Source: an uncultured Gemmiger sp. | GTDB taxonomy: Bacteria; Bacillota; Clostridia; Oscillospirales; Ruminococcaceae | Assembly: GCA_944388215.1 (NCBI GenBank) | Contig: CALXHT010000001.1 | Location: forward strand, 186,001-250,000 | Reading direction: 5' to 3' | DNA length: 64,000 nt | In this document: positions 1-64,000 of the stretch, piece after piece | How positions within the stretch are numbered: position 1 is the stretch's first letter | Layout of the letters: every line of letters starts with the position of its first letter | Made by a program: the position numbers and the translations under genes | Notes under the pieces: generated by a model | The model's database searches: none | The model's input: only the letters and a program-made list of their open reading frames with translations | Told to the model about the DNA's origin: nothing

Positions 1-1
1 G

Positions 2-256
2 TTCTGGTTCGGTCTGGGCCTTGCTTCCCGTCCCCGTCGGCCCCGCCGTCCGCCGCCTCCGCCGCCCGGGTTCGGTCCGGGATTTGGTCCCGGGTTCGGC
101 CCCGGCGGCTTTGGCGGTCCCCGCCCGGGTGGTCCGCGCCCCGGCGGTTTCGGCGGCGCGCCCCGTCCTCGCGGTGGCATGGGCGGCCGTCCCGGCGGCG
201 GATTCCGCCCCGGCGGTGGTTCCAGCCGCGGCGGCGGTGTGGGACGCCGTCATTGA
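2..256 (+). CDS. C-terminal end of a Gly/Pro/Arg-rich protein (5' part outside window)
   Basis: Frame 2 is open from the window edge to a TGA at 254-256. The visible 84 residues begin with FWFGLGL, which looks like the end of a membrane helix, and continue as a low-complexity tail of GFGP, PRPGG and RGG-type repeats ending in GVGRRH. Gly/Arg-rich tails after a last membrane helix are typical of TPM-domain (YgcG-like) proteins, but the diagnostic domain lies outside the window, so this is only a suggestion. Other frames across the region lack a ribosome site and give an Ala/Arg-rich translation typical of a shadow frame. Confidence 0.6.
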   Translation, partial: FWFGLGLASRPRRPRRPPPPPPGFGPGFGPGFGPGGFGGPRPGGPRPGGFGGAPRPRGGMGGRPGGGFRPGGGSSRGGGVGRRH

Positions 257-323
257 TTCCAAAAGACAACTGGGCGGTCCGCCGGGCGCGGGCCGCCTTT
301 TCTGTGGAAAGGAGCATCTTCCT

Positions 324-1088
324 ATGTCCCAGTTCGCAGTCATCACCGGGGCCAGCGCAGGCCTGGGTGCGGAGTTTGCCCGCCAGCTGGCAGCGCAGGG
401 GTACAGCCTGATGCTGGTGGCCCGCCGCGCCGACCGGCTGCAGGCCCTGGCCGACAGTCTGCCGGTGCCCTGCGAAATCTTCCCGGCGGACCTCGCCCGG
501 GAAGAGGAATGCCGGCGGCTGGTGCAGGCGCTCCGGGACCGTCGGGTGGACCTCTTCGTGAACAACGCCGGCTTCGGGGCGTGCGGGGCCTTTCCCGAGC
601 TGGACCTGGACCGGGAACTGGCCATGGTGGACCTCAACGTCCGCGCCGTCCACCTGCTGACCAAGGCGATGGTACGGCAGATGCAGCACCAGGGCGGCGG
701 GGCTTTGCTCAATGTGGGCTCCAGCGCCGGGCTGCTGCCGGCGGGACCTTACATGGCGGCCTACTACGCCACCAAATCCTATGTGGTCAGCCTGAGCCGG
801 GCGGTGGCGGCGGAACTGCGCGCCGCCCGCAGCCCGGTGTATCTGGGATGCCTCTGCCCGGGACCGGTGAACACCGAGTTCAACGGGGTGGCCGGGGTAC
901 GGCACGCCCTGCCGGGCCTTTCGGCGGAGCGCTGCGTGGCATCTGCGCTGGCGGGCATCCGCCGCCGTAAAACGGTGATTGTGCCGGGGCGGGGGATGGC
1001 GGCCGCCATAGCTTTGAGCCGCCTGGTGCCGGTCCCGCTGCTGATCCGCCTGACGGCACACCAGCAGCGGCGCAAGCTGGGCGGTTGA
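324..1088 (+). CDS. Short-chain dehydrogenase/reductase (SDR family)
   Basis: A 254-residue classical SDR. The Rossmann nucleotide motif TGASAGLG is at residues 8-15, the structural NNAG motif at 80-83, a Ser near 134 and the catalytic Tyr-x3-Lys pair (Y147, K151) complete the active site. Length is normal for the family. The ATG at 324 was chosen because AAAGGAG lies just upstream and the protein begins directly before the Rossmann strand; upstream in-frame codons belong to the tail of the preceding gene in another frame. The substrate cannot be inferred; the closest style is the YqjQ/DltE-like oxidoreductase group. It is followed by a separate promoter, so it is probably not part of the exporter operon downstream. 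Confidence 0.88.
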   Translation: MSQFAVITGASAGLGAEFARQLAAQGYSLMLVARRADRLQALADSLPVPCEIFPADLAREEECRRLVQALRDRRVDLFVNNAGFGACGAFPELDLDRELAMVDLNVRAVHLLTKAMVRQMQHQGGGALLNVGSSAGLLPAGPYMAAYYATKSYVVSLSRAVAAELRAARSPVYLGCLCPGPVNTEFNGVAGVRHALPGLSAERCVASALAGIRRRKTVIVPGRGMAAAIALSRLVPVPLLIRLTAHQQRRKLGG

Positions 1089-1134
1089 GACGGCAAAAAT
1101 CTTGCCGCGGGCTCTGTTTTTATCGGCGGAAATG

Positions 1135-1143
1135 TGCTATAAT
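1135..1143 (+). promoter_or_regulatory. Extended -10 promoter for the glycan exporter operon
   Basis: TG-C-TATAAT at 1135-1143 is a consensus extended -10 about 48 bases before the ATG at 1191. The -35 position (about 1115-1120, TGTTTT) is poor, as is usual with extended -10 promoters. Confidence 0.65.
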
Positions 1144-1190
1144 ACCACTGATTCCATGCATTTTTTGCTGCACAGAAGGGAGGGGCGTCC

Positions 1191-2342
1191 ATGCCGACCC
1201 CGCAACGACCCGGCTCCGACCGTCCGCGCCGGTCCCGGATACAGAATGACTATACCTGGCAGGGGGGCTGGGCCCATCCCGAACCGCCGCGCCGCTCGGG
1301 CGAGCGCCCGCCCCTGACGCCGGAACAGCAGCGCGCTTTGGCGCGCCGCCGCCGGGAACGCCGCCGTCGCCGCCGCCGCGCCCTTCTGGCGGGCACGGTG
1401 GGCGGTATTCTGGTGCTGTCCGGCATCATCACACTGCTGCTGCCCAAGAGCGTGACCCAGGGCAGCGAGACGGCGGAGTCCGTCGTCACCGGCAGCACGC
1501 AGCTGGTGGCCCCGCTGCCCTACGGCGGCAGCGATGGCACCGCGTCCTCCCCCCAGGCCCAGACGCTGAACTGGGGTACGGTGGGACCTGTGCAGCAGAG
1601 TGAGGAAAGCGGCTACACCTATACGGCGGTGCCGGCAAAACCGGCGGCCCTGCCGGAGTTCGGCCGGGTGGATACTTCCTGGTTTGCCGATGCGGCTTTC
1701 CTGGGCGATTCGCTGACGGCGGGCTTCTGCGTGAACGAATACAACATCGACGTGGGCGGCGCACTGATCTGCGGCTATGAGGGCATCAGCCCCAACACGG
1801 TGGTGAACCGCACCACGGTGGAAAGTCCCGACCGGGGTGAGGAAATCGCCATGGATGTGCTGACCAACGCCCAGCCGGCCAAGCTGTATATCCTCATCGG
1901 CACCAACGCGCTGGTGGCCACCGGCAACGACGAGAGTTTCCTTAACTATTACGCCAAGATGCTGGACGATCTGCGCGCGGCGCTGCCCAACACCGCATTC
2001 TATGTGCAGTCCATTCTGGCAGCCACCAAGGAAAAGGTGGAGACCGATCTGCCGGGCCTGGCGCCCGACCGGCTGGCCACCATCAATGCATCGCTGCAGA
2101 GCATGTGTGCCGAGAAGGGGTGCTATTTCCTCGACCTGAACGCCGAGTTCCGGGATGAGGAGGGCTACCTGCTCAGCGATTACGCCCAGCCGGACGGCGT
2201 GCACCTGACGGTCTCGGGCTACAACAAGTGGGTCAGCTATCTGTGCACCCATGTGCCCTACAACAAGAACAATCCCTACCAGGCCGGCAGCACCTACTAC
2301 CTGAGCGATGATGTCAAACAGCTGCTGGCCGACATTCCCTGA
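1191..2342 (+). CDS. Membrane-anchored SGNH/GDSL-family hydrolase
   Basis: A 383-residue protein. The N-terminus (about 1-64) is cytoplasmic and very Arg-rich, followed by one transmembrane helix (about 65-84) and an extracytoplasmic SGNH domain. Visible family blocks are LGDSL with the nucleophile Ser (about 171-175), GTNAL (237-241) and DGVHLT carrying the Asp/His pair (about 335-338). These enzymes are esterases or lipases; in polysaccharide operons they commonly add or remove O-acetyl groups, which is an inference here. Start ATG 1191 has GAAGGGAGGGG upstream. First gene of a seven-gene operon with gaps under 30 bases, suggesting a role in modifying the exported glycan. Confidence 0.85.
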   Translation: MPTPQRPGSDRPRRSRIQNDYTWQGGWAHPEPPRRSGERPPLTPEQQRALARRRRERRRRRRRALLAGTVGGILVLSGIITLLLPKSVTQGSETAESVVTGSTQLVAPLPYGGSDGTASSPQAQTLNWGTVGPVQQSEESGYTYTAVPAKPAALPEFGRVDTSWFADAAFLGDSLTAGFCVNEYNIDVGGALICGYEGISPNTVVNRTTVESPDRGEEIAMDVLTNAQPAKLYILIGTNALVATGNDESFLNYYAKMLDDLRAALPNTAFYVQSILAATKEKVETDLPGLAPDRLATINASLQSMCAEKGCYFLDLNAEFRDEEGYLLSDYAQPDGVHLTVSGYNKWVSYLCTHVPYNKNNPYQAGSTYYLSDDVKQLLADIP

Positions 2343-2359
2343 GGGAAAGAGGAAGGATT

Positions 2360-3601
2360 ATGCCCAAACAGGAGGAACGACCCCGTTATACCGACCCCGA
2401 ACACCCCTACAGCGGCAGCGGCAACCGCTACCAGAACCGCTACAGCCGGGAGGAATACCACCCCGGCGACGGCCCGTTTCAGTTTCCCTGGTGGGTCATT
2501 GTGATCGGGTTTGTGGTGTGGTGGCCACTGGGGTTTATTTTGATTGGTCTCAATACTGCCATGCGTAGCGGCAAACTGGGCGGCTTTGAGCGGATGGCCC
2601 GGCAGCGGACCCAGGCGGGTTCCTGGAATGCGAACCCGGTGTATGCTCCGCCCAAGACGGAGAGCGCACCGCGGAAAAAGCCGGCAAAACAGCGCGGCAA
2701 GTCCAGGAAAAAGAACGCCGAAGGCAAGGGTCTGCCCATGGGACTTCTCATTACGGGCATCGCGCTGACGGCGGTCAGTCTGCTGGCCATGCCGGATGCG
2801 CTGTACTGGCTGCCCGATGCCCTGATGCAGGGTGGGTATTACTGGGGCTGGCTGCTGGAGGAATCCATGCCGGTACTCATGATGCTCACCGGCGGCATCG
2901 GCTGCCTGGCGGGGGCGCATATCGTGCGCACCAACCGCCGGATGCGCAAAAAGATCGACAATATCGTGGGGGATTCCCGGTACATGTCCATCGAGGATAT
3001 TGCGGCGGCCATCCCTTGCAGCTATGAGACCTGCTGCAAACACCTGGAAAACTGCATCGATGACGGTGTCTTCGGGCCGGAGGCCTACCTGGACATGCGC
3101 CGCCGCTGTCTGGTGGTGGAAGGCAAGGCCCCCGACCCGACGCCCGCACCGGAGCCGGTTGTGGAGGAGCCTGCACCCGAGAAGGACCAGTACCAGAAGA
3201 TTCTGGATGAACTGCGCAGCGTCAACGACGCCATCCCCGACGAGGAGATGAGCGACAAGATCAGCCGCCTGGAGGCGGTCTCGGCCAAGATTTTTGCCCA
3301 GGCCAAGTCCGACCCCGACAAACTGCCGCGGATGCGCAAATTCCTGGACTACTATCTGCCCACCTCCCTCAAGCTGCTCAAGACCTACGCCGAACTGGAG
3401 GCCCAGGGGGTGGAAGGGGAGAACATCACCGAATCCAAGCGCCGCATCGAGCAGACGATGGACACGCTGGTCCACGCCTTTGAAACCCAGCTGGACAAGC
3501 TGTTCCAGGAGGACGCGCTGGATGTGAGTGCTGACATCGATGTGATGGAAAACATGCTGCGTGCCGACGGCCTGACCGGGGACACGCCGTTCAAACTGTA
3601 A
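2360..3601 (+). CDS. XpaC-like membrane protein (5-bromo-4-chloroindolyl phosphate hydrolysis family)
   Basis: 413 residues. Two membrane segments occur near the N-terminus (about 35-58) and the middle (about 133-190, a hairpin), followed by a winged-helix-like stretch (RYMSIEDIAAAI ... LDMRRRCLVV) and a charged helical C-terminus with the FLDYYLPTSLKLLKTYAELE pattern characteristic of XpaC (PF10112). XpaC proteins are usually next to TelA-type toxic-anion genes and their biochemical role is poorly known; here the gene sits inside a glycan-export operon instead. Start ATG 2360 follows GAGGGAAAGAGGAAGG. Family assignment is confident, function is not. Confidence 0.75.
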   Translation: MPKQEERPRYTDPEHPYSGSGNRYQNRYSREEYHPGDGPFQFPWWVIVIGFVVWWPLGFILIGLNTAMRSGKLGGFERMARQRTQAGSWNANPVYAPPKTESAPRKKPAKQRGKSRKKNAEGKGLPMGLLITGIALTAVSLLAMPDALYWLPDALMQGGYYWGWLLEESMPVLMMLTGGIGCLAGAHIVRTNRRMRKKIDNIVGDSRYMSIEDIAAAIPCSYETCCKHLENCIDDGVFGPEAYLDMRRRCLVVEGKAPDPTPAPEPVVEEPAPEKDQYQKILDELRSVNDAIPDEEMSDKISRLEAVSAKIFAQAKSDPDKLPRMRKFLDYYLPTSLKLLKTYAELEAQGVEGENITESKRRIEQTMDTLVHAFETQLDKLFQEDALDVSADIDVMENMLRADGLTGDTPFKL

Positions 3602-3623
3602 GACAGGGGAGAGAACCAAACCC

Positions 3624-4424
3624 ATGCAACACCAATCCGAAGGCCAGCTGCGCACCAGTTGGGGCCACTTCAAGAAATACCGCCCGCTGATCCGGGAACT
3701 GGTCACCCGTGACCTCAAGGTCAAATACCGCCGCAGCTTTCTGGGCTACGTGTGGAGTATTCTCAACCCGCTGCTCATGATGCTGCTCCAGACGCTGGTC
3801 TTTTCGTACATGTTCCGCTTCGACATCCCTAACTATCCGTTGTATCTGATCTGCGGCAACACACTGTTCAACTTCTTCAACGAGAGCACCAACATGGGCA
3901 TGGGCAGCGTGCTGGGCAACTCCTCACTCATTAAAAAAGTCTACGTGCCCAAGTTTATTTTTCCCATCAGCCGGGTGGTGTCCAGCTTCGTGAACCTGCT
4001 GTTCAGCCTGGCCGCCATCCTGCTGGTCATGCTCATCACCCGGTCGCCCCTCTATCCCACGCTGCTGCTGGTCTGGGCGCCGCTGGTGCTGCTGTTTCTG
4101 TTCTGCTGCGGTATGGCGATGCTGCTGTCGGCCCTGGCGGTGTATTTCCGGGACCTGCAGTATCTCTACGGCATTCTGACCATGGCCTGGATGTACGCCA
4201 CGCCATTGTTCTACCCGCTGTCCCAGTTGCCGGGCTTTATGCAGCAGATTGTCAAGCTGAACCCGCTGTATCATTACATCAACTGCCTGCGCTGCCTGGT
4301 CATGTACGGCTTTGTGCCGGGGCCCAACACCTGGTTCGCCTGCATTGCCTGCGCGGTCATCATGATGGTGCTGGGGCTTGCGGCCTTCCGCAAACTGCAG
4401 CGCAACTTTATTCTGTATCTGTAA
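3624..4424 (+). CDS. ABC-2 type polysaccharide/teichoic acid export permease (Wzm/TagG-like)
   Basis: 266 residues with six predicted membrane helices and the conserved N-terminal region of the family: an amphipathic LIRELVTRDLKVKYRRS segment before GYVWSILNPL (about 24-50). It would form a homodimeric inner-membrane channel with the ATPase encoded next, exporting a lipid-linked polysaccharide across the cytoplasmic membrane. Start ATG 3624 follows GGGGAGAG. It lies 22 bases after the XpaC-like gene and 13 bases before the ATPase gene. Confidence 0.93.
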   Translation: MQHQSEGQLRTSWGHFKKYRPLIRELVTRDLKVKYRRSFLGYVWSILNPLLMMLLQTLVFSYMFRFDIPNYPLYLICGNTLFNFFNESTNMGMGSVLGNSSLIKKVYVPKFIFPISRVVSSFVNLLFSLAAILLVMLITRSPLYPTLLLVWAPLVLLFLFCCGMAMLLSALAVYFRDLQYLYGILTMAWMYATPLFYPLSQLPGFMQQIVKLNPLYHYINCLRCLVMYGFVPGPNTWFACIACAVIMMVLGLAAFRKLQRNFILYL

Positions 4425-4437
4425 GGAGCCGCCCGTT

Positions 4438-5178
4438 ATGCCCATCATTCAGGTGCAAGATGTCTCGATGCGCTTCAACCTGGCGCAGGAAAAAACCGAG
4501 ACACTGAAAGAGTATGCCGTCAAGCTGCTCAAACACCAGCTTTTCTTCAATGAATTCTATGCGCTGCAGAATGTCTCCTTCTCCATCGAGCAGGGAGAGT
4601 CGGTGGCCCTCATCGGCCGCAACGGCAGCGGCAAGAGCACCATGCTCAAGCTCATCGCCGGGGTCATGTATCCCACCCGCGGCACGGTGCGGGTCAACGG
4701 AGAGATTGCGCCCCTTATCGAGCTGGGCGCCGGCTTTGACCTGGAACTCACCGCCCGGGAAAACGTCTTCCTCAACGGTGCGGTGCTGGGCCATGACCGT
4801 GACTACATGGAGGAGCACTTCAAAAACATCATTGATTTTGCCGAACTGTGGGATTTCGTGGATGTGCCGGTCAAAAACTATTCCAGCGGCATGATTGCCC
4901 GGCTGGGCTTTTCCATCGCCACCGAGGTGGAGGCCGAGATCCTGGCCTGCGACGAGATCCTCTCGGTGGGCGATTTCATGTTCCAGCAAAAATGCCATCA
5001 GCGTATGGAGAAGATGCTCTCGGGCGGCACCACGCTGCTTTTTGTCAGCCACGACATCAACCAGGTCAAGCAGCTGTGCAAGCGGGCTATCTGGATTGAC
5101 CACGGGCATCTGCGGGGGGACGGTCCGGCGGAGGAAGTCTGTGACGCCTATGTGGCAGCGATGCAGCGCGGCGAATAA
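4438..5178 (+). CDS. ABC transporter ATPase for polysaccharide export (Wzt/TagH-like)
   Basis: 246 residues, a single ATP-binding cassette. Walker A GRNGSGKS is at about 60-67, the signature is the variant YSSGM (near 146-150) typical of Wzt/TagH ATPases, and Walker B/D-loop is ILACDEILSVGD. The protein ends right after the H-loop region (FVSHD), so there is no C-terminal carbohydrate-binding Wzt-C domain; substrate choice must therefore rest on the permease or lipid carrier. ATG 4438 is preferred over an earlier in-frame ATG inside the permease because AAGGAG lies 10 bases upstream. Partner of the preceding permease. Confidence 0.94.
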   Translation: MPIIQVQDVSMRFNLAQEKTETLKEYAVKLLKHQLFFNEFYALQNVSFSIEQGESVALIGRNGSGKSTMLKLIAGVMYPTRGTVRVNGEIAPLIELGAGFDLELTARENVFLNGAVLGHDRDYMEEHFKNIIDFAELWDFVDVPVKNYSSGMIARLGFSIATEVEAEILACDEILSVGDFMFQQKCHQRMEKMLSGGTTLLFVSHDINQVKQLCKRAIWIDHGHLRGDGPAEEVCDAYVAAMQRGE

Positions 5179-5186
5179 GGAGTTCT

Positions 5187-6968
5187 ATGACACAGAAAAT
5201 CAAGCAAAATATGGGGCGGGAGATCCTGACCGTCCTGCTGCTGGTGGCCGCGGTAGCGGCCACCGAATATTTCTTCTTCCAACTGTGGCGGCTGGACTGG
5301 CATGCCCCCATGCTCTACGGCGGCGACGGCATCTACTGGGTGGGGCAGGTACAGCGCAGCTACGGGGAGCTGACCGGCTCCCTGGGCTGGCCCTTCTACC
5401 AGCCGCCCAGCCCCTATGATCCCAACTACGATCTGATCTATGATCTGTTCGTGGCCTTTGTGGGGCTGTTCACCAAGGATACCGGCACGGTCTTCAACCT
5501 GTATGTGCTGGTCATCCCCTTTGCCAACGCCCTGGCCGGGTATGCGGTTTTCCGCATGACCGGCATGCGCCGCTGGCTCGCCTTCGCCTTCGGGCTGACC
5601 TTCGGGCTGTGCCCCTACGTACAGCAGCGGCTGGCCGGCCATATGATGCTGGCCGCGGTGGAATTCGTGCCGTTCTCGGTGCTGCTCTGTCTCTGGTGCG
5701 CCGAGGACCCCACCTTCGGGCGGCCCGGCAAGGGCTTTTTCCGCAAGCCGCGCAACTGGCTGGCCATCGCCTTTGCCTGGGGCATCGCCAACAACGGCGC
5801 GGCCTACTACCCCTATTTCACCTGCTTCTTCCTCTGCATCACGGCCCTCTGCCTGATGCTGCGGGACCGGAAACTTTCGGCCGGGGTGCCCTGTTTCCTC
5901 ACCATCGGCGAGATCGTCGCCTGGATGATTCCCGACTTCTTCCCCATGGTGCTGGGCATCCTGTCGGGGCAGGGCAGCACGCTGACCAACGGCGTCTACC
6001 GCAGCCCCATCGGGGCGGACATCTACAGCCTGCGCATCAGCAGCCTGCTGCTTTCGCCCAACGGCTACGGGTGGGATAAGCTGGCCAACTGGCTCCAGCG
6101 GTACTTCCACCTGCTGGCTACCGACGAAGGCCCCATGTACAACGAAAATGCCTACGGCTATCTGGGCATTGTGGGCATCGCGGGCTTTCTGGCGCTGCTG
6201 GTGCTGCTGTTCCATAACCGCCCCTGGCAGGCCGGCCGCACTGGGACACCCCGGCTGGGGGACCGTCTCTGGCTGCTCGGCCGCCTGAATGTGGCGGCGC
6301 TGCTGCTGGCCTCCATTGCCAGCTTCGGCGGCCTGATCGGTATTCTGGTGCGGTATATCCGGGGCTATAACCGGATCAGCTCTTATATTGCCTTCTTTGC
6401 GCTGCTGGCGGTGGGCCTTTGGGCCGAGCATTTCCTGCAGAATCATACGGGCCGCCGCCGGCAGATCTTTGCCGTGGTGCTGGCTTTGGTTCTGGCTTAC
6501 GGCTACTGGGAGCAGCAGGGCCTGTTTGTGCCCAAGTACGAGGAAGTCCAGACCATGTGGTATCAGGACCAGGCGTTCATGGACCAGGTGGAAGAAGTTA
6601 CCGGGGAAGGGGACGTGATCTTCCAGCTGCCCTATATGAAGAACTTTGAGAACGGCTCGGTGAACAATATGTGGGATTACACCCAGCTGCGGGCGCCGCT
6701 GCACAGCGACAAGCTGCGGTTCAGCTACGGCGCGGGCTATGGCACCGAGAATGATGTCTGGTACCGGGAGACCAGTGAGCTGCCTCCCGACGAGATGGTG
6801 GCGGAACTGCGCGCCCAGGGTGTGGCGGGCATCTACCTGAACCTGGACGGCTATGCCGTGGAGGACCAGCAGCAGACGCTGGCGGACCTGATGGAAGCGG
6901 CCGGCTGCAGCGAGGACGATGTGATCGAGCACGAAAGCGGTATGATCTACTACATCCCGCTGGAGTAA
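5187..6968 (+). CDS. Large polytopic membrane protein, putative GT-C type glycosyltransferase
   Basis: 593 residues with roughly ten hydrophobic helices from residue 10 to about 440 and a soluble C-terminal domain of about 150 residues. An acidic motif in the first extracytoplasmic loop (YGGDGIYW, about residue 45-52) resembles the Asp-containing loop 1 of GT-C enzymes that use polyprenyl-phosphate sugars. No exact family could be named. Start ATG 5187 has AAGGAG upstream. It follows the ATPase by 8 bases, so it is co-transcribed with the exporter and may decorate the glycan on the outer face of the membrane. An alternative is a YfhO-like membrane protein. Confidence 0.7.
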   Translation: MTQKIKQNMGREILTVLLLVAAVAATEYFFFQLWRLDWHAPMLYGGDGIYWVGQVQRSYGELTGSLGWPFYQPPSPYDPNYDLIYDLFVAFVGLFTKDTGTVFNLYVLVIPFANALAGYAVFRMTGMRRWLAFAFGLTFGLCPYVQQRLAGHMMLAAVEFVPFSVLLCLWCAEDPTFGRPGKGFFRKPRNWLAIAFAWGIANNGAAYYPYFTCFFLCITALCLMLRDRKLSAGVPCFLTIGEIVAWMIPDFFPMVLGILSGQGSTLTNGVYRSPIGADIYSLRISSLLLSPNGYGWDKLANWLQRYFHLLATDEGPMYNENAYGYLGIVGIAGFLALLVLLFHNRPWQAGRTGTPRLGDRLWLLGRLNVAALLLASIASFGGLIGILVRYIRGYNRISSYIAFFALLAVGLWAEHFLQNHTGRRRQIFAVVLALVLAYGYWEQQGLFVPKYEEVQTMWYQDQAFMDQVEEVTGEGDVIFQLPYMKNFENGSVNNMWDYTQLRAPLHSDKLRFSYGAGYGTENDVWYRETSELPPDEMVAELRAQGVAGIYLNLDGYAVEDQQQTLADLMEAAGCSEDDVIEHESGMIYYIPLE

Positions 6969-6984
6969 CGCGACGGGAGAGCGT

Positions 6985-8781
6985 ATGGAACGGAAAACCT
7001 GGACCCAAACCCGCTGGTTCTGGCCGGCGGTATGTCTGCTGTCGCTGGCGGCGGGGTGGTGGTATCTCAGCATCATCACCTGTGCGCCGCTGGGCGGCGA
7101 TGACGAGATCATCAACCTGCAGAACTACTATTACGCCACCCATCACACCTTCTGGGAGGTGCTGGCGGCCAACTGGAAATCCATTCTGCCCCAGTTCCTT
7201 CTGCAGGTGGGGCGGTTCCGCCCCTTTTCCTCCCCGCCGGAGATTGGCTGGACCAGCTATTTCCTGGGCGACCTGGTGGGGTATCGTCTCTACATCCTGG
7301 CCTGGACTTACGCCGATATTGCGCTGGCGGCCTGGCTGGTGGGCAAATCGGCCCGTAACGCCAAGGTGGGGGCGCTGTGCTTCTGCACGCTGCCCATGAT
7401 GTTCTCCCTGTGGCAGGACTCCACCGGCAACAGCCTGTATTCCTACGGAGCCCTGGTGCAGAGTGCGCTGCTGCCGGTGTTGCTGGCGGGGCTGTGTGTG
7501 CTGCGCTGGCAGGATACCGGCCACAAGCGCTGGGCGGTGCTGGGCGGATACTGCATGTTCCACGCCTGCGCCACCTTTGAAATTGGTTTCGTCTATTTTG
7601 TGCCGCTGTTCGGCCTTTTCTGGATGTACACCGGCCGGGTGCGCCCGGCGCTGCGCCTGTGCATCCCGGTGCTGGCAGGCGAGGCGGTGACGCTGGCCTT
7701 CAACCTGGGCGCCCGGGTGGTGAACGCCCTGCGGGCCGCCGGTGTTCTGGCCGGGGAGGCTGCTGACCTGGGAGGGGTTTCCCCCAACCTGGACCCGGTG
7801 GCCATTCTGCGCACCTGGGTCATGCAGATGTCGGCAGGGTTCCCCCTCAATGCCATGATTGCCGGCAAGATGCGCCCGGGAGAGATCGCCTGGTCCGATG
7901 TGGCATGCGGTGTGCTGCTGGCAGCGGCAGTGATCGCCGTGCTGGCGGCGCTGCGGGTGCTGCCCGATGGCAAATCCACCCTTCTTTTGTTCCTGTCGGG
8001 ACTGGCCATGCTTTCGGCCCCGGCGCTGATGATCGCCGTTTCCCCCAAATACCAGAAGGCCGGCAACGTGGACTGGCGCCACGGCTATATTCCCCAGACG
8101 GTGGAATCCTTCGGTGTGGGTCTGATGGCGGTGGCCCTGCTCATCGCTTTGCTGCGCTGGGCGCGCAGCAAAGGCTGGTGGCCCCGCTGGCGGGCTGTGG
8201 TCAGCGTGGTGCTGGCGGCAGGCATGGCAGGCTCGGTGGTCTGGCAGCGGGCGGCTACCCGCTCGGCCTATGAGGGCGGCGGCCGGGCCTATACGGTCTT
8301 TGCCGAGGCGGTGGAGGCCGGCATTGCCGATATTGCCGGGACGGAAGACCCGGTGGTCTGCGACTATATGATCTGGGGCGGCAACCTGACGGCCCAGCAG
8401 GCCTTCTTCCAGCGCTATGCCGACACCGATACCAACGCCCATGCGCTGCAGGTGTGGCGCAGCGAATCCCACGGGGAAGAGAACGCCTACCGGCTGGGCT
8501 TTAACCGCGGCGAAAACAACCGTTACGACATTGCCTGGCTGGGACTGGGCGCGGATGAGGCACTGGAGACTGTCACCGGGGTGACGGTATACTTGCCGGC
8601 CCGGGCCGATGCTCAGGCCACCCTTTTCTACACTACCCGCAATGCGGACGGCACCGAGAACGACTACGCGGCGGCGGTGGCTAATCTGAACCTGACCCCG
8701 GCGGAGAACGGCGGCCAATGGCTGCAGATCGAGGCGCAGGACCCCGTGGTGGGGGACAGCATCCGGCTGGCCGTTGAGTAA
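6985..8781 (+). CDS. Large polytopic membrane protein, putative GT-C/GtrII-like glycosyltransferase
   Basis: 598 residues, about ten to twelve membrane helices, then a soluble C-terminal domain from about 430. The first external loop carries an acidic cluster (LGGDDEIINL, about residue 33-42) as in GT-C type transferases and GtrII-like proteins. It has the same general plan as the preceding gene but no close sequence similarity visible by eye. ATG 6985 follows GACGGGAGAG. Fourth of the membrane components in the operon. The exact reaction cannot be told from the sequence. Confidence 0.68.
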   Translation: MERKTWTQTRWFWPAVCLLSLAAGWWYLSIITCAPLGGDDEIINLQNYYYATHHTFWEVLAANWKSILPQFLLQVGRFRPFSSPPEIGWTSYFLGDLVGYRLYILAWTYADIALAAWLVGKSARNAKVGALCFCTLPMMFSLWQDSTGNSLYSYGALVQSALLPVLLAGLCVLRWQDTGHKRWAVLGGYCMFHACATFEIGFVYFVPLFGLFWMYTGRVRPALRLCIPVLAGEAVTLAFNLGARVVNALRAAGVLAGEAADLGGVSPNLDPVAILRTWVMQMSAGFPLNAMIAGKMRPGEIAWSDVACGVLLAAAVIAVLAALRVLPDGKSTLLLFLSGLAMLSAPALMIAVSPKYQKAGNVDWRHGYIPQTVESFGVGLMAVALLIALLRWARSKGWWPRWRAVVSVVLAAGMAGSVVWQRAATRSAYEGGGRAYTVFAEAVEAGIADIAGTEDPVVCDYMIWGGNLTAQQAFFQRYADTDTNAHALQVWRSESHGEENAYRLGFNRGENNRYDIAWLGLGADEALETVTGVTVYLPARADAQATLFYTTRNADGTENDYAAAVANLNLTPAENGGQWLQIEAQDPVVGDSIRLAVE

Positions 8782-8809
8782 ACCCGGCGTTGCAGGAGGC
8801 ACAAGCATA

Positions 8810-10030
8810 TTGAGAACTCGTTTTGAGAAAAAAGCGCTGCCGGTCATCACACTGGCGGGGTATATCGTTTATTTTGCGGTCCTTTGCTGGCTGCATCACC
8901 AGCAACTCTGTGTGACGGACGGTTTTGCGTCGGACTTGCCGGCCCATCTGGAGTCGGCCCAGAGCGGTAATACGTATACGGCCGCCTTTCTGTTGGTCCT
9001 GCCGGTCTATGCCCTGGCGGGTGCGTGGGGCATGGCCGTGTTGCTGGCGCTGTTCCAGTTGGCGGCACTGGCGGTGTTTGCCTGGGGGCTGCGCGCCGCC
9101 GCCCCGAAACTTTCAGCGGCAACGCGGTTGCTGCTGAGCCTGGCGGTGAACCTGGCCCAGGCGGCCTGGATTCCCCGCGGGGGATACTGGTACATCGGCA
9201 CTCTTAACGGCACAATTTATCACAATACCACCTATATCATGCTGGCGCCGTTTGCCCTGCTGTCCATGCTGTGCTTTTACAGAGCCTGGCAGGGGATGGA
9301 TACCGGGCTGGACGTGCGTACCTGGCTGGTGTACACGGTTCTGCTCACCCTTTCCACGGCCTTCAAGGCCAGTTTTGTCTTTGCCTTTGCCCCGGCCCTG
9401 CTGCTTCTGCTCTTCGCCGATCTGGTGAAAACCCGCGGGAAAAATCTTAAGCGGGAAATTCTCATGGGTTGCAGCGTACTGCCCAGTATTGGTCTCTGCC
9501 TGCTGGAGGCAACCATCCTCTTCACTCCGGAGAGCGGCGGCGGATTGCAGCTGATCTTCTCGGTGGATCCGATCAATTTTGAGAACGGTGTAATCTCCTG
9601 GGGCATTTTCAGCGAGGCTGCCCGCCGTGGTCTGCTCCGTTCGCTGGTGTTTGTGGCGGCAGCGGCGGTTCTGCTGGGCCGGTTCGCCTGGAAACATTTC
9701 CGATATCGGTTCAGTCTGCTGACCTTCGGTATGGCCATGGCGGAAGCGTTGCTGATTGTGGAGCGCGGCGAGCGGATGGGGCATGCCAATCTCTGGTGGG
9801 GGCCCTTTATATGTTACTGGGTGCTTCTGCTGGAATCCTTCTGCGCATTTCTGCGCGCAACTGCCGCCTGGTGCAGCGGGGAACGTCGGGCCTGGCTGGG
9901 GGCTCGCCTGACCGTCTGCGGGACAATGCTTGTCTGGCAGATCGTCAGTGGCATCTGCTTTCTTGTACTGTTGCTGCAGGGCAATTCCTACAACATTCCC
10001 ATCGCGACCTGGCGATTCTGGCCCTTTTAA
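8810..10030 (+). CDS. Polytopic membrane protein, paralogue of the gene at 29767
   Basis: 406 residues, about ten membrane helices, no recognised family. Segments such as IPRGGYWY, YHNTTYIMLAPFALL and NLWWGPFICYW are shared with the protein encoded at 29767-30987, which has exactly the same length, so the two are paralogues. The TTG at 8810 was chosen because AGGAGG lies ten bases upstream at 8794-8799; an earlier TTG at 8774 overlaps the previous gene and lacks a ribosome site. It is the last gene of the exporter operon and ends at a strong terminator. A role in glycan synthesis or export is inferred from context only. Confidence 0.75.
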   Translation: MRTRFEKKALPVITLAGYIVYFAVLCWLHHQQLCVTDGFASDLPAHLESAQSGNTYTAAFLLVLPVYALAGAWGMAVLLALFQLAALAVFAWGLRAAAPKLSAATRLLLSLAVNLAQAAWIPRGGYWYIGTLNGTIYHNTTYIMLAPFALLSMLCFYRAWQGMDTGLDVRTWLVYTVLLTLSTAFKASFVFAFAPALLLLLFADLVKTRGKNLKREILMGCSVLPSIGLCLLEATILFTPESGGGLQLIFSVDPINFENGVISWGIFSEAARRGLLRSLVFVAAAAVLLGRFAWKHFRYRFSLLTFGMAMAEALLIVERGERMGHANLWWGPFICYWVLLLESFCAFLRATAAWCSGERRAWLGARLTVCGTMLVWQIVSGICFLVLLLQGNSYNIPIATWRFWPF

Positions 10031-10033
10031 CGA

Positions 10034-10067
10034 AAAAACGCACATCGCTTTTGCGATGTGCGTTTTT
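10034..10067. terminator. Bidirectional intrinsic terminator
   Basis: Stem AAAAACGCACATCGC / GCGATGTGCGTTTTT with a TTTT loop. It separates the convergent genes ending at 10030 (+) and 10077 (-). Confidence 0.95.
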
Positions 10068-10076
10068 GTATGCTTT

Positions 10077-11366
10077 TCAGGAAAAATCCCATCGGCGCAG
10101 CGGCTGTGCAAAGATCACACCGCAGAGCAGCAGGGCGGCGGGGTCGCTGGTGATGTGCAGCACCTGGGTTTCCATGTAGCCGTAGAACAGCACCACCAGC
10201 AGACAGGCCACCTCCTGCCAGCGGCCCAGCCGGGCGTGGCCGTAGAGGGCCAGCGTCAGCAGAACCACCGCCAGCACCAGCAGGACAGGCCCGAACTGAT
10301 AGAGAAGATAGACAAAGATGTTGTCCAGCACCGGCCATTCGGGCAGCATCTGGCCGGCAATTTTGATATCCAGCACGCGATAGGCCGCCCAGGAAAGGGA
10401 GATGCGGCAGGTCAGCAGGGAATCCAGCCGTTCCAGCCAGGCGGGGCCCACGTCATTGGACCAGGGACCCACCTTCACCACAAAGAGCGGCAGGATCAGG
10501 CTGAAAGCCAGCACCAGCGGCACCGGTGCGGCCACCAGGGCGGCAGCTTTGGGACCCGCGGGGCGGGAACCCAGCAGTTTGGCAGCCGCCAGCAGCAACG
10601 CCAGCAATGCCGCACAGAGGGCAGCCGAGCGGGAGGCGGGCCACACATACAGGAAGACGGCCACGCCGCCCACGGCCAGGATCTCCAGCCAGCGCAGTCT
10701 GGCCCGGCGCAGCAGCACCCAGGCCAGCAGCAGCCCGAATACGATGCCGCCGAAGGTGTTGGGGTGCCCGTAGCCGAACATCAGCCGGAAACTGCCATCC
10801 CGCTCACTGGTGGCCCCCGGCGCCACAATGCCCGCAAAGTGGAGCACCTCCACTAAGGCCAGGGTAGGCAATCCGCAGGCAAGGAAGGCTTTCATGGCGC
10901 GGCCCAGTGGCACGTCCTTGGCCGCCAGCAGCACAACGACCAGCCCCAGGAACCAGATGTTCTGGCCGTTGAAATAAACCCATCGGGCGATGAAATACAG
11001 CGCCCCGGCGGTGCCCAGGCTGCGCCAGGTATAGCGGGTGCCCAGCAGAATCTTGGCAAAAAAGGCCAGGTACATGAGGGTGTCCAGCACCGGGGAAAGC
11101 TGCTGCTGCAGCCAGGGCCACTGTTCCCGGGCCATGCTGTTGCAGAACACCACGGTGAATTCATACAGTGCCAGCCCCAGACAGAACGCCGCCTGACCGG
11201 CGCGCAGACGCCAGCCGGCCCCCCAGCCGCCGAACAGCAGATGTTCCTGCTGCCAGAGGGTGCGCAGGGCGGCCGCCGGTGCGGCGGTTCTGCGCCAGGC
11301 CAGTACAAAATCCACGGCTGCCGCGGCAAACAGGGCCAGCAGCAATCCGTTTGCAAAACCAAACAA
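10077..11366 (-). CDS. O-antigen polymerase/ligase-like membrane protein (Wzy/WaaL type)
   Basis: 429 residues, about eleven membrane helices. The segment GYGHPNTFGG followed by a helix, a short cytoplasmic loop and PASRSAA is characteristic of Gram-positive Wzy/WaaL-like proteins, which join glycan units on the outer membrane face. Start is TTG 11366, with GGAGG eight bases upstream; no ATG is suitably placed. It is convergent with the exporter operon and divergent from the PAP2 gene, forming part of the same surface-glycan neighbourhood. Whether it polymerises or ligates cannot be decided from sequence. Confidence 0.78.
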   Translation of the reverse strand: MFGFANGLLLALFAAAAVDFVLAWRRTAAPAAALRTLWQQEHLLFGGWGAGWRLRAGQAAFCLGLALYEFTVVFCNSMAREQWPWLQQQLSPVLDTLMYLAFFAKILLGTRYTWRSLGTAGALYFIARWVYFNGQNIWFLGLVVVLLAAKDVPLGRAMKAFLACGLPTLALVEVLHFAGIVAPGATSERDGSFRLMFGYGHPNTFGGIVFGLLLAWVLLRRARLRWLEILAVGGVAVFLYVWPASRSAALCAALLALLLAAAKLLGSRPAGPKAAALVAAPVPLVLAFSLILPLFVVKVGPWSNDVGPAWLERLDSLLTCRISLSWAAYRVLDIKIAGQMLPEWPVLDNIFVYLLYQFGPVLLVLAVVLLTLALYGHARLGRWQEVACLLVVLFYGYMETQVLHITSDPAALLLCGVIFAQPLRRWDFS

Positions 11367-11421
11367 AAGCAGGTCCTCCGTATCTAAAAACTGCCTTTAT
11401 TATAAACATATGCACGGCGGT

Positions 11422-11450
11422 TTGACAAGCCTTTTGCGGGGTGTTATCCT
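11422..11450 (+). promoter_or_regulatory. SigA-type promoter for the PAP2 gene
   Basis: TTGACA at 11422-11427, 17-base spacer, TATCCT at 11445-11450, about 30 bases before the ATG at 11480. Confidence 0.75.
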
Positions 11451-11479
11451 TATACCATCAACTGTGGGAGGAGCCATCC

Positions 11480-11998
11480 ATGAACGAACAACGCTACCGT
11501 GCCGTCATCGGCTGGTTTCAGGCGCACCCGGCCGCCCGGCGCGCCCTCTATCTTGTCAGCCGGGGCGCGGTGGCTGCCGTCTATCTGCTCTACGCCGTCC
11601 TGCTGTTCTGGCTGGCGGTGTGGCACCGGGAACGGCTGCTGCCGTCGGTGGTGATCCCGGCGGTGATCTTCTGGGCGGGCAGCGCGCTGCGCACCCGCAT
11701 CAACCGGCCCCGCCCCTACACGGCGCTGGGCTACCGGCCTCTGTTCCCCAAGGCGGAGACGGGGCGCAGCATGCCCAGCCGGCACTGCTTTTCGGCGGCG
11801 GCCATTGCGGTGACGGCCTGGCACTGCAGCGGCCCGCTGGGGGCGGTGCTGACCGTGCTGGCGGTGCTTATCGCTGCGTCCCGGGTCGTTACCGGCGTGC
11901 ACTATATCAGCGACGTGCTGGCAGGGCTTGCTTTCGGCGCGGGCACGGCGCTGGTGGGCTGGCAGCTCTTCGGACTGCTCCTGCCGACCCTGCTCTGA
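11480..11998 (+). CDS. PAP2-family phosphatase (BcrC/undecaprenyl-pyrophosphate phosphatase-like)
   Basis: 172 residues with four to five membrane helices. The three PAP2 motifs are present: the RTRINRPRP segment (C1, Arg in place of the usual first Lys), PSRH (C2, Arg in place of Gly) and SRVVTGVHYISD (C3). Such enzymes dephosphorylate lipid pyrophosphates, most often recycling undecaprenyl-PP at the cell surface. ATG 11480 is preceded by GGGAGGAG; an earlier in-frame ATG overlaps the promoter. Its position beside the Wzy/WaaL-like gene fits carrier-lipid recycling during glycan assembly, which is inference. Confidence 0.85.
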   Translation: MNEQRYRAVIGWFQAHPAARRALYLVSRGAVAAVYLLYAVLLFWLAVWHRERLLPSVVIPAVIFWAGSALRTRINRPRPYTALGYRPLFPKAETGRSMPSRHCFSAAAIAVTAWHCSGPLGAVLTVLAVLIAASRVVTGVHYISDVLAGLAFGAGTALVGWQLFGLLLPTLL

Positions 11999-12005
11999 AC
12001 ACAAA

Positions 12006-12040
12006 AAGAGCCGGACGCATACACGTCCGGCTCTTGCCCA
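12006..12040. terminator. Bidirectional intrinsic terminator
   Basis: AAGAGCCGGACG / CGTCCGGCTCTT, 12-base-pair stem with CATACA loop, between the convergent genes ending at 11998 (+) and 12041 (-). Confidence 0.9.
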
Positions 12041-12661
12041 TCAGCGGATGAAATTGGTCTGTTTGCCGCTTTCCGCCTGGGGAGGCTCGATGCCTGCGGC
12101 CTTGCCCGCCTCGATGCAGCGCAGCATCCAGACCATGTTGCGGCCCAGGTTGCGCATGATCTGGCAGCCTTCCTCGTCCAGCTTGGCCTGGTCGGCATTG
12201 CCGCCGTGGACCATCGGCCAGTAGGTGGAACTTACCAGCGGCATCTCAAAAAACTGGGGCACCTTCTCCATGGCCTCCAGGGCGGTGGTGGTACCGGCCC
12301 GGCGGGCACTGGTCACCACAGCCGCCGGCTTGTGGCGCAAAAGATTACCCGCACTCATGGCCAACCGGTGCATAAAGCCCAGCATGCTGCCTGCCGCCGT
12401 GGCATAGTGAACGGGCGCGCCGAAGACGATGCCGTCTGCCTTTTCCACCAGGGGCAGCACGTCGGCCACCGTGCCGCCGAAGACGCACTTGCCGGCCTTG
12501 CGGCAGCCGCCGCAGCCCACACAGCCGCCCACCGGCGCCGAACCGATGTGGAAAATCGTGGTCTCGATACCGGCCTCCTGAAGGGCAGAAGCCACTTCGG
12601 TCAGGGCCGTATAGGTGCAGCCGTTTTTGTGCGGGCTGCCGTTGATCAGAAGAACATTCAT
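12041..12661 (-). CDS. Flavodoxin-like NAD(P)H-dependent FMN reductase family protein
   Basis: 206 residues. The N-terminal LLINGSPHKNGCT motif binds FMN phosphate, and VGCGGCRKAGKC (about 48-59) is the Cys-rich loop found in iron-sulfur flavoproteins and related reductases; GAPVHYATAAG is the second flavin-contact segment. Only four closely spaced cysteines are present, so an Fe-S cluster is possible but not certain. ATG 12661 has GGAGG upstream. Single-gene unit, divergent from the methyltransferase gene. The electron acceptor is unknown. Confidence 0.85.
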   Translation of the reverse strand: MNVLLINGSPHKNGCTYTALTEVASALQEAGIETTIFHIGSAPVGGCVGCGGCRKAGKCVFGGTVADVLPLVEKADGIVFGAPVHYATAAGSMLGFMHRLAMSAGNLLRHKPAAVVTSARRAGTTTALEAMEKVPQFFEMPLVSSTYWPMVHGGNADQAKLDEEGCQIMRNLGRNMVWMLRCIEAGKAAGIEPPQAESGKQTNFIR

Positions 12662-12702
12662 GGAATTGCCTCCGTTTCGTTTGCCGTTCTTACACAATGT
12701 AT

Positions 12703-12739
12703 GGCTTCCGCAGAAGCCTCATGCTCCGTATCTATTGTA
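12703..12739 (-). promoter_or_regulatory. Probable promoter and leader dyad of the flavodoxin-like gene
   Basis: A TACAAT -10 (minus strand, 12734-12739) with a weak -35. The leader contains the inverted repeat GGCTTC-CGCA-GAAGCC at 12703-12718, which could be an operator or a small hairpin. Confidence 0.4.
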
Positions 12740-12776
12740 ACACACCGCGCAAGTCCCGCGCAAAGGGAGAGCCGAT

Positions 12777-13928
12777 ATGCCCATGACCTGTCCCAATTTT
12801 ACCCGCCAGTGCGGCGGCTGTCCGCTGCTGGCAACGCCTTATCCCCGGCAGCTGGCCGAAAAACGGCAGCGCCTGCAGAAACTGCTGGGCGGCTTTGCGC
12901 CGGTGGAGCCGGTGCGGGGGATGGAGGACCCCTGGCACTACCGGAATAAGGCCATTGCCAGCTTCGCCATGCAGCAGGGCAAACTGGTCTGCGGCCTGTA
13001 CGCCGAGGGCACCCACCGGGTGCTGCCGGGCACCGACTGTCTGCTGCAGCAGGAGGCCCTCAACCGCACGCTGGAGGCCGTGCTCCAGGCGGCCCGGGGC
13101 TGTCACTGGACGGCCTACGATGAGGACCGCGGCACCGGGCTGCTGCGCCATGTGGTGCTGCGGGGCACCCGGGAGGGGCAGGTGCTGGTGACGCTGGTCA
13201 CTCCCAGCCCGGCCATGCCGGGCAGCCGGAATTTCTGTGCGGCGCTGCGCAGGGCGGCCCCCTGGGTGGCGGGTATTGTGCACAACGTGAATCCCACCGC
13301 CACCAGCGCGGTGCTGGGCAACCGGGAAAAGGTGCTGTACGGCCCCGGGCAGGTGCTGGACACCCTGTGCGGACTGCGGTTTGCCATCTTGTCCCGCAGC
13401 TTTTATCAGGTCAACCCGCTCCAGACCGAGGTGCTGTATCGGACGGCCATCGGCCTGGCGGAGCTCACCGGCAAGGAGACGGTGGTGGATGCCTACTGCG
13501 GCATCGGCACCATCGGGCTCTGCGCGGCGGCTTCGGCGGGCCGGGTGCTGGGCATCGAGCGCAACCCGGCTGCCGTGCGGGACGCCATCGCCAATGCCCG
13601 GCGCAACGGGGTGAACAACGCCCGTTTCACCTGCGCCGACGCCACCCCCTGGATGGAGCAGGCGGCCCGGGAGGCCCTGCGCCCCCACGTGGTGTTCCTG
13701 GACCCGCCCCGGGCGGGAAGCACGCCGGCCTGTATTGGAGCGGTAAGCCGGATGGCACCCCGGCGGGTGGTGTATGTGAGCTGTGACCCCGAGACGCTGG
13801 CCCGGGATGTGGCGCTGTTTGCCCGGCAGGGCTACAAGGCCCGGAAATTTGTGCCGGTGGACCTGTTCCCCCATACCCGCCATATCGAGACGGTGGCGCT
13901 GCTCACCCGGCAGGAGGCCCGCCCATGA
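12777..13928 (+). CDS. rlmD: RNA (uracil-C5)-methyltransferase, RlmD/TrmA family
   Basis: 383 residues. An N-terminal CX6CX2C cluster motif (C5, C12, C15) suits the [4Fe-4S] site of RlmD/RlmCD. Then come the SAM domain motif DAYCGIGTIGL (near 237), DPPRAG (near 310) and the catalytic Cys in YVSCDP (C336). The enzyme transfers a methyl group from SAM to C5 of a uridine in 23S rRNA or tRNA. At 383 residues it is shorter than typical RlmD because there is no N-terminal TRAM domain. ATG 12777 follows AAAGGGAG; an ATG two codons later is equally possible. It overlaps the next gene by four bases. Confidence 0.88.
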   Translation: MPMTCPNFTRQCGGCPLLATPYPRQLAEKRQRLQKLLGGFAPVEPVRGMEDPWHYRNKAIASFAMQQGKLVCGLYAEGTHRVLPGTDCLLQQEALNRTLEAVLQAARGCHWTAYDEDRGTGLLRHVVLRGTREGQVLVTLVTPSPAMPGSRNFCAALRRAAPWVAGIVHNVNPTATSAVLGNREKVLYGPGQVLDTLCGLRFAILSRSFYQVNPLQTEVLYRTAIGLAELTGKETVVDAYCGIGTIGLCAAASAGRVLGIERNPAAVRDAIANARRNGVNNARFTCADATPWMEQAAREALRPHVVFLDPPRAGSTPACIGAVSRMAPRRVVYVSCDPETLARDVALFARQGYKARKFVPVDLFPHTRHIETVALLTRQEARP

Positions 13929-14617
13929 TCTACCACACCAATCCGGACAAGCTGCGGCGGTATGACCGCACCGATTACCGTCGGCATCCTTTTTGGATTC
14001 AGCGGCGCCCGGTTCGCATCCGGCGCACGGTGCTGGCCGTGGTGGTGCCGCTGGTGTGCGGTGCCCTGGGCTATCTGGCCATGGCAGACAGGGACGCCTT
14101 CCTGCGCCAGGAAGCTGCCATGGCCGCGTGGGCGCTGCCCTGCCTGGTTCTGTTTCCCGTTGCCATTCTCAGCTGGAAAAACGACCTCTTCACCTGCCGG
14201 GGCATGGCAATCTGCCGCTATGACGACAGGCTGGACCTGCAGCCCAAGCGTCTGATCTACAGTTACCGGGACCGGCGAAAAGGCAGATACGGCCCCCGGT
14301 ATGAATCCTCGGTGCCCTATTCGCTGCTGGACCGGATCCTCTATTTCCCTGACCGCAACTTTCTGGTATTGTGGTGCGGCGGCGTCGATACCGTCTACGA
14401 TGCGTCGGGGGCTGCCGTGCAGCATACCAACTACTGGACGGGCTTCGGCAAAATCATCCGCAGCAACCACCGGGTGTTCCTGCCCATGGTCTATGACGAC
14501 AACGAGGCCGTGCTGCGGGAACTGGAAAGCCTGTCCGGCACCGAGGTGGAGCGCTACCCCGGCAACGAGATCGCCGTCCCGAAGGACAAACGGCTGGAAA
14601 ATCCGCCGGTTGTGTAA
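13925..14617 (+). CDS. Hypothetical two-helix membrane protein
   Basis: 230 residues of no recognised family. Two membrane helices near the N-terminus (about 36-55 and 66-85) form a hairpin, preceded by an Arg-rich segment and followed by a soluble domain of about 145 residues with many aromatic residues. Its ATG overlaps the stop of the RNA methyltransferase gene (ATGA at 13925), so the two are translationally coupled. The plan (hairpin plus a PH-like cytoplasmic domain) resembles YcxB-like proteins, but this is only an impression. Confidence 0.75.
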   Translation: MIYHTNPDKLRRYDRTDYRRHPFWIQRRPVRIRRTVLAVVVPLVCGALGYLAMADRDAFLRQEAAMAAWALPCLVLFPVAILSWKNDLFTCRGMAICRYDDRLDLQPKRLIYSYRDRRKGRYGPRYESSVPYSLLDRILYFPDRNFLVLWCGGVDTVYDASGAAVQHTNYWTGFGKIIRSNHRVFLPMVYDDNEAVLRELESLSGTEVERYPGNEIAVPKDKRLENPPVV

Positions 14618-14655
14618 AAAAATACGGCACAAGGTGTAAATTTTTTGCGAACCGC

Positions 14656-14684
14656 TTGCGGTGGCCCGCCCGATTCGCTATAAT
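14656..14684 (+). promoter_or_regulatory. SigA-type promoter for the HD-domain gene
   Basis: TTGCGG at 14656-14661, 17-base spacer and consensus TATAAT at 14679-14684. Confidence 0.8.
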
Positions 14685-14723
14685 GGAACCGTTGGAGCGA
14701 GGAAACCGCAAAGGAGCGTGCCT

Positions 14724-15206
14724 ATGTTCTGTAAACTGACCCCGGCGGAAGAAACCCGGATGCGCCAATTGCTGCAGGGTGTGGCGGATGACCCCAACGC
14801 GCTGGTGATGAAGCAGTTCATCCAGCACGGCGCCGTCACCACCTACGAGCACTGCCTGCGGGTGACGCGCATTGCCTACTGGCTGAATCTGCGGCTGGGC
14901 TGCGGGGCCCGGGAGGCCAGCCTGGTGCGGGGGGCATTCCTGCACGACTTCTATCTCTACGACTGGCATGCCTGCCGCAACATCACCCACTGGCACGGGT
15001 TCAAGCATCCCCTCATCGCCCGCTACAACGCCGAGACGGTGTTCCGCCTCAATGCCACCGAGAAGAACATCATCCAGAGCCATATGTGGCCGCTGACCCC
15101 TGCCTGGCTTCCGCGCTGCCGGGAGGCGGTGCTGGTCTGCCTGGCGGACAAGATGTCCTCCGCCTGGGAGACCGTGATGGAGCGCAGCACGCCCCGGCCC
15201 GCCTGA
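14724..15206 (+). CDS. HD-domain phosphohydrolase-like protein
   Basis: 160 residues. The pattern H (in YEHCLRV, about residue 39), then GAFLHDFYLYDW with the adjacent His-Asp pair (about 73-74), and a late Asp (LADKMSS, near 143) are the metal ligands expected of an HD superfamily hydrolase. Several extra His residues (HGFKHPLIARYNAE) fit the HDIG-like fold. Substrates of this subgroup are unknown; nucleotides are likely. ATG 14724 has AAGGAG eight bases upstream. Single-gene unit with its own promoter and terminator. Confidence 0.82.
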   Translation: MFCKLTPAEETRMRQLLQGVADDPNALVMKQFIQHGAVTTYEHCLRVTRIAYWLNLRLGCGAREASLVRGAFLHDFYLYDWHACRNITHWHGFKHPLIARYNAETVFRLNATEKNIIQSHMWPLTPAWLPRCREAVLVCLADKMSSAWETVMERSTPRPA

Positions 15207-15228
15207 TCAGAATATTGTGATTCCTGCC

Positions 15229-15262
15229 ATCCCTTTCGGATTTTCTCCGAAAGGGATTTTTT
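15229..15262 (+). terminator. Intrinsic terminator
   Basis: ATCCCTTTCGGA / TCCGAAAGGGAT with a five-base loop and a run of Ts. Confidence 0.93.
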
Positions 15263-15278
15263 GTATAACAAGATAAAA

Positions 15279-15295
15279 TTATCGAAAAACGATAA
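15279..15295. promoter_or_regulatory. Operator-like inverted repeat TTATCG-N5-CGATAA
   Basis: Perfect six-base arms just upstream of the promoter at 15303-15331, with a further CGATAA half-site inside the promoter spacer (15311-15316). The HTH protein encoded at 15852 is the obvious candidate to bind it. Confidence 0.6.
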
Positions 15296-15302
15296 AAAAT
15301 GC

Positions 15303-15331
15303 TTGCAAAACGATAATGCCTGTGGTATACT
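15303..15331 (+). promoter_or_regulatory. SigA-type promoter for the DUF2975/HTH pair
   Basis: TTGCAA at 15303-15308, 17-base spacer, TATACT at 15326-15331. Confidence 0.82.
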
Positions 15332-15365
15332 GCTGCTAACCTGAACAGAACGGGGGACTGCACAG

Positions 15366-15836
15366 ATGAAATGTTGGCAATGGGACGATCACAAAAGCAT
15401 TACGCTGACGCGGTATGTGGTGGCGCTGGCCATCCTGGGCAGCGCGGTCATGACGGTCTGCGGGCCCTGGCTGGTGCGCTGGCTGATGACGACCCACCAC
15501 CTGAACCAGGAGGGACCTGCCGTGGAGGTCGTGCTGCTGGTGCTGGGGTATCTCTGCGCGGCGCTGGCCTTCTGGATGCTGTACAATCTCTACCGCTTCC
15601 TGGGGCGGCTGGAGCAGGGGGAGGTCTTCGTCCCCCAGACGGTGCTGGCGCTGCGGCGGATCAGCTGGTGCTGCACCTGGGCGGCGGTGCTCTGCCTGCC
15701 GGTGGGGATCTGGATTTATCTGCCCTTCGCCTTTCTGGCGGTGGCGGCCGGGTTCATGGCGCTGCTGGTGCGGGTGCTGAAAAACGCCTTTGCCCAGGCC
15801 GTGCGGATGAAGGACGAACTGGACTATACCATATAA
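15366..15836 (+). CDS. DUF2975 membrane protein
   Basis: 156 residues with four membrane helices (about 15-35, 53-75, 100-115, 118-140). The overall pattern (four helices, RFLGRLEQGEVF before helix 3, FAQAVRMKDELDYTI at the end) is that of DUF2975 family proteins, which are regularly encoded just before a small Cro/CI-type repressor, as here. Function unknown; a membrane sensor working with the repressor is often assumed. ATG 15366 is the first in frame after the promoter. Confidence 0.85.
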   Translation: MKCWQWDDHKSITLTRYVVALAILGSAVMTVCGPWLVRWLMTTHHLNQEGPAVEVVLLVLGYLCAALAFWMLYNLYRFLGRLEQGEVFVPQTVLALRRISWCCTWAAVLCLPVGIWIYLPFAFLAVAAGFMALLVRVLKNAFAQAVRMKDELDYTI

Positions 15837-15851
15837 AGGAGGTGCGCCGCC

Positions 15852-16064
15852 GTGCCCATCGTGGTCAATCTGGATGTGATGATGGCGCGCCGCCATAAAG
15901 GCGCAGGGGAGCTGGCCGAGGAGATCGGCATCACCCCGGCCAATCTGTCCATCCTCAAGAACAACAAGGCCAAAGCGGTGCGGTTTTCCACGCTGGAAGC
16001 GCTGTGCAAGGCGCTGGACTGCCAGCCCGCCGATTTGCTGGAATACGTTCCCGACGAGCGGTAA
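15852..16064 (+). CDS. Cro/CI-type HTH transcriptional regulator (YozG-like)
   Basis: 70 residues, essentially one XRE helix-turn-helix: LDVMMARRHKGAGELAEEIGI / TPANLSILKNNKAKAVRFSTLEALCKALDC. The pattern matches the small YozG/YdbO-type regulators paired with DUF2975 proteins. Start is GTG 15852 with AAAGGAGG 10 bases upstream; it lies 15 bases after the DUF2975 gene. It probably represses its own operon through the TTATCG-N5-CGATAA repeat upstream of 15303. Confidence 0.9.
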   Translation: MPIVVNLDVMMARRHKGAGELAEEIGITPANLSILKNNKAKAVRFSTLEALCKALDCQPADLLEYVPDER

Positions 16065-16100
16065 GCTCTGCCGGATTCACAACTGAACAGGAGGTTCTCC

Positions 16101-17723
16101 ATGACAGAACAACCCAGAGAGGGCGCCGGGCGTCCCCTTTACGAAAGTGCGCCCAAAATTCAGCTGGCGGTGCCGGCAACTCCCTTCCTGTGGGGCGCGG
16201 TGGTCAGCTACCCGCTGGCCTACCTGTATGTGAAAGAGATTCTGTTTGCCCGCCGGTTTGCAGGCTGGGGCCTGCCGGTCTTCACCGTGCTGTTTGTGGC
16301 CGGTGTGGAGGCCATGGCCCGGGCGCTCCACCGCCGGGCAGCCGCCGAAACACCCCTCTGGGCGGGCTGCTGGCTGGTGCTGGCCGGTGCTATGGCGTTC
16401 TGGGGTGAACAGCCTGTGCTGGGCGGCTGGCAGCCGTTGGTGTGGCATATTTTTGCCGTCTGGTTCGTGCTGGCCCGGTGCGGCATGCTGGCTCAAGGGT
16501 ACAGCGGCAGTCTCTGCTTCCTGGACGGTCTGACGGGCTTTGTGGTGCTGCCCTTCGGGAATTTCTTCCGCCGGATCGGCACGGTCTGGGCCGGGGTGCG
16601 CAATATGGGGCGGCAGCGGCGCAAGCTGCGCGGGACCGCCGTGGGGGCGGTGACCGTGCTGGTCACGCTGTTGCTCTGCGCCATGGCCTGGAACCTGCTG
16701 GCGGCGGCCGACCCCCATTTTGCGGCGCTGGGCCGGGCGTGGAACAATTGGATGAGCTTCCTGCTCAACAGTGAAAAGCTGGTCTCCTACATCGCCTACT
16801 TCCTGCTCTCCCTGCCGGTGGGGGCCTGGCTCTATGGTTTGGTGGCGGGCTCGCTGCGCCGGGAAACCCCGCCCTGCCCGGCGGACCGCTTCTATGCAGG
16901 GCTGGAGCCCTTCCGGTTGCTGCCCCGGGTGACGGCCATTGCGGCGGTGGGGGCCCTGTGCGCCATCTACACGCTGTTCTTCGGGCTCCAGGCGGCCGAA
17001 TGGCTGGCCGCCGCGCCCCTGGGCCTGACGGCACCCGCCGCCTCGGACTTTGCAGTGGACGGCTTCTGGGAGCTGCTGCGGATTCTGTTGCTGGACTTCT
17101 GCGTGCTGGCGGCTGTGCGGTTTCTCGGCCGCCGCCCGCTGCCCAAGACGCTGGCAGCCCTCTTCTGCCTCTACGGCATCGCCTTCGCCCTGCTGGCCGG
17201 GGCCAAGCTGGCGGTTTACATCCATCTCTTCGGCTATACGCCCCGCCGGGTGGTGGCCGGGTGGTTCCTCGGCGTGCTGGCGGTCTGGGCCGTGCTGCTG
17301 CTGGTGCGGGTCTTCCGCAGCATACCGGCGGCCCGCATGGGATTGGTCGTGCTGGCGGTCACCTTTGTGCTGCTCTCCTGCGTGGACATGAAAAGCCGGA
17401 TCGTCCGCGCCAATCTGGACCGCTACGCCGCCGGCGTGGATGCCGACCTGGACCTGGATGTGCTGCAGGACTGCGGCCTCAACTACTGGACCCGGGGCAG
17501 GGAACAGGCCGACGTGGTCACCTATACCCGCTGGCTGCTGGATGCCGGCTGGTTTGAAAACCGGTCCATCCGGGACCTGCAGGAGCTATACGATGTGGAC
17601 GGCCCCGGCCTCGGGGAAACGCGGCGGGTTCAGCTGAACGGGAACTGGCTGCTGACCATGACCTTTGACGACCGCTGGTGCTGCACGGCGGCTTCCTTGA
17701 CGCAGACGGAAAACCGGGTATAA
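16101..17723 (+). CDS. DUF4173/DUF4153-type polytopic membrane protein
   Basis: 540 residues with about ten membrane helices spread from residue 30 to 430 and a soluble tail of about 110. Segments such as IYTLFFGLQA, GFWELLRILLLDF, and GYTPRRVVAGWFLGVLAVWAVLLLV followed by the NLDRYAAG tail match the DUF4173 pattern; such genes often sit next to DUF2975/HTH pairs, as here. Function is unknown. ATG 16101 follows AGGAGG. A promoter for the next gene is embedded in its last codons. Confidence 0.78.
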   Translation: MTEQPREGAGRPLYESAPKIQLAVPATPFLWGAVVSYPLAYLYVKEILFARRFAGWGLPVFTVLFVAGVEAMARALHRRAAAETPLWAGCWLVLAGAMAFWGEQPVLGGWQPLVWHIFAVWFVLARCGMLAQGYSGSLCFLDGLTGFVVLPFGNFFRRIGTVWAGVRNMGRQRRKLRGTAVGAVTVLVTLLLCAMAWNLLAAADPHFAALGRAWNNWMSFLLNSEKLVSYIAYFLLSLPVGAWLYGLVAGSLRRETPPCPADRFYAGLEPFRLLPRVTAIAAVGALCAIYTLFFGLQAAEWLAAAPLGLTAPAASDFAVDGFWELLRILLLDFCVLAAVRFLGRRPLPKTLAALFCLYGIAFALLAGAKLAVYIHLFGYTPRRVVAGWFLGVLAVWAVLLLVRVFRSIPAARMGLVVLAVTFVLLSCVDMKSRIVRANLDRYAAGVDADLDLDVLQDCGLNYWTRGREQADVVTYTRWLLDAGWFENRSIRDLQELYDVDGPGLGETRRVQLNGNWLLTMTFDDRWCCTAASLTQTENRV

Positions 17724-17724
17724 T
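17697..17724 (+). promoter_or_regulatory. SigA-type promoter for tcdA inside the preceding gene
   Basis: TTGACG at 17697-17702, 16-base spacer, TATAAT at 17719-17724 overlapping the DUF4173 stop codon. A GGGCGGCCGCCC palindrome lies just downstream near the start site. Confidence 0.75.
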
Positions 17725-17771
17725 AATAGGCGGGCGGCCGCCCCACAACACCACCCCGGAGGATTTACCCT

Positions 17772-18521
17772 ATGCCTGATATCTATACCCGTACCCGCGC
17801 CCTGCTGGGCACCCCTGCTCTCGAAACGCTGCGCGCCGCCCATGTGGCGGTGTTCGGCATCGGCGGTGTGGGCGGCCAGGCCGTGGAGGTGCTGGCCCGC
17901 AGCGGGGTGGGGGAGCTGAGCCTCTTTGACAGCGACAGGGTGGCGGAATCCAACCTGAACCGTCAGCTTATCGCACTGCACTCCACGCTGGGCCAGTACA
18001 AGGTGGACGCCATGGCGGCCCGCATTGCCGACATCGACCCCACCACCGTGGTGCACGCCCACAGGCTGTTCTACGGCGCCGACACCGCCGACACCATCGA
18101 TCTGGGGCAGTTTGACTATGTGCTGGACTGCATCGACACGGTGTCGGCCAAGCTGCTGCTCATTGAGCGGTGCAAGGCGGCGGGCACCCCCATCCTCTGC
18201 AGCATGGGGGCGGCCAACAAGCTGGACCCCACGGCGTTCCGGGTGGCGGACATCGAGAAAACCACCGTGGACCCGCTGGCCAAGGTCATCCGCATCCAGT
18301 GCCGCAAACGGCGGCTGGGCAAGGTGAAGGTGGTTTTCTCCACCGAGGAACCCCTGGCACCCCTCACGGCGGAACTGACCGAAACCCCGGCCAACGGACG
18401 GCGGGCCGTACCGGCCAGCAATGCCTTTGTGCCGGCGGCCTGCGGGCTGGTCTGCGGCGGCGAGGTGGTCAAGGACCTGATCCGCCGCGCCGGCACCGGC
18501 CGCTCCGAAATGAACAGATAA
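17772..18521 (+). CDS. tcdA: tRNA threonylcarbamoyladenosine dehydratase (ThiF/E1-like)
   Basis: 249 residues. The nucleotide-binding GIGGVGG is at about 29-35, the E1-family DSDRVAESNLNRQ segment follows at about 54-66, and YVLDCIDTVSAK marks the adenylation site. TcdA uses ATP to cyclise t6A37 of tRNA to ct6A. The family is confused with other ThiF-like proteins, but the N-terminal TRTRALLGTPALETL and lack of C-terminal Cys cluster domain fit TcdA. ATG 17772 follows CGGAGG. Own promoter and strong terminator. Confidence 0.9.
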   Translation: MPDIYTRTRALLGTPALETLRAAHVAVFGIGGVGGQAVEVLARSGVGELSLFDSDRVAESNLNRQLIALHSTLGQYKVDAMAARIADIDPTTVVHAHRLFYGADTADTIDLGQFDYVLDCIDTVSAKLLLIERCKAAGTPILCSMGAANKLDPTAFRVADIEKTTVDPLAKVIRIQCRKRRLGKVKVVFSTEEPLAPLTAELTETPANGRRAVPASNAFVPAACGLVCGGEVVKDLIRRAGTGRSEMNR

Positions 18522-18524
18522 GCC

Positions 18525-18554
18525 ATGCACTCCCCGTTGGGAGTGCATTTTTTT
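18525..18554 (+). terminator. Intrinsic terminator after tcdA
   Basis: ATGCACTCCC / GGGAGTGCAT with a four-base loop and seven Ts. Confidence 0.93.
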
Positions 18555-18676
18555 GTGGAATTTTACAGAAGTTGCCGCCCGTTTTGCATTGTAATTTCTT
18601 CGGCAAAATGTTACACTATTCTTACTTATATTGTTTGAATTTTGTTGCATACCTTGGCAAGGAGAGGTTTACGACT

Positions 18677-21481
18677 GTGTCTGAAGAACGCAAGATCTAT
18701 CGCAGCCCCGGGCGGGCTGCACCCAATCCCCAACCCGCAGCCCCGCCGCCTTCCGGGCAGGGGCGGCCCCAACCGCCGCGGAGCGGCAAACCCCGGCGCC
18801 GCAAGGGCAGCCGCCGTCGGCGCAGCCGTCTGGTGCTGGCGCTGTGTTTGCTCTGCCTGCTGGTGGTGGCGGGGGTCTGCATCGCCCTGACCCGCTGCAC
18901 TTCCGGCCCCACCGGGCCCGCCCAGGTGGATTTCGGCACCCCGGCAGCCGCCTGGCAGAAGAATGACCTGGGCTATTACTTCAATTCCAGCGGGGAGGCC
19001 GTCCCGGCGGCGGTGCTCAAGGGCATCGACGTGTCCAAATTCCAGGGGGAAGTGGACTGGGAAAAGGCCAAGGCCGCGGGCATTGATTTTGCCATCATCC
19101 GCTGCGGCTACGGCGGCGAGTGGGACGGCCAGGAGGCCGACTGGGCCCAGGACGACGACCAGTGGCGCCGCAATGCCGACGAGTGCACCCGGCTGGGCAT
19201 CCCCTTCGGCGTGTACCTCTATTCCTACGCCACCACGGTGGAGGAGGCCCGCTCCGAGGCCGACCATGTGGCCCGGCTGCTGGGGCTGGTGGCCCCGCCC
19301 CAGGAGGGGCTGGCCGACTACACCGCTTCGCCCTACCAGCTGTCCTACCCGGTATATTACGACCTGGAGGACAAGAGCATCAGCGGCATCTTCCCCGAGG
19401 AGATGGCCGCCATCACCCAGGCCTTCTTTGACCGGCTGGTGGAGCTGGGCTACACCGGGGAGCAGGGCATCTATGCCTCGCTGAACTGGGTGCGGGCCCG
19501 CTTCAGAGACCCGGCCTTCGACCCCTGGCGGGACAATCTGTGGATCGCCCGCTTCTCGGATTCCCTGGGCTACACCGGCACCTACGATATGTGGCAGTGT
19601 ACCTACCAGGCGCCCGGCGCCGACTACGGCGTCCAGAGCGAGACGGTGGACGTGGACTTCATCATGCGTCCCTTCACCATCACCGGCATCGCCGACGGCA
19701 TGGGCAAGGCCGCCGACCCGGTCTTTGTGAACGATACCTACCAGATGGAACTGCATCTGGACGCCAAGGATGCCCGCGCCACCCTGACCACCAACCAGAA
19801 CGCTGAGGAGGAGGGCGGCCAGAAGGTCTTCTGGCAGAGCAGTAACGAGGACGTGGCCACGGTGGATAAACACGGCGTGGTCCGTGCCCGGGCCGATAGC
19901 GGCGAGTGCACCATCACGGCCACCTTGGCCGACGGCACCGAGAGCGTCTCTTGTCTTGTGCGCATCGGCGACATCACGGTGCCTGTCTTCGCCACCGCCA
20001 ACCTGGACGGTGTGCGGGACAACATGGCCTATGTGGCGGGGCTCAAGGCCTCGGCGCCCGACGCCATCCTGCTGGACGCAGGCGGCAGCCTGCAGGGGAG
20101 CTTGAGCTCCAGCCTCACCGGCGGCATGGATATGTTCAGCGCCTTCTCGGCAGCCGGGTATGACCTGCAGGCCATCGGTGCGGAGGACCTTGCCTTCGGC
20201 ATCGAGCGGCTGCGCAGCGACGCCAACATGGCCTCCGGGCCCTCCCTGGCGGCCAACCTGCGGGACGCCGAGGGCTCGGCCATCTTCTACCGTTCCACCA
20301 GCTGGAGCCGCAACCGCATCACCAACGGCATGAACTATCTGCTGGAGCGGGCCGGCTACAAGATCGGATTCTTCTCCCTGGCCGACACCGCCACGGTGAC
20401 CGGTCAGGTGGGACTTGTGAATGAGGAAACCCCCATGGCCAACGACCTGGCCCAGACCGCCAGCGAACAGGTGGCGGCACTGCAGGCAGAGGAAGCCGAT
20501 GTCATCCTCTGCATCGCCACGCCCGGAGTGGATGTGGGGGCACTGGCCGACACGCTGGCGGACCTGGGCGTTACGGCGGTGATCAACGGCAGCGGCACCG
20601 AAGTGGAAAATGCCGCGCTGCCGGTGCTGGCCGCCGGTCAGGGCACCGAGGAGGTGGCCCGGCTGAACCTCGTCTTCACCCAGGGCGGCAGCTGCCGGGT
20701 GGAGCTGGCCAGCAAGGTGACGGCCGGCGACCTGGAAACGGCCCTCAACGACCAGTGGAGCCAGTACCTGACCACTGGCGAGGACGGCAGCCTGACCGTG
20801 ACCGATACCGCCGACCCCGACAAGAATGTGGCGGCGGACGGAGCCGACCCCACGGCGCCCACCGAGCGGGCGGAGGATGCCATCCGTCAGGCGGCAGCGG
20901 CCTACAGCAACGCTTCCCAGGCGCTGCAGGGGCTGGATACCGACGATTCCAGCATCCTGAACACACCCCTCTTCACCTACGCCCAGAACCCGGACGCCAG
21001 CAAGACGGTGAGCTATGCCAACTACCTGGCCACCCTCTACGAGGAAATCGCCGAGAAAGACCGGGACCACTGGCCGGAGGGCTGGGCGGATGCCGAGGTC
21101 ACCGGCGTGGCGGGCGGTGTCACCGAGCTGGAATACGGCGACATCACCCGGCAGCAGCTGATCTCCTCGCTGCCGGCGACCCAGCGGCTGGTGCTGCTTT
21201 CCACCACGGCGGAGGCAGCCCAGGCGCTGATGGACAGCGGCAATGTGACCCGCACCTACCAGGCCAGCCTGACGGCCTACGAGCCGGAGAGCGACACCGT
21301 GCTGCTGGTGACCGACACCCAGACGGCGGCAGCCCTGGGGGAGGGCAACTACACCATCCTGCGGGATTACGGCGACCTGTTCTGGGATGTCCGTATGAAT
21401 ATCAACGACAACACCAACAATTTCACCGAAGATTTTGTCCTGCCCAAGGCGCCCACCTACGGGGTGGGGCGCAACCAGTAA
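18677..21481 (+). CDS. Membrane-anchored GH25 muramidase with Ig-like and degenerate 5'-nucleotidase-like domains
   Basis: 934 residues from GTG 18677 (GGAGAGG upstream). Order: Pro/Arg-rich cytoplasmic tail (1-50), one membrane helix (51-71), GH25 lysozyme domain (about 115-332) with catalytic-type residues D118 (GIDVSKFQG) and D229/E231 (YYDLED) and the late DVDF motif, a Big_2-like Ig domain (about 350-430), then a region to the end that follows the plan of UshA-type 5'-nucleotidases: VFATANLDG, LLDAGGSLQGS, AIGAEDLAFG, VINGSGT and a C-terminal EYGDITRQQLISSLPATQRLVLL. In active nucleotidases the corresponding positions carry Asp, His and Asn metal ligands; here they are largely replaced, so it is probably a pseudo-enzyme. 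GH25 enzymes cleave peptidoglycan glycan strands outside the cell. Confidence 0.85.
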   Translation: MSEERKIYRSPGRAAPNPQPAAPPPSGQGRPQPPRSGKPRRRKGSRRRRSRLVLALCLLCLLVVAGVCIALTRCTSGPTGPAQVDFGTPAAAWQKNDLGYYFNSSGEAVPAAVLKGIDVSKFQGEVDWEKAKAAGIDFAIIRCGYGGEWDGQEADWAQDDDQWRRNADECTRLGIPFGVYLYSYATTVEEARSEADHVARLLGLVAPPQEGLADYTASPYQLSYPVYYDLEDKSISGIFPEEMAAITQAFFDRLVELGYTGEQGIYASLNWVRARFRDPAFDPWRDNLWIARFSDSLGYTGTYDMWQCTYQAPGADYGVQSETVDVDFIMRPFTITGIADGMGKAADPVFVNDTYQMELHLDAKDARATLTTNQNAEEEGGQKVFWQSSNEDVATVDKHGVVRARADSGECTITATLADGTESVSCLVRIGDITVPVFATANLDGVRDNMAYVAGLKASAPDAILLDAGGSLQGSLSSSLTGGMDMFSAFSAAGYDLQAIGAEDLAFGIERLRSDANMASGPSLAANLRDAEGSAIFYRSTSWSRNRITNGMNYLLERAGYKIGFFSLADTATVTGQVGLVNEETPMANDLAQTASEQVAALQAEEADVILCIATPGVDVGALADTLADLGVTAVINGSGTEVENAALPVLAAGQGTEEVARLNLVFTQGGSCRVELASKVTAGDLETALNDQWSQYLTTGEDGSLTVTDTADPDKNVAADGADPTAPTERAEDAIRQAAAAYSNASQALQGLDTDDSSILNTPLFTYAQNPDASKTVSYANYLATLYEEIAEKDRDHWPEGWADAEVTGVAGGVTELEYGDITRQQLISSLPATQRLVLLSTTAEAAQALMDSGNVTRTYQASLTAYEPESDTVLLVTDTQTAAALGEGNYTILRDYGDLFWDVRMNINDNTNNFTEDFVLPKAPTYGVGRNQ

Positions 21482-21509
21482 GGCAGGCCAAGGCAGGGAG
21501 GCGAACTGT

Positions 21510-23132
21510 ATGAAACTTACCTTTTTGGGTGCTGCCCGGGAAGTGACCGGCAGCTGTACCCAGCTGGAAGCGGCGGGCCACCGGCTGCTGGTGGACTGCG
21601 GCATGGAGCAGGGACGGGACGTGTATGAGAATGCCGACCTGCCCTATGCCCCCGGCACCTACGAGGCGCTGCTGCTGACCCATGCCCACATCGACCATTC
21701 GGGACAGATCCCCTACCTCTATAAAAACGGCTACCGCGGGCCCATCTACTCCACCGACGCCACCATGGACCTGTGCGGCATCATGCTGCGGGACTCCGCC
21801 CACATCCAGGAGCAGGAGGCCGAGTGGAAAAACCGCAAGGCCCAGCGCAGCGGTGCCGCCATGGTGGAGCCGGATTACACGGTGGAGGATGCCGAGAAGG
21901 TCATGCAGCAGTTTGTGCCCTGCCCTTACGGCAGCTGGCAGACCCTCTTCGAGGGCGAAAACGGCAAGATCGAAGTGCTGTTCACCGATGTGGGGCATCT
22001 TCTGGGCAGTGCCTCCATCTCCATCCGCGTCACCGAGCCGGAACGCCAGCCGGAGGTCATCGTCTTTTCCGGCGATATCGGAAACACCCACCAGCCCCTC
22101 ATCAAGGACCCGGCCATCCCGCCCCACGCCGACTATCTGGTCATGGAGTCCACCTACGGCGACCGCAGCCACGGCCCGCGGCCGGACTATCTGGGCGAAC
22201 TGACCGAAGTGCTGCAGACCACCTTCGACCGGGGCGGCAACGTGGTCATTCCCAGCTTTGCGGTGGGCCGCACCCAGGAACTGCTCTACTTCATCCGGCA
22301 GATCAAGGAGGAGGGGCGCATCCACGGCCACGACAACTTCCCGGTCTTCGTGGACAGTCCGCTGGCCAGCAAATCCACCACCATCTTCCGGGAAAACTTC
22401 ATGGAATGCTACGACGAGGAGGCTATGGCCATCGTCCAGCGGGGGGAAAACCCGCTGTGGTTCCCGGGCCTCTGCGTCAGCGAGACCAAAGAGGAATCCA
22501 TGGCCATCAACAGCGATCCCACGCCCAAGGTGATCATTTCGGCCTCCGGCATGTGTGACGCCGGCCGCATCCGCCACCATCTCAAGTACAATCTCTGGCG
22601 GCCCGAGAGCACCATCCTCTTTGTGGGCTTCCAGAGCCCCGGCACGCTGGGCAACGTGCTGCTGGGCGGCGCCACCGAGGTCAAGCTCTTCGGCGACGAG
22701 ATCCAGGTCAAGGCCCATATCCACCGGCTCAGCGGCCTGTCGGGCCACGCCGACCAGGACGGGCTGGCCAACTGGCTCCACGCCTTTGACGAAAAGCCCA
22801 AGTTTGTCTTTGTGAACCACGGCGAAGACGCGGTGGCCGACCACTGGGCCCACCGGCTGCAGGAGGAAGGCTACGAGGCGGAAGCGCCCTACAACGGGTC
22901 CATCTGGATCGTGGGGGACGGCCGGGTGGCCTGCGCCGAGGTGGGCAACACCCGGAAGATCGTCAAGACGCCGGGCGTGGCCACTGTGCGCAGCAGCGCG
23001 GCCTACGACCGTCTGGTCAACATGGGCAAGCGGCTGATGGCGGTCATCCAGCACAACCAGGGCGGCGCCAACAAGGACCTGGCCAAGTTCGCCAGCCAGA
23101 TCGCCAGCCTGTGCGACAAGTGGGACCGCTGA
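21510..23132 (+). CDS. MBL-fold, beta-CASP ribonuclease-like protein (CPSF73/YsH1-type)
   Basis: 540 residues. The zinc motif THAHIDH is at residues 57-63, GDIGN and ESTYGDR follow, then the beta-CASP region (IPSFAVGRTQELL, DSPLASKSTTIF, ISASGMCDAGRIRHHL) and the C-terminal LSGHADQDGL and VNHGE motifs of RMMBL proteins. This combination defines RNA-processing metallo-beta-lactamase enzymes related to the cleavage and polyadenylation factor CPSF-73 rather than to RNase J. Cytoplasmic. ATG 21510 follows GGGAGG. It lies 28 bases after the muramidase gene and may be co-transcribed. The natural RNA target is unknown. Confidence 0.9.
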   Translation: MKLTFLGAAREVTGSCTQLEAAGHRLLVDCGMEQGRDVYENADLPYAPGTYEALLLTHAHIDHSGQIPYLYKNGYRGPIYSTDATMDLCGIMLRDSAHIQEQEAEWKNRKAQRSGAAMVEPDYTVEDAEKVMQQFVPCPYGSWQTLFEGENGKIEVLFTDVGHLLGSASISIRVTEPERQPEVIVFSGDIGNTHQPLIKDPAIPPHADYLVMESTYGDRSHGPRPDYLGELTEVLQTTFDRGGNVVIPSFAVGRTQELLYFIRQIKEEGRIHGHDNFPVFVDSPLASKSTTIFRENFMECYDEEAMAIVQRGENPLWFPGLCVSETKEESMAINSDPTPKVIISASGMCDAGRIRHHLKYNLWRPESTILFVGFQSPGTLGNVLLGGATEVKLFGDEIQVKAHIHRLSGLSGHADQDGLANWLHAFDEKPKFVFVNHGEDAVADHWAHRLQEEGYEAEAPYNGSIWIVGDGRVACAEVGNTRKIVKTPGVATVRSSAAYDRLVNMGKRLMAVIQHNQGGANKDLAKFASQIASLCDKWDR

Positions 23133-23171
23133 ATCGTCCCGAAATTTTGTCCCGAAGGGGGAACGCCAACT

Positions 23172-23711
23172 TTGTGGCATCCGATCAAACATTATAAAAC
23201 TATCCATCACCACAAGATGCTGGTGATGAAACACTGTTTCCGCTGCGGGCTCTACTGGCAGGGCCTCACCCACGATCTGAGCAAGCTGTCCCCGGTGGAA
23301 TTCTGGGCCGGGGCCAGGTACTGGCAGGGGACCTGCAGTCCCAACAACGCCCAGCGCAAGGCGGAAGGCTACAGCGCCGCCTGGCTGCATCACAAGGGCC
23401 GCAACAAACACCATCTGGAATACTGGATCGACTATGCACCCGACGGGGACCACGCCCTGGCGGGCATGCGGATGCCGGCCCGCTATGTGGCCGAGATGGT
23501 CTGCGACCGCATTGCCGCCAGCAAGAACTACAAGGGCGCCGACTACACCGACGCCACCGCCTGGGAGTACTACGAGCACAGCAAGGACCACTATGTCCTG
23601 CACCCCGAGACCCGCCGCGAGCTGGAAACCTGTCTGCAGGTGCTGCGGGACCAGGGGGAGGATGCCTGCTTCGCCTACATCCGCACCCAGCTGCTGGGCA
23701 GGAAAAAATAA
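23172..23711 (+). CDS. DUF5662 family protein
   Basis: 179 residues. The N-terminal pattern HPIKHYKTIHHHKMLVMKHC and GLYWQGLTHDLSKLSPVEF is the DUF5662 signature; the many conserved His/Asp residues (HDLSK, LHHKGRNKHHLEYW) suggest a metal-binding helical fold like HD hydrolases. Function unknown. The TTG at 23172 was chosen, with AGGGGG about 12 bases upstream, because family members start immediately before the HPxKH motif; a later in-frame ATG would remove it. Ends 12 bases before a strong terminator. Confidence 0.85.
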   Translation: MWHPIKHYKTIHHHKMLVMKHCFRCGLYWQGLTHDLSKLSPVEFWAGARYWQGTCSPNNAQRKAEGYSAAWLHHKGRNKHHLEYWIDYAPDGDHALAGMRMPARYVAEMVCDRIAASKNYKGADYTDATAWEYYEHSKDHYVLHPETRRELETCLQVLRDQGEDACFAYIRTQLLGRKK

Positions 23712-23723
23712 CACCATGACGGG

Positions 23724-23755
23724 GAGGACGCACCGGCGTGCGTCCTCTTTTTTTT
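23724..23755 (+). terminator. Intrinsic terminator
   Basis: GAGGACGCAC / GTGCGTCCTC with a CGGC loop followed by eight Ts. Confidence 0.95.
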
Positions 23756-23764
23756 GTGCCGGCT

Positions 23765-23790
23765 GTAAGATTTTGCCCCGCCGCCCCGTC
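23765..23790 (+). promoter_or_regulatory. ECF-type promoter for the sigma/anti-sigma operon
   Basis: GTAAG followed by ATTTT and, 17 bases after GTAAG, CGTC (23787-23790). This resembles the GTAAC-N16/17-CGTC pattern of ECF-dependent promoters and suggests autoregulation by the sigma factor encoded next. Confidence 0.55.
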
Positions 23791-23837
23791 TGGATAGATA
23801 AGAAGCGCTTCCAGAACAACAACAGGGAGGAATCCAA

Positions 23838-24392
23838 GTGAACGACCGGGACCTGACCCGCCTGCTGCAGACCGACCCCGACGCCGGGCTGCAGGCTGCC
23901 ATGCAGGCCTATGCCTCGCTGGTCAAAGCCGTGCTGCTGCGCATTTTGCCGCGGGACCCGCGGGATGTGGAGGAATGTATCGCCGATACCTTTGTATCGC
24001 TGTGGCGCCATGCCGCCGCGCTGGAACAACAGAAAACACCGCTGCGCCCCTGGCTGCTGGTGACGGCACGCAACAAGGGCATTGACCGCTACCATGCGCT
24101 GTGCCGCCATGCGGTACTATCGCTGGACGAAGAACTGGGGCAGACCCTGGGGGAGGTGGCGGAATTCGACCGCGCCACCTCGGATGCCGCCGACTGGGTG
24201 GGGGCCCTGGTGGCGGCCATGGACCCGCCCGACCGGGAGATTTTCCTGCGCAAGTATTATCTGCTACAGTCCAGTAAAGAGATCGCCCGCGCCCTGGGCA
24301 TGACCGAGGGCACCGTCAACACCCGCTTAAGCCGCGGCCGGGAACGGCTGCGCCGCCAGTTACAAAAGAAGGGAGTGCACTGCCATGCGTAA
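23838..24392 (+). CDS. ECF-type RNA polymerase sigma factor
   Basis: 184 residues. Region 2 (DPRDVEECIADTFVSLWRHA, about residues 38-57) and region 4 with its HTH (SSKEIARALGMTEGTVNTRLSRGRERLRR, about 148-176) are clear, and there is no region 1 or 3, as in extracytoplasmic-function sigma factors. Start is GTG 23838 with AGGGAGG upstream. The last eight bases overlap the next gene, which encodes its likely anti-sigma factor. It probably reads its own promoter at 23765-23790. Confidence 0.93.
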   Translation: MNDRDLTRLLQTDPDAGLQAAMQAYASLVKAVLLRILPRDPRDVEECIADTFVSLWRHAAALEQQKTPLRPWLLVTARNKGIDRYHALCRHAVLSLDEELGQTLGEVAEFDRATSDAADWVGALVAAMDPPDREIFLRKYYLLQSSKEIARALGMTEGTVNTRLSRGRERLRRQLQKKGVHCHA

Positions 24393-25557
24393 AGAAAACT
24401 TTGACCGCTCGCTGCTGGACGAACTGAACCGCCTGGACCCGCCCGCCGTCCCGCTGGCGGAAGGGGAGTGGGACCGGGTGCTGGCATCGGCCCGCGGGCA
24501 GGTGCACGCCGAAACCCGCCCTGTACCGCGGCATGCCCGCCCCCTGCTGCGGCTGGTGCGCAGCGCGGCGGTGGCAGCCGCGGCATGCGTGGTGCTGCTG
24601 GGCAGCGTGAACCTGGCCAACCCTGCCTTCGCCGAGAGCCTGCCGCTGGTGGGCACCCTTTTCAGCCGCATCAACCGGGACGCCGACACCCGCCTGCGCA
24701 GCGAGCAGCTCAACGGCTACGCCCAGACGGTGAAAAAAACCGCCGAGAGTGCCGCCAGCCCCTACACGGTGACGCTGGGGCAGATCTACCGGGACGAGGA
24801 CTGGATGCGGCTGAGCCTGGTGCTCACCGCCGCAGACGACAGCCTGGCCGGGTTCGATACCATCCGGGCCGATGCCGGCGGTTCCATGCCCGCCGATACC
24901 GCCGAGGCTTCGGGGGCGCTGCTTCTCGAAGACGGCGCCGCCATCCTGGAGGAAGGAGATGGCTGGTTCACCCGGCAGGATGACCGCACCTTCGTGATGG
25001 GGCTCAACTATCCCCTCTTCCTCTATGAGACGGAGGGTTCCCTGAGCGGCCGGACGGTGACGCTGCAGCTCCATGACCTGGTGGCCTGCAATGTGGAGAT
25101 GCTGGAGGAGCGCACCAGCGAGTGGGGCAGCCAGTACAGCCATTGGGAATACCACGACGAGACCCCGCTGGCAGGGGATTACACGCTGACCTTCACGATC
25201 CCGGAGCCCGGCACCGAGGGCATCCGTTCCTTCACCGGCCCGCTGACCCAGGACGGCGTGACGCTCCACAGCCTGACCGCCACCCCGGCTGCCGCCAGAC
25301 TGGAGATCCAGCTGCCCAGCCAGTACAGCACTCAGGTCAAACTCACCGCCCAGGACGGCACCCTGCTGAAAGCCGAACGGGGCGAGGGCGTGCATCTGGA
25401 TGAAAATGACAGCAACAGCGATTATCTCTGGACCTACTACTTTGACACTGTGCCGGAGGATAGCCCCACCGTGACGGTGACGGTCTACAAAATGGACTAT
25501 TCCACCCAGCCCGGCACCGGGGAAGTGCTGACCGAATTTACCGTGCCGCTGTCCTGA
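24385..25557 (+). CDS. DUF4179-type membrane protein, probable anti-sigma factor
   Basis: 390 residues. A cytoplasmic N-terminus of about 58 residues, one membrane helix (about 59-77, SAAVAAAACVVLLGSVNLA) followed by NPAFAESLPLVGTLF, and a large extracytoplasmic domain. The NPAFA-plus-PLVG element after the helix and the overlap with an ECF sigma gene are typical of DUF4179 anti-sigma factors. It would hold the sigma factor at the membrane until a signal outside is sensed; the signal is unknown. Starts at ATG 24385 inside the sigma gene, so translation is coupled. Confidence 0.85.
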   Translation: MRKENFDRSLLDELNRLDPPAVPLAEGEWDRVLASARGQVHAETRPVPRHARPLLRLVRSAAVAAAACVVLLGSVNLANPAFAESLPLVGTLFSRINRDADTRLRSEQLNGYAQTVKKTAESAASPYTVTLGQIYRDEDWMRLSLVLTAADDSLAGFDTIRADAGGSMPADTAEASGALLLEDGAAILEEGDGWFTRQDDRTFVMGLNYPLFLYETEGSLSGRTVTLQLHDLVACNVEMLEERTSEWGSQYSHWEYHDETPLAGDYTLTFTIPEPGTEGIRSFTGPLTQDGVTLHSLTATPAAARLEIQLPSQYSTQVKLTAQDGTLLKAERGEGVHLDENDSNSDYLWTYYFDTVPEDSPTVTVTVYKMDYSTQPGTGEVLTEFTVPLS

Positions 25558-25567
25558 ATCAAAACCC

Positions 25568-25600
25568 TGCCCGCAGTCTTTTGTGCTGCGGGCAATTTCT
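25568..25600 (+). terminator. Intrinsic terminator
   Basis: TGCCCGCAG / CTGCGGGCA stem with a nine-base loop; the following T run is short (ATTTCT). Confidence 0.75.
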
Positions 25601-25601
25601 G

Positions 25602-25630
25602 TTGACAAAGCGCCCGGCGTGTGATTGAAT
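25602..25630 (+). promoter_or_regulatory. SigA-type promoter for trpS
   Basis: TTGACA at 25602-25607, 17-base spacer, TTGAAT at 25625-25630. The leader is under 60 bases, too short for a T-box. Confidence 0.7.
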
Positions 25631-25685
25631 AGTAGATACTACAGCGGACCGCTTCGGCCCGTGTATTTTATAGAAGGTGGAAATT

Positions 25686-26696
25686 ATGGCAGAAGAAAAA
25701 CGTAAACGGATTCTTTCGGGCATTCAGCCCACCGGTACGCCGACGCTGGGCAACTACATCGGCGCGGTGCGCAACTGGGCCCTGCTGCAGCCCGACTATG
25801 ACTGCCTGTATATGGTCGCTGACCTGCACGCCCTGACGGTGCGCCAGGTCCCCGCCGATCTGCGCCGCCGCACTCGCGAACTGACCGCGCTGCTGCTGGC
25901 GGTGGGCATCGACCCCGAAAAACATATCCTCTTTGTGCAGAGCCACGTGCCGGCCCACTGTGAGCTGTCCTGGATTCTTGCCTGCAACACCCAGTTCGGC
26001 GAACTGTCCCGCATGACCCAGTTCAAGGACAAGAGCACCAAGCACCCTGACAACGTCAACGGCGGCCTCTTCACCTACCCGGTGCTGATGGCCGCGGATA
26101 TCCTGATCTACAACGCCGACCTGGTGCCGGTGGGGCAGGACCAGACCCAGCACCTGGAGCTGGCCCGCAACATTGCCAACCGCTTCAACGGCGTCTACGG
26201 CGATACCTTCACGCTGCCCGAGGGCTACGTGCCGGCGTCCGGCGCCAAGATCATGTCGCTGGCGGAGCCCACCAAGAAGATGAGCAAGTCCGACACCAAC
26301 GTCAACTCCTTTGTGCTCATGACCGACGACAAGGACACCATCGTGCGCAAGTTCAAGCGCGCCGTCACCGACTCGGACGGTGTGGTCCGCTTTGACCGGG
26401 AGACCAAGCCCGGTGTCTCCAACCTGATGGCCATCTACTCCACCTTCACCGGCAAGACGATGGAGGAGATCGAGGCGGAGTTCGCCGGCAAGGGCTACGG
26501 CGACTTCAAGATGGCGGTGGCCGAGGTGACGGCCGACGCGCTGGTGCCGGTCCAGAGCGAGTACAACCGCATCCTGGCGGACAAGGCCTACGTGGACGGC
26601 GTGCTGAAGGACGGCGCCCAGCGGGCTGCCCGCATCGCCAACCGGACGGTGAGCAAGGTGTACCGCAAGGTGGGGCTTCTGCAGCTGGACAAATAA
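25686..26696 (+). CDS. trpS: Tryptophanyl-tRNA synthetase
   Basis: 336 residues, a class I synthetase charging tRNA-Trp. The HIGH-equivalent is TGTPTLGNYIGA (about 14-25), followed by YMVADLHALTV, and the KMSKS loop is exact, near residue 198. Length is standard for bacterial TrpRS. ATG 25686 has GAAGGTGG upstream and is preferred over a GTG three codons earlier. Single-gene unit between its own promoter and the greA promoter. Confidence 0.97.
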   Translation: MAEEKRKRILSGIQPTGTPTLGNYIGAVRNWALLQPDYDCLYMVADLHALTVRQVPADLRRRTRELTALLLAVGIDPEKHILFVQSHVPAHCELSWILACNTQFGELSRMTQFKDKSTKHPDNVNGGLFTYPVLMAADILIYNADLVPVGQDQTQHLELARNIANRFNGVYGDTFTLPEGYVPASGAKIMSLAEPTKKMSKSDTNVNSFVLMTDDKDTIVRKFKRAVTDSDGVVRFDRETKPGVSNLMAIYSTFTGKTMEEIEAEFAGKGYGDFKMAVAEVTADALVPVQSEYNRILADKAYVDGVLKDGAQRAARIANRTVSKVYRKVGLLQLDK

Positions 26697-26716
26697 CGCG
26701 ACCCAGCGCAAAACCC

Positions 26717-26745
26717 TTGACAAATCGGCTTTGAGCCGATATAAT
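26717..26745 (+). promoter_or_regulatory. Consensus greA promoter with a dyad in its spacer
   Basis: TTGACA at 26717-26722, 17-base spacer and TATAAT at 26740-26745, a perfect SigA consensus. The spacer contains the palindrome ATCGGCT-TTG-AGCCGAT (26724-26740), an operator-like element or a hairpin at the end of the trpS message. Confidence 0.85.
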
Positions 26746-26755
26746 AACTAAATTG

Positions 26756-26780
26756 GTGCGGCTCATTTTGCGGGCCGCAC
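26756..26780 (+). promoter_or_regulatory. Hairpin at the 5' end of the greA leader
   Basis: GTGCGGC / GCCGCAC with an 11-base loop, immediately after the predicted start site. No T run follows, so it is more likely a stabilising 5' hairpin than a terminator. Confidence 0.45.
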
Positions 26781-26817
26781 AACTTTTACTATCGCGTATC
26801 AGTTAGGAGAATCGAGC

Positions 26818-27306
26818 ATGCCTAAAGAAGTCGTCGTTACCCGTGAGGGTTACAAAAAGCTGGAACAGGATCTGAACGAACTGCGCACCGTCAAACGCAA
26901 AGAGGTGGCAGACAAGATCAAGGTCGCCCGCGGCTACGGCGACCTGAGCGAGAATGCCGAGTATGACGCCGCCAAGGAAGAGCAGGCCATCGTGGAGGCC
27001 CGCATCGCCGACCTGGAGGCAACCTTGAAGGTGGCCCGCATCATCGATGACAGCGAACTGTCCAACGACACCGTTTCCATCGGTATGCGCGTCAAGATCC
27101 TCGCCGAGGGCGACGATCCCGACGAGGCCGAGGAATATGACATCACCGGCTCCACCGAGGCGGACATGAACCTCAACCGCATCAGCGACGAGAGCCCGGT
27201 GGGCGCTGCCCTGATCGGCCACAAGGCCGGCGACGAGGTGGACGTTACCCTGCCCAACGGCAACATCATCGTGTACAAGGTGCTGGCCGTTTCGCGCTCG
27301 AAGTAA
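26818..27306 (+). CDS. greA: Transcription elongation factor GreA
   Basis: 162 residues. The N-terminal coiled coil with VTREGYKKLEQDLNEL and ARGYGDLSENAEYDAAKEEQ carries the acidic tip residues that reach the RNA polymerase active site and stimulate transcript cleavage; the C-terminal FKBP-like domain ends VYKVLAVSRSK. ATG 26818 follows TTAGGAG. Next to lysS, an arrangement common in Firmicutes. Confidence 0.97.
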   Translation: MPKEVVVTREGYKKLEQDLNELRTVKRKEVADKIKVARGYGDLSENAEYDAAKEEQAIVEARIADLEATLKVARIIDDSELSNDTVSIGMRVKILAEGDDPDEAEEYDITGSTEADMNLNRISDESPVGAALIGHKAGDEVDVTLPNGNIIVYKVLAVSRSK

Positions 27307-27314
27307 AACAAGGC

Positions 27315-27341
27315 AGGGGCGGGGAATACCTGCCCCTTTTT
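27315..27341 (+). terminator. Probable intrinsic terminator between greA and lysS
   Basis: AGGGGC / GCCCCT (alternatively GGCAGG / CCTGCC) followed by TTTTT. The two alternative pairings make it weaker than the other terminators in the window; partial read-through into lysS is likely. Confidence 0.6.
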
Positions 27342-27369
27342 GCATGATAACAAGAAAGGAAGATCTCTC

Positions 27370-28875
27370 ATGGAGCAGAACAAGCCCCAGACTGAGCAGG
27401 ACCTGAGCCAGCAGGCGGCTGTCCGCCGTCAGAAGCTGGCCGACCTGCGCGCCGCCGGTCATGACCCCTTCGTCATCACCAAGTACCCCCAGGACGCCTA
27501 CTCTGCCGACCTGAAAGCCGAGTTTGCCGATCTGCCCGCCGAGGCGGAGACCGGCAAGATCGTCACGCTGGCCGGCCGCATGATGTCCAAACGTGTCATG
27601 GGCAAGGCGAGCTTTGCCCATCTGCGGGACCAGAAGGGCGATATCCAGATCTTTGTGAAGCGGGATCTGCTGGGCGACGAGGCCTACGCGGCCTTCAAGA
27701 AGCTGGACATCGGCGACATCATCGGCTGCAAGGGCGAAGTGTTCCGCACCAAGATGGGCGAGATCTCGGTGCGGGTCAGCGAGCTGACGCTGCTGTCCAA
27801 GAGCCTGCTGCCCCTGCCCGAAAAGTTCCACGGCCTCACCGACCGGGAAGCCCGGTACCGTCAGCGCTATGTGGACCTGATCGTCAACCCCGACGTGAAG
27901 CAGACCTTCATTAAGCGCAGCGCCATCCTGCGGGAACTGCGCAGCTATCTGGACGGCAAGGGCTTCCTGGAAGTGGAGACCCCCATCCTGACCCCCTTTG
28001 AGATCGGTGCCTCGGCCCGGCCTTTCCTGACCCACCACAACACGCTGAACATGGACATGGTGCTGCGCATCGAGACCGAGCTCTACCTCAAGCGACTGAT
28101 CGTGGGCGGCATGGACCGCGTCTACGAGGTGGGCCGCATCTTCCGCAACGAGGGCATGGACCCCAAGCACAACCCCGAGTTCACCACCATCGAGCTCTAC
28201 CAGGCCTACACCGACTACCACGGCATGATGGACCTGGTGGAGGAGATGATGAAGACGGTGGCCCAGAAGGTCTGCGGCACCCTGCAGATCACCTACCAGG
28301 GCAAGGAGATCGACCTCTCCCACTGGGAGCGGATGACGATGACCGAGGCCGTCAAGAAGTACTCCGGCGTGGACTTCGACACCGTCCAGTCCGACGAGGA
28401 GGCCATCGCCCTGGCCAAGGAGCATCATGTGGAGCTTCCCGAGATTCCCACCAAGGGCTCCATCCTGGCCGAGTTCTTCGATGCCTTCGTGGAGGAGAAC
28501 CTCATCCAGCCCACCTTCATCTACGATTATCCCGTGGAGGTCAGCCCGCTGGCCAAGCGCAAGCCCAGCAATCCGGCCATCACCGAGCGCTTCGAGTACT
28601 TCATCAACGCCACCGAGTTCGGCAATGCCTTCAGCGAGCTGAACGATCCCATCGACCAGAAGGGCCGCTTCGAGCGCCAGGTGGCCGAGCGCAAGCAGAT
28701 CGACCCGGACAGCAAGGCCCAGGTGGACTACGATTACGTCACCGCCCTGGAGTACGGCCTGCCCCCCACGGGCGGCCTGGGCTTCGGCGTGGACCGTCTG
28801 GTCATGCTGCTCACCGACTCCGCCTCCATCCGTGATGTGCTGCTCTTCCCCACTATGAAGCCCATCGACCAGTAA
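27370..28875 (+). CDS. lysS: Lysyl-tRNA synthetase, class II
   Basis: 501 residues. N-terminal OB-fold anticodon-binding domain (about 60-160, beginning VTLAGRMMSKRVMGKASFAHL), then the class II catalytic domain: motif 2 VGRIFRNEGMDPKHNPEFT and motif 3 with GLGFGVDRLVMLLTDSASIRDVLLFP. Charges tRNA-Lys in the cytoplasm. ATG 27370 has AAGAAAGGAAG upstream and is preferred over an ATG 10 codons earlier. Confidence 0.97.
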   Translation: MEQNKPQTEQDLSQQAAVRRQKLADLRAAGHDPFVITKYPQDAYSADLKAEFADLPAEAETGKIVTLAGRMMSKRVMGKASFAHLRDQKGDIQIFVKRDLLGDEAYAAFKKLDIGDIIGCKGEVFRTKMGEISVRVSELTLLSKSLLPLPEKFHGLTDREARYRQRYVDLIVNPDVKQTFIKRSAILRELRSYLDGKGFLEVETPILTPFEIGASARPFLTHHNTLNMDMVLRIETELYLKRLIVGGMDRVYEVGRIFRNEGMDPKHNPEFTTIELYQAYTDYHGMMDLVEEMMKTVAQKVCGTLQITYQGKEIDLSHWERMTMTEAVKKYSGVDFDTVQSDEEAIALAKEHHVELPEIPTKGSILAEFFDAFVEENLIQPTFIYDYPVEVSPLAKRKPSNPAITERFEYFINATEFGNAFSELNDPIDQKGRFERQVAERKQIDPDSKAQVDYDYVTALEYGLPPTGGLGFGVDRLVMLLTDSASIRDVLLFPTMKPIDQ

Positions 28876-28993
28876 AAACGCATTATATAGACATTCTGAA
28901 AAAGAAAAAACACTATATATTGTGTCTTTTGCGTGATGTACAGCTCGTTGTGACAGCAATTTGACAGCAAAAAGCTGCCGGCCTGCATAAAAC

Positions 28994-29035
28994 AAATCCC
29001 GGCCCCGCGAAATGCATCGCGGGGCCGGGATTTTT
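28994..29035. terminator. Long bidirectional intrinsic terminator
   Basis: Perfect 17-base-pair stem from 28994-29010 to 29017-29033 with a six-base loop, T runs on both strands. It separates lysS from the convergent exporter gene. The stretch 28876-28990 upstream of it is AT-rich and holds no gene. Confidence 0.95.
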
Positions 29036-29055
29036 GACTTACATACAGAAAAAAT

Positions 29056-29535
29056 TTACGCTACCACAGCGCCCAGGGCAGAAACGCCGGCCAGGCTCAG
29101 CGCACCCATGATGCAGCCGGCCAGCAGCACGCCGCCCATGCAGGCCAGCACGCTGGACTTGAAGTCCATATCCAGCAGGCTGGCGGCCAGGGTACCGGTC
29201 CAGGCGCCGGTGCCCGGCAGGGGAATGCCCACGAAGATCAGCAGCGCCCAGGGCAGGCCGCGGCCGGCGGTGGCCTTCAGCTTCTCACCGCCGCGATGGC
29301 CTTTCTGCAGGCAGAAGGTGAAGAACTTGCCGATGACCGGCTTGTCGGCGCCCCACTCCAGAACCTTGCGGGCAAAGAAGAAGATGAAGGGGACCGGCAG
29401 CATGTTGCCGATGATGGCCACCACATAGACGCTCCACAGCGGCAGTCCCAGCACTACACCGGCGGGAATGGCGCCGCGCAGCTCGATCAGGGGCACCATC
29501 GAGATGAAGAAAACATACAGGTAACTTGTCAGCAT
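29056..29535 (-). CDS. Small multidrug export family protein (COG2426)
   Basis: 159 residues with four hydrophobic segments. The N-terminal FFISMVPLIELRGAIPAGVVLGL and central GLPWALLIFVGIPLPGTGAWTG are the two conserved Glu-Arg-Gly-Pro and Pro-Gly motifs of PF06695 proteins (distant DedA relatives). Transport substrate is not established for the family despite its name. ATG 29535 has only a weak ribosome site (GTGAGG). Own promoter upstream. Confidence 0.87.
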   Translation of the reverse strand: MLTSYLYVFFISMVPLIELRGAIPAGVVLGLPLWSVYVVAIIGNMLPVPFIFFFARKVLEWGADKPVIGKFFTFCLQKGHRGGEKLKATAGRGLPWALLIFVGIPLPGTGAWTGTLAASLLDMDFKSSVLACMGGVLLAGCIMGALSLAGVSALGAVVA

Positions 29536-29580
29536 CGTGAAACCTCACAGTGTCAATTTTTCATATACAGAACAGGCTCT

Positions 29581-29609
29581 ATTATACAGGATAACCGCCG
29601 GTTTGGCAA
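29581..29609 (-). promoter_or_regulatory. SigA-type promoter of the small exporter gene
   Basis: Minus strand TTGCCA (29604-29609), 17-base spacer, TATAAT (29581-29586). Confidence 0.8.
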
Positions 29610-29672
29610 GCAAAAAAACACGGTGCTTCATAGGTTGTTTTTGGTGTCCCTGCCCAAAAAGCGGCCGGGGAC

Positions 29673-29700
29673 TTGCGTTTTGCCAAGGGTATGGTATCAT
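29673..29700 (+). promoter_or_regulatory. Promoter of the membrane-protein gene at 29767, similar to the pflB promoter
   Basis: TTGCGT (29673-29678), 16-base spacer ending ATGG, TATCAT (29695-29700) with extended TGG. The same elements with the same spacing occur before pflB at 31232-31259. Confidence 0.65.
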
Positions 29701-29766
29701 TATACAATACGGTTTTACCCGCAAAACAATTTCGGGCGGCTTGCCGCCGGAAGGGAAGGAGCCCCT

Positions 29767-30987
29767 TTGTCCAAAACTGCAAAACAACGCTGGCTGTGGG
29801 CGGCGTCCCTGCTGGCGATGGCGGTCTTTGCCGTGGCCATGGCCTGGCTGCACTACCAGCAGCTCTGCTCCCCGGGCGGCGGCAACGATCCCTATACCTC
29901 CGATCTGGGGCAGCACCTGGCCTTTGCCCGGGAAGGAATGATCTACTCCACCACCTCGCTGCTCATCGGTCCCGCCTACGCCCTGGGCGGGCGCTGGGGC
30001 ATCGCGGTGCTGCTGGCTTTGTTCCACCTGGCCGCGGTGGCCCTCTTTGCCCGGGCGCTGCGCCCGGCGGTGCCCGCCTGGTCCCGTCCGGCCCGGCTGC
30101 TGGCCAGCCTTGTCATCAACCTGGCCCAGGCGGTATGGATTCCCCGGGGCGGCTACTGGTACCAGGGCACCATCATCGGCACGGTCTATCACAACACCAC
30201 CTACATCATGCTGGCCCCCTTTGCCCTGCTGGCGGTGCTGGCCTTCTACCGGGCCTGGCGCAGCATGACCGGCAAGCTGGACCTGCGGGCCTGGCTGGTC
30301 TACACGGTGCTGCTCACGGTGGCCACCAGCTTCAAGGCCAGCCTGGTCTTCGCTTTTGCCCCGGCACTGCTGTTGCTGCTCATCGCCGACCTGGTGCGCA
30401 CCTGCGGCCGGAACCTGTGGCAGGAGGTGATCATGGGCTGCAGCGTGCTGCCCAGCATCGCCCTCTGCCTGATCCAGGCCAACGTGCTCTTCGCCGAGGC
30501 GGACAGCGGCATGAAGCTGATCTTCACGGTGGACTTTGACCGCCACGCCATGCTGTGGGGCCCCTTCAACGAGGCGGCCCTCCTGGGGCTGGTGCGCTCC
30601 CTTGTGTTTGTGGCGGCGGTGGGCATATTGCTGGGACGCCGGGCCTGGTCCGGCCTCCGCTACCGGTTCAGCCTGCTGGTGTTCGGTGTGGCCATGGCGG
30701 AAGCGCTGCTGCTGGTAGAAAGCGGCGAGCGGCTGTACCACGCCAACCTGTGGTGGGGGCCTTTCATCTGCTATTGGCTGTTTTTGCTGGAATCGGTGTC
30801 GGTGTGGCTGCGCAGCTGTACGGCCTGGAAGGCAGGGACCCGGGAAGGGTATCTGGGCCTTCGCCTGGGCCTGTGCGGTGCGGCGCTGGCATGGCATGTC
30901 ATCAGCGGGTTATGCTTCCTTGTGCTGCTGATGGAGGGCAAATCCTACAACATCCCCATTGCCACCTATCATTTTCTCTTTTTCTGA
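29767..30987 (+). CDS. Polytopic membrane protein, paralogue of the gene at 8810
   Basis: 406 residues, about ten membrane helices, no recognised family. It matches the exporter-operon protein at 8810-10030 along its full length (LHYQQLC, IPRGGYWY, YHNTTYIMLAPFALL, NLWWGPFICYW, SYNIPIAT), and has the same length and also a TTG start. TTG 29767 was chosen because GGAAGGAG lies six bases upstream. Here it stands alone with its own promoter and terminator, away from glycan genes. It could be a second copy of a glycan-associated GT-C-like protein; function unknown. Confidence 0.75.
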   Translation: MSKTAKQRWLWAASLLAMAVFAVAMAWLHYQQLCSPGGGNDPYTSDLGQHLAFAREGMIYSTTSLLIGPAYALGGRWGIAVLLALFHLAAVALFARALRPAVPAWSRPARLLASLVINLAQAVWIPRGGYWYQGTIIGTVYHNTTYIMLAPFALLAVLAFYRAWRSMTGKLDLRAWLVYTVLLTVATSFKASLVFAFAPALLLLLIADLVRTCGRNLWQEVIMGCSVLPSIALCLIQANVLFAEADSGMKLIFTVDFDRHAMLWGPFNEAALLGLVRSLVFVAAVGILLGRRAWSGLRYRFSLLVFGVAMAEALLLVESGERLYHANLWWGPFICYWLFLLESVSVWLRSCTAWKAGTREGYLGLRLGLCGAALAWHVISGLCFLVLLMEGKSYNIPIATYHFLFF

Positions 30988-30992
30988 ATTTT

Positions 30993-31030
30993 CGGCGGTC
31001 CTTTCCCAAGGGAAGAGGCCGCCGCTTTTT
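30993..31030 (+). terminator. Intrinsic terminator
   Basis: CGGCGG-T-CCTTTCCC / GGGAAGAGG-CCGCCG, two single-base bulges, followed by CTTTTT. Confidence 0.85.
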
Positions 31031-31042
31031 GTCTGCCCGGGC

Positions 31043-31071
31043 TTGACAAGGGCGCGGGGATGTGGTAGCAT
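31043..31071 (+). promoter_or_regulatory. Distal promoter upstream of pflB
   Basis: TTGACA (31043-31048), 17-base spacer ending TGTGG, TAGCAT (31066-31071). Confidence 0.7.
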
Positions 31072-31079
31072 ACTTTTGG

Positions 31080-31099
31080 AAGTTAGCTAACGCTAACTT
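31080..31099. promoter_or_regulatory. DtxR/IdeR-like operator at the distal promoter start site
   Basis: AAGTTAGC-TAAC-GCTAACTT, perfect eight-base arms, core GTTAG-N6-CTAAC. The geometry equals that of the repeat at 34465-34484. Resemblance to the DtxR/IdeR box (TTAGGTTAG-CTAACCTAA type) suggests control by iron or manganese; this is inference. Confidence 0.6.
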
Positions 31100-31217
31100 A
31101 CGCTGCCTCCGGATTCAGCCATGGCATCCGAGGGGCAAAAACGTTGCCCTGACAACATACAAAACTATAGAATATTGGTATGATATAAAAAACGGGAGGG
31201 CAATGCCTGCCGGAAAT

Positions 31218-31230
31218 TGGCAAATTGCCA
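31218..31230. promoter_or_regulatory. Dyad immediately upstream of the pflB -35
   Basis: TGGCAA-A-TTGCCA, perfect six-base arms one base before the proximal -35. The position suits an activator or repressor site. Confidence 0.45.
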
Positions 31231-31231
31231 C

Positions 31232-31268
31232 TTGCGTTTTTTTGCAGATATGGTATCATAATATCTGC
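31232..31268 (+). promoter_or_regulatory. Proximal pflB promoter overlapped by a 25-base dyad
   Basis: TTGCGT (31232-31237), 16-base spacer, extended TGG-TATCAT (31254-31259). The inverted repeat GCAGATAT-N9-ATATCTGC (31244-31268) covers the -10 and start site and is a likely operator. Confidence 0.65.
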
Positions 31269-31311
31269 GCATACACCACATATGGACAGTGACCAACAGA
31301 AGGAGTACGTT

Positions 31312-33564
31312 ATGACAGATTTCAAGCAGTGGGAAGGCTTTGAAGGCCGCATCTGGAAGGAAGAAGTCAATACCCGTGACTTCATCCAGAAGAACTATAA
31401 ACCCTACGACGGCGACGAGAGCTTCCTCGCCGGCCCGACCGAGGCAACCAACAAGCTGTGGGGCGCTTTGCAGGTCCTGCAGAAGGAGGAGCGTGCCAAG
31501 GGCGGCGTTCTGGATATGGAGACCGAGGTGGTTTCCGGCCTGACGGCCTACGGCCCCGGCTATATCGACCCCGAACTGAAGGACCTGGAGCAGATCGTCG
31601 GCCTGCAGACCGACAAGCCCCTGAAGCGCGCCTTCATGCCCTACGGCGGCATCAAGATGGCGGAACAGGCCTGCACCACCTACGGCTACACGCCCAGCCC
31701 CAAGCTGCATGAGATCTTCACCCAGTATACCCGCACCCACAACCAGGCGGTGTTTGATGCCTATACTCCCGAGATGCGCAAGGCCCGCCACAGCCACATC
31801 GTCACCGGTCTGCCCGACACCTACGGCCGCGGCCGCATCGTGGGCGACTACCGCCGCGTGGCGCTGTACGGCATCGACTTCCTGATCAAGGAGAAGCAGA
31901 ACGACTTCGCCAACTGCGGCGACGGCACCATGCTGGACGATGTGATCCGTCAGCGTGAGGAGCTGGCCCTGCAGATCAACGCCCTCAAGGGCATGAAGGA
32001 GATGGCCGCCGCCTACGGCTACGACATTTCCCAGCCCGCCGCCAACGCCAAGGAAGCGGTCCAGTGGCTCTACTTCGGCTACCTGGCCGCCATCAAGACC
32101 CAGAACGGCGCGGCCATGAGCGTGGGCCGTGTCTCCACCTTCCTGGATATCTACATCCAGCGTGACCTGGAGCGCGGTATTCTCACCGAGGAGCAGGCCC
32201 AGGAGCTCATCGACCATCTGGTCATGAAGTTCCGCATGGTCAAGTTTGCCCGCATCCCCAGCTACAACCAGCTGTTCAGCGGCGACCCCGTCTGGGCCAC
32301 CCTGGAAGTGGCCGGCATCGGCATGGATGGCCGTTCCATGGTCACCAAGACCGACTTCCGCTTCCTGCATACCCTGGAGAACATGGGCCCCGCCCCGGAA
32401 CCCAACATCACGGTGCTCTATTCTTCCGCCCTGCCCAAGACCTTCAAGGACTACGCCGCCCGCATCTCCATCAAGACCTCCTCGGTCCAGTACGAGAACG
32501 ACGACGTTATGAAGCCGGTCTGGGGCGATGACTACTCCATCTGCTGCTGCGTGTCTGCCACCCAGACCGGCAAGGAGATGCAGTTCTTCGGCGCCCGCGC
32601 CAACCTGGCCAAGTGCCTGCTGTACGCCATCAACGGCGGCGTGGACGAGAAGCTGGGCGAGCAGGTGGGTCCCCACTACGCGCCCATCACCAGCGAGTAT
32701 CTGGACTACGACGAGGTCATCCAGAAGTATGATGTGATGATGGACTGGCTGGCCGGTCTGTACGTCAACATCCTGAACCTCATCCAGTATATGCACGACA
32801 AGTACTACTACGAAGCCGCCGAGATGGCCCTCATCGACACCGACGTGCGCCGCACCTTTGCCACCGGCATTGCGGGCTTCAGCCATGTGGTGGACTCCCT
32901 GAGCGCCATCAAGTACGCCAAGGTCAAGTGCATCCGCAATGAGCAGGGCCTGGTCACCGACTACGAGATCGAGGGCGACTTCCCCAAGTACGGCAACGAC
33001 GATGACCGTGCCGACGACATCGCGGTGAACCTGCTGCGCACCTTCATTGAGAAGGTCAAGCGCCGCCACACCTACCGCAATTCCGAGCCCACCACCTCCA
33101 TCCTGACCATCACCTCCAACGTGGTGTACGGCAAGGCCACCGGCGCCATGCCGGACGGCCGCAAGGCATACACTCCGTTTGCCCCCGGCGGTAACCCCAG
33201 CTATGGTGCCGAGACCCACGGCCTGCTGGCCAGCCTGAACTCGGTGGCCAAGCTGCCCTACCACTGGGCGCTGGACGGCATTTCCAACACCCAGACCATC
33301 AGCCCCGATGCCCTAGGTCACAGCGAGCAGGAGCGTGTGGTGAACCTGGTCCAGGTCATGGACGGCTACTTCGACCAGGGTGCCCATCACCTGAACGTCA
33401 ACGTCTTCGGCAAGGAGAAGCTGATCGACGCCATGGAGCATCCCGAGAAGGAAGAGTACGCCAACTTCACCATCCGTGTTTCCGGCTACGCGGTCAAGTT
33501 CATCGACCTGACCCGCGAGCAGCAGCTGGATGTCATTGCCCGTACCTGCCACAAGGTGCTGTAA
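31312..33564 (+). CDS. pflB: Pyruvate formate-lyase (formate C-acetyltransferase)
   Basis: 750 residues, the usual PFL length. The catalytic cysteines are within ICCCV (C411-C413) and the glycyl-radical site is RVSGYAV near the C-terminus (Gly725). The enzyme converts pyruvate and CoA to acetyl-CoA and formate in anaerobic metabolism; it is oxygen-sensitive. ATG 31312 has AAGGAG ten bases upstream; an in-frame ATG ten codons earlier lacks one. It precedes its activase, with a terminator-like hairpin between. Regulation appears elaborate: two promoters and three dyads upstream. Confidence 0.97.
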
Positions 33565-33583
33565 TCAGCTGAATTGATGTACC

Positions 33584-33619
33584 AAGATCCGCGGCTGCCC
33601 TGTGGCCGCGGATCTTTTT
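33584..33619 (+). terminator. Intercistronic terminator/attenuator between pflB and pflA
   Basis: AAGATCCGCGGC / GCCGCGGATCTT, 12-base-pair stem, followed by TTTTT. It should reduce pflA transcription relative to pflB. Confidence 0.85.
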
Positions 33620-33638
33620 GTAAAAGGAGCCAACCAAG

Positions 33639-34406
33639 ATGTCACAACAAGAATGCAAGGGATACGTCCACTCGGTGGAGACCTTCGGCCTGGTGGACGG
33701 GCCGGGGGTACGGTATATCATCTTTTTGCAGGGCTGCGCCATGCGGTGCCAGTACTGCCACAACCCCGAGACCTGGGCCTTTACCCGGGACACCGAAAAA
33801 ACGCCCCAGGAGGCCTTTGCGGCAGCCCTGCGCTACCGCAACTACTGGCGGGACAACGGCGGCCTGACCATCAGCGGCGGGGAACCGCTGCTCCAGATGG
33901 ATTTTGTCAGCGAGGTGTTCCGCCTGGCCCGCGCCAAGGGCGTCCACACGGCGCTGGACACCAGCGGCCAGCCCTTTGCGCCGGACAATGCCGACTGGAT
34001 GCGCCGGTTTGACGCCATGCTGGAGAACACCAGCCTGGTGATCCTCGATCTCAAGGAGATCGACGACGATAAGCACAAGGCGCTCACCGGCCACACCAAC
34101 CAGAACATTCTGGCCATGGCCCGGTATGTGGCCGACCACGGCGTACCGCTGTGGATCCGCCATGTGCTGGTGCCGGGCCTGACCGATGACGCCGACGGAC
34201 TGCGGCAGCTGGATGCCTTCATCAAGACGCTGCCCACAGTGCGCCGCGTGGAAATTCTGCCCTACCATACCCTGGGCCTGTTCAAGTGGCAGAACCTGGG
34301 CATTCCGTACCCGCTGGACGGCGTGCGGGTGCCCACCGAGGAGGAAGTCCGGACGGCGGAAGACCTTCTGCATGTGCGGGACTACCCCGACGCTCCCCAG
34401 GAATAA
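33639..34406 (+). CDS. pflA: Pyruvate formate-lyase activating enzyme (radical SAM)
   Basis: 255 residues. The radical SAM cluster motif CX3CX2C is C33, C37, C40 (GCAMRCQYCHNP); SGGEPLLQ is the glycine-rich SAM contact. It uses SAM and a [4Fe-4S] cluster to install the glycyl radical on PflB. Length is standard. ATG 33639 follows AAGGAG. It lies 74 bases after pflB and depends on read-through of the hairpin between them, or on a weak local promoter not seen. Confidence 0.96.
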   Translation: MSQQECKGYVHSVETFGLVDGPGVRYIIFLQGCAMRCQYCHNPETWAFTRDTEKTPQEAFAAALRYRNYWRDNGGLTISGGEPLLQMDFVSEVFRLARAKGVHTALDTSGQPFAPDNADWMRRFDAMLENTSLVILDLKEIDDDKHKALTGHTNQNILAMARYVADHGVPLWIRHVLVPGLTDDADGLRQLDAFIKTLPTVRRVEILPYHTLGLFKWQNLGIPYPLDGVRVPTEEEVRTAEDLLHVRDYPDAPQE

Positions 34407-34428
34407 CCGAAAAAATTTCGTTATATGG

Positions 34429-34457
34429 TTGACAAATCCCTGGTTTTATGGTAGAGT
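34429..34457 (+). promoter_or_regulatory. Promoter of the candidate small RNA
   Basis: TTGACA (34429-34434), 17-base spacer ending TATGG, TAGAGT (34452-34457). Closely resembles the promoter at 31043-31071. Confidence 0.72.
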
Positions 34458-34464
34458 ATACACG

Positions 34465-34484
34465 TGGTTAGAAATAACTAACCA
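34465..34484. promoter_or_regulatory. DtxR/IdeR-like operator at the small RNA start site
   Basis: TGGTTAG-AAATAA-CTAACCA, perfect seven-base arms, core GTTAG-N6-CTAAC as at 31080-31099. Confidence 0.6.
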
Positions 34485-34596
34485 TAACCAACCTGAAGCC
34501 ACCGGCGCGCCTCTGCCGGACCGGGCTTCTGAACCTTGCGGACCGCGCCTCCGTTTTGGCGTCTTGCTCTGCGCTTTGTAAGCGGTCTGCTGCCAA

Positions 34597-34633
34597 CCCC
34601 ACCGTTTTCTGCTCCGGACGGTGGGGGATTTTT
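34597..34633 (+). terminator. Intrinsic terminator of the candidate small RNA
   Basis: CCCCACCGT / ACGGTGGGG with a 12-base loop, then GGATTTTT. Confidence 0.88.
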
Positions 34634-34644
34634 ATGCCCATACG

Positions 34645-34678
34645 CAAAACGCCCCTGCCGCGCAAACGGCAGGGGCGT
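34645..34678 (-). terminator. Intrinsic terminator of the glycosyltransferase operon
   Basis: Minus strand ACGCCCCTGCCG / CGGCAGGGGCGT, 12 base pairs, then TTTT. It lies just after the stop at 34699. Confidence 0.88.
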
Positions 34679-34698
34679 GATTGGTTGTAAGGGGGGGT

Positions 34699-35760
34699 TC
34701 AGCTGCGGCTCAGGCGGCCCAGCAGCAGGTAGTAGCCGGCCCAGTCCAGTTTGCCGTACAGCGGCGAACCGGTGCGCTTGGCTTCCGCCAGGGCATACAC
34801 CAGCCGGGTGCTGCGCCAGCGGCAGGGGAGATAGTAGGCGCTGTAGCAGCGCTCGGCGCGCATCTGGTCCAGCAATGCCCGCAGCCAGGGGGTGCGCAGT
34901 GCGGCGGCGGCCTTGTCCTGGCGGATGCCGGACAGCGGTGCCGGGTCACGGCGCAGGATGTCCGCCACCCCTTCCGCAAAGACCGTCAGTTCGGCGCGGT
35001 GCAGCTGGCGCAGGTCCTCCGCCGGACACCGGGCGGCCTGGCAGGCAGCGTTCAGCTTGGCAAAATGCTGGGGCCAGATCTCGCAGTAGTTGGCGTGGTA
35101 CTTGGTGGACAGCGTGCCGGTGCGGCTGCAATCGTAGAAGGTCAGCGGACTTTCCACCACCCGGTAGGCAAAATCCGGGGTCTCGATGGCCAGCAGGGCG
35201 ATGTAATCCAATACAAATTGTAAATCTTCGCCTAAAGTATACTGTGTGTTGAATTTTACCCGCTGGGCCAGGTCGGTGCGGTAGAGCTTGTTCCAGGGCA
35301 TAGCCAGCAGACAGTCCAGCCAGAGGGAGGCCAGCGCCTGCCGGGGGCGGGGCGAAGCCTCGCTGCTAACGGGGGTTTCATCCTCCTGGCGGGTGGTGTA
35401 GTGCCACAGGATAAAATCCCCGGGGGCGGCGTTCTGGGCGTCCAGAGCGGCCTGCAGGGCGCCGGGGCGCAGCGCATCGTCGGAGTCCAGGAAAACCAGG
35501 AACTCGCTGTCAGCGGCGGCCATCCCCACGTTGCGGGCGCTGGACACACCGCAGTCATCCTGGTGGATGACCTGTACCCGGTCGTCCCGGGCGGCCCAGC
35601 CGTCGCACATAGCGCCGCAGGCATCGGGGCTGCCGTCGTCCACCAATACGCAGCGGACACCGCCCGTCACCTGCTGGGAGAGAATGCTCTGCACACAGCG
35701 GTCGAGGGTGGCCTCGGCGCGGTAGACCGGCACCACAACGCAGATCGCAGCCTGGCTCAT
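34699..35760 (-). CDS. Family 2 glycosyltransferase
   Basis: 353 residues. The GT-A fold signature is at the N-terminus: VVVPVYRAEATLDRC, LVDDGSPD (about 40-47) and VFLDSDDAL (about 88-96, the metal-binding DxD), followed by MPWNKLYR and GEDLQF. Uses a nucleotide sugar on the cytoplasmic face to extend a glycan. C-terminal half is variable. ATG 35760 overlaps the stop of the preceding gene by four bases. Last gene of the operon. A short AT-rich patch (about 35200-35240) lies at its middle. Confidence 0.92.
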   Translation of the reverse strand: MSQAAICVVVPVYRAEATLDRCVQSILSQQVTGGVRCVLVDDGSPDACGAMCDGWAARDDRVQVIHQDDCGVSSARNVGMAAADSEFLVFLDSDDALRPGALQAALDAQNAAPGDFILWHYTTRQEDETPVSSEASPRPRQALASLWLDCLLAMPWNKLYRTDLAQRVKFNTQYTLGEDLQFVLDYIALLAIETPDFAYRVVESPLTFYDCSRTGTLSTKYHANYCEIWPQHFAKLNAACQAARCPAEDLRQLHRAELTVFAEGVADILRRDPAPLSGIRQDKAAAALRTPWLRALLDQMRAERCYSAYYLPCRWRSTRLVYALAEAKRTGSPLYGKLDWAGYYLLLGRLSRS

Positions 35761-36992
35761 AGGGCACCTCCGTTCTGCAGTACATCCTGCACGATGCGGA
35801 CAAATTCCTTGTAATACCGCTCCACCGAGAAATCCTGCGCCCGCTTGGTCCCGGCGGCGCCCATCTCGGCACAGAGGGCGGGGTGTTCATAGAGCATGCG
35901 GATGCTCCAGGCCAGCTGGTCGGCGATGTTGTCGCCCCGTTCCACCAGTACGGCCTGGCTGCCTTCCAGGTACTCCGGCATGCCGCCGCTGCGGGTGGCC
36001 AGCACGGGGCGGCCGCAGGCCATGGCCTCCACGGCCACCAGACCGGCGGCCTCCTCCACCAGGGTGGGCACACAGACCAAATCGGCCAGCCGGTAGTAGT
36101 CGGGCAGGTCCTCGTTGGGGATGTAGCCGGTGAACTGCACCCGGTTGCCCAGGGCGCGGGCCTGCTGTTCCAGCCGGCGCAGAAAACTGCTCTGCTGGGT
36201 GCGGCCGAAGAAGGGACTGCCCACGATCAGCAGTTTGATCTGGGGCACCGGCAGCAGGGCCAGGGCCTCCATCAGCTTGTGGATGCCCTTGTCGGGGTCG
36301 AGACGCCCGCAGAAGAGCACCACAAAGTCCCGCTCACCGAAGCCCAGCCGGGTGCGCAGCGCCAGCGGCGGGGGACCGGGGCGGAAGCGCTTGGTGTCCA
36401 CACAGTTGTACCAGATATAGGCGCGTCTGGGGTCCAGCGTGCTGGTCTTGAGATAGTCTTCCCGGATGAATTCGCTCAGCGCCAGGATGCCGCCGTAGAT
36501 GGTGTCCATGACGGGGCTGCAGGCGGTCTGCCCATGGAGATGGGCCAGGCACCGCTTGCGGCCGAACATCCGGCTGATGGCGCTGCACTGGGTCAGGTTG
36601 CCGCCCTCCGCCACGATGAGGTCGGGGCCGGGGGGCTCCAGTGCCAGCGAGAGCTGTACCTTCTGGTACCAGGGGTCGTAGGGGGCCGCAATGCCCAGGC
36701 AGCGCTCCACGAACACCATGGGCCAGTACCGCCGATGGCCGTGGGGCCGGGGAATATAGAGCATCTTGGTGTGCTTAAGTCCCTCGGCGGCGCGGCGGGC
36801 GGCTTCGTCGGGAACGCTGGCGCAGAGCAGATCCAGCTGGCCCTCCCGCTCGTTTTCGCGGATCAGATGGGTCAGAAGGGTCTCCACGGCGCCGCCCTGC
36901 ACCGCCGGAACCGGCAGATCGGGGGGCGGCACCAGCAGCACGCGGGGACGCTTGTTCTTTTCCTTGTCTTTATCGGGTCTCAGGATGGCCAA
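35757..36992 (-). CDS. Family 4 glycosyltransferase (GT-B)
   Basis: 411 residues. N-terminal PPPDLPVPAVQGGAVETLL is the acceptor loop; the C-terminal GT4 domain has LFCGRLDPDKGIHKLMEAL (about 220-238), GYIPNEDLPDYYRLADLVCVPTLVEEAAGLVAVEAMACGRPVLAT with the family's EX7E pattern. Retaining transferase using a nucleotide sugar. Start TTG 36992 has AGAAGGAG nine bases upstream; no ATG is closer. Gap to the previous gene is 45 bases. Confidence 0.9.
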   Translation of the reverse strand: MAILRPDKDKEKNKRPRVLLVPPPDLPVPAVQGGAVETLLTHLIRENEREGQLDLLCASVPDEAARRAAEGLKHTKMLYIPRPHGHRRYWPMVFVERCLGIAAPYDPWYQKVQLSLALEPPGPDLIVAEGGNLTQCSAISRMFGRKRCLAHLHGQTACSPVMDTIYGGILALSEFIREDYLKTSTLDPRRAYIWYNCVDTKRFRPGPPPLALRTRLGFGERDFVVLFCGRLDPDKGIHKLMEALALLPVPQIKLLIVGSPFFGRTQQSSFLRRLEQQARALGNRVQFTGYIPNEDLPDYYRLADLVCVPTLVEEAAGLVAVEAMACGRPVLATRSGGMPEYLEGSQAVLVERGDNIADQLAWSIRMLYEHPALCAEMGAAGTKRAQDFSVERYYKEFVRIVQDVLQNGGAL

Positions 36993-37037
36993 CGGTCGGC
37001 TCCTTCTGTGATGGATTTGCCCGCAAACCGGGCATCT

Positions 37038-38018
37038 TTACTTCTTGATGGGGCAAAGGCTCTCGGCGCTCATCATGGACCAGCGCGCGGCCGAAAGCTT
37101 CTCGGTCATCTTCATGTGGCGGCAGTTGGGCAGGTAGCTGATGAGCCCCTGCATGAGGAACTGCTCCTTGCTGATGGCCTTCACCAGCTGGGGGGTGGGG
37201 TTCTGCCGCACCTTGGCGCAGAGGAACAGATACCGCCGCCAGCAGGCCGCATAGGCGGAATCGATCACCGAGCGGTCGGCGTTGTTCTCCACATAGAAGC
37301 GGTAGCGGTCCGCCAGACCGTCCACGGCATCGAAGGCCTCCGGCTTGATGGAGGAACGGCAGATGCTGCCGCTGCTCAGCCGGTAATGGTAGAGAATGGT
37401 GTCCACACAGACCACCTTGTCGCAGCGCCAGAACAGGCGGTGGGCCACAAAGTCGTCCTCGTGCAGGCGTCCTTCGGGATAATGCAGCAGCTTCCACACC
37501 TCGGCGCGGTAGAGTTTGTTCCATGCCACGGTGTAGACGGTGCCGTTGGGGGTGTAGAACTCGTTCAGCAGATCCTTGCCGCAGAACACACCCTCCTGGG
37601 CGGGATGGGTGGAGTGGGGCGGCACGCAGCTCTCGCCGTTTTCCTGCACATCCTCCACGGCGCACAGGGCCATATAGGCGTCGTGCTCCTCGCAGGCATT
37701 GTACAGCGTGCGCAGGTAGGCGGGCAGCACCACGTCGTCGGAATCCACAAAGGCGTAGTAGCGGCCGTGGGCGGCATCAATGCCGGTGTTGCGCGCGGCG
37801 GAAAGGCCCTGATTCTCCTGGTGAAAGACCCGCACACGGCTGTCCCTGGCGGCGTAGGCGTCGCAGATATCGGAGCAGCCGTCGGTGGAACCGTCGTCCA
37901 CCAGCAACACCTCATAGGGTTCCTGGAAATCCTGGGCCAGAATGCTGTCCAGGCATTCCTCCAGATACTTTTTGGTGTTGTAGATCGGTACGATCACGCT
38001 GATTGCAATACGCTCCAT
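37038..38018 (-). CDS. Family 2 glycosyltransferase
   Basis: 326 residues. SVIVPIYNTKKYLEECLDSI, LVDDGSTDG and AFVDSDDVVLP give the GT-A nucleotide and DxD motifs; AWNKLYRAEV and EDDFVAHR follow as in the other GT2 proteins of this operon. ATG 38018 shares its A with the TGA of the upstream gene, so translation is coupled; a TTG one codon earlier is an alternative. Specificity not deducible. Confidence 0.92.
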   Translation of the reverse strand: MERIAISVIVPIYNTKKYLEECLDSILAQDFQEPYEVLLVDDGSTDGCSDICDAYAARDSRVRVFHQENQGLSAARNTGIDAAHGRYYAFVDSDDVVLPAYLRTLYNACEEHDAYMALCAVEDVQENGESCVPPHSTHPAQEGVFCGKDLLNEFYTPNGTVYTVAWNKLYRAEVWKLLHYPEGRLHEDDFVAHRLFWRCDKVVCVDTILYHYRLSSGSICRSSIKPEAFDAVDGLADRYRFYVENNADRSVIDSAYAACWRRYLFLCAKVRQNPTPQLVKAISKEQFLMQGLISYLPNCRHMKMTEKLSAARWSMMSAESLCPIKK

Positions 38019-39046
38019 CAATCAATTCCCCTTCCTCTTTTTGCGGCCAGGCGTCCCCAGGCGGAGGCTGCGGCATACAGCGCACCGGGGTTGGCGCAAA
38101 ACAAGACGGCACGCAGCTTTTCACCGGCGGGCAGCAGGGAGCTGCGCACAAGATCCGGCAGTACGGCGTCCAGATGCTTTTTGTGGGCCATGAATTTCGG
38201 TTTCAGTTCGGCCAGGTTTCCGGCTGCGCCGGACTGGCACCAGAACTGATAAAACACCCGCCAGTACCATACGGTGGCCCATCGGCGGTATTCCTCCCGC
38301 CCCGGACGGCTGGCAAAGTATTGCAGCCAGTCCCAGTACATCCGCAGATCGTCCAGCTTGCGCGGCGAAAAGGTGGCGGTGCTGGTGATCTGCCCGGCGC
38401 GGGTGCGGTAATGATACAGAATGTCGGGCAGGCAGTTGCACTGCTCGCCCTCAAAGACGCGGTGCAGCACGCTGGCGTCATCCCCGAAGAGCATCGTTTC
38501 ATCGTAGTGGATGCCCTTGTCCCGGAACAGCCGCAGATCAAACAGCTTGTTCCAGCTCAGCGGCCCGTAGTAGCTGCCGGTCTGGAAGGTTTCCAGCAGC
38601 AGCTCCTCGGCGGGGCGGATGCCGTGCTCCCGTATGGCCACCCGCCGTCCCGGCAGGGAACGGCCGGCCTCGTCGATGCAGTCGCCGCTGCAGGCGGCCA
38701 GCCGCACACCGGGCGCCTGCACGGCCCGGTAGAGCACCTCGTACATGGTGGGCTCGATGACATCGTCGGAATCCACAAACCCGATGTAGCGGCCGCGGGC
38801 GTTGTCCAGCCCCTTGTTGCGGGCGCTGGCAGGACCTCCGTTGGCCTGGTGGAACACCCGGATGCGGGCATCCTCCGCCGCCAGCGCGTCACAAATACGC
38901 CCCGAATCGTCCGAGCTGCCGTCGTCGATGAGCAGCAGCTCAAAATCCGGGAAGGTCTGGGCCAGAATACTGCGCACAGCCTGTTCCAGGAAGGGCTGTG
39001 TGTTGTACACGGTGGAGACAATGCTGATTGTGGGGGATTTGCCCAT
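38018..39046 (-). CDS. Family 2 glycosyltransferase
   Basis: 342 residues from ATG 39046 (AAGGAG upstream). SIVSTVYNTQPFLEQA, LLIDDGSSDDS and GFVDSDDVIEPT mark the GT-A domain; SWNKLFDLRLF and GDDASVLHR the acceptor part. The C-terminal third contains a Trp-rich helix (YWDWLQYF) but no clear membrane segment. It is one of four related GT2 enzymes in the cluster (34699, 37038, 38018, 39061; also compare 42570). Confidence 0.92.
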   Translation of the reverse strand: MGKSPTISIVSTVYNTQPFLEQAVRSILAQTFPDFELLLIDDGSSDDSGRICDALAAEDARIRVFHQANGGPASARNKGLDNARGRYIGFVDSDDVIEPTMYEVLYRAVQAPGVRLAACSGDCIDEAGRSLPGRRVAIREHGIRPAEELLLETFQTGSYYGPLSWNKLFDLRLFRDKGIHYDETMLFGDDASVLHRVFEGEQCNCLPDILYHYRTRAGQITSTATFSPRKLDDLRMYWDWLQYFASRPGREEYRRWATVWYWRVFYQFWCQSGAAGNLAELKPKFMAHKKHLDAVLPDLVRSSLLPAGEKLRAVLFCANPGALYAAASAWGRLAAKRGRGID

Positions 39047-39060
39047 GGGGTTCTCCTTGG

Positions 39061-40056
39061 TCACAGAAATCGTTGTTTGGCCAGTGTGTAGGCGGCCAGA
39101 AAGCCCGGCCAGCGGCAAGCCACGCCGATGCGGTAGGGAATGGCCAGCAGGCGGTTGGGGTCCCGGCGCAGCCGCGCGGTGAGGGCGGTGCGGGCATCCC
39201 GGTCTTTAAGGATGCGGGCAAACAGTGCCCGGCGTGCCCCGAAGGACAGGCTGCCCCGGCAGCCGGTGAGCAGACCGTACTGGTTGAGGCAGGCCCGCAC
39301 CCGGCTGGTATACAGATAGGGCGCCGGGTCGAGACCGTTCTGCCGCAGCAGCACTTCCAGCGCCGGGCGGGTCACCGCCTCGGCGTCCAGCAGATCCCCC
39401 CGCAGGGAACGGGACAAACTGCCGCTGCCCACATCATTTTGCTTATAGTATACACCACGCAGGCAATAAATGGCAGTCGTTTTTTGTAAAAAAAGTATGT
39501 TAAAAAGGACATCCTCGTTGATTTTGAGGGTTTCGTCAAAGCGCAGCGCCCCGATGGCGGAGCGGCGGAACAGTTTGGGGTAGGGGGCCGCCAGCAGCCC
39601 GGTGTCGAACAGCAGCGCCGACAGGCGGGGTTCCAGGGCGGTAAGGCCCTCGTACCGGCCCTCGGCCAGGGGGGCCACCGTGACCGATTCGCCGGTGCTG
39701 GCCCGCTGCAACCCGAAGAGGATCATCTCCTCGTCGGTGACGGGCAGGGCGTCCAGTGCCGCCCACAGGCCGGGCAGCAGTTCATCGTCGGCGTCCAGAA
39801 AGAGCACCCAGTCCCCCCGGGCGGCTTCCAGGCCGGTGTTGCGGGCTGCGCCGGCGCCGCCGTTGGGGCGGTGCAGGGCGGTGATGCGGGTATCCCCGGA
39901 GGCCAGCTGGTCGCAGAGGGCGCCTGTCCCGTCGGGACTGCCGTCCTCCACCAGCAGTAGCTGCAGGTCGGCGGGGGCGCCTTCCAGCGCGCTGGCCACC
40001 GCCCGGCGAAGGGTGGCCTCGGCACGGTAACAGGGGATAATGACACTGACTTTCAC
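39061..40056 (-). CDS. Family 2 glycosyltransferase
   Basis: 331 residues from GTG 40056, which overlaps the preceding stop (GTGA) and has GGAGG upstream. VSVIIPCYRAEATLRRA, LLVEDGSPDGT and LFLDADDELLP (Asp-Ala-Asp-Asp as DxD), then LKINEDVLFN. The coding region around 39421-39500 is markedly AT-rich compared with its flanks, encoding FLQKTTAIYCLRGVYYK. Confidence 0.9.
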   Translation of the reverse strand: MKVSVIIPCYRAEATLRRAVASALEGAPADLQLLLVEDGSPDGTGALCDQLASGDTRITALHRPNGGAGAARNTGLEAARGDWVLFLDADDELLPGLWAALDALPVTDEEMILFGLQRASTGESVTVAPLAEGRYEGLTALEPRLSALLFDTGLLAAPYPKLFRRSAIGALRFDETLKINEDVLFNILFLQKTTAIYCLRGVYYKQNDVGSGSLSRSLRGDLLDAEAVTRPALEVLLRQNGLDPAPYLYTSRVRACLNQYGLLTGCRGSLSFGARRALFARILKDRDARTALTARLRRDPNRLLAIPYRIGVACRWPGFLAAYTLAKQRFL

Positions 40057-41327
40057 CGGGCGTCCTCCTGCAGAATGGTCTGGTAGATGCCGCACAAGGC
40101 GTCGGCGTTGGCGGCAGGGTCATGGGTGTGCAGCGCCCGGCGACGGGCAGCCTGCCCCAGGGCGGCGCCGCTGTCCGGGGCGGAGAGCACCGCCGTGACG
40201 GTGCGGGCCAGGCCGTCGGCGTCCAGCGCCTGGCCGTACAGCCGGCCCTCGGTGCCGTCGGTGAGCATGTCGGGGATGCCGCCCGCCCGGCTGGCCACAC
40301 AGGGCAGACCCAGCAGCATGGCTTCCCCCAGACTGTTGGGGCTGTTCTCGCTGGAGGAGGGCAGCAGGAAAAGATCGGCGTCCAGGTAGGCCTGGCGCAT
40401 GGCGGCGGCGTCCAGCGGCCCGGTGTACTTAATGTGACCGGTCACCCCCAGGGCCTCGGCCAGCCGGCGGCAGTACCGCTGGTAGGGGAAGAGCCGGGCG
40501 ATGAGCGGCCGCAGCAGCGGCCCTTTGTCCAGGGGCGGCCAGCCGGCGATGCGCAGCTGGGCGTCGGGCCAGCGCTGCAGAATGGCGGGCATGGCCTGGA
40601 GTACGGTGTGCAGATTTTTGAGAGGGTAATTCCCCTGGGAGAGCAGCACCACCGGCCCGCGGCCGAAATCCCGGGGCTGCCACAGGGGCTCTTCATAAAA
40701 CAGCGGGCGCAGGGTCTCGTTGCAGGGGTAGTACCGGGCCAGGGGGGCCAGTCGTTCCACTGCCCGGCGGTCAAAGCCGGTGCGGCCGGTCACGTGGCGG
40801 GCCGTACCCAGCAGGGCAGCCTCGCTGCGGGCCAGGGCGTCAAAGCTGGACTGGAGTTTGTCCAGCAGGGCCCCGGGAATCAGCCGGTCCAGCGCCCGGT
40901 CCAGCGGGGTGGAGTGCAGATAGGCTTCCGGCACCCCGTCACAGAGATGGGCGGCACAGTCCTCCATGACGCCCTGGATGCCCACCAGCACCGGCAGGCC
41001 CAGCGCCCGGGCTGCCTGGTCCATGGCGGCCGCCGCTGCATATTCGGTGCCCCAGATATGCACAAGGTCGGGGTGAACCGCTTGCAGCAGCCGGGAAAAA
41101 TCTCCCCCGCCCGGCAGGATGCGGTAGGTCACACCGCCGTGTTCCCCGCACAAGGCCTCTTTGCACTGGCCGTTCACACAGGCGACGGTCAGCTGCAGAT
41201 CGGGGCGGCCGCGCAGGGCGGTCAGCTGGCCGGTCAGCCAGCCGCCGCTGACATCGCTGGCGTGGGACAGCCCGCAGGCCAGGGCGGCCTGGGGCAGCGT
41301 CATGCTCACAAGCCAAAGCACGTGCAT
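40053..41327 (-). CDS. Family 4 glycosyltransferase (GT-B)
   Basis: 424 residues. N-terminal half ends HIWGTEYAAAAAM; the C-terminal GT4 domain has VVLLSQGNYPLKNLHTVLQAM (about 225-245), RIAGWPP, and YLDADLFLLPSSSENSPNSLGEAMLLGLPCVASRAGGIPD, with the EX7E motif. ATG 41327 has AAAGGAG nine bases upstream; a GTG three codons earlier falls within the ribosome site. Transfers a sugar with retention of configuration; the sugar is unknown. Confidence 0.9.
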   Translation of the reverse strand: MHVLWLVSMTLPQAALACGLSHASDVSGGWLTGQLTALRGRPDLQLTVACVNGQCKEALCGEHGGVTYRILPGGGDFSRLLQAVHPDLVHIWGTEYAAAAAMDQAARALGLPVLVGIQGVMEDCAAHLCDGVPEAYLHSTPLDRALDRLIPGALLDKLQSSFDALARSEAALLGTARHVTGRTGFDRRAVERLAPLARYYPCNETLRPLFYEEPLWQPRDFGRGPVVLLSQGNYPLKNLHTVLQAMPAILQRWPDAQLRIAGWPPLDKGPLLRPLIARLFPYQRYCRRLAEALGVTGHIKYTGPLDAAAMRQAYLDADLFLLPSSSENSPNSLGEAMLLGLPCVASRAGGIPDMLTDGTEGRLYGQALDADGLARTVTAVLSAPDSGAALGQAARRRALHTHDPAANADALCGIYQTILQEDAR

Positions 41328-41348
41328 GGCGGGCACTCCTTTCGTGGT

Positions 41349-42566
41349 TTATGACAGGGCGGCCAGAAAATCCCGTGCCACCTGTCGGGGCGTGAACTCC
41401 GGGTAGAGGGCGGCCACCTGCTCGTAGGGAAGCCGCTGGCCCGTAACCTCCGCCAGCCAGCGGGACAGCCGGTCCAGTATCTCCGGCGTCACGCCGTCCT
41501 TTTTCTGCAGCACCAGGCCCAGCGGGTAGCGGGCCAGATAGGGCAGGGTGGGGTCGGTCTCGCTGACGGCCAGGTGCAGCACCGGCTTGCCGGTGCCAAA
41601 GTAGCTGAACAGCTTGCTGGGCATCTGGTTGTCGTAGGCGTTGCCCAGGCTGAGCAGAATGTCGGCGCCGGTTTCCAGGGCCGCGGCATCGGCGGGCGGC
41701 AGCGGACCGGGGCGGACAAAACGGTCTTTCAATACAGCGGCGGCCCGCTCTGCCTGGTCGGCAAAGCGCTGCCAGCCGCCCCCCGCCATGGTCAGGGTCA
41801 GGTCGGGGGCATTCAGGCGGCAGAACAGTTCCAGCGCAAAATCCGGCTCCCGCACGGTGGGGTACAAACTGCCGCAGAAAACGCACCGCGTCCCGGTATG
41901 GGCGGGCGTTTCGGGGGCGGGCAGCAGCACCGGGAACCCCAGCAGGTGCACCTTGCCGCGCCAGGGACTCAAGGGGCCGCCGGTATAGTCGGGCATGGCC
42001 TGGGGGGTGACGAAGGTGCCGTCCACCGCTTCCAGCAGCTGGCCCTCCCGGGCAAAACCGCCCGGTGCGGTGTAGTCCCGGTTGCTGGCGTAGGGGTCCA
42101 GCTGCCACAACAGCTTTTTGCCGCCGATGCGGGCCCCTTCCAGCGCAAAGGCCGTGCGGTAGGGCGCGCAGACAGCACAGACCGCGTCAAAATGAAACTG
42201 TGCATCCAGCCGTTCCACGGCACGGCGGCTGTCCACCGTGCGGCGGGGGGCATGCAGGACCAGCTGCCGGAAGGCCGCCGCCACCGCGGTGGGATGGGCG
42301 GCCAGCCGCAGCAGCCGCAGCGGCACCGGCGTGCCGCCCCGGACGCCGTTTTCCAGGGCAGTGTTCATGAGCCGTTCGTCGGCAAAGGCCAGTGTGTGCT
42401 GGACGGCACCCTCGGGGGGCGCGGGCGGCGTATGCAGGCCGTCCCACAGTTCCAAAAGATGGACGCAGTGGCCCTGGGCCAGCAGTTGGGCCGCCAGCCG
42501 GCAGCCCAGCAGGGCGTTGGCGCTGGCCGGGTTCTCCACTCGGTCAAGAATCAGCAGAAATCGCAT
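41349..42566 (-). CDS. GT-B type glycosyltransferase (GT4-like)
   Basis: 405 residues. Weaker than its neighbours but with the same plan: N-terminal RFLLILDRVENPASANALLG, then CVFCGSLYPTVREPDFALELF, LTMAGGGW and DILLSLGNAYDNQMPSKLFSYFGTGKPVLHLA, where the PSKLFSYFGTGKPV motif is shared with WbuB/capsular GT4 enzymes. ATG 42566 lies three bases after the preceding stop, so coupled. Confidence 0.82.
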   Translation of the reverse strand: MRFLLILDRVENPASANALLGCRLAAQLLAQGHCVHLLELWDGLHTPPAPPEGAVQHTLAFADERLMNTALENGVRGGTPVPLRLLRLAAHPTAVAAAFRQLVLHAPRRTVDSRRAVERLDAQFHFDAVCAVCAPYRTAFALEGARIGGKKLLWQLDPYASNRDYTAPGGFAREGQLLEAVDGTFVTPQAMPDYTGGPLSPWRGKVHLLGFPVLLPAPETPAHTGTRCVFCGSLYPTVREPDFALELFCRLNAPDLTLTMAGGGWQRFADQAERAAAVLKDRFVRPGPLPPADAAALETGADILLSLGNAYDNQMPSKLFSYFGTGKPVLHLAVSETDPTLPYLARYPLGLVLQKKDGVTPEILDRLSRWLAEVTGQRLPYEQVAALYPEFTPRQVARDFLAALS

Positions 42567-42569
42567 GGG

Positions 42570-43580
42570 TCATTGCCTGTCCTTCAAGAATTTGCGGCAG
42601 ATGCGCCGCCACAGTTTGGGCATCCGCACGGTGGCCCAGGCGGCCACCCGGATGGCAAAAGGCAGCTTGGGGTTGCGGCCCAGCTGGGGGTCCCGCAGCC
42701 CGGCGGTGATGCCGATGTTCAGCTCGCCCAGCTGGACGCGGTAGTCGTCGGCGTCCGCCCGGCGCAGGATCATGCTGGCCAGATACACCAGCTTTTCATA
42801 GTAAAAGGCATTGGCGGACTGCTGCAGTTCCGGCCATTGTTCGGGCACGCTGCCCCGGATGGTGGCCGCCGCCCGGCGCTGGTCGTCCAGGCTCTGGGGC
42901 GGCAGGGCTCGATGGGTGGCACTGTCGGCGTGCTGGCGGTAATGGTAGCCCGCAAAGTCGCAGAAAGCGCAGCCGGGCGCCCGCAGAAAGGCCTGCCAGT
43001 TGGCCAGCAGGTCCTCGTTGTAGGCAAGGTCGTTGTCCAGCATGGCTTCGGTGAGCAGTCCGGCGGCGTAGAGCTTGTTCCACAGGCCGTAGTCCACGGC
43101 GTGGTCGTGGAGCAGCGCCTCCAGATGCTGGGGTGCGGGAAGTACACGGTAGTCCTCCGGTGCAGCCGTCCCGGCGGGCGGCGTGTCGGTGAAGGTATCG
43201 TACCGGCAGCAGGCCAGCGGCAGGGCCGCGTCCTGGGCCGCCGCGTGCAGCGTGCGCAGAAAATCCGGGTGGTAGCAGTCGTCCGCATCGCAGAAGGCAA
43301 ACCAGATGGCACCCAGCTCCCGGGCCTTGCGCATACCGGCCGTCCGGGCGGCGCTGACGCCGCTCTGGGGCTGGTGGATCACGAGAAAACGGGGGTCGTT
43401 GAGGGCCATGTCGTCGCAGAGGGACGGGGAAGAATCGGTGGAGCCGTCGTCCACCAGGATGCAGCGGAAATCGTCGAACCGCTGGTCCGCCAGCGCATTG
43501 AGGCAGTCCGGCAAAAAGGTTTCGGCGTTGTGCACCGGCACAATGACGGCAATCTCGCAGCGGGAATTTTCGGAGGTCAT
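42570..43580 (-). CDS. Family 2 glycosyltransferase
   Basis: 336 residues. IAVIVPVHNAETFLPDCLNAL, LVDDGSTDSS and AFCDADDCYHP define a GT-A domain; LWNKLYAAGLL and YNEDLLANW follow. ATG 43580 overlaps the preceding stop by four bases (ATGA). Specificity unknown. Confidence 0.92.
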   Translation of the reverse strand: MTSENSRCEIAVIVPVHNAETFLPDCLNALADQRFDDFRCILVDDGSTDSSPSLCDDMALNDPRFLVIHQPQSGVSAARTAGMRKARELGAIWFAFCDADDCYHPDFLRTLHAAAQDAALPLACCRYDTFTDTPPAGTAAPEDYRVLPAPQHLEALLHDHAVDYGLWNKLYAAGLLTEAMLDNDLAYNEDLLANWQAFLRAPGCAFCDFAGYHYRQHADSATHRALPPQSLDDQRRAAATIRGSVPEQWPELQQSANAFYYEKLVYLASMILRRADADDYRVQLGELNIGITAGLRDPQLGRNPKLPFAIRVAAWATVRMPKLWRRICRKFLKDRQ

Positions 43581-44692
43581 GATGTCACCTCCGCATAACG
43601 CCGCAGGTAGAATTCCTGCAGAATGGCCGCGCTGGTGTGGATGTCGTAGCCCGCGTCCAGTGCCTTCTGGCGGGCGTGGGGGTCCCGGCGGAAGCTGGCC
43701 GCTGCGATGGCACCGGCCCAGGCGTCGGGGTCCTGCAGCGGCAGGAAGCGCACCCGGTCGGTGAAGGCTGCCCCGCGGTCGATGGTATCCGAAACAAAGC
43801 AGGGAAGACCCGCGGTCTGGGCTTCCACCAGTACCACCGGCAGCCCCTCAAAGAGGCTGGGCAGCAAAAAGGCGTCCATGGCATCGTAAAAGCCCTGGAT
43901 GTTGCTGCGCACACCGGCAAAGATCACGCTGTCGCCCAGATTCAGTTCCCGGGCCAGCGCCTGCATCTCTTCTATGTAGGGGGCGGGGCCGCCGCCCAGC
44001 AATACCAGCCGGGCTTTGGGCAGCCGCTTGCGCACCGCCGCGAAGATGCGCAGAAGACCCGGATGGTTCTTCTGGGCGGTAAAACGGCCCACATGGCCGA
44101 AGAGGATCTCATTGTCCGCCACGCCCAGATCCCCGCGCAGCAGGGCGCGTCGCTGGGGGTCACGGGCGGCGAACAGGGCGGTGTCGATGCCGTTGGGCAG
44201 CACCGTGAAGGGGGCGTCTCCGAATAGCATCTTGCCGGCCAGTTTGCTGCAGGCAAAGCGGTCGGTCAGCCCGGCGGAAAACCGCAGGCTCATCAGCCGG
44301 TCCAGCAACCCCACCAGATTGTGCTCGTAGGCGGTGTTGTGGCTGTGGCCCACCCGCACGGGGATGCCTGCCCGGCGGGCCACCGTGTTGTAGAACATGC
44401 CGAAGCCGCTGTAATGGCCGTGCAGGATGCGCCATTCGGGGTGGGCGGCAAACAGCTGCCGCAGTTCCCGCAGATAGCGGGGCAGGTTGTTGTCCTGCCG
44501 GACGGTGGTCTTGAAGATCCGGCCGCCCAGCGAGGCGATCTCGTCGTCAAAAAAGCAGGATTTATTGTAGTGGTACAGAAAATCAAACTGTACCTGTTCC
44601 CGGTCGATGGCACGGTAGACGTTCATCACGAAGGTCTCCATGCCGCCCGCGTCCATGGCGGGCATGACCTGCAATACACGAATGGGAGCCAT
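43577..44692 (-). CDS. Family 4 glycosyltransferase (GT-B)
   Basis: 371 residues. N-terminal VLQVMPAMDAGGMETFVMN and GHSHNTAYEHN are acceptor-side motifs of the EpsF-like GT4 group; FGHVGRFTAQKNHPGLLRIF (about 215-234) and FEGLPVVLVEAQTAGLPCFVSDTI carry the nucleotide-sugar site with EX7E. ATG 44692 follows the PPK2 stop by two bases and uses GGAGG inside the end of that gene. First transferase of the operon. Confidence 0.93.
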   Translation of the reverse strand: MAPIRVLQVMPAMDAGGMETFVMNVYRAIDREQVQFDFLYHYNKSCFFDDEIASLGGRIFKTTVRQDNNLPRYLRELRQLFAAHPEWRILHGHYSGFGMFYNTVARRAGIPVRVGHSHNTAYEHNLVGLLDRLMSLRFSAGLTDRFACSKLAGKMLFGDAPFTVLPNGIDTALFAARDPQRRALLRGDLGVADNEILFGHVGRFTAQKNHPGLLRIFAAVRKRLPKARLVLLGGGPAPYIEEMQALARELNLGDSVIFAGVRSNIQGFYDAMDAFLLPSLFEGLPVVLVEAQTAGLPCFVSDTIDRGAAFTDRVRFLPLQDPDAWAGAIAAASFRRDPHARQKALDAGYDIHTSAAILQEFYLRRYAEVTS

Positions 44693-44694
44693 GT

Positions 44695-45567
44695 TTATTC
44701 CTCCGCTTCCAGCCGGGTGCGGCAGTCTTTCAGTTCCGCCCTGGCATCCTCCCGCAGCCGGGGATAGTCGTGGCAGCTGCGGCGCAGCGTGTCCACCACA
44801 ATCTCGCTGACCAGATACCGGGTGTACCACTTCTGGTCGGCCGGCAGGGCGTACCAGGGGCTTTCTTTGGTGGCGGTGGCGTTGATCACGTCCTGGTACA
44901 GGCCCAGGTATTCCTCGAAATAGGCCCGTTCCTTCACGTCGCTCATCGAAAACTTCCAGTTCTTGGCGGGATTCTCGATGCGCTCCAGAAATCGTTTGCG
45001 CTGCTCATCCTTGGAGACATGGAGGAACATCTTGACGATGCGGTAGCCGTTATCGTACAGGTATTCCTCGTAGTGGCGGATCTGGCGGTAGCGCTTCTCA
45101 AAGAAGGCCTTCTTGCCCTCATCCAGCGTGCGGGGCGGCAGCTTGTAGGTGTTCTGCAGATCGTGGAGCTGCACCACCAGCACGTCCTCGTAGTAACTGC
45201 GGTTGAAGATGGCGATGGACCCCCGGGGCGGCAGCGCCTTGTGGATGCGCCACAGGTAATCGTGGCTGAGTTCCTCGCTGCCGGGCTGCTTGAAGCTGGT
45301 CACCTGCACGCCCTGGGGATTGAGCCCGCCCATCACATGCTTGATGGTGCTGTCCTTGCCGGCGGCGTCCAGGGCCTGCAGCACAAAAATGACCCCCTCG
45401 CGGCCGTCGGCATACAGGCCGTCCTGTAAGGCGGCCATCTCCTGCAGGTTGCGGGCAGTCTTTTCCAGAATCTTCTGTTTGTCCAGATCATCCCGTTTGC
45501 CGTCGCAGGGCAGTGCCCGCAGATCGCACGGGTGGGTGCCGTCAAAGCGATACCGATCGGCCTTCAT
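44695..45567 (-). CDS. ppk2: Polyphosphate kinase 2 family protein (polyP:nucleotide phosphotransferase)
   Basis: 290 residues. Walker A is LDAAGKDS (about 67-74), with FKQPGSEELSHDYLWR and a Walker-B-like FNRSYYEDVLV after it, and a lid segment near KMFLHVSKDEQRKRF. These define the PPK2 fold of P-loop kinases, which transfer phosphate from polyphosphate to AMP, ADP or other nucleoside phosphates. ATG 45567 has GGAGGGG upstream. It has a strong promoter and is directly followed, two bases later, by nine glycosyltransferase genes, so it heads that operon. A nucleotide-supplying role in glycan synthesis is speculation. Confidence 0.92.
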   Translation of the reverse strand: MKADRYRFDGTHPCDLRALPCDGKRDDLDKQKILEKTARNLQEMAALQDGLYADGREGVIFVLQALDAAGKDSTIKHVMGGLNPQGVQVTSFKQPGSEELSHDYLWRIHKALPPRGSIAIFNRSYYEDVLVVQLHDLQNTYKLPPRTLDEGKKAFFEKRYRQIRHYEEYLYDNGYRIVKMFLHVSKDEQRKRFLERIENPAKNWKFSMSDVKERAYFEEYLGLYQDVINATATKESPWYALPADQKWYTRYLVSEIVVDTLRRSCHDYPRLREDARAELKDCRTRLEAEE

Positions 45568-45601
45568 CGCAACCCCTCCTGCCAGTTGATATACATAATA
45601 T

Positions 45602-45630
45602 AGTATACCCTTTTTTGGGCATTTGTGCAA
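45602..45630 (-). promoter_or_regulatory. SigA-type promoter of the ppk2-glycosyltransferase operon
   Basis: Minus strand TTGCAC (45625-45630), 17-base spacer, TATACT (45602-45607). Confidence 0.85.
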
Positions 45631-45640
45631 GGCGGACAGC

Positions 45641-45669
45641 AAAAAGCCCTCCCCCGGACGGGGGAGGGT
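45641..45669 (-). terminator. Intrinsic terminator
   Basis: Minus strand CCCTCCCCCG / CGGGGGAGGG followed by CTTTTT; ends the Cys-rich gene and isolates the ppk2 promoter. Confidence 0.9.
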
Positions 45670-45673
45670 GGTT

Positions 45674-45841
45674 TCAGGTTTTGGAGTCGTCTTTGGGTTT
45701 GGGGTCGGCGCATTTATGGTGACAGCTGGCGCAGTTGCCGCCGCAGCCGCCCTGCCAGCCGCCGTTCTGGCTGATGAAAAGAATCGCCAGCGCCAGCAGT
45801 ACAAAGATGACGACAAGAACCAGGATACTTCCAAGATTCAT
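45674..45841 (-). CDS. FeoB-associated Cys-rich membrane protein
   Basis: A 55-residue protein. One membrane helix (about 5-23), then a Cys-rich tail with C33, C37, C40 and C44 in GGCGGNCASCHHKC and a charged end. This is the form of FeoB-associated Cys-rich proteins normally found next to feoA/feoB ferrous iron transport genes, but no feo genes are in the window. ATG 45841 has GGAGG nine bases upstream. Own promoter and terminator. A role in ferrous iron handling is inferred from the family name and tail. Confidence 0.75.
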   Translation of the reverse strand: MNLGSILVLVVIFVLLALAILFISQNGGWQGGCGGNCASCHHKCADPKPKDDSKT

Positions 45842-45882
45842 ACAGGGTTACCTCCGCGGGACGGGCTGCGTCCCTTACAGGG

Positions 45883-45912
45883 AGTATACCACAGGCAGGG
45901 CGGGCAGTGCAA
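45883..45912 (-). promoter_or_regulatory. Promoter of the Cys-rich membrane protein gene
   Basis: Minus strand TTGCAC (45907-45912), 18-base spacer, extended TGG-TATACT (45883-45888). Confidence 0.75.
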
Positions 45913-45921
45913 GGCATGGGC

Positions 45922-45951
45922 GCATAAAATTGTCCGGGGCGGGCCATACTA
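45922..45951 (+). promoter_or_regulatory. Sigma-G-like promoter for the DUF1540 gene
   Basis: GCATA (45922-45926), 18-base spacer, CATACTA (45945-45951), matching the Bacillus sigma-G consensus GHATR-N18-CATWMTA. No SigA elements of similar quality are present. Confidence 0.5.
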
Positions 45952-45973
45952 GGGGACAAGGAGGTGAGCCAAG

Positions 45974-46132
45974 ATGGAGAACACCAATGTTACCTGTGAT
46001 GTCTGCTCCTGCGCGTACAACCAGAACGGTTGCACCTGCAATCTGGATGCGATCAAGATCACCGAGCATTCCGACAACGGCACCCAGGGCATCGACAACC
46101 CGCATTACTGCCAGAGCTATCGCCAGCGCTGA
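45974..46132 (+). CDS. DUF1540 Cys-rich small protein
   Basis: 52 residues with six cysteines (C8, C11, C13, C20, C22, C46). The spacing CX2CXCX6CXC and the start VTCDVCSCAYN are the DUF1540 pattern, a probable metal-binding knuckle. Function unknown. ATG 45974 has AAGGAGGTGA upstream, an almost full anti-Shine-Dalgarno match. The sigma-G-like promoter suggests expression in a developing spore. Confidence 0.85.
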   Translation: MENTNVTCDVCSCAYNQNGCTCNLDAIKITEHSDNGTQGIDNPHYCQSYRQR

Positions 46133-46154
46133 GCACCGGACGGTGCACAGTGCG

Positions 46155-46190
46155 AACCGGGGCGCAGGAATTTCCTGCGCCCCGGTTTGT
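46155..46190. terminator. Bidirectional intrinsic terminator
   Basis: AACCGGGGCGCAGG / CCTGCGCCCCGGTT, 14 base pairs, between the convergent genes ending at 46132 and 46211. Confidence 0.93.
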
Positions 46191-46210
46191 TGTTGTATTC
46201 AGTTTCCTGG

Positions 46211-46747
46211 TCAGGAGCGGAAGACCGTTCCCAGGCCGTTGAAGAGGCCGGCAATGGCCTCCACCTGCTGCTGCAGTTTGTTGACGTTATCCATCAGGGT
46301 GGGCAGACCGTCCAGCACCTGGTTGAGGGCGTCCGTATCGATGCGCTTGAGCTGCTCGGTGATCTCGGGCAGGTCCTGCATCATGGAATCCAGCGCCTCG
46401 GGGTCCACGGTGCCCAGACTCTTCTGCAGCGTCTCGGCCAACTGGTTCAGATGGGTGGTGGACTGCATGACCTGGGTGTAGGCGTCGCTGGCATAGTACC
46501 AGAAGACGCCCAGGGCGATGAGCAGCACCAGCGTCACCACCACGGTGAGCAGCATCCGCAGACGCTGGTTGCGCATGATGTTGCGGTTCTGCCGGTCCTG
46601 CAGTTCCAGCTGGGCCTCGATGCGGTTGAGCTGGGCTTTCAGGTCGGCGGCGTCCAGCTTGCCGTCGCCGGTCTCGTCGTTGTGGGAAGCCAGGTCGGCC
46701 ACCCGGCGCTTGAGCTGTTCATCCATTTCGCGGTTGAGTTTATCCAT
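46211..46747 (-). CDS. Hypothetical single-helix coiled-coil membrane protein
   Basis: 178 residues of no recognised family. A cytoplasmic N-terminal coiled coil (RIEAQLELQDRQNR, about 1-60), one membrane helix (about 66-86) and an extracytoplasmic helical part with repeated LNQLAETLQK/LKRIDTDALNQ heptads. ATG 46747 has GGAG upstream and lies 19 bases after the histidine kinase stop, so it belongs to the two-component operon and might be an accessory sensor or target. Confidence 0.75.
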   Translation of the reverse strand: MDKLNREMDEQLKRRVADLASHNDETGDGKLDAADLKAQLNRIEAQLELQDRQNRNIMRNQRLRMLLTVVVTLVLLIALGVFWYYASDAYTQVMQSTTHLNQLAETLQKSLGTVDPEALDSMMQDLPEITEQLKRIDTDALNQVLDGLPTLMDNVNKLQQQVEAIAGLFNGLGTVFRS

Positions 46748-46766
46748 CGCGTTCTCCTCCAACGGT

Positions 46767-48287
46767 TCAGGGAGTGGGGCGGGTACGGGTGTCCTGCATG
46801 GTGAACCAGAACGTGGAACCCTGGCCCAGGGCGCTGTCCACACCGAAGGCAAAACCATGCTGCTGCAGGATCGCCTTGGTGATGGAAAGTCCCAGTCCGG
46901 TGCCGGTCTTGCCGGCGTCCTGGCGGGCGCGGTAGTAGCGGTCGAACAGGTGGGGCAGGTCCTCGGGGGCGATGCCGGGGCCGTGGTCGGCCACCTCCAC
47001 CCGGCAGCCCTGGGCCAGCGGGATCACCCGCAGGATCACCAGACCGTCCGCGCCGATATGGTGGAAGGCGTTGCCCAGCAGGTTGTGCAGCACCCGTTCC
47101 ATCATGGCAGGGTCGGCGTGAACGGGGGCGGCATGGTCGGCTTCCAGCTGCAGCGTCCAGTGGTTCTGGTCGCAGAGGGCGTCGTACCGTCCGGCCACCT
47201 CAAAGCAGAGTTCGCTCATGTCGAAGTCGATGGGGTTGGGCTTCTCGGAGCCGTTCTGCACCTTGCTGAGTTCCAGCACGCTGTTCACCAGCGCCGACAG
47301 CCGGTCGGTCTCATCCACAATGATGTTGCACTGTTCGGTGCGTTTTTCTTCGTCGGTGCCGGTCAGGTCGCGCACCGTCTCGGCATAGCCCTTGATGAGG
47401 GTCAGCGGGGTGCGCAGGTCGTGGCTGACGTTGGCCAGGATGTCCTTCTCCAGCTGGGCGCTGCGCTTGACCTCGGAGGCCATGTGGTTGAAATCCTCCG
47501 CCAGACGGCCGATCTCATCGTGGTGCACCACCGAGATCTGCACGTCGTAGTTGCCCGAGGCGATCTCCTGGGCGCCGGTGGAAAGCCGCTCGATGGGGCG
47601 GGTGAACCAGCGGCTGAAGAGGATGGCCACCAGCAGGTCCAGCACCAGCAGCAGCACGGCCAGCGGGATGAGGATGGACCGCAGCACCTCGGCGGCGGTG
47701 GAAATCTGGGCCAGGCTGGCCGAGACGATGACACCGTACTGGCCGTCCGCCGAGAGATGCCCCACCAGCATCTGCTGGCTGGAACTGGAGTGGACGATCT
47801 CGTACAGCGAGCCGTCCTGGAAGAGTTTCTGCCGCATCCGGATGACCAGCGCCGTGTTCACGTTGGTCACAAACTCGCCGCCGAAGGCGCCGGTGCTCTC
47901 GTGGAGCAGGCAGGGATACATACTCTCGTAGGCCTTGAGGCACCGCAGCGTGGTGTCGCTGAAATCCACGCAGCAGCCGTCCACGTTGATGGTCTTCTGG
48001 ATGAAGGCGTCGCCCACCTTGTCCCAGAAGGTGCTGTTCAGCACCAGTACGCCGAAATCCCGGTTGGCGATGGGCACATCGCTCTGGTCGATCATCGCCA
48101 CGATGGCCTCGGCCTTGTTTTCCAGCTTGCCGCGGATGGTGCGGTTGTACTGGGGCACCAGGGCGTAGGTGATGACCCCCCATACCAGGGCCAGGGTCAG
48201 CAGCGTCATGACGGTGATGAAGATCATCAGCTGCCAGCGGATACTCAGCACAAAGCGGTGCGTTTTTTTCTGGGCGTGTTGTTTCAC
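46767..48287 (-). CDS. Sensor histidine kinase
   Basis: 506 residues from GTG 48287 (AAAAGGAG upstream). One membrane helix near residue 20, an extracytoplasmic sensor of about 175 residues containing VDGCCVDFS, a second helix (about 205-228), HAMP linker, HisKA box with the phosphorylated His in NVSHDLRTPLTLIKGY, and HATPase motifs HNLLGNAFHH, DHGPGI and GTGLGLS. Phosphorylates the response regulator encoded just upstream. The signal is unknown; other starts further upstream overlap the regulator gene and lack a ribosome site. Confidence 0.93.
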   Translation of the reverse strand: MKQHAQKKTHRFVLSIRWQLMIFITVMTLLTLALVWGVITYALVPQYNRTIRGKLENKAEAIVAMIDQSDVPIANRDFGVLVLNSTFWDKVGDAFIQKTINVDGCCVDFSDTTLRCLKAYESMYPCLLHESTGAFGGEFVTNVNTALVIRMRQKLFQDGSLYEIVHSSSSQQMLVGHLSADGQYGVIVSASLAQISTAAEVLRSILIPLAVLLLVLDLLVAILFSRWFTRPIERLSTGAQEIASGNYDVQISVVHHDEIGRLAEDFNHMASEVKRSAQLEKDILANVSHDLRTPLTLIKGYAETVRDLTGTDEEKRTEQCNIIVDETDRLSALVNSVLELSKVQNGSEKPNPIDFDMSELCFEVAGRYDALCDQNHWTLQLEADHAAPVHADPAMMERVLHNLLGNAFHHIGADGLVILRVIPLAQGCRVEVADHGPGIAPEDLPHLFDRYYRARQDAGKTGTGLGLSITKAILQQHGFAFGVDSALGQGSTFWFTMQDTRTRPTP

Positions 48288-48303
48288 AACGCCTGCACTC
48301 CTT

Positions 48304-48987
48304 TTACAGGGTGTCGGGGTCAAACTTGTAGCCGATGCCCCACACCGTCACGATATAGTTGCGGCAATGCCCCAGGTGGCTGCGCAGCATCTTGATGTGC
48401 GTATCCACGGTGCGGTCCTCGCCGTAGTAGTCATAGTTCCATACCTTCTGCAGGATTTTTTCCCGGCTCAGGGCAATGCCCTTGTTGCTCACAAGAAAGA
48501 CCAAAAGATCGAATTCCTTGGGGGTCAGCGGGGCTTCCTGCCCGGCAACCTTCACGGTGTGGCTGGCGGTGTCGATGCTCAGATCCCCGAAGACGTAGCT
48601 GTTCTGGCTCTCCTCGGGGCGGGGCATGGTGCGGGCCAGCACGGCTTTGACCCGGGCCACCAGCTCCCGGGGGGAGAAGGGCTTCACCACGTAGTCGTCG
48701 GCGCCGCCCTCTAAACCGGCCAGCTTGTCGTATTCCTCGCTGCGGGCAGTCAGCATGATCACCGGCGTCATGATTTTGCGGGTGCGCATCTCCCGCAGAC
48801 AGGTCATGCCGTCCATGAACGGCATCATGATATCCAGGATCACCAGATCGATCCCGCCCTGTGTCAGCACGCTCAGGGCGGCGGCGCCGTCCCCGGCCTC
48901 CTCACAGGTAAAACCGGCATATTGCAAATGTTCGCGGATCAGGTCCCGAATCCGCGGTTCATCATCCACGACCAAAATTTTTGCCAT
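48304..48987 (-). CDS. OmpR/PhoB-type response regulator
   Basis: 227 residues. Receiver domain with the acidic pair DDE near the N-terminus and phospho-acceptor Asp in LVILDIMMPFMDG (about residue 52); C-terminal winged helix with VDTHIKMLRSHLG and TVWGIGYKF for DNA recognition. Partner of the kinase 16 bases downstream. ATG 48987 follows AAAAGGAGG. Its own promoter has a good -10 and poor -35, as expected if it activates itself. Confidence 0.96.
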   Translation of the reverse strand: MAKILVVDDEPRIRDLIREHLQYAGFTCEEAGDGAAALSVLTQGGIDLVILDIMMPFMDGMTCLREMRTRKIMTPVIMLTARSEEYDKLAGLEGGADDYVVKPFSPRELVARVKAVLARTMPRPEESQNSYVFGDLSIDTASHTVKVAGQEAPLTPKEFDLLVFLVSNKGIALSREKILQKVWNYDYYGEDRTVDTHIKMLRSHLGHCRNYIVTVWGIGYKFDPDTL

Positions 48988-49016
48988 ACAGTCGGCCTCC
49001 TTTTATCACACTTTCT

Positions 49017-49022
49017 ATTGTA
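49017..49022 (-). promoter_or_regulatory. -10 element for the two-component operon
   Basis: Minus strand TACAAT, 30 bases before the regulator ATG, with no good -35; probably activator-dependent. Confidence 0.5.
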
Positions 49023-49115
49023 ACACAATATCCTCCCGGCGTGGCGAAATTGTGAAAACTTTTGAAAAAAACTATAAAATTTCCCTGCAGGGGCCCGAGG
49101 CAAAGGCCGGGGCGA

Positions 49116-49144
49116 TTGCATTTTGTGCCGCGGTGCGGTACAAT
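49116..49144 (+). promoter_or_regulatory. SigA-type promoter of the glycerophosphodiesterase gene
   Basis: TTGCAT (49116-49121), 17-base spacer, TACAAT (49139-49144). Confidence 0.8.
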
Positions 49145-49164
49145 CAGAAACAAGAGGTGATGCT

Positions 49165-50025
49165 ATGCTGTGGTGGTTGCTGGTGTTGGCGGCTGTGCCG
49201 GTGCTGTTTGTCGTGCTGGTGTTGTTTTTGGTGTGGCCGGGAGCGCCCCGCCGACGGCTGCGGCAGCCTTTCTGCGGCCGGAGCTACGCCCACCGGGGCC
49301 TCTTCGGCGCCCAGCAGCGCCCGCCCGAAAACAGCCTGCCGGCCTTTGCCGCGGCGGCCCGGGGCGGGTACGGCATCGAGCTGGACGTGCAGTTCACCGA
49401 GGACCGCCAGCTGGTGGTCTTCCATGACGACACGCTGGACCGGATGACCCCGGCCAGGGGCGGCGTCAACGTTACGCCGTGGCCGGTGGTTTCGGCCTTG
49501 CCGCTGGCGGGCAGCGGGGAACACGCGCCGCTGTTTTCCGAAGTGCTGCAGGCGGTGGCAAAGGCCAATCCCGCCACGCCGCTGATCGTGGAGATCAAGA
49601 GCCGGTATGAGTACCGGGGACGGTATCTGCTGGAACTCTGCCGCACGGTGCTGGCGGCGCTGAAACAGTACCCGGGGCCCTACTGCATCGAAAGTTTTGA
49701 CCCCCGTGTGGTGCGCCTTGTGCGGATTCTGGCGCCGGGTGTGGTGCGCGGCCAGCTGGCCGACAGTTACCGCAACCACCGCCGCATCGGCACGCCGCGG
49801 GTGGCGGCTTATCTTCTGTCCCACTGCTTCGGCAATCTGCTGGCCCGGCCGGACTTCATTGCCTGGTGTCCGGACAAGCGCAACTGGGCCATCCGGCTCT
49901 GTGCGGCGCTGGGCGCCATGACCGTCATGTGGACGGCGGTGCCGGAGTACGACATTGCCCGGCTGGAACGGGAGAACGATGCGGTGATCTTCCAGTGGTA
50001 TCAGGCGGACCCCAAATTCAAATAA
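49165..50025 (+). CDS. Membrane-anchored glycerophosphodiester phosphodiesterase (GDPD)
   Basis: 286 residues. An N-terminal membrane helix (about 2-22) precedes a GDPD TIM-barrel: AHRG (about 42-45), PENSLPAF, and ELDVQFTEDRQLVVFHDDTLDRM with the catalytic Glu, Asp and His residues. Hydrolyses glycerophosphodiesters to glycerol 3-phosphate and an alcohol. ATG 49165 has AAGAGGTGA upstream; an earlier ATG overlaps the promoter. Orientation of the barrel (inside or outside) is not certain, because the helix could be a signal or an anchor. Confidence 0.92.
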   Translation: MLWWLLVLAAVPVLFVVLVLFLVWPGAPRRRLRQPFCGRSYAHRGLFGAQQRPPENSLPAFAAAARGGYGIELDVQFTEDRQLVVFHDDTLDRMTPARGGVNVTPWPVVSALPLAGSGEHAPLFSEVLQAVAKANPATPLIVEIKSRYEYRGRYLLELCRTVLAALKQYPGPYCIESFDPRVVRLVRILAPGVVRGQLADSYRNHRRIGTPRVAAYLLSHCFGNLLARPDFIAWCPDKRNWAIRLCAALGAMTVMWTAVPEYDIARLERENDAVIFQWYQADPKFK

Positions 50026-50032
50026 GCATACG

Positions 50033-50085
50033 AAGCGCAGCCCGCGCATATCCTTGCATGGAATGATGACAAGGGGGCTGCGCTT
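50033..50085 (+). promoter_or_regulatory. Hairpin that masks the ribosome site of the DUF4830 gene
   Basis: AAGCGCAGCCC (50033-50043) pairs perfectly with GGGCTGCGCTT (50075-50085), which ends at the base before the ATG and includes part of the AAGGGGG ribosome site. No T run follows. Confidence 0.55.
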
Positions 50086-50640
50086 ATGTTTTTATTTACG
50101 GTGACCAAACCCGGGCTGCGGCAGGCGGGCGCGCTTGCCCTGTGTGCGGTATGCCTGTGCGGCACAGTGGCGGCGGCGGTACATTTTTCCGGCGATGCGG
50201 TGACGGCGGCGGCCGACGCGGCGCCGGGCATCGAGACCACCCAGGACATCGGCAGTTATTTCACGGGGTACGGCTTCGAGACCGACCTGTCCACCGCGGC
50301 GGTGGATAAGGTGAAGATCCCCAAGAAGTGGGACGACAGCTTCGCCGCCTTCAACCAGGTGGTGCAGGAGAGTGACCTGGACCTGTCGGACTACAAGGGC
50401 AAGACGGTGGAAAAATGGACGCTGCTCTGCCCGGCGCTGTCCACGGGGGACCAGGACACCTACTGCGTGCTGCTGGTGTACAAGGCGAAGGCCATCGGCG
50501 CCTATCTGCTGCAGAAGCCTTCCGGGGAGGTGACGGGGCTGATCACGGCGGCCAAGGCCAGCGCCGAGACAGCCGCCGCCCAGCAGGAGGACACCCAGGC
50601 CACCGCGGCCGAGACCGAGATCGAATATCCCACAGAATGA
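50086..50640 (+). CDS. DUF4830 family extracytoplasmic protein
   Basis: 184 residues. N-terminal signal anchor (about 10-34), then IETTQDIGSYFTGYGFE, VKIPKKWDDSFAAFNQ and LDLSDYKGKTVEKWTL, the recognisable core of DUF4830. The C-terminus is low-complexity (AAAQQEDTQATAAETE). Function unknown. ATG 50086; its ribosome site lies in the hairpin just upstream. It follows the GDPD gene by 60 bases. Confidence 0.8.
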   Translation: MFLFTVTKPGLRQAGALALCAVCLCGTVAAAVHFSGDAVTAAADAAPGIETTQDIGSYFTGYGFETDLSTAAVDKVKIPKKWDDSFAAFNQVVQESDLDLSDYKGKTVEKWTLLCPALSTGDQDTYCVLLVYKAKAIGAYLLQKPSGEVTGLITAAKASAETAAAQQEDTQATAAETEIEYPTE

Positions 50641-50642
50641 GG

Positions 50643-50687
50643 ACACCCGCCGGAGGTTCCAGCTGGAACCTCCGGCGGGTGTGTTTT
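50643..50687. terminator. Long bidirectional intrinsic terminator
   Basis: A 40-base near-perfect palindrome, arms of 18 bases (50643-50660 and 50665-50682), with T run GTTTTT; separates genes ending at 50640 (+) and 50688 (-). Confidence 0.95.
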
Positions 50688-51134
50688 TCAGGATTTGCGG
50701 CGCTTGAGGGGGATACTGCAGACCAGCGCGATGCCCAGGGCCAGGGCCACGGCGATCTTCAGGGTCTCCACGCCTTTGTTGGCGAAGAGGGAGCGGTCAT
50801 CCCGAAGGAAATAGTAGGCGGTGTAGTAGATGCCGGCGCCGGGCACCAGCGGGAAGATCCCGCACAGCAAAAACAGCGTGATGGGTGCCTTGTGGCGGAT
50901 GGCAAACAGCCGGGCGCAGGCGGTGAGCGGCAGGGCCGCCACCAGGGTGGCCGCGGGGGCGCTCAGACCGCCCAGGCCGGTGCACAGCACATAGACCAGC
51001 CAGCCCACGGCGCCGGTGAGGCCGCAGGCCAGGTAATGCCGGGGGGAGACCCGGAAGGTCACGCCGAAGCTGATGGTGGCCACGATGGCCACCAGGAACT
51101 GGACCAGATAGTCCGCCCAAAGGGGAATTACCAT
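50688..51134 (-). CDS. ThrE-type exporter, second half (ThrE_2, DUF3815)
   Basis: 148 residues with four to five membrane helices; PLVPGAGIYYTAYYFLR is the signature of the short ThrE_2 subunit. With the preceding gene it makes a two-component threonine/serine exporter. Start ATG 51134 overlaps the stop of that gene (51128) by seven bases. Ends at a shared terminator. Confidence 0.9.
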   Translation of the reverse strand: MVIPLWADYLVQFLVAIVATISFGVTFRVSPRHYLACGLTGAVGWLVYVLCTGLGGLSAPAATLVAALPLTACARLFAIRHKAPITLFLLCGIFPLVPGAGIYYTAYYFLRDDRSLFANKGVETLKIAVALALGIALVCSIPLKRRKS

Positions 51135-51907
51135 ACGATCGCCCCCAATCCGCGCCCGGCCAGCCAGGCCAGTACCACGCCGCAGGCGATGCTGCCCGCC
51201 ACGAGGACGGCATCCAGCAGGCGGATGGCGCCCGAGAGATAGTCCGCGTTGATGATATCCCGGATGCCCATGGTCAGGGCGACGCCGGGGGTGAGCACCA
51301 TCAGGGCGCCGATGGTGGCGGTGTTGACATCCAGCACCGGCAGGAAGAAACTGACGCCCAGCGCCCAGAGGGTGCACAGACAGGCGGCCACAATGTCGGT
51401 GAAGATGCGGTTGATACGCCGTTTGCCGAACTGCTGGCAGACCACCGATTCCAGCAGGCCTGCCACGGCGGCCACCAGCATTTCGGCCAGGGTGCCGCCG
51501 AACAGGAAGGCGAAGCAGGCGCTGCCCACCACACAGGCCAGCCGTTCGGCGCGGGGCGGGGTGGAGCCGATGGCCCAGGAGGATTCCAGCTTCCGCCGGG
51601 CCCGGGGCAGGTCCAGCTGGCCGGCAGCCAGCTCCCGGGACAGCTCGTTCACCGCCTCCACCCGGCCCAGATGGATGGAAATCAGCGGCACATGGCGCAC
51701 CATGCTGCGGCTTTCGCCGCCCTCGGGCCGGGCCGAGGCGAAGATGCCGTTGGTCAGCACATAGACGTGGAAGTCCTCCAGGTTCAGGCTGCGGGCCATG
51801 ATCTCCATGGTCTGCTGGGCGCGGAACACCTCGCCGCCGTTCTCCAGCATGGTCTGCCCGGCGTCCAGGACCAGCTTCATCGTTTGTTCAAATTCATTAC
51901 TGGCCAC
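51128..51907 (-). CDS. ThrE-type threonine/serine exporter, first half (DUF1212)
   Basis: 259 residues. The cytoplasmic N-terminus (VLDAGQTMLENGGEVFRAQQTMEIM, with the conserved Gly-Gly-Glu) and about five membrane helices, including LTPGVALTMGIRDIINADYLSG, define PF06738. Start is GTG 51907, with GGGAG upstream; it overlaps the end of neuA by 11 bases. Why a predicted amino-acid exporter is fused translationally to a sialic-acid-type operon is unclear. Confidence 0.92.
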   Translation of the reverse strand: MASNEFEQTMKLVLDAGQTMLENGGEVFRAQQTMEIMARSLNLEDFHVYVLTNGIFASARPEGGESRSMVRHVPLISIHLGRVEAVNELSRELAAGQLDLPRARRKLESSWAIGSTPPRAERLACVVGSACFAFLFGGTLAEMLVAAVAGLLESVVCQQFGKRRINRIFTDIVAACLCTLWALGVSFFLPVLDVNTATIGALMVLTPGVALTMGIRDIINADYLSGAIRLLDAVLVAGSIACGVVLAWLAGRGLGAIVW

Positions 51908-52661
51908 GGATGTTCTCCCGCACTGCGTTGAATTCGGGGTAATGGTCGTACAGATGCCGGGCGATGGCTTCCATCAGCAGATAGTCGTGCTCGGAATCAA
52001 TGTCGATGATGCCGGTGTCCATCATGACGCTGACGCCGATCTTGCCCCGCCAGAGCATGCCGTCGGTGTTCTGGGCCAGGAAATCCCGGCGGAACACATA
52101 GATGGAGGCGTTGACATCGTAGACATCGGGGGCCTGCTGCCGGCCGGTGAACTCGCTGTGGATGACCTGCTCCACATGGTCGCCCACCGTCTTGACCATG
52201 TTGAACCAGGGGTTGCGCCGGGCCTCGCAGACGCTGAACACCAGGTCCAGGTCCTCCCGGGACTGCTTGAGGGCAAAGGCATTCTCAATGTCGGCGACGG
52301 TGCGCAGCGGGCTGGTGATGTCCAGGTCCATGTACCAGTCGTAGGGGGCGCCGGTGCGCTCCTCCATGCGGCGCAGGCTGTCCTGGTAGACCGCCATCTT
52401 GGGCACCTTGTCGCCGCCCAGCTCCGCCCCGCGGGGCAGATAGACCACTTCGGGGTACCGGGCCGCCACCAGGCGGGCCAGGTCCTCGCTGTCGGTGTTG
52501 AGGGCCAGGTCGATCTGCAGCTCGGGATGGTTGCGGCAGAACAGTTCCGCCGCGCTCAGCGAGTAGTAGACCAGCGGCTGACCGCAGAATACCTTCAGGT
52601 TCTTGTTCTTGAAACCTTTGCTGCCGGCGCGGCCGCAAATGGTGATGAGCAGACGATTCAT
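51897..52661 (-). CDS. neuA: CMP-nonulosonic acid synthetase (NeuA/LegF-like cytidylyltransferase)
   Basis: 254 residues. The N-terminal CGRAGSKGFKNKNL (about 9-22) is the CTP-binding loop of CMP-sialate synthetases; DLDITSPLRT and DIDSEHDYLL are the product-binding and metal sites. Activates the nonulosonic acid made by the upstream enzymes as its CMP sugar. ATG 52661 lies one base after the stop of the Gfo/Idh gene. Confidence 0.92.
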   Translation of the reverse strand: MNRLLITICGRAGSKGFKNKNLKVFCGQPLVYYSLSAAELFCRNHPELQIDLALNTDSEDLARLVAARYPEVVYLPRGAELGGDKVPKMAVYQDSLRRMEERTGAPYDWYMDLDITSPLRTVADIENAFALKQSREDLDLVFSVCEARRNPWFNMVKTVGDHVEQVIHSEFTGRQQAPDVYDVNASIYVFRRDFLAQNTDGMLWRGKIGVSVMMDTGIIDIDSEHDYLLMEAIARHLYDHYPEFNAVRENIRGQ

Positions 52662-52662
52662 C

Positions 52663-53610
52663 TTATTTCTCTCCCAACGTCAGTTGTAATACCTGCAGCG
52701 CCAGTTCCGGCGGATTGCAGCTGGCCGGGGCATCCCCCAGCGCGTAGTCCACAAAATAGGCCATCTCCCGCTCGTACCGGCGGTTGACCTCCTCCTCACA
52801 GTGCCGGACCGTGCCGTCGGGCAGGGTCAGCGTCCCGGCGCCGAAATCCGCCACCACGCTCCCGTCATGGCAGAACAGCTCCAGGGAACGGCGGTAGCCC
52901 CGGCCGAAATAGTCCAGATGCACCTCCGCCAGCAGGGACGGATACCGGGCAATGTACACCGACAGATCGTCGGAATCGATCTCCAGGTCGGAGTAGGTGC
53001 CCTTGAAGTTGTACAGCGCCTCCGGCACACCGAACAGGTCCACCAGATAGTCCCACTCGTGGATGAGGTCGATGGTCACGCCGCCGCCCAGCGCCTTGTG
53101 GGCGCTGTAGATGGTGCGGTAGTCCACCCCGGGACGCCAGTCGGGCAGATAGCTGGAACAGATCACCCGGGCACAGTAGGGGTGCAGGGTGGGCAGCAGC
53201 TCTTTCAGGGCCAGCATGGTGCCGCACCACCGCATGGGGGCGGCCACGTAGGCCTTCTGCCCGGCGGGCAGGTAGTCCTGCAGCTTCAGCCCCGTCTGCT
53301 CCGCCGAGAAGATGGGCTTCTCGATGAAGAGCGCCCCTCCCCGGCCGTAGACGGTGCGCAGGGCCTCGGCGTGGAGGCTGGTGGGGTTGGTGATGAAGAT
53401 CACATCGTAGCGGGCGGGCAGCTGGTCGGTCCCGGTATACTGGGCGTGAAGCTTTTCCGCCACGCCGGGCCGCAGCGGGCGGTGCAGGTCACTGCGCAGG
53501 GCATCGGCTTCCAGCGTCCAGCCACGGTCAGCGCACAGGGCCGCCAGGTTGTTCAGATGGCGCGTTCCGATGGAGCCCAGCCCCACAAAGAGGGCAGTCA
53601 ATGTTTTCAT
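52663..53610 (-). CDS. Gfo/Idh/MocA family oxidoreductase
   Basis: 315 residues. The N-terminal Rossmann motif LFVGLGSIGTRHLNNL, ITNPTSLHAE and FIEKPIFS (EKP motif) are characteristic. The central segment YLPDWRPGVDYR...GGGVTIDLIHEWDYL is typical of oxidoreductases found beside CMP-sugar synthetase genes in nonulosonate clusters. Probably acts on a sugar intermediate with NAD(P). ATG 53610. Substrate unknown. Confidence 0.9.
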   Translation of the reverse strand: MKTLTALFVGLGSIGTRHLNNLAALCADRGWTLEADALRSDLHRPLRPGVAEKLHAQYTGTDQLPARYDVIFITNPTSLHAEALRTVYGRGGALFIEKPIFSAEQTGLKLQDYLPAGQKAYVAAPMRWCGTMLALKELLPTLHPYCARVICSSYLPDWRPGVDYRTIYSAHKALGGGVTIDLIHEWDYLVDLFGVPEALYNFKGTYSDLEIDSDDLSVYIARYPSLLAEVHLDYFGRGYRRSLELFCHDGSVVADFGAGTLTLPDGTVRHCEEEVNRRYEREMAYFVDYALGDAPASCNPPELALQVLQLTLGEK

Positions 53611-53625
53611 GAAAAAATCTCCCTG

Positions 53626-53967
53626 TCAGACGGTGGAATCTCGGTCAAAGCCCAGATAGCGGGTGCCCTGAAAATGCAGCATGCCGCGATCGCCCTCGGC
53701 GATCAGGCCGGCGTCCCGCCAGGGCAGACGCAGTTCCAGCCGGTCGCCGCTTTCAAACTGAAAGGTGGCGTAGTAGCTGGTGCTGCTGGTGTGGGGGCCG
53801 CCGTTGTAATGGTGCGCCCGGCGCCGGGCCACCACCGTGGCGGGCACGCTCAGGCGGGGGGACGCATTGTTCCGGGACCATTCCCGCAGATTGCGCACCA
53901 GGACCACCACAAAGACAATCACAAAAAGAAGAAAGAAAAGGTCGAAACCAAAGGCAGGAAAAAACAT
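53626..53967 (-). CDS. DUF2500-like single-helix membrane protein
   Basis: 113 residues: one N-terminal membrane helix (about 6-27), then RLSVPATVVARRRAHHYN...STSYYATFQFESGDRLELRL, which is the DUF2500 pattern. Not a sugar enzyme. It lies 15 bases from the next gene and 18 from the preceding one, between two sugar oxidoreductase genes, so it is transcribed with them. Confidence 0.8.
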   Translation of the reverse strand: MFFPAFGFDLFFLLFVIVFVVVLVRNLREWSRNNASPRLSVPATVVARRRAHHYNGGPHTSSTSYYATFQFESGDRLELRLPWRDAGLIAEGDRGMLHFQGTRYLGFDRDSTV

Positions 53968-53985
53968 GGGAAACCTCCCGGTAAC

Positions 53986-54963
53986 TCAGCCGCGTTCCAC
54001 GGCGTCCATCAGGTCGATGGCCGCCAGGTCCTTTTCAAAGGTCCAGCGCGGTGCCTCGGTGCCCTTCAGCACACCGAAGAAGTTGGCCAGCTCGTCCACA
54101 TAGGCGTTCTCCACGATGTTGTCGCTGTAGCGGCTGTCATGCTCAAAGCTGGTGTAGGTGTCCACCGGCTGCTTGTCGCCGTCCCGGAACTCATACAGCG
54201 CCTTGGGGTTGCCCTCCCAGAACAGGTGCAGCCCGTCGCCGAAGCACTCAAAGTTGCGCACCGCCTTGGGGGACACCACGTCCGCCGCCAGCACGCCCTG
54301 GGCGCCGCTCTTGTGGCGCAAAAGCAGGGTGGCGCAGTCAGGGTAGGGCAGACCAAGGTCGCTGATGGAATCGGTCTGCACCGTCATCTTCTCCACATCC
54401 CCGAAGGCGTCCAGCAGCCAGGGCAGGTCGATGCCGAAGATCTCCCGCACGCCGCCGGTGCGCACGTTGCCCACAAAGAAGTTCTTGTAGTTCTCCCAGG
54501 GGTGCCAGTCGGGCAGGTACTGCCCGATGTGGTAGATGTAGTGCACGGGTTTGCCGAAATCCTGTACAGCCTTTTTGATGTACTGGGTCTCCCGGCGGTA
54601 GAGCATGGTGGAGGAGAGGAAGAGCGGCAGATGCTTTTCTTTGGCCTTGGCCATATTCTCGGCATAGCCGTCCCGCACCAGGTTCAGCTCGGTGAAAACC
54701 GGCAGGTCATGGTCCAGCAGCTCGCCGATGATCGCCGCATGGGACAGCGGCGAGGTGCAGACCAGCGCCGCATCGGGCCGGGCGGCGGCCACGGCCTCGT
54801 CAATGGACGCCCAGGCGTCGGTCAACAGGCCCAGGTCCTTGGCTTCAGCGCGGCGGACCTCGGCGCTGTCCACACCCACCACCTCAATGGCGGCGTCCAT
54901 GCCCTTGGCCAGCCGGGCACGGCGCTTGCCCATGCTGCCCAGACCTACGATGAGAAGTTTCAT
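53986..54963 (-). CDS. Gfo/Idh/MocA family oxidoreductase
   Basis: 325 residues from ATG 54963 (AAAGGAG upstream). LLIVGLGSMGKRRARLA binds the nicotinamide cofactor; CTSPLSHAAI, TELNLVRDG (Glu-Leu-Asn in the place of EKP) and QYLPDWHPWENYKNFF follow. It is related to but distinct from the oxidoreductase at 52663. The unusual ELN in place of EKP lacks the Lys that often helps catalysis in this family. Role in the nonulosonate pathway inferred from location. Confidence 0.88.
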   Translation of the reverse strand: MKLLIVGLGSMGKRRARLAKGMDAAIEVVGVDSAEVRRAEAKDLGLLTDAWASIDEAVAAARPDAALVCTSPLSHAAIIGELLDHDLPVFTELNLVRDGYAENMAKAKEKHLPLFLSSTMLYRRETQYIKKAVQDFGKPVHYIYHIGQYLPDWHPWENYKNFFVGNVRTGGVREIFGIDLPWLLDAFGDVEKMTVQTDSISDLGLPYPDCATLLLRHKSGAQGVLAADVVSPKAVRNFECFGDGLHLFWEGNPKALYEFRDGDKQPVDTYTSFEHDSRYSDNIVENAYVDELANFFGVLKGTEAPRWTFEKDLAAIDLMDAVERG

Positions 54964-54964
54964 A

Positions 54965-56143
54965 TCAAACGCTCCTTTGCGGATCAAATGCCGGCACGGG
55001 GCCGTCATAGAAGGTTTTCACGGTCGTCCCGTCAAAGCGGTGCAGCACCGCGCAGATCTTGCCGCTGGTGTCGCCCCCGTTGTAGGGGCTGACGGCGGTG
55101 CGGGCCGCTGCCGCAAAAGCGGGGGAGAGGGCCTTGCGCAGTGCCGCCTCGATGGCGGCAGCCTCGGCGGGGCAGCACAGGACGTTGCGGCAGATCAGGC
55201 GTCCGGCCTGCCGCTGGCCGATGTTGACGGTGGGCACCCCGAAGGTGGGGGTCTCCACCACGCCGGAGGAGGAATTGCCCGCCACCAGCGCGGCATACTG
55301 CATGGCCGAGAGATACCGCCGCAGCCCGAGACTCTGGATAAATCCCGCCCGTTCGGGGTGGGCGGCGGCAAATTCCTGCATTTTTCGGGTGCAGAGCTGG
55401 CCGCCCGCGTCGGCGTTGGAGCCGGTGATGAGCCAGAACACGCCGTCCACCGCCGCCATGGCGGTGCAGAGGGCTTTTACCTGGACGGCGGGGTCAGGGG
55501 CGTCGGCGCTGGTCTCGGGGTGGTAGGTCACCAGGGCAAAGGGGCGTTCCAGCGGAAATCCCGTGGAGGCGCACAGTTCTTCCCGGGGCATCTTGGGCAG
55601 GGTGCGGATGTTCTCATCCCCCAGGCCGCCCACACAGAAGACCCGCCCCGGCTCCTCGCCCATCCGCACCAGTCGGGCGGCGCTGTCGGCGCAGGAGGGG
55701 AAATGCAGCGAAGCCATCTTGGTGATGCAGTGGCGGTAGTATTCGTCGGCGGCGCCCAGCGTCACGTCCCCGCCCGAAATATGGGCGATGGGAAGGTGCC
55801 GGGCCGCGGCCGCCGTGGCCACCGCAAAAATCTCGAAGCGGTCCCCCAGCAGCAGCACCCAGTGGGGGCGGTGGGCGGCAAAATAGTCGTCAAACACCGT
55901 CAGGGTGCGGGCGATGGTCCGGGCCACCGGCTCCTCCGCCTCCTGAAAGATGGGCAGCCGCGCGGCGATGGGCAGCCCGTCGGCCTCGATCTCCCGCACC
56001 GTCTCACCCAGCCAGGGGCAGAGGTGGGCGCCGGTCACCACCAGCCGCAGCTGCAGCGAATCGTTCGCCGCCAGTTTGCGTAAAACGGGGCGCAGCAGTC
56101 CGTATTCCGCCCGGGTGGCGGTTACCACGCAGATGGTAGGCAT
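54965..56143 (-). CDS. neuC: UDP/GDP-HexNAc 2-epimerase, hydrolysing (NeuC/LegG-like)
   Basis: 392 residues. VTATRAEYGLLRPVLRKL at the N-terminus, LLGDRFEIFAVATAA, HISGGDVTLGAADEYYRH and VAGNSSSGVVETPTFGVPTVNIGQRQAGR are the conserved blocks of hydrolysing epimerases of the WecB fold. Converts a nucleotide-linked N-acetylated hexosamine to the free ManNAc-type sugar for NeuB. Stop overlaps the start region of the next gene by spacing of one base. Confidence 0.94.
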   Translation of the reverse strand: MPTICVVTATRAEYGLLRPVLRKLAANDSLQLRLVVTGAHLCPWLGETVREIEADGLPIAARLPIFQEAEEPVARTIARTLTVFDDYFAAHRPHWVLLLGDRFEIFAVATAAAARHLPIAHISGGDVTLGAADEYYRHCITKMASLHFPSCADSAARLVRMGEEPGRVFCVGGLGDENIRTLPKMPREELCASTGFPLERPFALVTYHPETSADAPDPAVQVKALCTAMAAVDGVFWLITGSNADAGGQLCTRKMQEFAAAHPERAGFIQSLGLRRYLSAMQYAALVAGNSSSGVVETPTFGVPTVNIGQRQAGRLICRNVLCCPAEAAAIEAALRKALSPAFAAAARTAVSPYNGGDTSGKICAVLHRFDGTTVKTFYDGPVPAFDPQRSV

Positions 56144-56164
56144 ACAGGGTCCTTTCTGCAGAGC

Positions 56165-56188
56165 GCGGCGGCAAAAACTTGCCGCCGC
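56165..56188 (-). promoter_or_regulatory. Intercistronic hairpin between neuB and neuC
   Basis: GCGGCGGCAA / TTGCCGCCGC, 10-11 base pairs, no T run; probably mRNA-processing or stability element in the 54-base gap. Confidence 0.5.
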
Positions 56189-56197
56189 GGCTGTGTA

Positions 56198-57193
56198 TCA
56201 CAGTTCGATTTTTTCGTCTTCCTCAAAGGCGCGCTTGGCCGTCTGGCCCAGCACCTCGTACCAGCGCATGGGGCTGATGCCGTCGCCGGGACGCTTGGTG
56301 GTCAGGTTGTCGGCGGTGAAGACTTCGCCGGCCTGGATGGGCCGGGCCGCCACAATGCTCTTGCGGGCCACCGCCTTGTTGGGGGCCTCGCTGGCGGTCA
56401 GATGTTTGTGCCCGTCGCCCAGGGCCGCCTCCACATGGCGCACCGCCTGCACCATTGCCTTGAACTCGGCGGGGTCCAGGCTGGCCTGCTGGTCGGGACC
56501 GGGCAGGTTCTTGTCCAGCGTGAAGTGCTTTTCAATGACGGTGGCGCCCAGCACGGCGGCGGCCACATCGCACTCCCAGCCCGGGGTGTGGTCGGACAGC
56601 CCCACCGGCAGGCCGAACTGATCGAACAGTTCCAGCATGGCGGTCAGGTTGGCGTCCTCGTAGGGGGTGGGGTACTGGGTGTTGCAGTGAAGCACGGTGG
56701 CTTCGGGACAGCCGCCGTCATCCAGAATGCCCAGGGCGTCGGTGATCTCGTTGAGGGTGCTCATGCCGGTGGAAAGCAGCACCGGCGTGTGCAGCTTGGC
56801 CACTTCCTCCAGGTAGGGCAGGTTGGTGATCTCGCCGGAGGGAATCTTGAGGAGCGGCAGGTTCAGCGTGCCGAGAAACCGCACGCTGGGAATATCAAAG
56901 GGGGCCGACAGATACTGAATGCCGATGCTGTCGCAGTATTCCTTCAGTTCCCGGTGGCCCTCAAAGGAAAAATGCAGCTTGCGGATCATATCCAGCTGGC
57001 TTTCCGAGGCATCGGTGGTCTTTTTCTGGTAGGCTGCCTTCTCGGCAAATTTGCTCACCACCAGTTCCGGCACGGCGGTCTGGTATTTCACAATGTCGGC
57101 GCCGCACTCCTTGGCCGCCAGCGCCATCCGCTTGGCCATCTCCAGGTCGCCGTTGTGGTTGACGCCGGCTTCGGCAATGATCGTAACGGGCAT
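56198..57193 (-). CDS. neuB: N-acetylneuraminate/legionaminate synthase (NeuB/LegI-like)
   Basis: 331 residues. NeuB barrel: IIAEAGVNHNGDLEMAKRM, KYQTAVPELV, PSGEITNLPYLEEVAK, STGMSTLNEI, HCNTQYPTPYEDANL, LSDHTPGW and IEKHFTLDKNLPGPD; the C-terminal SAF antifreeze-like domain begins near 268 (NKAVARKSIVAARPI). Condenses phosphoenolpyruvate with a ManNAc-type sugar to the nine-carbon acid. ATG 57193 has AAAGGAG upstream. Confidence 0.96.
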   Translation of the reverse strand: MPVTIIAEAGVNHNGDLEMAKRMALAAKECGADIVKYQTAVPELVVSKFAEKAAYQKKTTDASESQLDMIRKLHFSFEGHRELKEYCDSIGIQYLSAPFDIPSVRFLGTLNLPLLKIPSGEITNLPYLEEVAKLHTPVLLSTGMSTLNEITDALGILDDGGCPEATVLHCNTQYPTPYEDANLTAMLELFDQFGLPVGLSDHTPGWECDVAAAVLGATVIEKHFTLDKNLPGPDQQASLDPAEFKAMVQAVRHVEAALGDGHKHLTASEAPNKAVARKSIVAARPIQAGEVFTADNLTTKRPGDGISPMRWYEVLGQTAKRAFEEDEKIEL

Positions 57194-57216
57194 AGATCTT
57201 CTCCTTTATCTCTGCG

Positions 57217-58266
57217 TCAGGACTGGTTTTCCAGTTTGCGGCGCATTTTTTCCAGTTCCTCCAGCTGGCCCATATCCATCCAGCTGCTCTCTCCGATGGG
57301 GTAGACCCCCACCTTCTCGCCGGCGGCGCGGTACCGCTCGATCACATCGGGGAAGCCGATGACCTCGCCGTCCTTCATCTCGTCCACCACCCGGGGCTCC
57401 ACCACGTAGACGCCGGTGTTGGTCAGGAAATCCAGCTCCGGCTTTTCCCGCATGGCGGCGATGCCGCCGTCCTGCCCCAGTTCCACCACGCCGTAGGGCA
57501 CGGTGTAGTGCTTGAAGGCGCAGACCATCGTGATCAGGTTGCCGTTTTTCTTGTGGTATTCGTAGATGTCGCCGAAATCCACATCCAGCAGCGTATCACA
57601 GTTGGTGAAGAAGAAGGGAGAATGAATCTTGCCCTTCAAAAGGCAGAGCCCGCCGCCGGTGCCCATGAAAACATCCTCATCGGCAAAATCCACCGTGTAG
57701 TCCTTTTCCAGCTCGCTGAAATAGGACTTGATCATGCCGCGCTTATAGTTGACGATCATGGTGAACTGGCGGCAGCCGAAATCCCGGAACCGGTCCATGA
57801 TCAGCTCGGCGATGGGCTGTTCGCCCACCGGGATCAGCGGCTTGGGCAGAATTTTGGTGTAGGGGTAGAGCCGGGTGCCCAGCCCCCCCGCCATCATGAC
57901 CACCGGAATGTGGGTGTGTTTACGGTTGTCCACGTCCAGGCGGTAGGCAAAGACGATGTCGGTGATGACGCCACGTTTGTCCAGGATGGGCAGCGCGTCG
58001 ATGCGGTGCTTCTGCAGCACCTCCCGGGCGCGGCCGCGCTCGGCAATGGGCAGGCTCAGCGGGTGGTAGTTGGCGGCCAGGCTGACAGCCTGGTCCGGCG
58101 TGCCGCCCCGCAGGAAAAATTTGCGGATGTCCCCGTCGGTCAGGGCCGCTTCCAGCTTGCCCTCCGGCGCGATGAACAGGATGCGCTGGCCGGTCTCATC
58201 CAGCTTGCGCAGTGCCTCCAGCACGGTGGCGTCGGCGGGCAGGAACAGTTCTTCTACTTGGATCAA
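57217..58266 (-). CDS. ptmE: Nucleotidyltransferase with two CBS domains (PtmE-like sugar-1-phosphate guanylyltransferase)
   Basis: 349 residues from TTG 58266 (GAGGGGG upstream). Two CBS motifs (about 1-55 and 64-115) precede a sugar-phosphate nucleotidyltransferase domain with MAGGLGTRLYPYTKILPKPLIPVG (split here as MAGGLGTRL and KPLIPVG), FTNCDTLLDVDF and TNTGVYVVEP. This arrangement matches Campylobacter PtmE, which makes GDP-glucosamine in the GDP-linked legionaminic acid route. Nucleotide specificity (GTP versus others) is from the family, not shown here. Confidence 0.85.
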   Translation of the reverse strand: MIQVEELFLPADATVLEALRKLDETGQRILFIAPEGKLEAALTDGDIRKFFLRGGTPDQAVSLAANYHPLSLPIAERGRAREVLQKHRIDALPILDKRGVITDIVFAYRLDVDNRKHTHIPVVMMAGGLGTRLYPYTKILPKPLIPVGEQPIAELIMDRFRDFGCRQFTMIVNYKRGMIKSYFSELEKDYTVDFADEDVFMGTGGGLCLLKGKIHSPFFFTNCDTLLDVDFGDIYEYHKKNGNLITMVCAFKHYTVPYGVVELGQDGGIAAMREKPELDFLTNTGVYVVEPRVVDEMKDGEVIGFPDVIERYRAAGEKVGVYPIGESSWMDMGQLEELEKMRRKLENQS

Positions 58267-58289
58267 AGGGAGATCCCCCTCTCGGTGGA

Positions 58290-59453
58290 TTACAGGCAAA
58301 GGACAGCCTGGCAGACACGCTCGCAATCCTCGAGCGACAGGTTGGTGGAGCAGGGCAGGTTCACAATATATTTGCGGTAATCCTGCGCCTTGTCCAGGGC
58401 GTAGGCCTCGTTGCGGGGGTAGTCGGCCTGCTCGTGAATCAGCGCCCACACCGGCCGGGTCTGGATGCCCTGGGCCTGCAGTTTGGCAATGACGGTATCC
58501 CGGTCAAGACCGGCGTCCTTCAGATAGAGGCTGAAGAACCAGCGGTTGGGGCGCACGTCCTCGGTGCGGAAGGGCAGGATGCGCAGCCCCTTCACGCCGT
58601 CCAGTTTCTCCACATAGTGGTCGTAGAGTTCCTTCTTGTGGGCAATGAAACCTTCCAGCCGTTCCAGCTGGGCCAGACCCAGGCAGGCCTGGACGTTGGT
58701 CATGCGGTAGTTGTAGCCCACCTCGTCGTGGAGGAACTGCAGCATGTCGGCCTTGGCCTGGGTGGAAAGATGCTTGGCGTGCTCTGCCCAGTCGGGATGG
58801 TTGGACACCACGGCACCGCCGGCGCCGGTGGTGATGATCTTGTTGCCGTTAAAGCTGTAGCAGCCGATGTCGCCGATGGTACCGGCAAACTTGCCGGCGA
58901 AGGGCCCGGCGGTGTAGCGGGTGCCCAGGGCCTCGGTGGCGTCCTCAATGAGGATCAGGCCGTAGCGGCGGGCAATGTCGGTGAGACGGACCATGTCGGC
59001 CATGTTGCCGAAGACATGCACGGCTTCCAGCGCCTTCACATGGGCGCCGGTGGCTTTGTTGTACAGCTTGCCCTCCCGCAGTTCGCAGTGATCCCGGCAG
59101 AAGGCTTCCACGGCGTCGGGGTCGATGCACAGGGAGTCGTCGCAGCCGATGAAGACCGGCTCGGCGCCCACATAGCGGGTCAGCGGGTTGACGGCAGCGA
59201 TGAAGGTCAGGGTGGGGACGATGACCTCATCCCCGCGGGTGATGCCGGCGGCCATGGCGGCCAGGTGCAAAGCGCTGGAACCGCCGTTGCAGGCCGCGGC
59301 GCGGTCGGTGCCCAGGTAGCGGGCGAGGGCCTGCTCGAATTCGGTGACCTTGGCGCCGCTGGTGGATACCCACCCGGAAGTGATGGCTTCGCCGGCCAGT
59401 TCGGCTTCCCGGGGCCCGAAGTTGGGCACCGAGAGGGGAATAAACTCAGACAT
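58290..59453 (-). CDS. legC: LegC-family pyridoxal phosphate aminotransferase
   Basis: 387 residues of the DegT/DnrJ/EryC1 fold. PLP Lys is K205 in SFNGNKIITTG; the acidic residue binding the ring nitrogen is D171 (LIEDATEALG). The N-terminal FIPLSVPNFGPREAEL is typical of LegC. It would aminate the 4-keto sugar made by a LegB-type dehydratase, giving a 4-amino-4,6-dideoxy sugar. ATG 59453 has AGGGAGG upstream. First gene of the nonulosonate operon. Confidence 0.9.
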   Translation of the reverse strand: MSEFIPLSVPNFGPREAELAGEAITSGWVSTSGAKVTEFEQALARYLGTDRAAACNGGSSALHLAAMAAGITRGDEVIVPTLTFIAAVNPLTRYVGAEPVFIGCDDSLCIDPDAVEAFCRDHCELREGKLYNKATGAHVKALEAVHVFGNMADMVRLTDIARRYGLILIEDATEALGTRYTAGPFAGKFAGTIGDIGCYSFNGNKIITTGAGGAVVSNHPDWAEHAKHLSTQAKADMLQFLHDEVGYNYRMTNVQACLGLAQLERLEGFIAHKKELYDHYVEKLDGVKGLRILPFRTEDVRPNRWFFSLYLKDAGLDRDTVIAKLQAQGIQTRPVWALIHEQADYPRNEAYALDKAQDYRKYIVNLPCSTNLSLEDCERVCQAVLCL

Positions 59454-59476
59454 ACGGAATGCCTCCCTTTATCGTT

Positions 59477-59491
59477 ACCGTCCAGGACGGT
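59477..59491. promoter_or_regulatory. Dyad in the legC leader
   Basis: ACCGTCC-A-GGACGGT, perfect seven-base arms, about 25 bases upstream of the legC ATG and downstream of the promoter. Confidence 0.4.
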
Positions 59492-59515
59492 CTGAAAGTA
59501 CACATATACATTCTT

Positions 59516-59544
59516 ATTGTACTGCTTTTGCCCTTTTATGGCAA
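59516..59544 (-). promoter_or_regulatory. SigA-type promoter of the nonulosonic acid operon
   Basis: Minus strand TTGCCA (59539-59544), 17-base spacer, TACAAT (59516-59521). Confidence 0.82.
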
Positions 59545-59572
59545 GAGAAAACCCGATTTTTCGCGCTGAAAA

Positions 59573-59609
59573 CAAAAACGGGGACGCAGCCCTGCCGGCT
59601 GCGTCCCCG
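59573..59609 (-). terminator. Intrinsic terminator after mreB
   Basis: Minus strand CGGGGACGCAGCC / GGCTGCGTCCCCG, 13 base pairs with five-base loop, then TTTTTG. Confidence 0.94.
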
Positions 59610-59622
59610 CATCCTTACCATA

Positions 59623-60693
59623 TCAAAGATAGCTCATTTCTTCCTTGCGCTTTCCCACCAGTTCGGGGTTATCCAGCACGGCGCCGGCGCCCAGGGCCAC
59701 ACAGTCCAGGGGGCTTTCCGCCACATGGACGGTGATGCCGGTCTCGTTCTGGATCAGGGTGTCCAGGCCCCGCAGCAGTGCGCCGCCGCCCGACAGCATG
59801 ATGCCCCGGTCGATGATGTCGCTGGAAAGCTCCGGCGGGGTGCGTTCCAGCGTGTCCTTGATGGCATCCACGATGCGCAGCAGATTCTCGCTCATGGCCT
59901 CCCGCACCTCCTCGGAGCGGATCAGGATGTCCTTGGGCAGACCGTCCACCAGGTTGCGGCCCTTGATCTCCATGCTGGTCTCGGGGTCCTGGGGGCAGGC
60001 GGAACCGATCTCGATCTTGATCTGCTCGGCGGTGCGTTCGCCCACCAGCAGGTTATACTTGCGCTTGATGAAGGCGATGATGCTCTGGTCCAGGGCATCC
60101 CCGGCGCAGCGCACGCTCTGGCTGGCCACAATGCCCGAAAGGCTGATGACCGCCACCTCCGCCGTGCCGCCGCCGATGTCCACGATCATGCTGCCCACGG
60201 CGTCGGTGGTGGGCAGGCCCGCCCCGATGGCGGCGGCCATGGGCTCCTCAATGACGGTGACCTGGCGGGCACCGGCCTTGGCGGCCGCCTGCCGCACGGC
60301 GCGGCGCTCCACCTCGGTGACGCCGGAGGGCACACAGATGACCACCCGCGGCCGGGCAAACAGGCTCCTGCCGCAGGCCTGGCGGATGAAACTCTGCAGC
60401 ATGGCGGCGGTGATGTCAAAGTCGGCGATGACGCCGTCCTTCAGCGGCCGCACCGCCACGATGGACCCCGGCGCCCGGCCGATGACGGCCTTGGCCTCGT
60501 GCCCGACACAGCGCACCCGCAGTTCGTCACTGCGGGGGTCCACCGCCACCACACTGGGCTCCCGCATGATGATGCCGCGGCCCTTCATATACACCAGCGT
60601 GTTGGCGGTGCCCAAATCAATGCCAATGTCCTTGGTAAACATAGCGTGTATTCTCCCGAAAAAACCTTTGAAAAAATGTCCGATCCAGCTCAT
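59623..60693 (-). CDS. mreB: Rod shape-determining protein MreB
   Basis: 356 residues from ATG 60693 (GAGGGAG six bases upstream). Actin-fold ATPase: IGIDLGTANTLVY (phosphate 1), MIVDIGGGTAEVAVISL (phosphate 2) and LSGGGALLRGLD (adenosine). It organises cell-wall synthesis at the membrane. An alternative start at ATG 60642 (GGGAG upstream) gives the usual MFTKDIGIDLGTAN beginning; the longer form adds an amphipathic stretch, SWIGHFFKGFFGRIHAMF, similar in function to the N-terminal helix of Gram-negative MreB. Downstream of maf in the same direction. Confidence 0.93.
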   Translation of the reverse strand: MSWIGHFFKGFFGRIHAMFTKDIGIDLGTANTLVYMKGRGIIMREPSVVAVDPRSDELRVRCVGHEAKAVIGRAPGSIVAVRPLKDGVIADFDITAAMLQSFIRQACGRSLFARPRVVICVPSGVTEVERRAVRQAAAKAGARQVTVIEEPMAAAIGAGLPTTDAVGSMIVDIGGGTAEVAVISLSGIVASQSVRCAGDALDQSIIAFIKRKYNLLVGERTAEQIKIEIGSACPQDPETSMEIKGRNLVDGLPKDILIRSEEVREAMSENLLRIVDAIKDTLERTPPELSSDIIDRGIMLSGGGALLRGLDTLIQNETGITVHVAESPLDCVALGAGAVLDNPELVGKRKEEMSYL

Positions 60694-60732
60694 GCACAGC
60701 TCCCTCGCTTGGGGGCCGCCCACAGCCGCATC

Positions 60733-61287
60733 TTACCGGAATTCCCGCAGCAGCTGCGCCGTACGATGCACCGGCAGCCCCATGATGTTGTAATAGCACC
60801 CCGCAATGCCCGCGCACCACAGCGCCGCGTGGCCCTGGATGGCGTAGGCTCCGGCTTTGTCGTAGGGTTCCGGTGTGCGGACGTAGGCCAGCAGGTCCTC
60901 CTCGTCGATGGGGGAAAAGTGTACCAGCGTGGTTTCCACCGTGGCGGCGGCCCGGCTGCCGCGGCAGATGCACACCCCGGTATGTACCTTGTGGGTGCAG
61001 CCCGAAAGCGCGCGCAGCATCCGCAAAGCGTCGGCTTCATCGCGCGGTTTGCCGAACACCTTGCCGTTGCACTCCACCACCGTGTCAAACCCGCAGACCA
61101 CATCCTCCGGGTGGGACGCGGCGACGGCAAGGGCCTTGGCCGTGGCCAGCGCCTGCGCCAGATGGGCAGGGGTGTCGGCCGCGATCTTGCTCTCGTCCAC
61201 GTCACTGGTGATCACCGTGTAATCCGGGGCGATCAATGCCATCAGCTCGCGGCGCCGCGGGCTGCCGGAGGCCAGGATCAAAGCCAT
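60733..61287 (-). CDS. maf: Maf-family nucleotide pyrophosphatase
   Basis: 184 residues. LILASGSPRRRELM at the N-terminus, SDVDESKI, CGFDTVVECNGKVFGKP and YDKAGAYAIQG are the conserved blocks; hydrolyses dTTP/UTP or modified nucleotides to monophosphates. The usual acidic Asp in the DTVV motif is present. ATG 61287 has AAAGGA upstream; an earlier in-frame start lies in the promoter. Followed by mreB after 39 bases, a common Firmicutes order. Confidence 0.94.
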   Translation of the reverse strand: MALILASGSPRRRELMALIAPDYTVITSDVDESKIAADTPAHLAQALATAKALAVAASHPEDVVCGFDTVVECNGKVFGKPRDEADALRMLRALSGCTHKVHTGVCICRGSRAAATVETTLVHFSPIDEEDLLAYVRTPEPYDKAGAYAIQGHAALWCAGIAGCYYNIMGLPVHRTAQLLREFR

Positions 61288-61308
61288 AGCGAAGTCCTTT
61301 CGTGTTCG

Positions 61309-61314
61309 ATTATA
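61309..61314 (-). promoter_or_regulatory. -10 element of the maf-mreB transcript
   Basis: Minus strand TATAAT in the 94-base gap between dut and maf, 22 bases before the maf ATG; no convincing -35. Confidence 0.45.
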
Positions 61315-61381
61315 GTCGCGCTCCGGCGTCGAAATCTGCCACACCGGCACGAGACTGGAAAATTTTGGAAATTGCTTGTCC

Positions 61382-61828
61382 TCACACCGTGCCGGTGGAG
61401 CCGAAGCCCCCCGCGCCGCGGTTGGTATCGCTCAGCGTTTCGGCCTGCACAAAGGCAGCCTGCCACACCGGCGCAATGCAGAGCTGGGCCACCCGCTCGC
61501 CGGGCTGGACCGTGTAGGGTTCGCTGCCCAGGTTGATCATGGGCACCCGGAGTTCACCCCGGTAGTCGCTGTCGATGACCCCCACGCCGTTGGCCATGCA
61601 CAGGCCGTACTTGATGGAAAGGCCGCTGCGGGCATAGACCAGCGCCACGCAGTCAGCGCCGGGCAGTTCGATGGCCAGCCCGGTGGGCACCAGCACCCGC
61701 TCCATGGGGGCGATGGTCAGCGGTTCGTCCAGCAGGGCGCACAGGTCGGCGGCCGCCGCGCCGGGGGTGGCGTAGACGGGCAGCTTGGCCCGGGGGTCCA
61801 GCTTTTTGCAGAAAACGGTCATTTGCAT
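61382..61828 (-). CDS. dut: Deoxyuridine 5'-triphosphate nucleotidohydrolase (dUTPase)
   Basis: 148 residues, trimeric dUTPase family. TPGAAAADLCA (motif 1), ARSGLSIKYGLCMANGVGVIDSDYRGEL (motifs 2 and 3 with the catalytic Asp), GERVAQLCI (motif 4) and NRGAGGFGSTG (motif 5). Converts dUTP to dUMP. ATG 61828 has GAGAGG upstream. It lies nine bases after the U32 peptidase gene. Confidence 0.96.
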   Translation of the reverse strand: MQMTVFCKKLDPRAKLPVYATPGAAAADLCALLDEPLTIAPMERVLVPTGLAIELPGADCVALVYARSGLSIKYGLCMANGVGVIDSDYRGELRVPMINLGSEPYTVQPGERVAQLCIAPVWQAAFVQAETLSDTNRGAGGFGSTGTV

Positions 61829-61837
61829 AAAAACCTC

Positions 61838-63916
61838 TCAGTTGTTGGTATAGTATAGCCCACGGGTGAACTCGCTGTCAAACGGCTGTCCGGCCGCCAG
61901 CAGCTCCAAAATCTGGGCGACCCGGGCAGGGGATTCGGTGGTGAAGGCGGCCACCGCCCCATCCACCGGCAGTTCGGTCATCCGGTCGCCCATATACAGC
62001 GGCACCGGGTTGAACACCGTGCGGATGCCCGCCCCGCCGGGGGCCGAGCAGGTCACCGTGAAATCCCGGCCCTTGCGGTCCCGCAGCGTGCCGCCGCCGG
62101 GACACTGGGCGCAGCTGTGCACGTTGCGCAGCGGGCAGGCCCGGGTGAGCATCAGCGGAATGTGCCCGTAGCAGAGGGCCGCCGTGGGGATGGTCCGGCC
62201 GTCCCGGACGGGGGCCACGGCCTGCATGGCGTTCACGGCCGTCTCGGGGTGGAGCAGCATCCCCTGCAGGCCCAGCCCGGCATAGCGGGCGGCGGCCATG
62301 GGGTTGGTGATGTTCAGCCCCAGCCCGCCGTAGAGCGGCCAGTCTTTGGCCAGCAGCAGGTGGGCGGCGTTGTTGGCCACCGCTCCGGCAAAGCCGGCGC
62401 CCCGCAGGGCGTGCAGCCGCTGGGCGGTGCGCTCTTCCAGCTTGCCGAACATGACCCGGGGCAGTTCCAGCAGGGTTTTCTGCCGCCAGCCTTCGGGCAC
62501 CTTGTCGGCCTCGTCCAGGGGGAAAATCAGCCACTGCAGCTGTTCTGCAAAGGCCGCGGGGCACTGGGCCACGGTGGAAAACCGAGCAGACAGGGCCGGC
62601 ACGGCGCCCACCGTATGGGCGGCAAAATGGGGCGGCAGGTAGGGCTGCACCGGGTGGGGCGTGATGACGGAGCGCTTTTCCAGCAGCGTCTCCAGCGCTT
62701 CCCGGCGCAGCTCGTTCCAGACGCTGCCGGGCAGGAAACCAGGGGCGCCGGTGAGGGTGACGCCCGCGCAGAGGAACGGCGTACCGCCCGTCTTGCCCAG
62801 CGCCCGCTCAATGGCGGGGGTCTGGTCCTTCTGGGCGGGCTGGGGCGCTTCCTCACTGTAGACGATGGCCTTGTGACCGTCCTCATCGGCGGCGGTCAGC
62901 TTGACGCCCTCCTCCTCGAAGAAAACGGTAAACCGCACGGGGATGCGCTGCAGCTCCCGGCGGAACAGCTCCCGCGCCTTGGGGGTGGCGGCCCGGGTGG
63001 CGTCGGCATCGGCCTCGGTGCGCACACCGAACATGGTGCCGTCGTTGCGGCCGGTCAGGTAGCCGTCGGTGAAGCCGGAGCGGGAGAAGATGTCCCGCAG
63101 CAGGGCTTCGTCGTAGGGCTGGCCCTCCCGCACCGCACGGCAGGCCGCCACACAGGCGGCGGCATACTCCGGCGTGCGCAGGCGGCCCTCAATCTTGACG
63201 CTGGCCACACCGGCGTCCATCAGCTCCCGCAGATGGGGGATATGATCCATGTCCTTGAGGCTCAGATGGCAGGCCTTGCCCGGCTTGCCGGGAGCCAGCC
63301 CCGCGGAGGCGTCAAAGGGCAGGCGGCAGGGGCCCGCACAGGCGCCCCGGTTGCCGCTGCGCCCGCCCAGGAATGCACTCATCATGCACTGACCGCTGAC
63401 GCTCATGCAGAGGGCACCGTGGATGAACACCTCGCACTCGATGGGGCTGGCGGCGCAGATGGCCCGGATCTCCTCCAGCGACAGTTCCCGCGCCAGGATG
63501 ACCCGGTCGTAGCCCAGGGCCGCCAGTTCCTTCGCCCCGTCGGGGGTGTGCACGCTCATCTGGGTGGAGCCGTGCAGATGCAGCGTGGGCGCGATCTGTT
63601 TGATCAGCTGGGCGGTGGCCAGGTCGTCGGCAATGACGGCATCGGCCCCCGCCTCGGCCACGGCGCGCACCGCGTCGGCCAGGCCCTCCAACTCCCGGGC
63701 ATAGACCAGTGTGTTCAGCGTCACGTGGACCCGCACGCCCCGGGCATGGCAGAAGGACACCGCCTCCCGCAGTTCCTCCGGCGTGAAGTTGCCCGCCGTG
63801 CGCCGGGCGTTGAAGCCGGTAAGCCCCAGATAAACAGCATCAGCGCCGCTGAAGACAGCGGCGCCAAGCATTTCACGATTTCCTGCGGGGGCCAGGATCT
63901 CCAGCGGGCGGCTCAC
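61838..63916 (-). CDS. U32 family peptidase with C-terminal DUF3656 region
   Basis: 692 residues. LEILAPAGNREMLGAAVFSGADAVYLGL opens the family domain; FIHGALCMSVSGQCMMSA and SGNRGACAGPCRLPF carry the conserved Cys residues, and KIEGRLRTPEYAA follows. Members include RlhA and TrhP, which hydroxylate rRNA and tRNA, so the peptidase name may not describe the role. The extra C-terminal part (from about 330) is the usual extension of the Firmicutes group. Start is GTG 63916 with AGGAGG upstream, overlapping the preceding stop. Confidence 0.92.
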   Translation of the reverse strand: MSRPLEILAPAGNREMLGAAVFSGADAVYLGLTGFNARRTAGNFTPEELREAVSFCHARGVRVHVTLNTLVYARELEGLADAVRAVAEAGADAVIADDLATAQLIKQIAPTLHLHGSTQMSVHTPDGAKELAALGYDRVILARELSLEEIRAICAASPIECEVFIHGALCMSVSGQCMMSAFLGGRSGNRGACAGPCRLPFDASAGLAPGKPGKACHLSLKDMDHIPHLRELMDAGVASVKIEGRLRTPEYAAACVAACRAVREGQPYDEALLRDIFSRSGFTDGYLTGRNDGTMFGVRTEADADATRAATPKARELFRRELQRIPVRFTVFFEEEGVKLTAADEDGHKAIVYSEEAPQPAQKDQTPAIERALGKTGGTPFLCAGVTLTGAPGFLPGSVWNELRREALETLLEKRSVITPHPVQPYLPPHFAAHTVGAVPALSARFSTVAQCPAAFAEQLQWLIFPLDEADKVPEGWRQKTLLELPRVMFGKLEERTAQRLHALRGAGFAGAVANNAAHLLLAKDWPLYGGLGLNITNPMAAARYAGLGLQGMLLHPETAVNAMQAVAPVRDGRTIPTAALCYGHIPLMLTRACPLRNVHSCAQCPGGGTLRDRKGRDFTVTCSAPGGAGIRTVFNPVPLYMGDRMTELPVDGAVAAFTTESPARVAQILELLAAGQPFDSEFTRGLYYTNN

Positions 63917-64000
63917 GGAGCCTCCTGCGCGCTCTGCGAACGGCGCAGACGGCGTTCCAGCTCGTCGATGCGGCGCTTCAGCGAAGCGTTCTCCCGGCGC
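63913..64000 (-). CDS. C-terminal end of a coiled-coil protein (zapA position; 5' part outside window)
   Basis: The last 28 residues, ENASLKRRIDELERRLRRS-type coiled coil, end at TGA 63915-63913, overlapping the U32 start (GTGA). In Clostridia the gene before the U32 peptidase is commonly zapA, a small FtsZ-binding protein with just such a C-terminal coil; too little is visible to be sure. Confidence 0.5.
   Translation of the reverse strand, partial: RRENASLKRRIDELERRLRRSQSAQEAP

Follow-up and report, generated by a model that had tools for sequence, protein, structure and literature searches.

Does the DNA behind the pyruvate formate-lyase activating enzyme gene (pflA) of an uncultured Gemmiger species encode a small RNA (sRNA) of its own, and if so what would control it and which messages might it act on? 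We examined this locus in a window of 64,000 nt, whose positions serve as coordinates throughout, and compared it with a set of 35 genomes of the genus, of which 13 (12 species) carry the predicted sRNA and 22 do not.

The predicted sRNA gene and its surroundings

The pflA gene (33639–34406, + strand) lies directly 5' of the predicted sRNA in each of the 13 carriers. It is followed by the full promoter claimed in an earlier sequence-only reading of the region, which we found at 34429–34457 (+ strand) with a TTGACA −35 element (34429–34434), a 17-nt spacer and an extended −10 element (TG at 34449–34450 and TAGAGT at 34452–34457), and which matches 10 of 12 consensus bases. A promoter scan returned two promoter-like sites in the 2.2-kb region compared with 0.4 in shuffled sequences, and every one of the 13 carriers has a comparable TTGACA/extended −10 promoter. 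The operator-like repeat of the same reading, a perfect 20-base palindrome of the form TGGTTAG-N6-CTAACCA (34465–34484), lies over the predicted start site; it is likewise present in every carrier and is the presumed site of a DtxR-type repressor. Repressor sites classically lie at the start site, as this palindrome does. The predicted sRNA of ~170 nt would run from 34465 to 34633 on the + strand, with both ends inferred, and is outlined by its fold, its covariation and a covariance-model match at 34488–34627 (C1:220488–220627 in G000, the window's own genome).

At the 3' end lies an intrinsic terminator (34597–34633, + strand), formed of a stem-loop at 34597–34626 with TCTGCTCC in its loop (34608–34615) and a T run that extends to 34633. 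Terminator-like sites were not above chance in a plain scan (2 found compared with 1.6 in shuffled sequences), and it is the retention of this terminator among relatives, with compensating changes, that agrees with the strong terminator proposed earlier. A second terminator-like hairpin is located just past it at 34649–34678, and the next gene, a glycosyltransferase, lies on the opposite (−) strand (34699–35760). As had been noted from sequence alone, no gene therefore follows on the same strand, and because of this a riboswitch or leader reading was dropped. A small-protein gene was also dropped, as no open reading frame is common to the relatives (12 species), in line with the earlier view that the region holds no credible one. 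Likewise, the suggested search of Rfam, run with release 15, gave no match above the gathering threshold in the window, where the best sub-threshold match scored 19.5 bits compared with 60, or in two further carrier loci (L274 and L276), and a known Rfam family was rejected.

Conserved structure and distribution among relatives

The fold of positions 34464–34634 reaches −70 kcal/mol compared with −54.2 ± 3.8 in shuffled sequences (z −4.2), with none of 200 shuffles equally stable. Hairpin 1 (34495–34529, + strand), supported by the fold and by the alignment of relatives, displays CGCCTC in its loop (34508–34513); in relatives this loop is mostly GCCUCU, and it is absent from carriers G004 and G025. 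Downstream is a conserved domain (34538–34590, + strand) in which a 9-pair stem (34538–34546 with 34582–34590) encloses the single-stranded GCCTCCGTTTT (34547–34557) and an inner hairpin (34558–34575, + strand), whose loop CTTGCTCT (34563–34570) is the proposed seed, with the terminator loop as a proposed second seed. The hairpins described in the sequence-only reading are thus stable and conserved, but the fold that is conserved differs somewhat from the MFE structure of this region in the window, which pairs GCGCC with GGCGT, while the relatives favour the 9-pair stem with the inner hairpin.

Covariation was assessed with a model alignment of 12 sequences, which leans to the structure, and with a MAFFT alignment, which is independent and not fitted to it. 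On the model alignment both sides had changed in 16 of 39 pairs compared with a shuffled mean of 6.5, with 38 covarying cells compared with 9.4 (none of 500 shuffles was as high), and 96% of cells pair; in controls with slid partners only 2–7 pairs were changed on both sides. On the MAFFT alignment compensating changes were found in 8 of 35 pairs. The segments GCCUCCG, UGCUCUGC and UCUGCUCC are invariant in all 12 sequences and the stems around them change, with variation also in the 1–2 bases that precede UGCUCU. The earlier proposal had been staked on conserved structure among Gemmiger relatives and on the lack of a conserved open reading frame inside the RNA, and we found the structure and no such frame.

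A DNA search gave 11 strong matches in the 35 genus genomes (E 1.5e-19 or better), two of which are the window's own species, and a covariance model built from 10 species matched 14 of the 35 at E ≤ 0.01. The model-added G004 and G025 were accepted, with promoter, palindrome and place behind pflA all present, and a weak match in G021 was rejected as it sits in coding sequence. In all 13 carriers the palindrome lies 60–116 nt past the pflA stop codon. No palindrome was found in the stretch around pflA in 11 other genus genomes (in G024 this stretch covers 260 nt downstream), where pflA is more distant (identity ≤68%), and in the last 11 no match to pflA reached the threshold. The carriers form a single clade in a hydrogenase tree that includes 33 of the 35 genomes, with support of 95/95. 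A family-wide model search, with stricter filters and 10 candidates scored per genome, found the sRNA in the window's own species only (2 of 297 genomes). Of 567 named loci that have a pflA relative, the best 80 were examined and eight have the sRNA, including Gemmiger formicilis ATCC 27749 (L274); L277 also scored, at 16.5 bits (E 0.51), but was discarded as too weak. In Pseudoflavonifractor sp. An44 (L278) pflA is 80% alike and an upstream palindrome is present, yet the DNA at the place of the sRNA is different.

The palindrome and its regulon

The palindrome at 34465–34484 is the sole match in the window at up to three mismatches, but since shuffled sequences give about one match at equal looseness (65 of 100 with at least one), it proves little from the window alone and it is its recurrence that carries the weight. 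The core GTTAG-N6-CTAAC occurs at 198 sites in the 35 genomes compared with 25 for a control pattern read backwards. In G000 the 18-base palindrome occurs once exactly, three times with one mismatch and 15 times with two, a loose count that is noise by itself (19 compared with 26 for the control). The seven exact cores in G000, however, all precede the sRNA, iron-related genes or pfl genes: one is before the sRNA; one is before feoA-feoA-feoB, with two near copies alongside; two are before a DUF3793 gene; one is before a small gene that matches no family and has a CydDC-like exporter after it; one is before a gene weakly matching NifU, followed by GGGtGRT; and one is before pflB. The last belongs to a look-alike promoter-operator at 31043–31099 (+ strand), with TTGACA at 31043–31048, TAGCAT at 31066–31071 and the palindrome AAGTTAGCTAACGCTAACTT at 31080–31099, and since this layout is that of the sRNA, pfl itself looks iron-regulated. 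The palindrome is also found 2.6–4.2 kb before pflA in the eight named sRNA loci, with the pflB that follows it confirmed in the window.

A single DtxR-family gene was found in G000 (Fe_dep_repr_C model), a genome that is 88.8% complete, so that a second could be missing. This gene is 3.3 kb downstream of the feo palindromes, on the same strand and downstream of feoB, and the operator sequence of the sRNA is thus common to the feoAAB genes that adjoin it, which is what would be expected of a DtxR-type regulon. Of the earlier proposal that a DtxR-type regulator controls an RNA of ~170 nt, the operator part is therefore in good agreement with the gene order, and the RNA itself stands as a prediction. 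The regulator's best NCBIfam scores are to MntR models, below cut-off; because the operator is common to feoAB, the metal would probably be iron.

Several other genes lie near such palindromes or near the regulator. Two poorly known families are headed by the palindrome, namely GGGtGRT with its partner gene (L138:1699–3422) and DUF3793 (L136:2059–2607), and the gene after DUF3793 in G004 was judged by eye to be flavodoxin-like. In G008, which is without the sRNA, a palindrome core (L017:1510–1525) lies ~60 nt before an enolase gene, again named by eye. A Fur/PerR-family gene (L135:7751–8122, on C6 of G000) has a rubrerythrin gene and the feo-dtxR cluster as neighbours, and the Fur/PerR-family and DtxR-family regulators may both act in this one region.

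Candidate targets and proposed role

Targets were sought in the 13 carriers in two iron enzyme families, hydrogenase and pyruvate:ferredoxin oxidoreductase (PFOR). The Shine–Dalgarno (SD) sequence of the monomeric [FeFe] hydrogenase B1 (TIGR04105 family match) reads GGAGCAA in all 13 carriers. In the 70 nt before its start, all 13 carriers have RGAGCAA compared with 3 of 22 non-carriers, and at least two copies are upstream in 10 of 13 compared with 0 of 22, with the one or two extra copies placed upstream of the SD at variable spacing. The GGAG in this leader is an ordinary SD core and is present in non-carriers too, and because the carriers are one clade the contrast may reflect a single evolutionary event; Fisher values for the contrast take no account of kinship. 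Two copies of RGAGCAA between −45 and +20 were seen in none of 976 sampled genes of carrier G026. A second, HndD-like hydrogenase type has no RGAGCAA-type site.

Codons 2–6 of PFOR read CCCAGAGCAAAACAG in nine of the 12 carriers with a readable start (chosen by SD), with one changed base in G007, G014 and G015, and no PFOR was found in carrier G004. The facing sRNA loop is GUUUUGCUCUG in G001, G009 and G022, and only there is the 11-base match to PFOR perfect in both partners. In G000, G003, G025 and G034 (and likewise G026) it is GUCUUGCUCUG, where 8 bases pair with PFOR before a mismatch, and in G002 it is GUUCUGCUCUG, such that outside the three perfect cases a changed base in the sRNA loop or in the PFOR message leaves the pairing imperfect in most carriers. 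The PFOR SD (AAAAYGGAGG) could pair with the single-stranded CCUCCGUUU, as could many others (rank 162 of 976). The leader of a second PFOR in G015 (L140), which differs from the PFOR common to the carriers, contains AGAGCAA.

Inner-loop duplex energies in one genome (G026) placed PFOR at rank 36 and hydrogenase at rank 127 of 976 genes; they single out neither and are weak evidence. RGAGCAA near starts is at background in the G026 sample (15 of 976 genes, compared with 7–23 for four shuffled motifs of like make-up), with no Fe-S enzyme among the 15 by eye, and an unguided scan of 326 G026 genes scored with accessibility showed no iron theme, also by eye. A tandem pattern was not enriched across the genus (33 matches compared with 40 for the control), with 22 compared with 11 in carriers and 11 compared with 29 in the other genomes. 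Of the 22 carrier matches 16 are at gene starts (14 read and two judged by identical matched sequence), made up of 11 before hydrogenase (10 genomes), two before a Mrp/ApbC-like Fe-S carrier, two before QueD-like genes and one before a TSCPD gene; the other six are not at evident starts, with one of them unread. A tandem GGAGCAA before miaB, which encodes an Fe-S enzyme, in non-carrier G013 (L187:1501–1530) counts against specificity. As judged from these sequences, the monomeric [FeFe] hydrogenase is the best target candidate and PFOR a weaker one.

We consider it likely, on this evidence, that the locus encodes an iron-repressed, trans-acting sRNA that would spare iron by pairing with the messages of iron enzymes, hydrogenase and perhaps PFOR. 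The same RNA could still be iron-regulated and act elsewhere, for instance on mrp/apbC Fe-S carrier messages or a protein partner, with the hydrogenase and PFOR matches due to chance, SD-like sequence or codon use. This we hold to be quite possible if short of probable, given the modest energy ranks, the ordinary nature of GGAG, the imperfect PFOR pairing and the tandem sites that individual carriers have before Mrp/ApbC-like, QueD-like and TSCPD genes, although retention of GGAGCAA as the hydrogenase SD in every carrier, together with variably spaced tandem copies in 10 of them, speaks for hydrogenase.

That the hairpins are instead the terminator region of the pflBA mRNA, processed or not, and form a 3' UTR with no gene of its own, we regard as unlikely. 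Their constant place behind pflA is in keeping with it, as are the operator shared with pflB and the absence, in a scan of the window, of any + strand terminator after pflA and ahead of the sRNA promoter, but a promoter and palindrome intervene between pflA and the RNA in all 13 carriers, the loop sequences are conserved beyond the needs of a terminator, and both An44 and the 11 genus genomes with a pflA match lack the RNA. A response to manganese through a regulator of MntR type, which is how RsaC of S. aureus is controlled, is suggested by the regulator's sub-cut-off MntR scores and seems improbable, as the regulator adjoins feoAAB, and the remaining genes of G000 that the palindrome heads suggest iron and Fe-S metabolism. 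We give very little credence to an RNA of dual function with a small protein encoded in it, since the short frames at the locus occur in single species, and no start codon and frame is common to the 12 species when the open reading frame listing is inspected by eye.

For the iron-sparing sRNA, there is good sequence support for the gene, its structure, its conservation, its palindrome and its membership of a DtxR-type regulon. That the gene is transcribed, that the repressor binds, that the metal is iron, that the RNA base-pairs, with which targets, and in which direction it regulates them belong to the mechanism that we infer, which would run as follows. With iron present, the DtxR-type repressor encoded downstream of feoB would bind the start-site palindrome and hold the sRNA gene off. 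When iron is low it would leave the palindrome and an RNA of ~170 nt would be made, in which the operator sequence itself folds into a 5' hairpin, followed by hairpin 1, the long stem with its inner hairpin, and the terminator. Its exposed C/U-rich stretches, GCCUCCGUUU, UUGCUCU and UCUGCUCC, would pair with the G-rich ribosome-binding sites of iron-rich enzyme messages, the monomeric [FeFe] hydrogenase first and perhaps PFOR, which would stop translation and save iron. At low iron feoAAB and pfl would be derepressed through this palindrome too, so that pyruvate formate-lyase could take over pyruvate breakdown from PFOR.

Iron sparing by a block in translation is probably the mode of action, given the anatomy of the predicted sRNA and its likeness in design to IsrR, MrsI, FsrA and RyhB. 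IsrR of staphylococci is described as iron-repressed and Fur-controlled, with an operator kept across the genus and with nitrate-respiration and related enzymes as targets (PMC9410917); it resembles the Gemmiger sRNA in iron repression and in its genus-wide operator, with sequence compared through Rfam only, but is under Fur rather than a presumed DtxR-type repressor. MrsI of mycobacteria, an sRNA of iron starvation whose promoter contains an IdeR (DtxR-family) site, is similar in that site as compared by description, but is actinobacterial, 100–106 nt long, and reported to have a six-base seed and to target hypF and bfrA (PMC8628891). FsrA of Bacillus subtilis and RyhB of E. coli share the iron-sparing logic but are Fur-controlled with other targets, while RsaC of S. 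aureus is, like the predicted RNA, a DtxR-family-controlled sRNA in a Firmicute but answers to manganese through MntR and has another target (PMC9294342). A table in the same 2022 review gives 'none reported' for an sRNA under an iron-sensing DtxR (PMC9294342), an entry that stands although MrsI has an IdeR site (PMC8628891). Among the matches listed in the literature, titles and abstract openings report no such RNA in Gemmiger or near Clostridia, and the main text of two genome-wide RNA-discovery papers makes no mention of Gemmiger, Subdoligranulum or Faecalibacterium (PMC11109978, PMC8632094). The predicted RNA would be a new family of a known functional kind, the iron-sparing sRNAs, to which it is likened in design and not by descent.

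More tentatively, and with doubt outweighing confidence, one iron repressor that reads the palindrome might free a low-iron route (pyruvate formate-lyase, flavodoxin-associated genes and iron uptake) and shut off [FeFe] hydrogenase and PFOR through several anti-SD loops of the sRNA, with iron supply setting formate against hydrogen. If this is true, an RNA would let iron supply tune how much hydrogen and formate a gut commensal produces.
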